A stretch of DNA of 33,628 bases from contig CADDZM010000023.1 of assembly GCA_902812345.1 (NCBI GenBank), positions 1 to 33,628 of the forward strand, in the 5' to 3' direction. Of this stretch, positions 1-33,628 are shown in pieces; positions within the stretch are counted from its first letter, which is position 1; the number at the start of each line of letters is the position of its first letter. Below the pieces are notes generated by a model. That model was not told where the DNA came from. It saw nothing but the letters and a program-made list of their open reading frames with translations, and made no database searches. This DNA is from Chloroflexota bacterium. GTDB lineage: Bacteria; Chloroflexota; Chloroflexia; Chloroheliales; Chloroheliaceae. Made by a program: the position numbers and the translations under genes.

Positions 1-498
1 TATAACGTAGGGGCGTTTCTCGCCTTCCGCGCCCGGATTGACCTTCGGAATCGCGGCGGGCGGGGGTGGCGGCGTGCCCTTTGGCCGGTTTTTAAGCTGT
101 TGCTTTTCCTGCTGCTTGCGCTCCCATTCCCGGTCGCGGGCTTCCTTCTGGTGGGCTGCTTCAACGGAGGCCTGGGCTTTATTCTGGACCTCGGCAAGGG
201 TCCGAATCATTTCACGCCGAAAAATACCCTCCACGTCCCGGCTGCGGCGGGTCCGTTCGTCCAGGGTGCGCCGCTGGCTGTTTTCAATCAGTTTATCTGT
301 CAGGTTGACCCCAATATCGGCCTGTAAGAGTAACCGTTCGAGGCTTTCCCAAAATTCGTCAGTAATATCATCAACTTCAAAGAGCTTGCCGATTTGCCCG
401 AAAATGCCCGCATCGCTGCGGCTCTTTTCCAGGGCTTGCTCTGTCTTTTCCTCAATTACCTCTTCGGCTTCTTTCTTTCGCCGGAAAAACTTAAACAC
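1..498 (-). CDS. ftsY: FtsY, signal recognition particle receptor (partial, N-terminal 166 residues)
   Basis: FtsY is the membrane-associated SRP-receptor GTPase that docks ribosome-SRP complexes at the translocon. The visible part starts with a short basic stretch (MFKFFRRKK), followed by an acidic/charged segment. A helical N domain contains GKLFEVDDITDEFWESLE and LLLQADIGVNLTDKLIE, which is typical of FtsY/Ffh N domains. A Gln/Lys-rich and Pro-rich stretch follows, and the sequence ends in RPYVI, just where the G-domain P-loop should begin outside the window. The start is GTG at 498, with GGAGG about five bases upstream. The reading frame stays open to base 1, so the gene is cut only by the window edge. 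The N-terminal acidic domain is short compared with E. coli FtsY. The G domain is not visible, but the N-domain pattern distinguishes FtsY from Ffh reasonably well. Confidence 0.88.
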   Translation of the reverse strand, partial: MFKFFRRKKEAEEVIEEKTEQALEKSRSDAGIFGQIGKLFEVDDITDEFWESLERLLLQADIGVNLTDKLIENSQRRTLDERTRRSRDVEGIFRREMIRTLAEVQNKAQASVEAAHQKEARDREWERKQQEKQQLKNRPKGTPPPPPAAIPKVNPGAEGEKRPYVI

Positions 499-533
499 AC
501 ATCCTCCAACCGGCCTTAGAATGGCCGTTTCGC

Positions 534-583
534 AAAAACTAACCCTGAGTCCAACCCCAGGAGTACCCTGCACAGGCAGGGTT
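534..583 (-). promoter_or_regulatory. Possible attenuator-like hairpins in the ftsY leader
   Basis: Reading the minus strand toward ftsY, AACCCTGC (583-576) can pair with GCAGGGT (571-565). Alternatively AACCCTG can pair with a second arm CAGGGTT (547-541), which is followed two bases later by five T residues (538-534). The two pairings exclude each other and the second resembles a terminator, 36 bases before the ftsY start. This is seen in the sequence only; no known RNA family was recognised, and it could be chance pairing. Confidence 0.3.
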
Positions 584-693
584 AAGCTGGTAAATATAAT
601 TCAGGCAGTCTATATTTTAACATACTTGTTCGCTTTTCGTAGCCGTTTAACGCCCGAACCTGGCACCGCTAACGTAAAACAAATGCAATTTCG

Positions 694-721
694 TTGAATG
701 TTGAACGTTGAACGTTGGAAC
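694..721. repeat. Heptanucleotide array, TTGAACG type
   Basis: Four consecutive 7-base units: TTGAATG, TTGAACG, TTGAACG and TTGGAAC. It lies in the 500-bp gap between ftsY and the WD40 gene. It is the inverted counterpart of the array at 828-855. Confidence 0.7.
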
Positions 722-827
722 CAAAAGTATACAGCCCTTTTGCCACCTTTTGTTTAGTACTATTTAAGTTGGACAGGGCAAATGCAGAGTAGGGCTACTT
801 TTTGTTTAAGGGAACTTTTTTCTTTCG

Positions 828-855
828 TTTTACGTTTTACGTTCAACGTTTAACG
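828..855. repeat. Heptanucleotide array, TTTTACG/TTTAACG type
   Basis: Four exact 7-base units: TTTTACG, TTTTACG, TTCAACG and TTTAACG. Read on the other strand they resemble the TTGAACG units at 694-721, so the two arrays are in inverse orientation about 106 bases apart. The rest of the 499-1004 gap is AT-rich, with no gene that I can support. Confidence 0.7.
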
Positions 856-1004
856 CTTTTTGTGAATGTGTTAAAATTACGATAATCTATTTTTAACCGT
901 TTTGAAAATAAAAGACTGAATATATTTTCCAGCCCAGGATTCGGACACTTTATTAGCATTAACTAACGGGCCTGTCGGGTCACAAAATTGCGCGGAGAAC
1001 CTGG

Positions 1005-4000
1005 TTGAAACAGATAAAAGAGCCGGAAAGCAGTTCAAATACATCCGTGGCGGGCGACCGTTCCTTAACCCTGCCGGATTATTTAAATCAGGCCCGCCAG
1101 AACCCGGCCAACTACGACCGCCCGGCCTTCGATTGGCTGGCCTTCTTCAAGAAAATTAACGTCCGGCCAAAAGACCTCTTAAAAGCCAGGAAAACCGCGC
1201 CTGAACCGGCCAAAGCAACCCGGTTGGCTTCGGGTCTGACCATTGATAAGACCCTGGAAATCGTGTACGCCCTGGAAACGGCCCTGAATAATTTTAAGCC
1301 GGGCGCGGAGCCGTACCCCTCTCTCAGCCCGGCGGAAATTTGGGTCGGGCAAACCCCGGCGGGCCTGGAAATTACCCTGCCTACCGGTACCGGCGAAATC
1401 AACCGCCAGCGCGAACTAACCCGGCTTCTTTACCTGCTGGTAACAGGGCAGGAACTGGCTGGCATGCACCCGGCCTCTCAGCTAGATACCCTGGCCCTGC
1501 AATACCCGCTCACCGTGAATGTGCTGCGGCAGGGCTGGCAGGACGGCTATAGCTCTACCCGGCAGTTAAGCGGGGCTTTTGGCTGGAGCCTCTTCCGCCG
1601 GGAAAACCTGCCCCTGACCGATGAACAAATTGAAGCGGCCAGGGCCAGCCTGGCCGAGAAACCGAAAAAAGAACCGGCTGTCAGGCAGTTGGAGTTGCCG
1701 CCAGCCGAAATCCAACCGGCCAACCGGAGCGGTTTTCCGGGTGTGCTGGCGCTCGGCAGCCTGTTGATTGGGCTTGTCCTTATCGTGGCTTTCCTGGTCT
1801 TTTCGGCGGCTAATCCGCCCGAAACGGTCCAGAGTAAAGTAACAGTTTCCCCGACCGCTACCATTATGCCTTCGCCGACCGCGCCGACCGGCCTTCAAAA
1901 TACCCGCCAGGCGGACGGCGTTAGCCTGACCCGCCTGAACCCGGCCTATCTAACCCAGAATGAGCAAAAGTATCTCGGCCCGGACTCGCTTGCGCCCGGT
2001 CAGGCCGTCAGGTTGAACAGCCAGCGTAATATGCGGGTGGTGAATGCCCAGTGGTCGCTGGGCCAGAATGTCTACCTGACCTTGCAGGATAGCGGCTGGG
2101 AAGTCTGGGATACCATTAGCGGCTCGCGCATCAGCCGCCGGGAACTGCCCGATGCCGACCAGTACGCCTGGGTTAGCTGGTCGCCGGACGGTGAGAATTT
2201 CGCCGCCGAAGGGCTGGACGGTAAAATGCGGCTTGGCGCCGGGGGGCGGGTGTTAAGGACTTTCCCTTATATAACGGGACTGGGTTATAATCCCGAAAAC
2301 AACCTGTTCCCGTTAAGCTGGTCGCCCGACAGCAGTATATTGATGCTAAGAAATTTCGACTTTTTTACCCAGTTCCAGTTTTGGAGTTTCAAAGGCACTC
2401 CCCAGCAAATTATGGCCCCTGGCAACCAACCGGCGCTTGACTTAAAGGCTGAATTCGGCCAGGAAAACCTTAACCAGGCGGTCTGGAGTTGGTCGGGGGA
2501 TAGCCGTTACATCGCCTTTTATCTTTGCAATGGCTTTAACCTTGTCAATATTTATGACAGCCAGACCCTGCAAAAAGTGGGATCACTTTCGCTTAACTGG
2601 CAATCGATTCCGGCCGGCTCGGCATATGTAGACCAGTACAACAATGTTTCTAACCAGGGCAACTTCGCCTGGTCCCCGGACGGAAAGTACATGGCGCTGC
2701 AACGCTGGGTTAAAGGCGGCGCCGCCAGCGCGGGCGAAAATGGCTACAAGCGTACCCTGACGGTCTGGGAAGTGCCCTCTTTTGCAACCGCCATGGGTAA
2801 TTCTTATCCTTATACGCCAGATACCTTTCAAATTATTAAAGTGGATAACCCTGATTCGGCCAATATGGTCGAGTGGTCGCGGAACGACCGCCTGCTGGTA
2901 GACAGCCGCCAGGTGGAAACGGTCAATAATGGGCCGGTGGTTAAAAGTAATTATTTACAAGTTTACGACCTGGACCCGGAAAGTGGCGGTAGCTTTAACT
3001 GGACCAATACCTTTTCTATCCCCTTGCCGGAATTTCCTTACGATGTTAAAAGCTGGTGGTCGCCGGACGGGCAGCGCTTCCTGGTGAGCGATGACCTGGG
3101 CTACCTGGCGATTTATGAGCTTTCCGGGCAAAAAAATCCAAGCAAAACTTTTAATATCAAAAGGCTATCCAAAACAGTGGACGACCAGGTAGATATGGCA
3201 GTCCCGTCGCCGGACGGCAAGTGGCTGGCAACGTACAGCAAAGCATCCGGCCCGCAGCTTAGAGATTTAAAAACCGGCCAGCTAAATTCAAATTTCTTTT
3301 TTGCTATCAGTAACGGGACGGTCTATTACAAATGGTCGCCCGACAGCCGGCATCTAGCCCTTATTTATAGCCGGTTGGACGGCACCATTTATAACCCGCA
3401 CACTAAAACGGTCGCCCGCATCTGGAAATTTTTTAAGGATAACCCACCCCCGGCACTTTTTAAAGAGTTGTTAATTCCTACAGAGGCCGATTTTATCCCT
3501 AAAGTGGAGTGGAACATCACAAGCGCCGAGCCGGAACTGCTTTTCGAAAAAAACCAGAATAACGTGGGTATTATCCGGGTAAACCAGGCCGCAACTTTAC
3601 CACTTAACCAGAGTGATGCGCCGGTTAGCCCAACTCTGACCGTTACCGCAACCGCGACGCCTGGTTTGAGACCAACACCAACCGTCCAACCTGATGACCT
3701 TGCTATTAGTAACGCGGGTAGCCTTTCGGCTCGTTCCAACAGTCCTAATATCCTGGCCGCTCCCCGGGCCTGGTCGGCGGACTGGTCTTTTCTGGTCGGG
3801 CCAATTGATTATGTCCGCGATTACGGCATTTTGAAACTGGCCCCGGACGGCTCGAAAGACCCGCCCCAGAAGATTTTCTTCCAGCCCAGCACCGAGCAAA
3901 AGCCGGAAAAAGCCAATGTAGTGGCGGTGGCAGTTTCGCCGGATGGCCGGATGGCTGCCCTCGGTTTCGATAACGGGCTAATCCAGCTTTACAACACGGC

Positions 4001-4259
4001 CAACGGCAAACTGTTCCGGGCTTACAACGCTCACCAGGCCGCTGTAACGGTCCTGAGTTTTTCGCCGGACAGCAAGAGCCTGGCTTCCGGCTCAGCGGAC
4101 CATACGGTTAAGGTCTGGGAAACGATTAATTGGAAAAACACGGCAGTTTTGCGAGGCCAGTACAGGCAGATTTCGTTCCTGGAATGGCTCCCTGACAACA
4201 AAACCTTGATTTCAGGCGCTAGCGATGCAAACTCGGCGGTGATGTGGCGGGTCAGCTAA
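1005..4259 (+). CDS. Membrane-anchored WD40-repeat protein with an N-terminal cytoplasmic domain
   Basis: 1084 residues. Residues 1-240 are a soluble, mostly helical domain I do not recognise. One transmembrane helix lies near 246-268, followed by a Thr/Pro/Ser linker (about 270-300). A long array of beta-propeller blades comes next, each marked by W/F-SPDG/D-type turns (for example WSPDGENFAAEG, WSPDGKYMALQ, SPDGKWLATYS). A second Thr/Pro linker (about 867-897) precedes a last group that includes a classical WD40 blade (FSPDSKSLASGSADHTVKVWE). The likely topology is N-terminus inside with the propellers outside. The start is TTG at 1005, with GGAG about eight bases upstream. WD40/TolB-like propellers are generic interaction scaffolds, so no specific function can be assigned. 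The gene stands alone and converges with the phosphatase gene 47 bases downstream. Confidence 0.85.
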   Translation: MKQIKEPESSSNTSVAGDRSLTLPDYLNQARQNPANYDRPAFDWLAFFKKINVRPKDLLKARKTAPEPAKATRLASGLTIDKTLEIVYALETALNNFKPGAEPYPSLSPAEIWVGQTPAGLEITLPTGTGEINRQRELTRLLYLLVTGQELAGMHPASQLDTLALQYPLTVNVLRQGWQDGYSSTRQLSGAFGWSLFRRENLPLTDEQIEAARASLAEKPKKEPAVRQLELPPAEIQPANRSGFPGVLALGSLLIGLVLIVAFLVFSAANPPETVQSKVTVSPTATIMPSPTAPTGLQNTRQADGVSLTRLNPAYLTQNEQKYLGPDSLAPGQAVRLNSQRNMRVVNAQWSLGQNVYLTLQDSGWEVWDTISGSRISRRELPDADQYAWVSWSPDGENFAAEGLDGKMRLGAGGRVLRTFPYITGLGYNPENNLFPLSWSPDSSILMLRNFDFFTQFQFWSFKGTPQQIMAPGNQPALDLKAEFGQENLNQAVWSWSGDSRYIAFYLCNGFNLVNIYDSQTLQKVGSLSLNWQSIPAGSAYVDQYNNVSNQGNFAWSPDGKYMALQRWVKGGAASAGENGYKRTLTVWEVPSFATAMGNSYPYTPDTFQIIKVDNPDSANMVEWSRNDRLLVDSRQVETVNNGPVVKSNYLQVYDLDPESGGSFNWTNTFSIPLPEFPYDVKSWWSPDGQRFLVSDDLGYLAIYELSGQKNPSKTFNIKRLSKTVDDQVDMAVPSPDGKWLATYSKASGPQLRDLKTGQLNSNFFFAISNGTVYYKWSPDSRHLALIYSRLDGTIYNPHTKTVARIWKFFKDNPPPALFKELLIPTEADFIPKVEWNITSAEPELLFEKNQNNVGIIRVNQAATLPLNQSDAPVSPTLTVTATATPGLRPTPTVQPDDLAISNAGSLSARSNSPNILAAPRAWSADWSFLVGPIDYVRDYGILKLAPDGSKDPPQKIFFQPSTEQKPEKANVVAVAVSPDGRMAALGFDNGLIQLYNTANGKLFRAYNAHQAAVTVLSFSPDSKSLASGSADHTVKVWETINWKNTAVLRGQYRQISFLEWLPDNKTLISGASDANSAVMWRVS

Positions 4260-4306
4260 AGTATTAGAGTTATTCTCCTCCCCGGAGTGGTTTACAGGGA
4301 CGGCTA

Positions 4307-5119
4307 TTATTTATTTTCGGGGGGAGCGGGCGGGGCTTTGAGTCCGGCCAGGTGATGGGCATCGTTGGTGGAAAGCAGCCGGAAGAACGGCTCTTTGCCT
4401 TTTAGATTGACCTCGATGACGCTCAGAGCGCAGTTGCCAATTTCCAGGCGGTCAATGTTGGTCTGGCGTTTAACGATAGAGTCTGTCGCATTAAGGGCGT
4501 GCAGAATCATAATTTGAACATTGATTTTGTGGGCGACCACCAGGGCGGTCTTTGGGACAATTTTAGGCTTTTCGGCGGCCTGCTGTTGGTCTTCAGTTTC
4601 GGCTGAGTTAGTCCGGACCACATCGCGGGAGGCGGCCCCAACTTCTTCGACTTCATCGGCATCTTCAACAGGCGGCGGGGGTTCCTCGCTGAGCATGGCT
4701 ATCTCGGTAAAAGCCGCGATAGTCCGCGCTATTACTTCCTGGACCGACTCGCCATCCTCGAACTTGAAAGTGTAGTCGTCTCGGAAACGCTCCTTTTGCT
4801 CTTTGGTCCAGTCCTTGACCATATCTTTACTGAGCAGGCCTTCCATACGGGCGCTAATGCGGGCTTCTTTTATACCTTCAAGCTTTCTTAAAGTGGTTTC
4901 AGGGTCGCGGCCTTGCGCCCGGACAATTGCCGCCGCGGTCTGGTAACAACGATAAATCGGGCTGGTAAAGCAGTAGTCAAAGGGCTGGCCCTTCAAGCGT
5001 TCGCCGATGCGCCCGGCCTGCAACTCGCCCAGCGGCGATAGCGGAACATCGTTCCAGCCTTGATGTCTTTCTTCGGCGTTCCAAATTGACTGTCCGTGCC
5101 TTACCAGAAATAGATACAT
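4307..5119 (-). CDS. Histidine phosphatase (phosphoglycerate mutase-like) superfamily protein
   Basis: The N-terminus MYLFLVRHGQSIWN carries the phospho-acceptor motif RHG (His8). LSPLGELQAGRIGERL and FTSPIYRCYQTA (Arg57) follow, as expected for the branch-1 histidine phosphatase fold. The second core histidine is in VVAHK (His197), where most relatives have S-H-G. An unusual insertion of about 45 residues (roughly 143-190), proline-rich and then strongly acidic, separates the two halves. The 270-residue length is long for a simple CobC/GpmB-like phosphatase because of this insert. GGGAG lies just upstream of the ATG. The substrate cannot be told: it may be a phosphosugar, a nucleotide or a phosphoprotein. 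The Lys after the second His argues against assuming a classical phosphoglycerate mutase. Confidence 0.82.
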   Translation of the reverse strand: MYLFLVRHGQSIWNAEERHQGWNDVPLSPLGELQAGRIGERLKGQPFDYCFTSPIYRCYQTAAAIVRAQGRDPETTLRKLEGIKEARISARMEGLLSKDMVKDWTKEQKERFRDDYTFKFEDGESVQEVIARTIAAFTEIAMLSEEPPPPVEDADEVEEVGAASRDVVRTNSAETEDQQQAAEKPKIVPKTALVVAHKINVQIMILHALNATDSIVKRQTNIDRLEIGNCALSVIEVNLKGKEPFFRLLSTNDAHHLAGLKAPPAPPENK

Positions 5120-5134
5120 GCGTTTCTCCCTTTT

Positions 5135-5158
5135 GTAGTCAGTAGTCAGTGGTCAGTG
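5135..5158. repeat. Heptanucleotide array, GTAGTCA (= TACTGAC complement) type
   Basis: Units GTAGTCA, GTAGTCA and GTGGTCA, then a partial unit. It lies 15 bases upstream of the phosphatase start. The array contains the stop codon (5146-5148) of the broken four-helix-bundle gene. Confidence 0.75.
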
Positions 5159-5562
5159 AATTCAGGTTTATGGCGAAGGTTTTCCTGATTGCTTTTTTGG
5201 TAATTTCTTTTCTTGAAAAAAAAAAGACCTTTTAAAACCCGGCCAGCTTCAGCCGCATGTTCAAGCAGTGTATCAGTTTCCGGCTTGCTACAAAAATTTA
5301 ACCCTCCTGCAATCAGGATATGCGTTTCCAATTCCGTCAAGGAGCCATATGCTATAAACAGAAATCGTAAAAACTCCGCGTCAGAATGCCGTCCTTACCC
5401 TTCGGCAATATTAGCCGGGATTAAAACAGCGGCCCTTCTAAGTTGATTGGGCAGGCCATAAATCTCGCTATTTGGATAATTTTCGGTAATATTGTAGCAA
5501 TTAGTAACTAAATCCATAGCCTTTTGCCAGGCGACCAGGTCTTGATAACTATGCGAACTCAT
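5146..5562 (-). pseudogene. Four-helix-bundle protein (23S rRNA intervening-sequence family) with an in-frame ochre stop
   Basis: Reading from ATG at 5562, the sequence has the hallmarks of the small four-helix-bundle family: YQDLVAWQKAMDLV, then YGLPNQLRRAAVLIPANIAEG, then after one stop codon GRHSDAEFLRFLFIAYGSLTELETHILIA and AAEAGRVLKGL. Both halves are in the same frame, separated only by TAA at 5397-5395 (codon 56). Relatives usually have Gln, His or Tyr at this position of the AEG-x-GR motif, so a single change such as CAA to TAA would explain it. A run of ten A/T bases (5216-5225) follows the last conserved helix, and the C-terminal tail reads into the adjacent heptamer array. Family members bind nucleic acid or are of unknown role. 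I call it a pseudogene unless the stop is a sequencing error. Confidence 0.8.
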
Positions 5563-5602
5563 ATAGCAGTTTCTTTCAACTAAAACTGTCCTAAAGCCCG
5601 AG

Positions 5603-5642
5603 AAAACCTTGTCCTTAACAACTTTGTTAAAAACAAGGTTTT
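5603..5642 (-). terminator. Stem-loop after glyS, possible terminator
   Basis: AAAACCTTGT (5603-5612) is perfectly inverted at 5633-5642. Inside it a second inverted pair, TTAACAA/TTGTTAA, extends the hairpin. It lies between the end of glyS and the start of the broken four-helix gene and probably ends the glyS transcript. The T-run after the stem on the minus strand is short (TTTTCTC). Confidence 0.5.
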
Positions 5643-5647
5643 TCTCT

Positions 5648-5675
5648 TACTGGCTACTGGCTACTGGCTACTATC
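5648..5675. repeat. Heptanucleotide array, TACTGGC type
   Basis: Three exact TACTGGC units and a fourth, TACTATC, in unbroken 7-base register. The array ends one base from the glyS stop codon (5677-5679). Confidence 0.78.
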
Positions 5676-5676
5676 T

Positions 5677-7086
5677 TTACCCATCAAGCCGCTCGGACAT
5701 TACACGAACGAGGTCATCAATCGGGACGCGGACCTGCGACATGCTGTCGCGCTCGCGAATGGTCACAGCATGGTCTTCCAGGCTGTCGAAGTCCACGGTT
5801 ACACAGTAGGGCGTGCCGATTTCGTCCTGGCGGCGGTAGCGTTTGCCGATAGCCTGGGTTTCATCGTACATAGTCATCCAGCGGGGCCGGAGCTTTTTAG
5901 CTATCTCTTTGGAAAGAGTGGAAAGGGCTTCTTTCTTGGAAAGAGGCAGCACCGCGATTTTAATCGGGGCAATGTCCTTGTGGAAGCGCAACACCACTCG
6001 CTTTTCGTTGTTGACGACTTCCTCGTGGTAAGCGTCAATCAGGAAAGTGAGGGCCGTCCGGGTAACACCCGCCGCCGGTTCGATGACGAACGGGACAACC
6101 CGCTCCTTGTTTTCCTCGTCAAAATAGCTCAAATCCTTACCGCTATGTTCGGCGTGCTGGGTCAGGTCGTAATTGGTGCGGTTGGCGATACCCTCCAGTT
6201 CGCCCCAGCCCCAGGGAAAGAGATATTCAACGTCGCTGGTTGCTTTCGAGTAGAAAGAAAGCTCGTCTTTGGTGTGCGGGCGCAGGCGCAACCGCTCCGG
6301 CTGGATACCCAGGTTCAGATACCACTCGTAGCGTTCTTTAACCCAGTAATCGTGCCATTCGTCGTCGGTGCCAGGCTTGACGAAAAATTCCATCTCCATT
6401 TGCTCGAACTCGCGAGTACGAAAGACGAAGTTACCGGGCGTGATTTCGTTGCGGAAGCTCTTGCCAATCTGAGCAATCCCGAAAGGCAATTTGCGGCTGG
6501 TCGAGGTCTGGATGTTGGCGTAGTTTATAAACATACCCTGGGCGGTTTCAGGCCGCAAATATGCTACCGACGAACTGTCCTCGGTAACGCCGACCCGCGT
6601 CTTGAACATCAGGTTGAACTTGCGAGGCTCGCTCAATTCACCACCGCAAGCCGGGCAGACAATCTCGCCTTTAGGGTTGCGTTTGGTCAGGCCGTATTCC
6701 GCTTCGTAGTTACCTTCTTCCAGGTGGTCGAGCCGCCAGCGCCGCTTGCAATTTTTGCAATCAACCAGCGGGTCGGAGAAGTTGGCGACATGACCGCTGG
6801 CGACATAGACTTTCTCAGGGCCGAGGATAGACGCTTCCAGGCCAACCACGTCATCCCGCAGTTGAACCATAGACCGCCACCACAGGTTGCGAACGTTGCG
6901 GAGCAGTTCGACCCCCAGTGGGCCGTAATCGTAGGTGCTGCCAAAGCCGCCGTAAATCTCGGCGGAAGGATAGACAAAGCCGCGCCGCTTACAAAGAGAT
7001 ACGATGGTATCCATAGATACGTCCACAGGTTGTGGCTCGTTAGCCGTACTGTCTGGCACGGGTGTAATTGTGGTATCGCCTGACAT
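5677..7086 (-). CDS. glyS: Glycyl-tRNA synthetase, homodimeric (alpha2) class II type
   Basis: This enzyme charges tRNA-Gly with glycine. The 469-residue product contains IVSLCKRRGFVYPSAEIYGG and GSTYDYGPLG near the N-terminus, both typical of alpha2 GlyRS. Four cysteines (C110, C113, C144, C147) probably bind zinc in the insertion domain. LRPETAQGMFINY follows, then motif 2 (FRNEITPGNFVFRTREFEQ, about 211-229). The C-terminal anticodon-binding domain holds IKIAVLPLSKKE, RYRRQDEIGTPYCVTVD and RDSMSQVRV. The start ATG at 7086 has a strong AAAGGAGGG upstream. The frame is open further upstream, but there it runs through the T-box terminator and is not coding. Expression is predicted to be controlled by the T-box leader in front of it. 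The residue length is normal for the family. Confidence 0.96.
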   Translation of the reverse strand: MSGDTTITPVPDSTANEPQPVDVSMDTIVSLCKRRGFVYPSAEIYGGFGSTYDYGPLGVELLRNVRNLWWRSMVQLRDDVVGLEASILGPEKVYVASGHVANFSDPLVDCKNCKRRWRLDHLEEGNYEAEYGLTKRNPKGEIVCPACGGELSEPRKFNLMFKTRVGVTEDSSSVAYLRPETAQGMFINYANIQTSTSRKLPFGIAQIGKSFRNEITPGNFVFRTREFEQMEMEFFVKPGTDDEWHDYWVKERYEWYLNLGIQPERLRLRPHTKDELSFYSKATSDVEYLFPWGWGELEGIANRTNYDLTQHAEHSGKDLSYFDEENKERVVPFVIEPAAGVTRTALTFLIDAYHEEVVNNEKRVVLRFHKDIAPIKIAVLPLSKKEALSTLSKEIAKKLRPRWMTMYDETQAIGKRYRRQDEIGTPYCVTVDFDSLEDHAVTIRERDSMSQVRVPIDDLVRVMSERLDG

Positions 7087-7140
7087 TTGCGAAACCCTCC
7101 TTTTATTCCAAACTATGCCGGATAGGGGATTTTGGGTATT

Positions 7141-7184
7141 AAAAAACCCTCGCCCGGCCCGAATAAAACGGCCAGGGACGAGGG
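7141..7184 (-). terminator. Intrinsic terminator of the glyS T-box
   Basis: On the minus strand CCCTCG and CCCTGGCC pair with GGCCGGG and CGAGGG across a short AT-rich loop, directly followed by six T residues (7146-7141). It competes with the antiterminator formed by the T-box bulge. Confidence 0.9.
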
Positions 7185-7428
7185 CCAGAGCCATAGGAGG
7201 CTGGCAAATCTCGCGGTTCCACCCTGGTTGACGCCTTGCCTGTAAACCCAGGCTCCAAAGGAACGCCCCCTCTTTAGAAAGAATGGCTCCAGAGTCCCTT
7301 CGATTTAACTTTGTTATCCCTATCCGCGCTCACAGCCCCGGCCCTTGAAAATAGGCCATCGGCGCGGTTTCTCTGGAAAGGAAGAGTTAAATTTACTATT
7401 CTCTTTCAACGCCTGATATTTTGTTGTG
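7141..7428 (-). promoter_or_regulatory. Glycine T-box riboswitch in the glyS leader
   Basis: The minus-strand leader carries the conserved T-box AGGGTGGAACCGCG (7225-7212), whose TGGA bulge fits a tRNA-Gly acceptor end. Stem I is clear. AGAG pairs with CTCT and ATTTAAC with GTTAAAT, and they enclose a specifier loop with AGTA on the 5' side and GAAGGGA on the 3' side (7301-7295). The specifier is GGG or GGA, both glycine codons. Further up stem I there is an AGAGA-containing bulge and paired CGCGC/GCGCG segments. Just after the T-box the strand can form the terminator at 7141-7184 or the antiterminator. Uncharged tRNA-Gly is expected to stabilise the antiterminator and turn glyS on. The 5' boundary is estimated from the promoter. 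Confidence 0.93.
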
Positions 7429-7434
7429 TCATTT

Positions 7435-7443
7435 ATTATAGCA
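7435..7443 (-). promoter_or_regulatory. Extended -10 promoter of the glyS leader
   Basis: TGCTATAAT on the minus strand is a perfect extended -10 element (TGnTATAAT). It would start transcription near 7428, just ahead of stem I of the T-box. No convincing -35 box is seen, which fits an extended -10 promoter. Confidence 0.65.
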
Positions 7444-7470
7444 TTTTCACTTGTAAAAGAAAAGTGGGCG

Positions 7471-7493
7471 GTAGTCAGCAGGGCAGTAGCAGG
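7471..7493. repeat. Degenerate heptanucleotide array (GTAGTCA-like)
   Basis: GTAGTCA, GCAGGGCA and GTAGCAG, with a one-base slip in the register. It lies between the glyS promoter and the end of the dinD-like gene. A tandem copy of AATTATTTACAG lies nearby at 7542-7553 and 7555-7566. Confidence 0.4.
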
Positions 7494-7597
7494 AAAACCA
7501 AAAACAAGAACAGGGTGAAGTTTGGGCGAACCTCCTTTAGTAATTATTTACAGAAATTATTTACAGCCAAAATTAAATTAGCGGCGTTAGCAATCTT

Positions 7598-8452
7598 TTA
7601 GCTTTTGAATTTTTTGTCAAACATGGAAAGCTGCTGGACCAGGTCGCCTTCGAACTGAAAGTTCCGGTTGCGCACCACCGGGAAATCCATGGCGGCCTGG
7701 ATACTGAGGGTAGCCTGCCCGACGACCGCCCCGGCTTCCTGCACATCTTCCAGAATTTCGGCAAAACCCCGGCTGGCCCGGTCGTGGTGTAAAAAGAGGG
7801 CCACGGCTTCACCGAGACCAAGCAGGGCCATTTCAAGGGCCGTACCCCCCGCTTGAATACCTGATCTGGCGGGTATGAAGGTTTCGGCAGGGGCAACCGG
7901 GCTGTTCAGTTCGAAAACATCCTTGTATATTTCGTCGAGGAGCAAGGTTAACTGGCCAATATCTTCCACGCCCCGGTTTTGCCATTCGTTAAGCAGGGCG
8001 CTATTGCGGATAACTTCGCTCAGCCGCCGCTCAATCCATTCCGGGTGGCAACCCCTGGCCCGGTAAGCCTCTCTCATCCGCTCGAACAACAGTCGTTGGC
8101 TCTCGATTTCCTTGAAATCATCCCCGACCTGGGCTAACCACTGGTAGAGCGGCATCGCTTTCGAGGAAGGAATCGACTGGATAAGCCGCTGCAAGGTCTG
8201 GCGGTTGGTGGCGACAGTATAGCTCAAACGGCCATCATGCGGCTCAAGTTTCAGGTATTCGATAGGGGCCGCCGCCAGGTTAAACCCTTCCGATTTTAGT
8301 TTCTTTTTAAGGGTCAGCCAGTAGATGTCGGGCCGTCTTGATTCGGTCAGAACCGTTATAACGTCAAAGACCGAGTAAAACCACTGGTCCTTGTGCCAGA
8401 CCCGGCGTATTTGATTCTGGCGGAGTATTGAAATATTCTGGTTATCGGCCAT
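7598..8452 (-). CDS. DinD-like DNA-damage-inducible protein with Bro-N domain
   Basis: 284 residues. The N-terminal part (RRVWHKDQWFYSVFDVITVLTESRRPDIYWLTLKKKLKSEG) is a Bro-N domain, as in phage antirepressors and DinD. The middle (QSIPSSKAMPLYQWLAQVGDDFKEIE, then MREAYRARGCHPEWIERRLSEVIRNSALLNEWQNRG) matches the central part of DinD. The C-terminal ALLGLGEAVALFLHHDRASRGFAEILEDVQEAGAVVGQA corresponds to the conserved tail with the GNV-type Gly/Ala-rich segment. DinD in E. coli is LexA-controlled and inhibits RecA filament activity; whether that holds here is inference. A GAAC-N4-GTTT motif beside its promoter supports SOS control. The gene has its own promoter and is followed by the separate glyS transcript. 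It is not embedded in an obvious prophage. Confidence 0.83.
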   Translation of the reverse strand: MADNQNISILRQNQIRRVWHKDQWFYSVFDVITVLTESRRPDIYWLTLKKKLKSEGFNLAAAPIEYLKLEPHDGRLSYTVATNRQTLQRLIQSIPSSKAMPLYQWLAQVGDDFKEIESQRLLFERMREAYRARGCHPEWIERRLSEVIRNSALLNEWQNRGVEDIGQLTLLLDEIYKDVFELNSPVAPAETFIPARSGIQAGGTALEMALLGLGEAVALFLHHDRASRGFAEILEDVQEAGAVVGQATLSIQAAMDFPVVRNRNFQFEGDLVQQLSMFDKKFKS

Positions 8453-8565
8453 AAAACTACCAGCTCTAGCAAGACTATTTACCGGGGATATGTGGCGTTC
8501 CTGTCGCGTGTTCCGGTCAAAAAGCGGGCGAGAAAGAAAGGCTTTTAAGGACTTCCCACCTCACA

Positions 8566-8608
8566 GAACATTTGTTTTATTATAACAAAGCCCTCAGGGG
8601 TCATGCAA
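8566..8608 (-). promoter_or_regulatory. dinD-like promoter with a possible LexA operator
   Basis: On the minus strand TTGCAT (8608-8603), an 18-base spacer and TATAAT (8584-8579) form a promoter. Directly after the -10 box, at the expected transcription start, lies an imperfect dyad: GAACATTTGTTT as written on the plus strand, 8566-8577. It is one mismatch from the GAAC-N4-GTTC operator recognised by Gram-positive-type LexA. Control by LexA is inferred from this and from the gene's family. Confidence 0.5.
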
Positions 8609-8701
8609 GGACCGGCGGGTAAAGAAATCGGGCCTGAAAAAGTACGCGAAGCTGGCAAAAAGAAAATATATGACAAATTTTACAGAAACCGGGCCTAAAG
8701 C

Positions 8702-8731
8702 TTGAAGGGGTTTGCGGGCCTAAGGTATAAT
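8702..8731 (+). promoter_or_regulatory. Promoter of clpS
   Basis: TTGAAG (8702-8707), an 18-base spacer and a perfect TATAAT (8726-8731), about 50 bases before the clpS start. Confidence 0.6.
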
Positions 8732-8783
8732 TTTTTGGTCAAAACAAATAAAGTACGGTAGTTTACCCGATGGAGTAGTACCT

Positions 8784-9119
8784 GTGAAAGTTACAAAAGT
8801 TCCAACCTTAACCAATCAGACCGCTTTCAGCCAAAGGACCGAAACCACGCCCGGTCTTGACCGCGAGGTTTTCAATAAATTATGCCCGCCTTACAGGGTG
8901 ATTTTGCATAATGATGACTTTCACTCGATGGATTACGTGGTGGTCGCCCTGGTGAAGTCGGTTCCTTCGCTCAAGGAGCAAGACGCCCTGGATATAATGT
9001 TCACCGCGCACAGCGAGGGGACAGCGGTCGTGATTGTTGTACCCCAGGAGACCGCCGAGTTTTACCAGGAGCGGATTCAAAGTTATGGGCTGGGCTGTAC
9101 GATTGAGCCGGATGAATAA
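8784..9119 (+). CDS. clpS: ClpS, adaptor for the Clp protease (N-end rule)
   Basis: ClpS delivers proteins with destabilising N-terminal residues to the ClpA/ClpC unfoldase. The 111-residue product has a flexible N-terminal tail of about 35 residues. The fold follows, with PYRVILHNDDFHSMDYVV (Asn43, Asp44, Asp45 of the N-degron pocket), SLKEQDALDIMFTAHSEGTAVV (His76 at the conserved pocket position) and a C-terminal helix plus strand. Length and motifs are normal for the family. The start is GTG at 8784 with GGAG about ten bases upstream. No clpA or clpC lies next to it; the following gene encodes an unknown protein. Confidence 0.94.
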   Translation: MKVTKVPTLTNQTAFSQRTETTPGLDREVFNKLCPPYRVILHNDDFHSMDYVVVALVKSVPSLKEQDALDIMFTAHSEGTAVVIVVPQETAEFYQERIQSYGLGCTIEPDE

Positions 9120-9167
9120 TTTTTTACCGGGGCTGCCTGCTAACGGCATTTCAAGGAGATTTCGATA

Positions 9168-9530
9168 ATGGCGCAGGGAGATATGAAGGTCGTCCAGGCC
9201 AGGGCTAACCAGCTTAAAGGCCTGACCATTAAAACGCTAGGTCGCGCCTCCCTGGGGGAGCGCATCACGGAAATTAGCGATACCGGGCTGATGGTCGAAA
9301 GCCAGGACAAGTACGGCAACTGGAAACCGGCCACGGAAGTGGAATGGGCCTGGATTCAGGAAGTGCTGGATTATTACGGCCAGCGCGACCGCGAGTTAAC
9401 CAAAGAAAGCCTCAAAGTGCGCGGGTTAAAGGCCCAGCGTAAAGCCCCGTTTATCTTTGCCCTGCTGGTCGCCAGCGGCAAATTTATCGAGACGGACGAC
9501 CGCATTACAACCCTGGTCTACCGGGGGTAG
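9168..9530 (+). CDS. Conserved-looking small protein of unknown function
   Basis: 120 residues, starting at ATG with AAGGAGA a few bases upstream, 48 bases after clpS and therefore probably cotranscribed. I do not recognise the family. The protein looks soluble. A first half rich in short strands (GLTIKTLGRASLGERITEI, DTGLMVESQDKYGNWKPATE) is followed by helices (EVEWAWIQEVLDYYGQRDRELTKESL) and a C-terminal beta-like tail (KFIETDDRITTLVYRG). There is no signal peptide or membrane helix. Good codon structure and a strong ribosome-binding site make it a real gene. A function related to ClpS is only suggested by position. Confidence 0.75.
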   Translation: MAQGDMKVVQARANQLKGLTIKTLGRASLGERITEISDTGLMVESQDKYGNWKPATEVEWAWIQEVLDYYGQRDRELTKESLKVRGLKAQRKAPFIFALLVASGKFIETDDRITTLVYRG

Positions 9531-9623
9531 AGCGGCAGGGTTAAACAAAACCGGTTTAAGGCGCCCGGGTAAAAGGGGCATTTGTACAGGGTTCAGCAAA
9601 AGGTTTTGAATTTTATAGCTTAA

Positions 9624-9675
9624 ACAAAGAACCATCCGGGAAGCCTTGCTCAGGGGCTCTCAGATGGTTCTTTGT
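9624..9675. terminator. Bidirectional hairpin between convergent genes
   Basis: ACAAAGAACCAT (9624-9635) and its perfect inverted copy ATGGTTCTTTGT (9664-9675) form a 12-bp stem, with an AGCC/GGCT pair inside the loop. It lies between the end of the clpS operon and the end of the LysM gene and can serve both strands. Confidence 0.7.
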
Positions 9676-9707
9676 CGGGAGATTACCGGAATGGACCGGT
9701 ATTTTAT

Positions 9708-11309
9708 TTACGGAATAAGGATGGCGTCACCCGGCTTGGCGTCAGCGGGACTGCCGTAACCATTGAACCGGGCCAGGTCATCAACATTCACTTTGTAGCG
9801 GTTCGCGATGGTTTGCAGGTTTTCGTTATTGTTGATGATAGCGCCTCTGCCCCGGAAGGTGGGACGCGAGACCGGGACCACAATTCGGTTTCCGGCAAAA
9901 ATCGTGTTTGGCTGCAAACCGGGGTTAGCGGCCTGGATAGCCTCAATTGAGGTGCTGTACTGCGTTGCGATACGGGTCAGGTTGTCGCCACTCTTGATGA
10001 CGTAGACCGTAGCCCTGGGTAAAGCCGGGGCCGCCGGGGCGGTGGTTGCCGGAGGTGGCGGCTGAGTTGCCGTGGGCGGTACGGCTGTAAGCTCGGGAGC
10101 CTGGGTTGGCGCCGGGGCCGTGGTAGGAGCTACCGTCGGGGCGGCGGTTGTCGGGGCGGCGGTGGTAACAACCGGAGCAGTCGTGGCAGGGGCAGTGGTA
10201 GCGGCCACCGAGGTCTGAGCGGCGGCAGTGGTCGCGCCTACAACCGGCACTGTTAGGGCAATTGCGCTGGTGGTAGCCGGTTTATTGCCCGGCGTGCTGG
10301 TGCTGACCGGCGTATTGAGGATGGCCGCCGAAGTGGTGGCCGGGGCAACTGCCACGCTGGTAGCGGTTTCGTTTGAATTTTTATTGAATACCGGCAAAAG
10401 CAACACAATCAGGGCCGCGATAACCAGGATAATGCCTAAAACCACCAGCGGAATGAGAACCTGGCGAGAGCGGCGCTGGCCGTTCTGGTCAAGGTCGGTC
10501 GGGGTGTCGCCGCCAAAAGCAGCCCTTCCACGCTGCCGGGCCGAGGCCAGTCCGCCCATCAGGAACGAGCGGCGGGAGTTGGAACTTTCCGGCTGGGAAC
10601 CAACCGGGCCGGTATAGACCGGCTCATCGACCATATCATTATCAGGCCCGACTTCATCTTGCCTGGCAGGAACAGTCGCCGGTACATAAGCCGGGGGGGT
10701 TGGCCTGGAAGAACGAATCTGAGCCGTGGATGGCCGGTCAATCGCGCCGGGTGTATTAAGCTGGCCGAAATCGGGCCGGTAAGGCGGAGGCGCGGCGTTC
10801 TCATCAGTTGACACCGATTGGGCCTGGTTGAAGGGCGAAGCGGCTTCCTGGTAAGGGTAGCGGGTAGTCTGGTTTGGAGCTTTAAGGGTATCAGGCGCGG
10901 AAGTTCGGCTGAAGCTTGAATTAAAGCCGGAGATAACCTCGCGCTCTGCGATAGGCGGAGTGGCCGCCCCCGCCGTAGACCCGCCGTTAGAGGGGGCAGT
11001 GCGATTATTTGATTCAGCGCTGAGGCGATTCTGGATGCGTTCTACGCCGCGTTGGGCCTTTTCGTTGGCCGGGTTGATATTCAGAACCCGCTGCAAACAG
11101 ACATAAGCCTCGGAGAGGTCCTGGGTGGTCGCGGCCCGGTAAAGCCAGCCTAACTCGTTATTGGGGTCGCGCCGCACGACATCGCAAAAGATGTCATAGG
11201 CTTCGTCGCGGCGGCCTTCTTTTGCGGCTTTGAACCCCTGAACCAGCAGGTTACTGACTTCGGCATTGCTCGCGGTGGTGGTATTACTACCAGCATTTCC
11301 TATGGTCAT
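9708..11309 (-). CDS. TPR-transmembrane-LysM protein (cell-wall associated)
   Basis: 533 residues. Residues 18-98 form TPR-like helices (LLVQGFKAAKEGRRDEAYDIF, NELGWLYRAATTQDLSEAY, then LNINPANEKAQRGVERI). A low-complexity Pro/Ser/Asn-rich stretch extends to about 280. One transmembrane helix (284-307, LIPLVVLGIILVIAALIVLL) is followed by a Thr/Ala/Pro-rich extracellular stalk. Two LysM domains close the protein. LysM1 (436-479) is well conserved: YVIKSGDNLTRIATQY through NRIVVP. LysM2 (about 488-533) is more divergent, with NENLQTIANRYKVNVDDLARFN. LysM binds GlcNAc-containing polymers such as peptidoglycan, so the protein probably links a cytoplasmic TPR scaffold to the wall. ATG at 11309 has AGGAG upstream. 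No enzymatic domain is seen. Confidence 0.88.
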   Translation of the reverse strand: MTIGNAGSNTTTASNAEVSNLLVQGFKAAKEGRRDEAYDIFCDVVRRDPNNELGWLYRAATTQDLSEAYVCLQRVLNINPANEKAQRGVERIQNRLSAESNNRTAPSNGGSTAGAATPPIAEREVISGFNSSFSRTSAPDTLKAPNQTTRYPYQEAASPFNQAQSVSTDENAAPPPYRPDFGQLNTPGAIDRPSTAQIRSSRPTPPAYVPATVPARQDEVGPDNDMVDEPVYTGPVGSQPESSNSRRSFLMGGLASARQRGRAAFGGDTPTDLDQNGQRRSRQVLIPLVVLGIILVIAALIVLLLPVFNKNSNETATSVAVAPATTSAAILNTPVSTSTPGNKPATTSAIALTVPVVGATTAAAQTSVAATTAPATTAPVVTTAAPTTAAPTVAPTTAPAPTQAPELTAVPPTATQPPPPATTAPAAPALPRATVYVIKSGDNLTRIATQYSTSIEAIQAANPGLQPNTIFAGNRIVVPVSRPTFRGRGAIINNNENLQTIANRYKVNVDDLARFNGYGSPADAKPGDAILIP

Positions 11310-11563
11310 GTTGGACTCCTGTGGACCTTTTGAATAAAACCGATGTTAGCGGCTTCCCGGTCTCAACGATTTTATATTTTGAGATTGGCGACGGTAAAGG
11401 AATTTGGCTTGAACTTGGACGGTAAGGTCAGGGTTAATTACCTATTATTTCTTTACCGCGTCCACCTCGATAGTGGATTAGTTACTGAACTTTTAGCCTG
11501 GAAAGCTATTAAAGCTGTACTCAACTGAAAAACTGAACTTAAACCATACGAATATTTTAGCTC

Positions 11564-11572
11564 ATTATAGCA
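11564..11572 (-). promoter_or_regulatory. Extended -10 promoter of the LysM gene
   Basis: TGCTATAAT on the minus strand, identical to the extended -10 of the glyS leader. It would give a leader of about 250 bases before the LysM gene start at 11309. No clear -35 element is seen. Confidence 0.45.
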
Positions 11573-11628
11573 AACCTGTCGAATCAAAATTTACGTTTTT
11601 TTAAATCCATAAGCTAAGTTATGGACAT

Positions 11629-11670
11629 TTGTGGATAACCTTTTGTGGATTTTAGTGGATATTGGTGGAT
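11629..11670 (+). other. Cluster of DnaA-box-like TGTGGAT motifs
   Basis: The sequence contains TTGTGGATAA (11629-11638), whose core matches the DnaA-box consensus (complement of TTATCCACA). TTGTGGAT (11643-11650), TAGTGGAT (11653-11660) and TGGTGGAT (11663-11670) follow. The GTGGAT cores lie 14, 10 and 10 bases apart, close to helical phasing, next to an AT-rich stretch. No dnaA or dnaN gene is in the window, so this may be a DnaA-binding regulatory or titration site rather than an origin. The rest of the 11310-12027 gap holds the LysM promoter and a heptamer array, but no gene I can support. Confidence 0.4.
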
Positions 11671-11861
11671 TACTTTTCCCTTATTTTCAAAAAATGTGCA
11701 AAATCCCAGAGCGAGCAAGCCGGGGAAGATTTTTCAGCCTGAACGGCTAATTACAAGGTATCTCAGCGCCTTTGGCGTAAACATTAACCAGGGAGGGGGA
11801 TAAAGTCCCTTTCCTTCCGTCAACTCTACCAAAACAAGGCCTTGCACGTTGCCCGCTTTTT

Positions 11862-11896
11862 CACTGACTGCTGACCTTAAGCCACTGACTACTTAC
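11862..11896. repeat. Heptanucleotide array, CACTGAC/TACTGAC type
   Basis: Five units in unbroken 7-base register. Units 1 and 4 are CACTGAC, unit 2 is TGCTGAC, unit 5 is TACTTAC. The diverged middle unit contains the palindrome CTTAAG. The same arrangement recurs at 32517-32551. Confidence 0.65.
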
Positions 11897-12027
11897 ATTT
11901 TTAAGCTTCAGGTGGATAGTTGAGCGCTTTTGTAGTAAAATCCCGGTAACTTTTGGGAGAACGCGAGCGTCTTGTTCAGTAAGAAAACGGAAGTTTTTAG
12001 CAGACCAGTCCAACCACTTAAGAATGG

Positions 12028-14997
12028 GTGGCAGATACAGGAATAATGGCAGTAGATAACGATAATCAACCAGGCGAGGTTTTCCCCGATAATTTAACCG
12101 GCAACCCTTCGTCTGACCCGGGCGTTTCCAGACCCGCCGCGCAAGACCTGCTGGATGGCCCGGCGGATTTGCCGGACGAAGAAGAGTTTACTGCGTCTGA
12201 GATTTCTTCTCCAACCCCGATTTCTATCAGGCGCTGGTGGCGAATGCCGCCCTCTTTCCGCTATCATTTGTCTCTTGAAGCAGTTTTGTACATCCTGATA
12301 ATTGGGTTCGCGGCCTTCACCCGCTTCTATGACCTCGATTACCGGGCGCTCCATCACGACGAAGGGGTCCACGCTTATTATTCCTGGCGGCTTTTTAACG
12401 GGCAGGGCTACGACCAGGAACCCTGGAAACACGGCCCGTTCCTTTACCATATCCAGGCGCTGGTTTTCTGGCTGCTGGGTGACAGCGAGTCGGTCGCCCG
12501 GGTTTCGACAGCCCTTTTCGGCGTGCTTATTCTGCTGCTCCCGCTCGGTCTGCGGCGCGAGTTAGGCCGCTGGGGCAGCCTGACGGCTGCCTTCCTGCTG
12601 GCAATTTCGCCCATGTTTTTGTATTTCAGCCGCTTTTTACGCGAAGACATTTTTGTCGCTTTTGCGACCCTGGCCCTGTTTGTATGCCTGGTGCGGTTTA
12701 TTCACCGGCCCCGGGCGGTCTGGTGGTACGCCGGGATGCTGTCGTTGGCGATGCTCTTTTGCACCAAAGAGGTTAGCTTCTTCTACCTGGCCCTTTTTGG
12801 CGGATTTTGCCTGGCCTGGCTCTGCTGGCAACTCGCGCCCCGGTTGCTGCTCATTCTGGGCGGCTACGCGGTCCTGGCGGCCGTGGTCTTTTTCTTTGTG
12901 ATGACGCTCTACCCGCCGCCCGCGATTCCGTTCGATACCGTTTCGGGCGAAGCCATCCGCGCCTATGTCGGGCAACTGTTGACGCACCCGGTCTTCTGGA
13001 GCTTTATAATACTGGCCGTGACCGGCATCGGCATTTATATTTTCGCCTTCCGCGAGGTCGCCTCGGCCCGGCGGCAGTTTATGGTCAGCCAGGGCTGGAC
13101 CACCCCGGATATATCGCTGGGCCGGGCTTTGTTCGCGCCCTACCGCCAACCGCGTACGGTGGCCTATGCTACAGCCTGGTTGGGTCGCCACCGCCAGGTA
13201 CTCTGGATTGGCCTGAGCCTGGCCTTCGCTTTCTACTTTATCCTCTACACCGGATTTTTTACCAATATCGCCCAGGGATCGGTCGGCATCTTTAGCGGGC
13301 TGTGGTACTGGATGGCCCAGCAGGGGGTAGCCCGGGGCAACCAGCCCTGGTTCTACTACTTTTTCATGATGCCGCTTTACGAGCCGCTGGCCTTGCTGTT
13401 CGGAACCGTCGCCGGGGTGATTATCCTGGCGCGGGCTTGCCGGTTTGGTTTTAGCCGCCCCCGCAAGCTGGTCTGGCTGCCCGTATCAGACCTGGAAAAA
13501 GTTGGCCGGGCCAGTCCCGGCGACGCTTCCGCCGATACCGATGACGAAATGGATTCGGCTACTCCCCCTACCCTGCCCGGTATTAAAAAGGCGGACCCCG
13601 GCCAGGAAGAAGAAACGCTGGTCGAGGTCGAAGTAGTGGTCCGGCCTGCCGGAAATGACATCTGGCCGGGTCGGCGGCGGCGCGAGAACCATCCTTATTT
13701 TGTGCGCTTGCTGCTGGTAGCCTGGGCCTTTGGCGGGTTCGCTTTCTACACCTGGGCCAGCGAGAAAATGCCCTGGCTGACCGTCCAGGTGGCGCTGCCG
13801 TTTATCCTGCTGGCGGCTTATTCGATGGAGCATGTCTGGTCGGGCATCGAGGAATATTTCCAGAGCGGGGCGCACCGCCTGCCGGTTATCTGGGGCGTAA
13901 AAAGCAAGGTCTTTTTCTGGGTATTCCTGGGCGGCCTGGTCTTCACGGGCTTCCTTTTCTACATGACCCTGCTAAACCTGACCTCGGTGCAGTTAAACAT
14001 TACCGGCACAGCGGGGCGGCTTGACTGGCTGACCATCTTTATTCCCCCCGTGATTGCCCTGCTGTTCTTTACGGCGCTCTTTAGCTTTATCGGGTTGCAG
14101 GTGGCTTTACGGGTCGGCGGCGCGGTATTGTTCGGCTTTTTGGTCTATTTCCTCTTGCACACCGGCTTTACCTACGCTTTCGACCACGGCGACGTGGCCC
14201 TTGAAATGGGCGTTTACACCCAGACCGCGCCTGACCTCTACCAGGTTGTCAAAGACCTTGATACCGTCAGCACGGTTTTATCGGCCCAGAAACAGCAGTT
14301 ACCTGACTCCGAGCGGACCGGCCCAACCAAACTTGATAACTTAAAACTGCTGCCGGTGTTGTACGACGACGATTTGCGAACACCGCTCGACTACTACCTG
14401 CGCAATTACACCAACCACCGCCGGGTCGTGGATTACACTACCTCGATTACAAACAGTTTGAGCCTGATGGACTACCCGGTTATCATGGTAGCGGATTCAA
14501 AGCAAAACACCCTGAGTGACGCGCAGAAGAAGACCCTGGCCGACAATTATGTAGCCCAGCACTACGTTTTCCAGTACTGGTTCGAGGAAAGCCAGTACCG
14601 CGATTTCGACCAGTCGGCCTCGATTCAGATACAGGAATTGCAAAATAAACCTTCCGCCGAAACCGTTAAGGACGCTTCCAACCAGATAGCGGTTAACAAA
14701 GGCGAAATGATGACGGCCGATTTGCTGCAAAAGCTGGCCGGGGAACCGGGCGTGCTGGACAAGGTTTATAATGCGAACGGCGGCAATTCGTCGCTGCTGC
14801 ACCTGCAACAGGCCGGAAAATCGCTCTATCGGTTGACCAGTCCGGGCGATTTCTCCCGGTTGTGGCGTTACGTGATGTTCCGGGAACAGTTCCAGCCTCT
14901 CGGACAGAGGCAGTTCACCCTGTACATCAAAAAGGACATTATCGGAATCTGGCGGCAATACAGCGACCTGGTGCCATTTCCCATCAGCGGTTCCTAG
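12028..14997 (+). CDS. TIGR03663/Agl23-type GT-C-fold membrane protein
   Basis: 989 residues with a soluble acidic N-terminus of about 78 residues and then many transmembrane helices. After the first helix comes YRALHHDEGVHAYYSWRLF. Its HHDE (109-112) sits in the first external loop, where GT-C glycosyltransferases carry acidic catalytic residues. WKHGPFLYHIQALVFWLLGDSE and SRFLREDIFVAF follow, characteristic of the Agl23 (flippase-associated) family. A hydrophilic loop of about 80 residues between helices contains DTDDEMD (503-509) and VVRPAGNDIW. The C-terminal part is soluble and ends with WRYVMFREQFQPLGQ. The likely role is transfer of sugar from a lipid-linked donor, or help in lipid-linked glycan export, at the membrane. 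The start is GTG at 12028; ATG at 12046 is an alternative with a poorly spaced AGGA. The next gene is a paralogue. Confidence 0.85.
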   Translation: MADTGIMAVDNDNQPGEVFPDNLTGNPSSDPGVSRPAAQDLLDGPADLPDEEEFTASEISSPTPISIRRWWRMPPSFRYHLSLEAVLYILIIGFAAFTRFYDLDYRALHHDEGVHAYYSWRLFNGQGYDQEPWKHGPFLYHIQALVFWLLGDSESVARVSTALFGVLILLLPLGLRRELGRWGSLTAAFLLAISPMFLYFSRFLREDIFVAFATLALFVCLVRFIHRPRAVWWYAGMLSLAMLFCTKEVSFFYLALFGGFCLAWLCWQLAPRLLLILGGYAVLAAVVFFFVMTLYPPPAIPFDTVSGEAIRAYVGQLLTHPVFWSFIILAVTGIGIYIFAFREVASARRQFMVSQGWTTPDISLGRALFAPYRQPRTVAYATAWLGRHRQVLWIGLSLAFAFYFILYTGFFTNIAQGSVGIFSGLWYWMAQQGVARGNQPWFYYFFMMPLYEPLALLFGTVAGVIILARACRFGFSRPRKLVWLPVSDLEKVGRASPGDASADTDDEMDSATPPTLPGIKKADPGQEEETLVEVEVVVRPAGNDIWPGRRRRENHPYFVRLLLVAWAFGGFAFYTWASEKMPWLTVQVALPFILLAAYSMEHVWSGIEEYFQSGAHRLPVIWGVKSKVFFWVFLGGLVFTGFLFYMTLLNLTSVQLNITGTAGRLDWLTIFIPPVIALLFFTALFSFIGLQVALRVGGAVLFGFLVYFLLHTGFTYAFDHGDVALEMGVYTQTAPDLYQVVKDLDTVSTVLSAQKQQLPDSERTGPTKLDNLKLLPVLYDDDLRTPLDYYLRNYTNHRRVVDYTTSITNSLSLMDYPVIMVADSKQNTLSDAQKKTLADNYVAQHYVFQYWFEESQYRDFDQSASIQIQELQNKPSAETVKDASNQIAVNKGEMMTADLLQKLAGEPGVLDKVYNANGGNSSLLHLQQAGKSLYRLTSPGDFSRLWRYVMFREQFQPLGQRQFTLYIKKDIIGIWRQYSDLVPFPISGS

Positions 14998-15051
14998 TAA
15001 ACAAAATTAATTCGCTATTTTTGGCTTTTATTGAGGATTGAAAACCATAAA

Positions 15052-18000
15052 ATGACTGAACAGGCAAGACCTTTTAAGAATACTCACAACCGCATTGACA
15101 CGCTGGATACCGCGCCGCCGGGCGTGAAGGAAAACCCGGACGGCGCAACCGGTGAAACCGGGCGGGTAGTTAAAGTTTCTCCTGAAACTCTGCCGCCGCG
15201 CCGGAGCGTCCTGGACAGCCTGATTGCCTCGGGCTGGTTAAGCTGGGAAAAGGTCTTCTGGATTTCGATAATCGCCCTGGCGATTGCGACGCGCATGTGG
15301 GATCTGGCGGAGCGGGCCATGCACCACGACGAAAGTATCCACGGCGTTTTCAGCTATGATATGTACCGGGGCAAGAACGTCTACCGCTACGACCCGACCT
15401 GGCACGGCCCGGTTCTGTACTACATGGTCACGCTTTCCTACTACCTGTTAGGTGGGGCCAGTGAATTCAGCGCCCGGTTTGCCCCGGCGGTGTTCGGTAT
15501 CGGTATCATTGTCCTGTGCTGGTTCTTGCGGCCGCTGCTGGGCCGGGCCGGCGCGATTGCCCTGGCCCTGCTGGTCCTGATTTCGCCTTCAATCCTCTAC
15601 TATTCCCGCTCGTTACGCCACGATATTTTCGCCACGTTCGGCATGGTGCTGTTTGTGGTCGGCCTGTTCCGCTTTGCCCAGGAACGCAACCAGAAAAAGA
15701 TAGGCTGGTTTATAGCTTCCGGGGTCGGCTTCTTTATCCTCTTTGGCAGCCACGAAATGTCGTTCTTGAACCTGGCAATTGTGGTTAGCTGGCTGGGGCT
15801 GATTTTCCTGCTGGAAGTGCTGACGCTCCCGGCCTGGATTCGGCGGCCCGCTGCCCATGTAATGAATTTTATCCCGCCCGGCCCGAACGTCATCCGGCCT
15901 GCCGTTGCGGTCAATCCAGCCCTGAAACGAAAACCGCTGGACGACGATGACGAGATGGACGAGCCTGATACGGTCGGGCCGGTCGCTACCCAGGCCAGTT
16001 TTGACGACCTGACCAAGGTAGAAAAACCCGGACCCATCCCCGGTGAGAATGAAGTAATTGTCGAAGAAATAGTAAAACCGGGTGAGCTTGCCGGTACAGT
16101 TAAGCCGGGCGGCACCGAAGCCGGCGAAACCCCTGGCGACTTTGTTGAAGCAGATTTCCCGCCCGAAACGACCGGTGAAGCAGCCTCATTGGCTGCTAAC
16201 CCGGCCTGCGGCCTAGGCCAAACGGCAACCGCGCCTTTAGAAAACCGCTACCGGACCGGGCGCTATTCTTACGGAGGGGAACAGTATACCGACCCGGCGC
16301 TGGGCGACTTCACCAAGACCTGGTACGGGTTCTTTGTCCTGTTCGCGGTCCTGGTTGTCAGCGGGGGCATTCACCTCTTTTACGACAAGACCTATGGCGG
16401 AACTCTAACCCAGTTTTTAGGGGTCAACGCTTACCTGATTTTGCTGCCGTTCTACCTGTTACTCTCGGCCCTGGTGGCCTACCCGCTGGCCCGGCTGACT
16501 AATCTTGGCTATAACCGGCTCAGCCGGAAGGGCAACCGAATTGCCCGCTTTACGGCCCTGGGGATTGGCGTGGCCCTGGCCCTGGTCGCGATTGCGCTTT
16601 TCCTGCGGGGCCACTCCCCGGCCTCGTACCTGGCGGCGCTTGGCACGCAGGTTTCCGGCACTTCCAACGCGGCCCTGAACGAAACCGTCAGCAACGGCTT
16701 TAGTTACTTTACGACCATAAGCTACTTTGCCTTGAAATGGCCTTCGATAGTTCCCGAACTCGGCTTTGTAATCGTGGCGGCGGTACTTGCCGGGGCGCTG
16801 GTCGGCTGGCTGTGGGAACGCGGCATGCTAGTCTACACCCGGCGCGGCTTCTGGGCCTGGGGTATCAGCTTCGCGGTGGTCTTTGTAGTGTCTTCGCTGG
16901 TCAGCCTGCGCTTTATCCTGGGGATTGACCGCACAGCCTTGCCTAAAGTGGTGCTGCCGCTGCTCGGCTTTATTGACAAATGGTTCGCTTACTTTCTGGG
17001 CGGGGCCATCCTGGCCGTTATCATCGGGGCGGTTATAGGCTGGTTCGTGTCTATGGCCGAGGTTATCCCGGACGAAGCGGTGCGCGGCGCGGCGGTGCTT
17101 CGGACGCTCTTGAAGACAGCCCGCAATCCCTGGTCCATTGTCGGCTTTTTGCTCGGCTTTGGCATCCTGTACGTCCTGATTTTTAGCAACTTCTTCTTTG
17201 CTCCCGAACGGCTGGCGGACGGCTTTTACCGGGGCATCGAATACTGGCTGGCCCAGCACGAAACCCGCCGCCTGGACGAGCCGTGGTTCTACTACCCGAT
17301 GCTGATGCTGCTGTACGAAACCTTCGCCGTTTTCTGCGTCTTTATCGCCCTGGTCTATTTCCCCATCGTCTTTTTCAGGCGGACCCGGCGGCGCGAACGG
17401 TTTATCTTTACTCCCAAAGGGGTCTTTATCGGCCTGACCTTCTGGTGGACCTTCCTGGCCCTGCTGATGTATTCGTTTGCGGGCGAGAAAATCCCCTGGC
17501 TGAACATGCAAATCGCCCTTCCGGCCAGCATGGCAACGGCGGCTTTCCTGAACGATTTCTTCCGGTCAATCAACTGGAAAAAGCTGCTTAACTGGAAAGA
17601 AGGGCTGCTTTTTACAGGCATGTTTATCCTGATGTTCGTGGCGACGCTAGTTGTGATCGGGCAGCTTATCAACTTCCCCAAAATCGGCCAGTTTGACGCC
17701 GGGTTTGGCCGGGTGGTAGTTGCTTCGGATACGATTTTAAGCTGGGCGCAGGTAGTCCTGGTTTCTACAATCGGCCTGGCGCTGTTTGGCTTAAGCGTGT
17801 GGATGTGGCGGACCCGGCGGCTGGACGGACGGATTGCCCGCGCCTCAATTTTCCTGGTCTTCGGGGTTATCCTGCTGGCCTATTGCCTGAAAAGTTCAAT
17901 CGCCCTGAATTACCAGCACCCTGATGTCGCTATCGAGCCGATGATTTATACCCAGACGACCCCGGAAGTGCCGCTTTTTGTGGAACGGTTGGACCGCCTG

Positions 18001-19551
18001 AGCCGCGACCTGCGCGATGTTTACTCGATAGTGCCACAGCAACCCGCCGCCGGGACCGCGCCTGTTACCTATAACGACCCGGCTAACAGCAAAGGGCTGC
18101 CGGTCTTTATGAGCACCGAAGTGGCCTGGCCGCTTAGCTGGTATTTCCGCGACTATTCGGACGTGACCCAGCAGGCCATCAACACGGACGCGAACAACCC
18201 GAACGCGATTGACCGCCTGACCGACAGCCGGGGCAATAATTTCGTGGTTGTGCTGGTGTCCGCCGACGAAGCGAATAACGCCAAGCTGCAGCAGCAGTTG
18301 CAGGGGCAGTATACCGCCCAGCGTTTCCGCTTCCGCTGGCACTTCCCGGAAGACAATACCGGGTATAGAATTTTAGGCTACCAGCCGCCGGACGACACCC
18401 GCAGCAACGACACCGCCGTTAAAGACATTATTAATACACGCTGGGACTTGCTGGTGCAGTTCTTCACGCAGCAGCCGTATGTCGGGCAAATCTGGCGTTA
18501 TATTATGTACCGCGAGATGGTAAACCCGCTCGAATCGTTCGACATGGTGGCCTATATCCGCAACGACGTTTACGCGGATTTTGCCAATACCAACGGCACG
18601 ACCTCGCCCACGAGCGGCAGCAGCGCCACGCCTGATACCAACGCCAACCAGAACCAGACCTCGTTCGACCTGACCGCTTCAACCCAGGCCGGAAACCGGG
18701 ACGGCCAGTACCGCACCCCACGCAATATAACGGTGGCTTCAAACGGCGATATCCTGGTGCTGGACAGCCTGAACGGGCGGGTGCAGCGGTTTGACTCGAC
18801 CGGGAAATTCCTCTCGAAATTCGGCAGCATCGGCACCGGGGACGGCCAGTTTACCCTGGCCCAGTACCAGAGCGGGCCGGGCGGCATCACTACCGACGAC
18901 GAGGGTAACATTTACGTGGCCGATACCTGGGGCTACCGTATCGAGAAATTCGACTCGACCGGCAAATTCCTGTTAAAGTGGGGTGCGGGCAAGGACACCA
19001 CCGGCAGCCCGGACGGTAACGCCGCTTACCCGACCGGTTTCTACGGGCCGCGTTCGATTGCCTTTGACGCTTCCACCGGCGAGCTATATATCACCGATAC
19101 CGGCAACAAGCGGGTGGTGGTTTATGACAAGCAGGGCAATTTCAAGCGGCAATTCGGCTCGGTCGGCAGCGGGCAGGGCCAGTTCAATGAGCCGGTCGGC
19201 ATCGCGCTCGGCCCCGACGGTAACGTTTACGTGGCCGACCTGCGCAACAAACGGGTTGAGGTGCTGGACAAACAGGGTAAATATATCAAGGAAATTGCGG
19301 TCCCAAGCTGGAAAGAAGCCGTTTTGAGCGAGCCGTACCTGGCGTTCGACCCAGCGGGCAACCTGTATGTTTCGGACCCGGCTAACGGCGCGATTATCCG
19401 TTTCGACCAGACGGGGACGCAGGTAGCGACCTACAATACGGCCAGCGGCCTGACCCTGCTCAACCCGGTTGGCCTGACCTTTGCCCCCGACGGCACCCTG
19501 TATATAGCCGATGCGGCCAAAAACAGCATCGTAAAATTTAAACCATCTTAA
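15052..19551 (+). CDS. TIGR03663/Agl23-type membrane protein fused to a C-terminal NHL propeller
   Basis: 1499 residues. The first part parallels the upstream gene: RAMHHDESIHGVFSYDMY with HHDE at 91-94, DPTWHGPVLYYMVTLSYYLLG and SRSLRHDIFATF. Further helices follow, and the soluble segment ends in WRYIMYREMVNPLES. A hydrophilic loop of about 150 residues contains DDDDEMD (297-303) and acidic repeats. After a Ser/Thr/Asn linker (about 1183-1210), residues 1213-1499 form an NHL beta-propeller with repeated G-x-IYVADTWGYRIEKFD-type blades, about six in number. The propeller is probably external and may bind glycan or partner protein. I chose ATG at 15052; a TTG at 15031 in the same frame has no ribosome-binding site. 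The gene follows the paralogue by 54 bases and precedes the third GT-C gene by 12, so all three are probably one operon. Confidence 0.87.
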   Translation: MTEQARPFKNTHNRIDTLDTAPPGVKENPDGATGETGRVVKVSPETLPPRRSVLDSLIASGWLSWEKVFWISIIALAIATRMWDLAERAMHHDESIHGVFSYDMYRGKNVYRYDPTWHGPVLYYMVTLSYYLLGGASEFSARFAPAVFGIGIIVLCWFLRPLLGRAGAIALALLVLISPSILYYSRSLRHDIFATFGMVLFVVGLFRFAQERNQKKIGWFIASGVGFFILFGSHEMSFLNLAIVVSWLGLIFLLEVLTLPAWIRRPAAHVMNFIPPGPNVIRPAVAVNPALKRKPLDDDDEMDEPDTVGPVATQASFDDLTKVEKPGPIPGENEVIVEEIVKPGELAGTVKPGGTEAGETPGDFVEADFPPETTGEAASLAANPACGLGQTATAPLENRYRTGRYSYGGEQYTDPALGDFTKTWYGFFVLFAVLVVSGGIHLFYDKTYGGTLTQFLGVNAYLILLPFYLLLSALVAYPLARLTNLGYNRLSRKGNRIARFTALGIGVALALVAIALFLRGHSPASYLAALGTQVSGTSNAALNETVSNGFSYFTTISYFALKWPSIVPELGFVIVAAVLAGALVGWLWERGMLVYTRRGFWAWGISFAVVFVVSSLVSLRFILGIDRTALPKVVLPLLGFIDKWFAYFLGGAILAVIIGAVIGWFVSMAEVIPDEAVRGAAVLRTLLKTARNPWSIVGFLLGFGILYVLIFSNFFFAPERLADGFYRGIEYWLAQHETRRLDEPWFYYPMLMLLYETFAVFCVFIALVYFPIVFFRRTRRRERFIFTPKGVFIGLTFWWTFLALLMYSFAGEKIPWLNMQIALPASMATAAFLNDFFRSINWKKLLNWKEGLLFTGMFILMFVATLVVIGQLINFPKIGQFDAGFGRVVVASDTILSWAQVVLVSTIGLALFGLSVWMWRTRRLDGRIARASIFLVFGVILLAYCLKSSIALNYQHPDVAIEPMIYTQTTPEVPLFVERLDRLSRDLRDVYSIVPQQPAAGTAPVTYNDPANSKGLPVFMSTEVAWPLSWYFRDYSDVTQQAINTDANNPNAIDRLTDSRGNNFVVVLVSADEANNAKLQQQLQGQYTAQRFRFRWHFPEDNTGYRILGYQPPDDTRSNDTAVKDIINTRWDLLVQFFTQQPYVGQIWRYIMYREMVNPLESFDMVAYIRNDVYADFANTNGTTSPTSGSSATPDTNANQNQTSFDLTASTQAGNRDGQYRTPRNITVASNGDILVLDSLNGRVQRFDSTGKFLSKFGSIGTGDGQFTLAQYQSGPGGITTDDEGNIYVADTWGYRIEKFDSTGKFLLKWGAGKDTTGSPDGNAAYPTGFYGPRSIAFDASTGELYITDTGNKRVVVYDKQGNFKRQFGSVGSGQGQFNEPVGIALGPDGNVYVADLRNKRVEVLDKQGKYIKEIAVPSWKEAVLSEPYLAFDPAGNLYVSDPANGAIIRFDQTGTQVATYNTASGLTLLNPVGLTFAPDGTLYIADAAKNSIVKFKPS

Positions 19552-19563
19552 AGCAGGAGCATT

Positions 19564-21309
19564 TTGCTTAATACGAGTAACCTTGCGGAAATAAAAACGC
19601 GCCAGACCCCGGAGTATGTGCCGCAAAGCTGGTTGGGCCGGTACTGGTGGGTGGCCGGGGTAGTCGTGGCGGGGGTAGCGGCCTTGCTGCTGTCCCTGAC
19701 CCGCTTCGGCTACTTCCTTAACGAAGATTTTACCCTGATAAACCAGTACACCGGCAACCAGTCCGCCGGACCGCTGGGTTACTTTACCCGGGATTGGGGT
19801 CTGGACGGCCTTTTCTATGCGCCGCTGCCGCGCTTCTTTTTCTGGCTGGAATACCAGTTATTTCACCAGACCGCCTACGGCTGGCACGTTTTCTCGACCC
19901 TGCTGCATACCGCCTGCGCGGTGCTGGTGTGGCTGCTGGCCTGGCGGCTAACCCGGCGACCGGCCCTGGCCCTGGTGGCGGGGCTATTTTTCGCGGCGCT
20001 CCCGGCGCACGTTCCGGTGGTCGGCCAGATAAGCGCCCAGGCCGATTTGTGGGCGGCCCTTTTCTGCCTGGCCTCGGCGGTAACGTTCCTTTACGCCCGC
20101 CAGACTCCGCCTTTTAGGAGGGAAACCGGAGCCGTCCGGGACTCTCGCCGCTCCAACCGCTTTTACATACTTTCGATAGTTTTTTACGGGCTGGCTTTGC
20201 TTTCCAAACAGGAAGCCAATGCCCTGCCGCTGGCCCTGCTGGCTTTCGACTTTGTTACAGGCGGCGTGGACAGGTTGCGCGGCCAGACCAACTCTCAGGA
20301 AGCCGCCAGCGACCGGACCGGTACGACCGGCAGCCATCTTTTAGGCTTTTACGCGCCGTACCTGGCTTTGCTGGTCCTTTACCTGTTGCTGCACCTGGCC
20401 GTGCTGGGTGGATTAGGAATTTATACGACCGGCATCGTGGGGCAGGGTACCGGCCTCCCGGATTTCTTGAGGAACAATGCCCGGACGCTGGCGCAGCCTT
20501 TCGCCCTGGGCGGCACCGACGGTTTAATCCAGATTGCGGCCTTACTCGCCTTTTTGTGCCTGACCGGGGTCCAGGAGTGGGAAGCCTGGAAGGTGAACAA
20601 CCCTGACCAGGCCCAGGTTGTCTCCAGGGAAAAAGCCGCCCGGCTGGATGCGCCCTTTATCGAAGACGATGACGAAATGGACGACCCGGCATTTGAGGTT
20701 AATCCGCCGGAAGCGGAAGCAGTACATAAGGCCGAGACGGTAATGGAAACGCCGCAAAAGCTCGAAACCGCCCGGGTGAGACCGCCTGAGCCGGTTATAA
20801 CCAGGCCAGCTAACGACGAGTGGGAACTGGACGACCCCAACGCGGTCCTGGCGAACGAAGCCCCGGTGGAACCTCCGCCGCCTTTAGCGGGAGAGGACCC
20901 TGAAGTTGCGCCGGTAACGGCGGAACCTGCCGGGACAATCCAGGCCGGAGAAACCCGCCCGCCTTACTGGACCTTGCGGGCGGCGGCTTTCGGCTTTCTC
21001 TGGACGGGCGCGTTCCTGCTGCCTTTCGTGATGCAAAAGATGACCAACGGGCCGCTGTACCTGGCAAGCGCCGGGTTTGTGCTGTTCCTGGCCGCTTCGC
21101 TGGCTCCGTTCGGGGCGGCGTCGGTCCACCGGGCTGCCGATAAAAAACAGGCTCGGACCCTTTTCGGCCATTTCGAGCTGAGTTTCTGGCTGCGGGTGGC
21201 CGCAATAACGGTCCTGACCTGCGTCTATTTCGCCACGACTGTCGGCAGCGTCACGGATTGGAACGCTACCACCAGGCCGGTAGGGGCGCTCTTAAAGTTT
21301 TTCCTGTAG
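19564..21309 (+). CDS. GT-C-fold membrane glycosyltransferase-like protein, C-terminus possibly truncated
   Basis: 581 residues. After the first transmembrane helix comes RFGYFLNEDFTLINQYTGN, with Asn-Glu-Asp (53-55) in the first external loop, as in GT-C mannosyltransferase-like proteins. Further motifs are YGWHVFSTLLHTACAVLVWLL and AALPAHVPVVGQISAQADLWAALF, in the manner of O-mannosyltransferase-like families. A hydrophilic insert (about 345-465) contains DDDEMDD (368-374) and VITRPANDEWELDDP, resembling the inserts of the two preceding genes. The TTG start has AGGAG eight bases upstream. The coding region ends right after the last helix, and its last 18 bases overlap the end of the opposite oxidoreductase gene. 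Relatives usually continue with a soluble tail, so the C-terminus may be truncated. Substrate unknown. Confidence 0.8.
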   Translation: MLNTSNLAEIKTRQTPEYVPQSWLGRYWWVAGVVVAGVAALLLSLTRFGYFLNEDFTLINQYTGNQSAGPLGYFTRDWGLDGLFYAPLPRFFFWLEYQLFHQTAYGWHVFSTLLHTACAVLVWLLAWRLTRRPALALVAGLFFAALPAHVPVVGQISAQADLWAALFCLASAVTFLYARQTPPFRRETGAVRDSRRSNRFYILSIVFYGLALLSKQEANALPLALLAFDFVTGGVDRLRGQTNSQEAASDRTGTTGSHLLGFYAPYLALLVLYLLLHLAVLGGLGIYTTGIVGQGTGLPDFLRNNARTLAQPFALGGTDGLIQIAALLAFLCLTGVQEWEAWKVNNPDQAQVVSREKAARLDAPFIEDDDEMDDPAFEVNPPEAEAVHKAETVMETPQKLETARVRPPEPVITRPANDEWELDDPNAVLANEAPVEPPPPLAGEDPEVAPVTAEPAGTIQAGETRPPYWTLRAAAFGFLWTGAFLLPFVMQKMTNGPLYLASAGFVLFLAASLAPFGAASVHRAADKKQARTLFGHFELSFWLRVAAITVLTCVYFATTVGSVTDWNATTRPVGALLKFFL

Positions 21310-22671
21310 CTGGCGGGCGGCCTGCATAACGGCTTCGGCCAGGGTCGGGTAAGGCTGGATGGTTTCGGCCAGGGTCTTGACCGTTAAACCGGCTTTCATG
21401 GCAAGCACAACGGGCGAAAGCAGGTTGCCCGCGTCATCCGCCAGGATATGCCCGCCCAGAATCCGGCCTGAAGGCGAAGCGAGCAGTTTAACCATTCCCC
21501 CGGTCTGGGCGTCGGTTATGGCCCGGGCCACTTCTTCAAAAGTGTGCCGGGCCGCCACATATTCCTGCCCGGTCTCGCGCAGTTCTTGCTCGGTCTGGCC
21601 GACATGGGCAATACTGGGAAAGGTGTAAATCCCCCACGGTATAACTTTATCATCAAAGGGTTCCGGTTCTGAGGCGAAAGCGTTCAGGGCGGCCCGTTTG
21701 CCCTGCTCGCTTGCCACGTGGGTGAACTGGTATTTGCTGGCTATATCCCCGGCCGCCCAGATATGCGGCGCATTTGTCCGCAGGTTTTCGTCCACCCTGA
21801 CCCCTTTTCCGGTTCTCTCGACCCCGGCCTTTTCAAGGTTCAATTCGTCCAGGGCAGGGGTACGGCCAACCGCAACCAGGATTTCATCCGCGACTACTTC
21901 GGATTGCCTGCCGCCTTTGTTCTGCAAAGTCAACCGCTTGCCCGAAGCGTCTTTGCGGGCCGCCACTACCTCGGCTCCCGCCTTAAAGCTGACTCCTTCG
22001 CGGGCTAGCTGGCTCACCAGTCGCTCGGCCAGGTCGCGGTCCTCGGTTTCCAGCAGTTCGGGCGTTTTCTCAATCACTGTTACCTCAACGCCGAACCGGG
22101 CGAACATCTGGGAAAACTCGATGCCAATCGGCCCGCCGCCCATTATCGCCAGCCGTTTTGGGAGGACCGGCAGCGAAACGGCCTCAACATTGGTGATGTA
22201 CCCGGCTTCTTGCAGCCCCTCGATAGGCGGGATGGTCGCCTTTGTGCCGCCGGCGATAATAATCCGGTCAGCCTGCAAACGCTGCCCGTTGACTTCAACT
22301 TCGTGGGGCGAGACAAACCGGGCCTGTCCTTTGAAAAGGGTAGCATCTTTATAATCGCGCTCGGCTTCTTCGGGGGTGCCGCCGCGAATCTGGTCCAGGA
22401 CTTTGCGGACCTGCGCCAGGACCGCGCTCCAATCAAAACCGGCGTTGAGAATTTGCAGACCCAGTTTGTGGGCCTGACGGGCGTTATAGAGTTGCGAGGC
22501 CGTATGCAAGAGGGTTTTGGTGGGGTCGCAGCCATAATTAAGACAGGTGCCGCCGAGCTTATCGCGCTCGACCAGGGCGATTTTCAGGTTGCGCCCTTGC
22601 AAATTCGTTACGGCTGAACTGCCTGCCGCTCCACCGCCTATTACCAGCAGGTCAAATTCCGGCGTTGCCAT
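21292..22671 (-). CDS. Class I pyridine nucleotide-disulfide oxidoreductase (MerA/Lpd-like)
   Basis: A 459-residue flavoprotein. An N-terminal FAD-binding motif (VIGGGAAGSSA) is followed by the redox-active disulfide GGTCLNYGCDPTK (Cys43, Cys48). The NAD(P)H-binding fold has MGGGPIGIEFSQMFARFGVEVTVIEK, the second FAD motif is IWAAGDIASKYQF, and a dimerisation domain follows. In dihydrolipoamide and glutathione reductases the dimer domain carries a catalytic His in H-P-T. Here it reads PYPTLAEA, with Tyr441 in that place, which is closer to mercuric-reductase-like members. Lipoamide dehydrogenase is therefore unlikely. There is no heavy-metal domain at the N-terminus and no C-terminal Cys pair, so mercury reduction is not supported either. 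It is the last gene of the SDR/DUF1360/GH15 block, 41 bases after the GH15 gene. Confidence 0.87.
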   Translation of the reverse strand: MATPEFDLLVIGGGAAGSSAVTNLQGRNLKIALVERDKLGGTCLNYGCDPTKTLLHTASQLYNARQAHKLGLQILNAGFDWSAVLAQVRKVLDQIRGGTPEEAERDYKDATLFKGQARFVSPHEVEVNGQRLQADRIIIAGGTKATIPPIEGLQEAGYITNVEAVSLPVLPKRLAIMGGGPIGIEFSQMFARFGVEVTVIEKTPELLETEDRDLAERLVSQLAREGVSFKAGAEVVAARKDASGKRLTLQNKGGRQSEVVADEILVAVGRTPALDELNLEKAGVERTGKGVRVDENLRTNAPHIWAAGDIASKYQFTHVASEQGKRAALNAFASEPEPFDDKVIPWGIYTFPSIAHVGQTEQELRETGQEYVAARHTFEEVARAITDAQTGGMVKLLASPSGRILGGHILADDAGNLLSPVVLAMKAGLTVKTLAETIQPYPTLAEAVMQAARQLQEKL

Positions 22672-22712
22672 AGCCGATTTCCTTTCACTACAAGTTTATT
22701 CGGTTTTAGAAA

Positions 22713-24611
22713 TTATTCTTGCCCGGCCGGTTCGTCCAGGCCAATCATCTTGCCGACGCGCTGAATGGTTTGTCCGACCAGCATCCGGGCCTGGTCGAAC
22801 TTGCGCTGGTTCGCCAGGGTCAGCACCGCTCCTAAATATTCTGCGTGCGAGAAAATCATGGGCAAATTACCGAGGAAAGCGCCGCTGCGGGGGTCTACTT
22901 CTTCGGCAAAGAGGCCTAAATCTCCGGCCAGGGCTGCAACTTTAGCCAGGATTGCCTCGCACTTTTCAAGCTGCCCGGCCCGGGCGTAAGCGTTCGCCAG
23001 CCAGAAGGTACAGGGCAAAAAAGCCCCTTCGAACTCACCCACCGGCATAGCAGGGTGGCCGGGGGTCTGGGCCGGGTCAAACCGGTAAATAAACCCATCA
23101 ATTGTAAGTGAGGCTTCCAGCCGTTCGAGCATTGACAGCACTTTGGGATGGTCGCCCGGCAAAAACTCCATTACCGGGATAAGCAGGGCCGAAGCGTCCA
23201 GGCTGTCGTGGTCGTAACGCTGGCGGAAAGACTGCAGTTTCTCGCTCCAGCCGCGCTCCATTACCTCGGCGTGAATGCGGCCGGCCACTTCCTGCCAGCT
23301 ATCTACCTCGCTGGCGTGGCCGGTCTTGCGGGCAAGCTTAACCGCCCGGTCCAGGGCCACCCAACTCATCACCTTGCTGCTGACGTAGTGGTCGGCGTGA
23401 GGCAGTTCCCAGATGCCATTATCGGGTTCCTGCCAGTTTTTAGCGATATAGTCAACTATTCTCCTGGTCAGGTCCCAGTATTTAGCTTCCCAGACGCACC
23501 CCTGCTCGACATAGGTCAGGCCGCACTCAATCAGGTAACCAAAAGAGTCAAGCTGGCGCTGTTTGTAGGCGTGGTTGCCCACCAGGACCGGCCTTGACCG
23601 GCGGTAACCTTCCACGTTTTCAAGCTCGCGCTGTTCCAACCGGGTGTCGCCTTTAATCGAGTAGACCACCTGGACCGGCGCGTCAGTAGCCGAACAGACC
23701 TGGGAGAGCCATTCCAGATAACGCCAGGCGGCCTGGGTCTTACCCAGAAGCGACAGAATCGAGAGGGATAGCGAAGCGTCCCGGACCCAGGCGAAGCGGT
23801 AATCATAATTGCGGTCGCCGCCTATGCGTTCGGGCAGCGAGGTGGTCGGGGCGGCGACCGTTGAACCGGTCGGGGCGAAACTTAAGAGGTGTAAAATCAT
23901 AGCCGAGTGGCGCACTTTGTCGCCATGCGGCCCGGTGTAGACCAGTTGCTTAACCCAGTTGTGCCAGTAGTCGCGGGCGCTTTCAAAAGCTTCCTGGGCC
24001 GCGGCCAGGTTCCAGCGCGCCGGGTCTTCATCAAGAGCCAGCACCACCCAGGCTTCTTCGCCCTCTTTTAGTTCGATAGAACCGTAAAGTTGTTCCGGGC
24101 CGGTTTGTAAAGGGAAAGAAGCCCATATACCGAGGAAGTGGCCGGGGAAATCCAGCCGGTAAGCGCCACCTGCTTCGGAGGGTTGGGCAGCCTGTTGGAA
24201 GTCCAGCCTAGGCTTGCACTCGACCGCCGCCTTGAAAGCGCCGCCTGTGCAGCGAAGCCGCCGGATGACCGCCCGGCGCCCGGCCTGGTTTGCGGCTCGT
24301 TCGTCCTGGGGCCAGGGCATGAGGTCGGCCAGTTCGAGACTTCCAGCCGGGCTTTCCCAGGTCGTGAGCAAGATGGGGCTACCGGCCAGGTATTTCTGAT
24401 GCCCGGCGCCGGGCAAGACCGGACCAACCCGCCAGAACCCGCCTTTAGCCGCGTCCAGCAAAGCCCCGAACACGGGTGGGCTGTCGTATTCAGGCCAGCA
24501 AAGCCAGTCGAGGGTGCCGTCAAAAGCCACCAGGGCGGCGCTCCGCCGGTCGCCGGTAACGCCGTGTTTCTCAACCGGAGGATAGGGAATAAAAGGCAGC
24601 GACCCGTCCAA
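22713..24611 (-). CDS. Glycoside hydrolase family 15 protein (glucoamylase/trehalase-like)
   Basis: 632 residues, soluble, no signal peptide. The N-terminal beta-domain begins with IPYPPVEKHGVTGDRRSAALVAFDGTLDWLCWP, typical of bacterial GH15. The (alpha/alpha)6 barrel carries RIGGDRNYDYRFAWVRDASL (from 262), NGIWELPHADHYVSSKVMSWVALDRA with the probable general acid Glu402, and LFAEEVDPRSGAFLGNLPMIFSHAEYL with the probable general base in the Glu570-Glu571 pair. The enzyme hydrolyses alpha-glucosidic bonds from the non-reducing end. Starch-type oligomers or trehalose are the likely substrates, and sequence alone does not separate them. I chose TTG at 24611, because GAGG lies six bases upstream and the start falls just after the previous stop. 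Longer frames to 24674 or 24818 overlap the DUF1360 gene and add non-conserved residues. Confidence 0.92.
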   Translation of the reverse strand: MDGSLPFIPYPPVEKHGVTGDRRSAALVAFDGTLDWLCWPEYDSPPVFGALLDAAKGGFWRVGPVLPGAGHQKYLAGSPILLTTWESPAGSLELADLMPWPQDERAANQAGRRAVIRRLRCTGGAFKAAVECKPRLDFQQAAQPSEAGGAYRLDFPGHFLGIWASFPLQTGPEQLYGSIELKEGEEAWVVLALDEDPARWNLAAAQEAFESARDYWHNWVKQLVYTGPHGDKVRHSAMILHLLSFAPTGSTVAAPTTSLPERIGGDRNYDYRFAWVRDASLSLSILSLLGKTQAAWRYLEWLSQVCSATDAPVQVVYSIKGDTRLEQRELENVEGYRRSRPVLVGNHAYKQRQLDSFGYLIECGLTYVEQGCVWEAKYWDLTRRIVDYIAKNWQEPDNGIWELPHADHYVSSKVMSWVALDRAVKLARKTGHASEVDSWQEVAGRIHAEVMERGWSEKLQSFRQRYDHDSLDASALLIPVMEFLPGDHPKVLSMLERLEASLTIDGFIYRFDPAQTPGHPAMPVGEFEGAFLPCTFWLANAYARAGQLEKCEAILAKVAALAGDLGLFAEEVDPRSGAFLGNLPMIFSHAEYLGAVLTLANQRKFDQARMLVGQTIQRVGKMIGLDEPAGQE

Positions 24612-24628
24612 AGTAAACCTCGATTTTT

Positions 24629-25117
24629 CTAAGAATCGGAGCCGGAGCGGTTGCGGGCCAGTTGGCCGTTCCATTTGAGAGTTTCGCCAAGAGAGTGCAA
24701 CAATTCGGCCACGCCGGTCGCGCTTAGAATAGCAAGTAAGACCCTGGTCGGGCCGGGCAGGAACATCAGGCCATAAGTCAGGAACGCGCCTACCCAGGTT
24801 CCCGCACAGGTCGGACAAGCCAGCAGTTCCCCGAGGGCTTTCTGGTAACCATTGCCTTTCGGGACGACCGTATCGCCCGCGCCGCTGGGGTCTTGTTGGG
24901 TTTCGGTGAATGGTTTACGCAACGGCTCGGTGACTTTATCGAAGGCGATAAGATGCCCGGCCCGGAAAGCCGACAGGCTCAACAGGACAAAGTCGAATGG
25001 CTTAAGCTGCCATTCGCGGCCTTTCTTAAAACCAAAGACGCCCAATAACGTCACAAAAATACCGATAAGGGTGGTATAGGTGGCCCGCTGCTGACTTTTC
25101 GCTTCTTCTTCGGACAT
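24629..25117 (-). CDS. DUF1360 family membrane protein
   Basis: 162 residues. Two predicted N-terminal hydrophobic segments (TTLIGIFVTLLGVFGF and FDFVLLSLSAFRAGHLIAFDKVTEPLRKPF) are followed by GELLACPTCAGTWVGAFLTYGL and a third hydrophobic region near 125-145. The R-x-x-x-L-I-x-D-x-x-x-x-x-x-R pattern and the CPxC-G-x-W motif define DUF1360 (YjcA-like, sporulation-associated in Bacillus). The Cys pair could bind metal or form a disulfide. The function is unknown. It lies 17 bases before the GH15 gene and 66 bases after the SDR gene on the same strand, so it is probably part of that operon. Confidence 0.83.
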   Translation of the reverse strand: MSEEEAKSQQRATYTTLIGIFVTLLGVFGFKKGREWQLKPFDFVLLSLSAFRAGHLIAFDKVTEPLRKPFTETQQDPSGAGDTVVPKGNGYQKALGELLACPTCAGTWVGAFLTYGLMFLPGPTRVLLAILSATGVAELLHSLGETLKWNGQLARNRSGSDS

Positions 25118-25183
25118 TGGTAAGTCGCTCCTCTCGTTCCTTGTAATTTTCTTTTAGTATTCTATTTATCGAGCCGCCCGGGT

Positions 25184-26185
25184 TTATTTGCGAACCCTGG
25201 CAAACAAAACTCCCAGGCCGGTTAAAGCAGCCGCACCAATGCCGACCCAGCTCCGGTGCAGGGTGGCCCAGAGTTGCACGCTGTTGTCTTTAGCCTGGGC
25301 ATCGAACCTGCCGTGAGTGCCGGGGTCGGTTTTAACCGGTTCCCACAAGTTATCAGGCCGGTTAGGATTTTCCGGTTCATTTGTTTGCTGCCCCTTATAA
25401 CCGGTCTTTGCCAGGTACAGGTCGCCCAGGCCGGGCGCAAACTTGTTGCCGTTTATAACAATGCTGGTCGAACCGCCGACGAATATTTCACGCCGTTTGT
25501 GGTGGGCAGCGTAGTATACCGCTCTTGCCCCCACTTCCGGCTGGAAAATCGGCGGAACCGGCTGGGCTTTGTGGGGCAGGCGGCTTTTGACCCAGCCGAA
25601 CTGCGGCGTGTTGAGAGCAGGCATCTGGACCATTGTCAGGTGGACGTTGCTCTTATCGTGGATTAGCTCGGACCGCAGCGAGTCGCTAAAGCCCTGGATG
25701 GCGTGCTTGGCGCCGCAGTAGGCCGATTGCAGCGGGATACCCCGGTAGGCCAGGGCCGAGCCGACCAGGACAATGGTGCCCCGGTCGCGGGGAAGCATTC
25801 GGCGCAGGGCTGACATGGTGCCGTAGACCACCCCCAGGTAGGTTACATCGTTCACGCGCTTGAATTCCTCGGCGGTCATCTCTTTAAATGGCGAGAATAC
25901 CGAGGTCATGGCGTTATTAATCCAGATGTCAATCGGGCCTAACTGTTCTTCAACCGCCTGGGCTGCGGCCTCAACCTGGTTGGGGTCGGCCACATCGGTC
26001 GGCAATATAAGAGCTTTACCGCCCAGTTCTTCAACTTCGCGGGCGGCCCCCTGCAAACTTTCCAGGCCGCGGGCCAGCAGCCCGATATGCGCGCTGCGCC
26101 TGGCAAATTCGTGGGCGATAGCCCGGCCTAATCCGGCAGAAGCGCCTGTAATAACTACTACTTCCGGCGCTGTGGGGTTGTCCAT
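25184..26185 (-). CDS. Short-chain dehydrogenase/reductase with C-terminal membrane anchor
   Basis: A 333-residue SDR. The cofactor motif TGASAGLG lies at 13-20, followed by DVADPNQVEAA, INNAM at 89-93 (a variant of NNAG), the catalytic Ser143, and YCGAKHA with Tyr156 and Lys160. These mark an active NAD(P)-dependent oxidoreductase. Beyond the usual 250 residues the protein has an extension (GDLYLAKTGYKGQQTNE and onward) and a hydrophobic C-terminal helix (WVGIGAAALTGLGVLFARVRK), suggesting a membrane-tethered tail. This extended SDR type is often near stress or carbohydrate genes. The ATG has AAGGAG upstream. The gene is the first of a probable four-gene operon. Substrate unknown. Confidence 0.9.
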   Translation of the reverse strand: MDNPTAPEVVVITGASAGLGRAIAHEFARRSAHIGLLARGLESLQGAAREVEELGGKALILPTDVADPNQVEAAAQAVEEQLGPIDIWINNAMTSVFSPFKEMTAEEFKRVNDVTYLGVVYGTMSALRRMLPRDRGTIVLVGSALAYRGIPLQSAYCGAKHAIQGFSDSLRSELIHDKSNVHLTMVQMPALNTPQFGWVKSRLPHKAQPVPPIFQPEVGARAVYYAAHHKRREIFVGGSTSIVINGNKFAPGLGDLYLAKTGYKGQQTNEPENPNRPDNLWEPVKTDPGTHGRFDAQAKDNSVQLWATLHRSWVGIGAAALTGLGVLFARVRK

Positions 26186-26407
26186 TTTAAAAAGGCTCCT
26201 TCTAACATCTTTGCTTTTGGTTTAATCATTCATCCCCCTAAGTAGCAAGCCAGGTGCCAGGGAAGCGTTGAAAAAGCCGGGTTAAATTTAGAATTAATTA
26301 AGTATTAGCAAGTAAGCAATCTTTGTGATACACTTTTATGATAAGTTTTGATCCATTTCATTATGGTAAGTTTTTTAAAGAGTAATTAAGTTTGATAAGA
26401 GGGAAAC

Positions 26408-27256
26408 TTGCAAGCTTTAATTCAACTCCTGCAAGATAATTTTGGCTTCTCCTGGTGGACGCTCTCCCGGCCCGGTCAGGGACACCAAAAAGAGTGCCTT
26501 ATCGCCCATGCCGAAAACCGGAAGCTGTTTATAAAGTTTGGGATTGGTGATGCTAAACCCCTGCAACGGCTGGGGGAAATAGGGGCCGCCCCAGAGCTGC
26601 TGGCAAATGGGGAAATAGAAGGCAAAACATATGTAATCCAGGAGTATCTCGAAGCCAAAAACCCTGAAAAAGCCTGGTTTGGCGGGCAACTGGATTATCT
26701 GGCCGCTTTTATCCGGCGTTACCACGACGATATTCCGCTAACCCGGCTGCTTTCACAGGGCCAGACCCCTACCTACCGGGAACTGGTGGCGAGAGATACG
26801 GCTGAACTTGAGACCCGCTATACCCGGCTTAAACAGGCCGGGACATTGAACGGTACAGACATCGAGGCGGCTTTCGATAAACTAAAAAGAGACGCCGCCG
26901 CTTTAGAGGCCGTTGAACTGAGGCCGGTCCACGCCGAGCCGAACAACCAGAACATGCTACTGCCTGGGGAACGGCTGATAATGATAGATTGGGACGAAAT
27001 CCGGTTGGGCGACCCGGTCCAGGACATGGGGCAAATTTTATGGTGGTATATCTCACCTGCCCGGTGGCCCGAGTTTTTCAAAAGCTACGGTCTCGAACTC
27101 ACCCCAGAATTGCGGGACCGTCTTTTCTGGTGGACGGCCCGGGCTTCTTTGATGATAGCCTTATGGCAGTTCGAACACGGCTACGACGGCCAGGAGTTTT
27201 TGCTCGATTTCCAGGCGGCGGTGAACGGACAGCCTAACCCTCACGCCACCTTTTAA
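26408..27256 (+). CDS. Aminoglycoside phosphotransferase-fold kinase (APH/choline kinase-like)
   Basis: 282 residues. FIKFG with Lys43 corresponds to the ATP-binding Lys. A hinge-like YVIQEYLEAKNP follows, then a Brenner-type catalytic loop VHAEPNNQNMLL (His175-x-Glu177 with Asn182) and the metal-binding IDWDEIRLGDP (Asp194). Family members normally have Asp where Glu177 stands, so activity may be altered. APH-fold kinases phosphorylate small molecules such as aminoglycosides, choline, ethanolamine, fructosamine or methylthioribose; nothing here fixes the substrate. TTG at 26408 has AGAGGGA upstream. The gene is divergent from the SDR operon. The gap 26186-26407 is AT-rich and presumably holds both promoters, but I cannot point to clear boxes. 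Confidence 0.82.
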   Translation: MQALIQLLQDNFGFSWWTLSRPGQGHQKECLIAHAENRKLFIKFGIGDAKPLQRLGEIGAAPELLANGEIEGKTYVIQEYLEAKNPEKAWFGGQLDYLAAFIRRYHDDIPLTRLLSQGQTPTYRELVARDTAELETRYTRLKQAGTLNGTDIEAAFDKLKRDAAALEAVELRPVHAEPNNQNMLLPGERLIMIDWDEIRLGDPVQDMGQILWWYISPARWPEFFKSYGLELTPELRDRLFWWTARASLMIALWQFEHGYDGQEFLLDFQAAVNGQPNPHATF

Positions 27257-27645
27257 GTTTCGGCCCATCTTGCCACCCTTTAAAAACAGAACTTTGTTAA
27301 TGATGATGAAGGCAGCGTTCGAGGGCCAAAGTATTCTTATCCGCAATACCCTCAATAATTCTTATTAAAATTGCTTCAGAATTCTTGTTGATTTGTTGCA
27401 ATTAATAAAATTTGATGAATAATTATTAATGTTAGCTTCGCATAAATTTTAACTTTTAAAATGAGGTATTAAACATTATTTTGAGTTACGGCTTCTACTT
27501 TCTTTTGCAGAAAAGTAAGAGGTTTTTAATGCAGGAAGTTAACACAACCGTTAATTTGTAAATCTCCAAACCTCCTGTAAAGGGTCAGGGGGCAACGGGC
27601 TAAGATTTAACAGGGTGGTCATTTAGCACAAGGAGTTTCATTTTC

Positions 27646-28530
27646 ATGAATAGCAAGAGACTAAAAGGGTTAGCGGTCACAGCGTTAGTGGCCCTGGTCG
27701 TGATGTTAAGTTTAGGGTTAGTGGCAATTCCAAGCGCCAGCGCGGCTTCGACAACTACCGTCGTAACAGAGAGCGATGTGTCAAGGTACGCAGAAGATAC
27801 GCCTCCTCTCAAGAACTGGGTCATATACACCCCGAACGCAGGTACCGCTACCTTCAGGAGTGGTCCGCCAACACCTCCACTTGGCGCTGGTAGCCTGGAA
27901 CTTTCTACCCCAACCGGGAATGATAAGGTTACCGTTTTCAACTATCATCACATGGGCACCGCCTTATCCGCCATCGACGCTATGGGCTATAGCACCTATC
28001 GCTCAGCAGGTAATTTGCAGCAGGTTGCCGCTCTTAATATTGAAGTAGATGTTAACGGGTCGGCTCCCGGCGGCTTTACGACACTGGTATTCGAGCCGGT
28101 CTATAACACCGACCAGGACGCGGTTGTTTCGGGCGAGTGGCAGACCTGGGATGCCTTTAATGGTGGAAATGCTATCTGGTGGTCGTCCAGAACTATTCCC
28201 GGAGCTTACTCCCCTAATGATATTACTGCACCTAGTGGTGCTCCTTTATATGTTAGCTGGAATACAATTTTGGCAAATAACCCGAATGCCTTCATCGTGG
28301 GTGGCTTCGGAGTCAACCAGGGAAGCGGTAATCCTGCGCTCACAACAGCAGTCGATGCGCTCACAATTGGTGCAGGTGGCAATACTACTACTTACGACTT
28401 CGAGTTATACCACGTGGCTATGAACAAAGACCAGTGCAAGAATGGCGGCTGGCAGAATGTGACGCGGTCTGATGGTACATCTTTCAAGAACCAGGGTGAT
28501 TGCGTAAGTTACACCAATAACCATAAGTAG
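27646..28530 (+). CDS. Secreted protein with Cys-containing C-terminal KDQCKNGGW motif
   Basis: 294 residues. A clear signal peptide (basic MNSKRLK, hydrophobic core, SASA|AS cleavage near 33/34) precedes a beta-rich, Thr/Gly/Asn-rich domain. Recognisable stretches include WVIYTPNAGTATFRSGP, GAGSLELSTPTGNDKVTVF, YSTYRSAG, ALNIEVDVNG and VDALTIGAGGNTTTYDFE, which suggest a jelly-roll-like fold. The end, KDQCKNGGWQNVTRSDGTSFKNQGDCVSYTNN, carries two cysteines in a motif that recurs at the C-terminus of many predicted secreted actinobacterial and Chloroflexota proteins. The function is unknown; the whole looks like a surface or adhesion protein. A good AAGGAG precedes the ATG, and an intrinsic terminator follows. 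The upstream gap (27257-27645) is AT-rich and non-coding; it presumably holds the promoter, and a weak inverted repeat lies near 27490-27515. Confidence 0.8.
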   Translation: MNSKRLKGLAVTALVALVVMLSLGLVAIPSASAASTTTVVTESDVSRYAEDTPPLKNWVIYTPNAGTATFRSGPPTPPLGAGSLELSTPTGNDKVTVFNYHHMGTALSAIDAMGYSTYRSAGNLQQVAALNIEVDVNGSAPGGFTTLVFEPVYNTDQDAVVSGEWQTWDAFNGGNAIWWSSRTIPGAYSPNDITAPSGAPLYVSWNTILANNPNAFIVGGFGVNQGSGNPALTTAVDALTIGAGGNTTTYDFELYHVAMNKDQCKNGGWQNVTRSDGTSFKNQGDCVSYTNNHK

Positions 28531-28556
28531 TTTCAAAGTACCGTTTGGATAAAAAG

Positions 28557-28596
28557 AGGAAGGGCCGCTCAATAAAAGCAGCCCTTTCCTTTTTTA
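28557..28596 (+). terminator. Terminator after the secreted-protein gene
   Basis: AGGAAGGGC and GCCCTTTCCT pair around an AT-rich loop (with one bulged T and an inner GCT/AGC pair), followed by a T-run. Confidence 0.8.
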
Positions 28597-28638
28597 TTTG
28601 TAACTTTTCAGCCAGCGGGCTTTGGCAGGAATCCTGAT

Positions 28639-28730
28639 GTGGGAGGGAATTATATTCCCGATTGGTTTTGTCGGGAATATAATTCCCTCCCACAACCAAG
28701 CCTGGCATCGGGAATACAATTCCCTCCCAC
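28639..28730. repeat. Three copies of a 23-bp palindrome-like repeat
   Basis: One inverted copy (28639-28661) and two direct copies (28671-28693 and 28708-28730) of a unit reading TCGGGAATATAATTCCC then TCCCAC. The first two copies are perfect inverts separated by nine bases and can form a 23-bp hairpin; the third differs at one base. The third begins 37 bases after the second, and both are followed by AACCA. It lies in the non-coding gap 28531-28850. Confidence 0.9.
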
Positions 28731-28807
28731 AACCATAAGCCCACAACCACAAACTAAAAGCCCGGACGGGTGAATTGTTACCTTTTGTTTTAGTTTATTA
28801 CTCTCAG

Positions 28808-28830
28808 GCCCGGTTTTAAGGGCTTTTTTT
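28808..28830 (+). terminator. Second intrinsic terminator, plus-strand orientation
   Basis: GCCC (28808-28811) pairs with GGGC (28820-28823) across an eight-base loop and is followed by seven T. The stem is short. It would act as a backup for the secreted-protein transcript and protect the convergent livM gene. Confidence 0.5.
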
Positions 28831-28850
28831 ATTGGTATATTTTTACAAGG

Positions 28851-29951
28851 TTAGCTCTTTTTGAAAAGACCGAGCAGGCGCTGGCGGTGCTGCTGCCAGG
28901 TGCCGACCACGCCAAAGGGCAGGAAAAGCACAATCAGGACGTAAATCAGGCCCAGCAAAAGCAGCCAGTGTTCGAGGATAGGTCCAACTACTGCCCAGTT
29001 CTTGACGTTATTCACGAACTCGCTGCTGCTGAGAATAAAGTTAAGACACTCGATGACGACCGCGCCCAGGACCGCCCCGTAGAGCGTACCGGCCCCACCC
29101 AGGATGACCATCAGCAGGGGCAGGAGGGATATGTCGGTAGAGAGCAGGCCCGGATTGACGATGCCGTTGCGGAAGGCAAAGACCATTCCGGCCAGCCCGG
29201 CAATAACCGACGAGAAAGCCAGGGCCACCAGCTTGTAGCGCAGCACGTTATAGCCGACCATCTCGGCCCGGCGCTCGTTCTCGCGGACTGCCACCAGCAC
29301 CCGGCCAAGCGGCGAGTTTATCAGGCGGCTGAGGCCGAAATAAGCCACCACCGCCAGGGCCAGGGCCAGGTAATAGACGGTGGTGCCGTCGGGCGCGTCG
29401 GGAGCCTGGATAAGCGATAGTCCTTCGTCACCTTTGGTAATGTCCACCAGGCGGCCGCTCAGGCTAAAAGCGGTGGTCGCCATCGCCAGCGTGACCATCG
29501 CGAAAAAGACGCCCTGGACCCGCAACGAGACGAACCCGGTAAAAATCCCCAGCAGGCCGCATACAACCACGCCGAGAACGGCCCCGGCCCACATCGGCCA
29601 GCCCAGGTTGAGCGAACAAAGGGCCACGCTGTAAGCCCCAACGCCAAAAAAGAGGGCGTGGCCGAAGCTGAAAATCCCGGTGAAGCCAAAGAGCAGGTCG
29701 TAACTCAGGGCGAACGCCACAAAGACCAGCACCTGGGAGATTAAGCGGGCGTTGGTCTGCGGCAACCCCATAAGGGGCAGGACAAACAACACCAGGGCGG
29801 CAAAGGCGATAACCAGCCCGGCCCGGCTGAATCCGAAGGGGCCGCGCTGCCGGAGGGTAGTCTGGCGGGCGGCTTCAAGACGCTGGCGGGCCGCCGGGTT
29901 GAGGTCGAAGGTTTGCTCGGAGGCGTTTTCGGTTACATTCAAATTTGTCAT
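28851..29951 (-). CDS. livM: Branched-chain amino acid-type ABC transporter permease, LivM family
   Basis: A 366-residue membrane protein with about ten hydrophobic segments. ALSYDLLFGFTGIFSFGHALFFGVGAY is the typical LivM segment after the first helices. SPLGRVLVAVRENERRAEMVGYNVLRYKLVALAFSSVIAGLAG is the permease coupling loop, and ILGGAGTLYGAVLGAVVIE lies in a late helix. It pairs with LivH as the heterodimeric transmembrane channel of a hydrophobic-amino-acid (HAAT) importer. It is the last gene of the operon, 20 bases after livH. The N-terminal 45 residues are an extra cytoplasmic stretch. The substrate could be branched-chain amino acids, amides or other HAAT ligands. Confidence 0.92.
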   Translation of the reverse strand: MTNLNVTENASEQTFDLNPAARQRLEAARQTTLRQRGPFGFSRAGLVIAFAALVLFVLPLMGLPQTNARLISQVLVFVAFALSYDLLFGFTGIFSFGHALFFGVGAYSVALCSLNLGWPMWAGAVLGVVVCGLLGIFTGFVSLRVQGVFFAMVTLAMATTAFSLSGRLVDITKGDEGLSLIQAPDAPDGTTVYYLALALAVVAYFGLSRLINSPLGRVLVAVRENERRAEMVGYNVLRYKLVALAFSSVIAGLAGMVFAFRNGIVNPGLLSTDISLLPLLMVILGGAGTLYGAVLGAVVIECLNFILSSSEFVNNVKNWAVVGPILEHWLLLLGLIYVLIVLFLPFGVVGTWQQHRQRLLGLFKKS

Positions 29952-29971
29952 TTTAAAAATATCATCTTAAC

Positions 29972-31036
29972 CTAATACTTTTTGCCGCCAAAAAGACCCT
30001 GCGGCCTCACCAGCAGCACCAGCACCAGCAAAATCATCACAAAGCTGTCGGCGATGGTCGAGAAGTGGTAGCCGATGAAAGGCGTAATCATTCCAACCAG
30101 CAAGGCTCCCACCGCCGCCCCGCTAAAGCTGCCGAGGCCGCCGATTACTACAACCACGAAAGCGGTCAAAAGGTTTAGCTGGCCCATACCCTGGCTGCCG
30201 CCGTTGGAAGTTATCGTGAAGGCAACCCCGCCCAGGGCCGCCAGGGCCGAACCAAGCGCGAAGACCCCGAAGAAATAGCGTTTGACGTTGTAGCCGAGCG
30301 CCTGGACCATCTGGTTATCTTCAACGCCCCCCCGGATAACCAGGCCAACTTTCGAGCGGTTCAGCAGCCAGAAGACCCCTATAAAGACCACCAGGCCCGT
30401 AACAACGATGGCGACCGACTTCCAGTTGACCGAAATATCCGGGCCAAGCCGAAAGTTGCCGCTCGGCCAGGGCGAACTTTGCAGGTCGTAGGATGGCGAG
30501 TTGAGGCTGAAGACCAGCCGCATGCTTTCGTCAAGGACGAGTACCAGGCCGAGGGTGAGCAGGATTTGAAAGACCGGGCGGCCGTAGAGCCGGCGAATCG
30601 CCAGGATTTCGATAATCGCCCCCAATAGCGCCCCCACCGCCAGGCCAACCAGCAAAGCCAGGGCTGTCGCGGGCAGCGGGCCGAGGCCCATCTGCATCCA
30701 GGCCAGCGGGCTGGTCTTGTCTTTGGCTTCGGCGGCGGTAGTGGTAAAAAGGTTGAAGGCCCAGATAAAGGCAAAGCCGCCCCAGGTGAAAATGGCCCCG
30801 TGCGCGAAGTTCACCACGTCCATCAGGCCGAAGATAAGCGAGAGGCCGCTGGCCATCAGGAAAAGGACCGAACTTTCGACCAGGCCATTTATAAAGAAGC
30901 GGACGAAGGTCGGAAAAGTAATGGCCGTATTGAGGTAAATCCAGAGCAGGATAAGCCCGGCCAGCACCCCCAGGAGTGTCAGCAAGCGGGGGTCGCGCAG
31001 GATAGCGGTCTGGCGGGGCGTTGAGGCAACTTTCAT
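29972..31036 (-). CDS. livH: Branched-chain amino acid-type ABC transporter permease, LivH family
   Basis: A 354-residue integral membrane protein. FFINGLVESSVLFLMASGLSLIFGLMDVVNFAHGAIFTWGGF is the LivH signature. LLNRSKVGLVIRGGVEDNQMVQALGYNVKRYFFGVFALGSALAALGG is the coupling loop, and VVVIGGLGSFSGAAVGALLVG lies near the end. Its start codon overlaps the livF stop codon by four bases (ATGA), which indicates translational coupling. It forms the channel with LivM. There is an insertion of about 25 residues (TTAAEAKDKTSPLAWMQMG region) in an external loop, longer than in E. coli LivH. Confidence 0.93.
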   Translation of the reverse strand: MKVASTPRQTAILRDPRLLTLLGVLAGLILLWIYLNTAITFPTFVRFFINGLVESSVLFLMASGLSLIFGLMDVVNFAHGAIFTWGGFAFIWAFNLFTTTAAEAKDKTSPLAWMQMGLGPLPATALALLVGLAVGALLGAIIEILAIRRLYGRPVFQILLTLGLVLVLDESMRLVFSLNSPSYDLQSSPWPSGNFRLGPDISVNWKSVAIVVTGLVVFIGVFWLLNRSKVGLVIRGGVEDNQMVQALGYNVKRYFFGVFALGSALAALGGVAFTITSNGGSQGMGQLNLLTAFVVVVIGGLGSFSGAAVGALLVGMITPFIGYHFSTIADSFVMILLVLVLLVRPQGLFGGKKY

Positions 31037-31812
31037 GCGAAACCAACTCCCAGGTACTGGCGGGTTAGCTCGGTGTCGGCAATCAGCCGTTCCATCGGCC
31101 CGCCCGTGATGTTATGGCCGTCGTCAATCAGGTAGAAATAGTCGCCGATGGTGCTTGCCATCGTGAAGTTCTGCTCGACCAGCAAGATGGTAATCTGGCT
31201 CTTTAGCTTTTGCAGGGCATCCATTACAGCCTTGATAACAATCGGGGCCAGCCCCTTGCTCGGCTCGTCAATCAACAGCAGTTTGTTGTCGGTCATCAGG
31301 CCGCGACTGATTGCGACCATCTGCTGCTGGCCGCCGGAGAGCGTCCCGGCTTTCTGGCGCAAAAACCGCTGCATATCGGGAAAGAGGTCCAGGCAGTTCG
31401 CCAGGTGGCGGCGGTAACTGGCCCGGTTTTCGGCTCGCGCCGCCAGGAGCAAGTTTTCCTCGACGGTTAGTTCTCGGAAAATGCCCCGGTCCTCCGGCAC
31501 ATAGCCGATGCCGTGCCGGGCGATATGATAGGTGGCCTGTCCTGTCAAATCCTGGCCGTCAAAAGTTACCCGGCCTTCTTTTGGCGGCGTCAGGCCCGTG
31601 ATAGTTTTGAGGGTAGTGGTTTTGCCGGCCCCGTTGCGGCCGAGCAAGACCGTGACCGCGCCACGCGGCACCGCCAGGCTCAGACCCTGCAAGATGTGGA
31701 ACTGGCCGATGTAGGTCTGAAGGCCTTCCACGACCAGCAAATTGTCGCTGCCGGGAGAGCTATCCGGCCCGCTCGGTGTAGCCGCCGAGGTAGGCGGATT
31801 GGACGGTCTCAT
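31033..31812 (-). CDS. livF: ABC transporter ATP-binding protein, LivF family
   Basis: 259 residues from ATG at 31812. Walker A is LLGRNGAGKTTTLKTITGL. The Q-loop region has GIGYVPEDRGIFRELTVEENLLLAA, the ABC signature is LSGGQQQM, Walker B is LLLIDEPSKGLAP, and the H-loop region has ILLVEQNF. It is one of the two nucleotide-binding subunits of the Liv-type importer. The start is uncertain. ATG at 31812 has AGGAG about ten bases upstream, overlaps livG by 53 bases and adds a Pro/Ser-rich tail of about 20 residues. A TTG at 31740 lies after the livG stop and would give the usual N-terminus, but it lacks a ribosome-binding site. Confidence 0.93.
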   Translation of the reverse strand: MRPSNPPTSAATPSGPDSSPGSDNLLVVEGLQTYIGQFHILQGLSLAVPRGAVTVLLGRNGAGKTTTLKTITGLTPPKEGRVTFDGQDLTGQATYHIARHGIGYVPEDRGIFRELTVEENLLLAARAENRASYRRHLANCLDLFPDMQRFLRQKAGTLSGGQQQMVAISRGLMTDNKLLLIDEPSKGLAPIVIKAVMDALQKLKSQITILLVEQNFTMASTIGDYFYLIDDGHNITGGPMERLIADTELTRQYLGVGFA

Positions 31813-32533
31813 TCTGCGCAATCTCCTGTGGCGAGCCATCCGCGATAAGTTCGCCGTAATGCATTACCATTACCGAATCGCTGACGCTCATTACCATATC
31901 CATTTTGTGTTCGACCAGCATGACGGTCCGGCCCCCGGCCCGTTTGATGCGCTGGACGACTTCGATAATTCCCGGCACATCGTCCCGGCTCATCCCGGCG
32001 GTCGGCTCATCCAGCAGCAACAGGCGCGGGTTGGTTGCCAGCAAAATGCCGATTTCCAGCTTGCGTTTGTCGCCATGGGAAAGGGTCTGAGCGGTCTGCA
32101 ACTCGCGCCCGCCGAGCATAACCATATCGAGGATGGCGAAAGCAGTTTCCTCGTCCCCGCCAAAACGGCTGGCCGGCTGCCAGAAATTAAAGGCGTGCGG
32201 TTCCCGGCTCTGGACGGCCAGCCGGACATTTTCAAGGACGGTCAGGTTCGGAAAAATGGTCGTCATCTGAAACGAGCGACCAATGCCCAGCCGGGAACGG
32301 TAGTAAGCCGGGCGGCGGGTAATGTCCTGACCCTCGAAAATTATCCGGCCCGAACTGGGCGGCAGCATCCCGCTTATCAGGTTAAACAGGGTCGTTTTCC
32401 CGGCCCCGTTCGGCCCGATAATGCTTTTGAACTCGCCGGCTCGCACGCCGAGCGATACCGCGTTGACCGCAACCTGCCCGCCAAAAAGACGGGACAGGTT
32501 TTCGGTCTGGAGAATATACTGACTACTGACCAC
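31760..32533 (-). CDS. livG: ABC transporter ATP-binding protein, LivG family
   Basis: 257 residues. The parts are NLSRLFGGQVAVNAVSL, Walker A IIGPNGAGKTTLFNLISG, GIGRSFQMTTIFPNLTVLENV, the signature LSHGDKRKLEIG, Walker B LLLLDEPTAGMS, and the H-region VMLVEHKMDMV. The LSHGDKR-type signature is seen in several non-leucine HAAT importers (including urea-type), so the substrate class stays open. The first codons (M-V-S-S-Q-Y) are encoded by the heptamer array at 32517-32551, and the GTG start itself lies inside it. No good ribosome-binding site precedes it, so translation may depend on the upstream gene. It lies ten bases after the livK-like stop. Confidence 0.92.
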   Translation of the reverse strand: MVSSQYILQTENLSRLFGGQVAVNAVSLGVRAGEFKSIIGPNGAGKTTLFNLISGMLPPSSGRIIFEGQDITRRPAYYRSRLGIGRSFQMTTIFPNLTVLENVRLAVQSREPHAFNFWQPASRFGGDEETAFAILDMVMLGGRELQTAQTLSHGDKRKLEIGILLATNPRLLLLDEPTAGMSRDDVPGIIEVVQRIKRAGGRTVMLVEHKMDMVMSVSDSVMVMHYGELIADGSPQEIAQNETVQSAYLGGYTERAG

Positions 32534-32551
32534 CGGTTACTGACTACTTTC
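32517..32551. repeat. Heptanucleotide array, TACTGAC type, spanning the livK stop and livG start
   Basis: Five units in unbroken 7-base register. Units 1, 2 and 4 are TACTGAC, unit 3 is CACCGGT (contains the palindrome ACCGGT) and unit 5 is TACTTTC. It contains the stop codon of the binding-protein gene (32544-32546) and the GTG start of livG (32533-32531). Confidence 0.78.
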
Positions 32552-33628
32552 TTCTAATTGGCGGAGCGGCTTCGTCCGCCGAGTACTCTTTGATCAACTG
32601 TGGAATAGGGAAGTCGTAAGTGCCGGTGGTATCTTTGACCATCTTTACGATGTACATCGGTTGCAGAGCCTGGTGGTCTTCCTTGCGGAAGGTTTCCTTG
32701 CCCTTGGGAGCCAGGAAAGACATGCCTTCCATGGCCGGGATAAGTTTTTCAGGGTCGGTGTCACCAGATGTCTTTTCGAGAGCGGTCTGGATAGCCGAGG
32801 CCGCCGCGAAGCCGTCCGGGGCAAAGATGTCGGGGAAAGTATTGTACTTACTCTTGTAAGCCTTGACCAGGGCATCATTCTCGGCAGTCTTGGGGAACTG
32901 GTTCCAGTAAAGGCCCACGCCCTGGGTACCGATGAGCACGTCACCGGCCGCTTTAATGGTGTTCGCGTCGCCGACCGGGCTGACAGCCACGATTTTGTTA
33001 AACAGGTCGTTGTCCTTCATCTGCTGAAAGAGTTTTGCGCCGGTGGTACCGGCCCAGTTCAGCACCATTACGTCCGGGGCCGCGTCCAGCACTTTCTGGA
33101 TATAGGGGGTAAATTCGGTCGCCGCCGGGGGTACGGCTACTTCGACCCACTGGATACCGGCGGCCTTGGCGCCGATTTCCTTCCAACCGACGTTTGCGCC
33201 CTGGCCGAAAGCGTTGTCCTGGTAAAAGCTAACGATTTTCTTGGACTTGGTCGCCAGGCTGACGGCATAAGCCGCGCCTACCACCGCGTCCTGGTCGGTG
33301 TTGCGAGCGGTGCGGAAGGCGTAGCGGCTGAAGTTTGTACCGGTCAGGGCTGGGGCCGCCGCCGGGGTCACGATAAAGATTTTCTTGAGTTCCTTGTCAT
33401 TTACAGCAGAAATCGCCAGGGCTTGCGGGCTGCCGGGCGTGCCGACCAGGATTTCAGCGCCGTCTTGCTGGACCAGCTTGCGGGCAGCGTCTACGGCCTT
33501 CTCCGGGGTGCCGTTATCGTCTTCGACCAGGACTTTAACCTCGCGCCCACCGATTTTATTGGTGCCTTTGGTGTAATAATCGAGGCCAAGCATGAAACCG
33601 CGTTCGAGCATTTCACCGTAATACGAAA
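32544..33628 (-). CDS. ABC transporter substrate-binding protein, LivK/Leu-Ile-Val-binding type (partial)
   Basis: At least 361 residues, open to the window edge; the signal peptide and first residues are missing. Visible motifs are GFMLGLDYYTKGTNKIGGREVKVLVEDDNGTPEKAVDAARKLVQQDGAEILVGTPGSPQALAI, then IFIVTPAAAPALTG and TRNTDQDAVVGAAYA-like segments, and PDGFAAASAIQTALEKTSGDTDPEKL, all typical of periplasmic-binding fold type I amino-acid binders. The protein is presumably a lipoprotein that captures the ligand and hands it to LivHM. It is the first gene of the operon. The C-terminus ends inside the heptamer array. Ligand specificity cannot be read: it may be branched-chain amino acids, amides, urea or aromatic acids. 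Confidence 0.9.
   Translation of the reverse strand, partial: SYYGEMLERGFMLGLDYYTKGTNKIGGREVKVLVEDDNGTPEKAVDAARKLVQQDGAEILVGTPGSPQALAISAVNDKELKKIFIVTPAAAPALTGTNFSRYAFRTARNTDQDAVVGAAYAVSLATKSKKIVSFYQDNAFGQGANVGWKEIGAKAAGIQWVEVAVPPAATEFTPYIQKVLDAAPDVMVLNWAGTTGAKLFQQMKDNDLFNKIVAVSPVGDANTIKAAGDVLIGTQGVGLYWNQFPKTAENDALVKAYKSKYNTFPDIFAPDGFAAASAIQTALEKTSGDTDPEKLIPAMEGMSFLAPKGKETFRKEDHQALQPMYIVKMVKDTTGTYDFPIPQLIKEYSADEAAPPIRRK

Follow-up and report, generated by a model that had tools for sequence, protein, structure and literature searches.

Three adjacent membrane-protein genes

The window, the whole 33,628-nt stretch of DNA analysed here, is a contig of a 6.72-Mb genome from the family Chloroheliaceae (Chloroflexota). 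Three open reading frames, A, B and C, lie next to one another on its forward strand:

12028..14997, + strand: ORF A, Agl23-family (TIGR03663) GT-C-type membrane protein, 989 aa (TIGR03663, 230 bits; PMT_2)
15052..19551, + strand: ORF B, Agl23-family membrane protein ending in an NHL-repeat propeller (TIGR03663, 203 bits; NHL)
19564..21309, + strand: ORF C, PMT-like membrane protein, 581 aa (PMT_2 below cut-off; family homologues)

We read B from the ATG at 15052, a start conserved among relatives as MTEQARPF; an alternative TTG start lies at 15031. Both A (230.1 bits) and B (202.7 bits) exceed the curated cut-off of 126.25 bits for Agl23 (TIGR03663), and a tree places the split between these two paralogues before the separation of the Chloroflexia families. 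C scores 23.3 bits against PMT_2 (PF13231), under the gathering threshold of 26.1, and is called PMT-like only. The third protein had been described from the sequence alone as not closely similar to the first two, and this agrees with the homology of A and B and the weak relationship of C to them. Given that an archaeal Agl23, from Haloarcula, has been reported to translocate lipid-linked sugars (PMC11182771), the handling of such sugars is a likely setting for A and B. A profile of A matched no PDB chain. Just upstream on the opposite strand, and divergent from the A–B–C operon, is a gene for a 533-aa LysM-domain protein (9711–11309, − strand).

Five Chloroheliaceae genomes (about 35 Mb) were compared. 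Three belong to one genus, namely the window genome and the MAGs 54-19 and RYN_336; Chloroheliaceae bacterium L227-5C and Ca. Chlorohelix fall in the same family outside that genus. We take the fifth genome to be Ca. Chlorohelix allophototropha, as its replicons of 2.96 Mb, 2.45 Mb, 375 kb and 241 kb match those published (PMC10972752). The order A–B–C is the same in all three genomes of the genus. For the homologues of C in L227-5C and Ca. Chlorohelix, strict orthology is not firmly settled by the tree. C of the window stops after its last hydrophobic stretch, and these two homologues (L102, L103) add a soluble C-terminal region; the one in L227-5C is also in frame with a Nudix-like N-terminus, in a 911-aa open frame.

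A shared acidic motif in non-homologous loops

Each of the three proteins has a long hydrophilic loop that contains the pentapeptide DDEMD:

13456..13698, + strand: hydrophilic loop of A, residues 477–557, predicted cytosolic; flanked by hydrophobic helices and Arg-rich at both ends; coil in a low-confidence model
13540–13554, + strand: DDEMD in A, residues 505–509
15847..16314, + strand: hydrophilic loop of B, 156 aa, predicted cytosolic; differs in position from, and is not homologous to, the loop of A
15946..15966, + strand: DDEMDEP in B (DDEMD 15946–15960; residues 299–303 from the ATG at 15052, 306–310 from the TTG at 15031)
20590..20958, + strand: hydrophilic loop of C, 123 aa, predicted cytosolic
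20668..20688, + strand: DDEMDDP in C, followed by AF (DDEMD 20668–20682; residues 369–373)

The sequence-only reading had placed DDEMD at these residues of three consecutive membrane proteins and remarked on near-identical coding DNA. We confirmed both points, with B read from its ATG; GAYGAYGARATGGAY, which codes for DDEMD, is found at just three sites in the entire 6.72-Mb genome, one per gene. The loops are rich in D, E and P, with a D/E content of 16–24%. When they were shuffled, DDE[LM]D arose at frequencies of 0.0005 (A), 0.00025 (B) and 0.00055 (C), and a 5-mer common to all three shuffled loops appeared in 0 of 20,000 trials; the observed loops share DDEMD in the window genome and DDELD in 54-19. 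The motif is real, specific to the family and far beyond chance, and it is probably functional as a linear motif.

From hydropathy, charge distribution (positive-inside) and helix parity, the three loops are all predicted to face the cytosol. AlphaFold2 models of A (five sequences) and C (three sequences) were poor, with pLDDT of 44 and 39; the motif regions, which are hydrophilic, are coil in these low-confidence models, and we infer that the loops are disordered. In alignment, the motif column of A falls in a short inter-helix stretch of B, and that of B in a short loop of A. About 30 homologues of A and B from other Chloroflexia families, some of them in partial frames, contain no relaxed form of the motif. 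Because the two loops are non-homologous and these homologues lack the motif, its presence in A and B is best read as two independent gains.

Retention and loss among relatives

In the loop of A, D505, D506 and E507 are invariant across five orthologues (down to 47% identity), compared with 4 of the 74 other loop columns; the versions seen are DDEMD, DDELD, DDELT(P), DDELDEL and DDELDAP. B reads DDEMDEP, DDELDEP and DDEMDEP, with DGELDEP in Ca. Chlorohelix, and the motif is absent from B of L227-5C and from a second B copy of Ca. Chlorohelix. C has DDEMDDP, DDELDNP (54-19), EDELDDP (RYN_336) and ENDELDDP (Ca. Chlorohelix). The last of these is kept in the same loop of C, although Ca. Chlorohelix encodes C on chromosome 1 and A and B on chromosome 2. 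In L227-5C the homologue of C has no loop at all. Relatives without the motif, which the earlier reading had named as evidence against itself, are therefore found in part: L227-5C lacks it in B and C and keeps it in A (DDELD) and in an ATPase described below (DEELDEP).

In 54-19, A, B and C all carry DDELD. The copies within this one genome use different synonymous codons, and so the likeness appears to be held at the protein level, which argues for selection on the protein.

An unlinked ABC ATPase carries the motif

We scanned the five genomes with the motif pattern and with reversed-pattern controls. DDE[LMIF]DxP gave nine matches, seven in A, B or C and two in the tails of orthologous ATPases, against one for the reversed pattern. 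The wider [ND]D[DE][LMIF]DxP gave 22 against 8, comprising FtsZ (5/5 genomes), A/B/C, the ATPase, CysRS and two strays; the CysRS match to the relaxed core [ND]D[DE][LM]DxP sits in folded protein. A shorter pattern, E[LMIF]D[DENK]P, showed no enrichment over the control, and most of its L/M candidates that were inspected were folded proteins or spurious frames.

The additional carrier is the following:

L048:295-1791: GldA-like ABC ATPase whose acidic C-terminal tail contains DDELDEP-type motifs (orthologues L049, L066, L112 and L113)

Tails in all five genomes carry the motif, as DDELDEP, DDELDDP, DDELDEL, DEELDEP or DEELDDAP and often in two copies, and APSFL is conserved in every one. The ATPase scores 309.7 bits against GldA (TIGR03522), under the cut-off of 402.6, and is termed GldA-like only; its operon includes GldF- and GldG-like genes, all below their curated cut-offs. 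The gene is unlinked to the A–B–C operon. The motif is therefore not confined to that operon and, as judged from these scans, characterises a group of envelope membrane systems. Two properties of short linear motifs are seen here: retention while the surroundings diverge, in the columns of the A loop, and recurrence at non-homologous sites and in unrelated proteins, in the A and B loops and the ATPase tail.

Proteins with a YYY domain (TIGR03662) were not counted as carriers, as DEELDDP occurs only in that of Ca. Chlorohelix and not in the orthologues of the other four genomes. The Ca. Chlorohelix protein (L210:2457-8288, − strand) has 1944 aa, C-terminal TPR repeats and a hydrophilic stretch LDEELDDPF. 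A 309-aa acidic protein of Ca. Chlorohelix (L190:1093-2019, − strand), with repeats of ETDEP, NELDEP and EELDSAP, may be another carrier; it matched no NCBIfam model.

The second element is conserved only in A

A second motif, RPA-x-ND-x-W or RPANDEW, had been noted in A and C:

13642..13665, + strand: RPAGNDIW, membrane-adjacent element of A; conserved in the genus, diverged to GNSLWP in L227-5C
20803..20838, + strand: RPANDEW-ELDDP in C, with a weaker second ELD[DN]P copy; RPAND is lineage-specific

The observation stands for A, which alone keeps the element, beside the membrane, as RPAGN[DA]IWPGRRRR within the genus. It does not extend to C: the C of 54-19 reads DPAQRDDWELDNP, that of RYN_336 has nothing resembling RPANDEW, and the part that survives in 54-19 is WELD[DN]P, another ELDxP copy. 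We therefore rejected RPA-ND-W as a conserved element common to the two proteins.

Resemblance to the FtsZ C-terminal peptide

FtsZ ends RPA(V/A)..NDDLDIPPFLRYR in all five genomes. The motif shares with this peptide a [ND]-D-[DE]-[LM]-D-x-P core, set in cytosolic sequence that is presumably disordered, and, occasionally, an RPA..ND flank; it differs in that the copies lack the hydrophobic I/V before P, nearly always lack Phe, and lie in internal loops rather than at a C-terminus. One reading of this likeness is that the motif copies the acidic half of the FtsZ peptide, and that its carriers would dock on the receptor of that peptide (FtsA, possibly SepF) and so be brought to the division site. 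FtsZ was the sole other disordered bearer of [ND]D[DE][LM]DxP found in the family scan (22 against 8 reversed matches), and FtsA is confirmed, encoded beside ftsZ. Some copies match FtsZ in the flanks as well: C of Ca. Chlorohelix, PAENDELDDPNF, is like its own FtsZ, PAANDDLDIPPF, flank included (2/2000 shuffles), the RYN_336 ATPase tail RPAQDDDELDELD like the FtsZ tail (6/2000) and the window C loop likewise (31/2000). The APSFL of the ATPase tails also recalls VPSFL in the C. glutamicum FtsZ peptide DDLDVPSFLQ (PMC7118173), and a precedent exists in the GpsB motif common to S. aureus FtsZ and PBP4 (PMC11062636).

Against this, D, E, A, S or N stands where FtsZ LDIP has its hydrophobic I, and nearly all copies lack Phe; in the published SepF complex (PMC7118173), D, P and F are labelled as conserved. 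Of the D-x-P-x-F core expected of an FtsZ mimic, D and P are present in most copies, and F is limited to two C proteins, those of the window (DDPAF) and Ca. Chlorohelix (DDPNF). Most loops align to the FtsZ peptide no better than shuffled sequences do (4/19 loops at ≤0.016), and FtsZ matches the pattern only after it is widened to allow N and D. Docking on an FtsZ-peptide receptor is thus a lead that we think unlikely though worth keeping. It is similarly doubtful that glycosylation proteins and an ABC exporter of the Chloroheliaceae evolved imitations of the FtsZ peptide and use FtsA or SepF for recruitment to the division site, which would tie surface-sugar assembly to cytokinesis.

Discussion

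Because the motif seems to have been gained independently in non-homologous cytosolic loops, is retained amid divergence and is found in an unlinked carrier, we read DDE[LM]DxP, on a fine balance of probability, as a family-specific docking peptide for a common putative cytosolic partner. The proposal that the loop is a docking motif for a common partner had been made from the window alone. As a candidate docking peptide it is well supported by the comparative data; the further idea that the peptide binds A, B and C into one complex is not. A single glycosyltransferase complex held by direct contacts among the three proteins would agree with their common operon order in the three same-genus genomes and with the motif in all three genes. 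However, the motif also occurs in the ABC ATPase and, in looser form, in FtsZ; C of Ca. Chlorohelix is unlinked yet keeps it; B and C of L227-5C are without it; and an identical acidic peptide on all three proteins points to a third-party receptor. We regard such a complex as very improbable.

Less probable still is an origin at the DNA level, by duplication of a short segment or its conversion from one gene to its neighbour. Such copying would fit the near-identity of the 14-mers in these adjacent genes and the M or L common to all three copies within the window genome and within 54-19. Synonymous sites and flanks differ among the copies, however, and the motif is found on other contigs or chromosomes in C of Ca. 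Chlorohelix and in the ATPase; codon differences and unlinked copies led us to reject gene conversion. The loops might also have no specific partner at all, being acidic, proline-rich spacers in which compositional selection reached similar strings. Their 16–24% D/E, the lack of enrichment of E[LMIF]D[DENK]P and the absence of the motif from some orthologues favour this. Yet per-loop shuffle frequencies of about 0.0003–0.0005, 0/20,000 joint shuffles with a common 5-mer, retention in A while its loop diverges and the discovery of an unlinked ATPase carrier in a genome-wide scan all speak against composition alone, and we hold it to be improbable.

Under the docking reading that we favour, envelope membrane proteins of the Chloroheliaceae would present a short linear motif in disordered cytosolic loops or tails; the carriers are the two Agl23-family proteins, the PMT-like protein and the ATPase of the GldA/F/G-like ABC system. 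A single cytosolic protein would recognise acidic-acidic-E-[LM]-D-x-P on these carriers and thereby gather the proteins of surface-glycan work and export in one location or hold them in a common regulatory state. Counting against it are B of L227-5C and the second B copy of Ca. Chlorohelix, which lack the motif, the loopless C of L227-5C, EDELD in RYN_336 C and a sample of five genomes only.

The arrangement resembles the S. aureus GpsB motif, by which a single adaptor recognises otherwise unrelated envelope and division proteins through a short peptide at their cytosolic ends (PMC11062636). That motif, (S/T/N)-R-x-x-R-(R/K), is basic and its receptor is solved, whereas the Chloroheliaceae motif is acidic and lies mostly in internal loops. 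A and B are members of Agl23/TIGR03663 by the curated cut-off, but homologues in other Chloroflexia families are without the motif. The ATPase, permease and GldG-like proteins match GldA–GldF–GldG, below cut-offs, and the acidic motif/APSFL tail is additional to that system. Our literature search found no paper describing the motif and none with DDELDEP.

Few bacterial envelope systems are known to share docking peptides. In this case the motif apparently arose on separate occasions in the two ancient paralogues, in a PMT-like protein and in an ABC ATPase, all within the one family to which the type-I-reaction-centre phototroph Ca. Chlorohelix belongs. If FtsA or SepF proved to be the receptor, glycosylation would be linked to the divisome through imitation of FtsZ. 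A receptor, if found, would show how Chloroflexota place their surface-glycan proteins.
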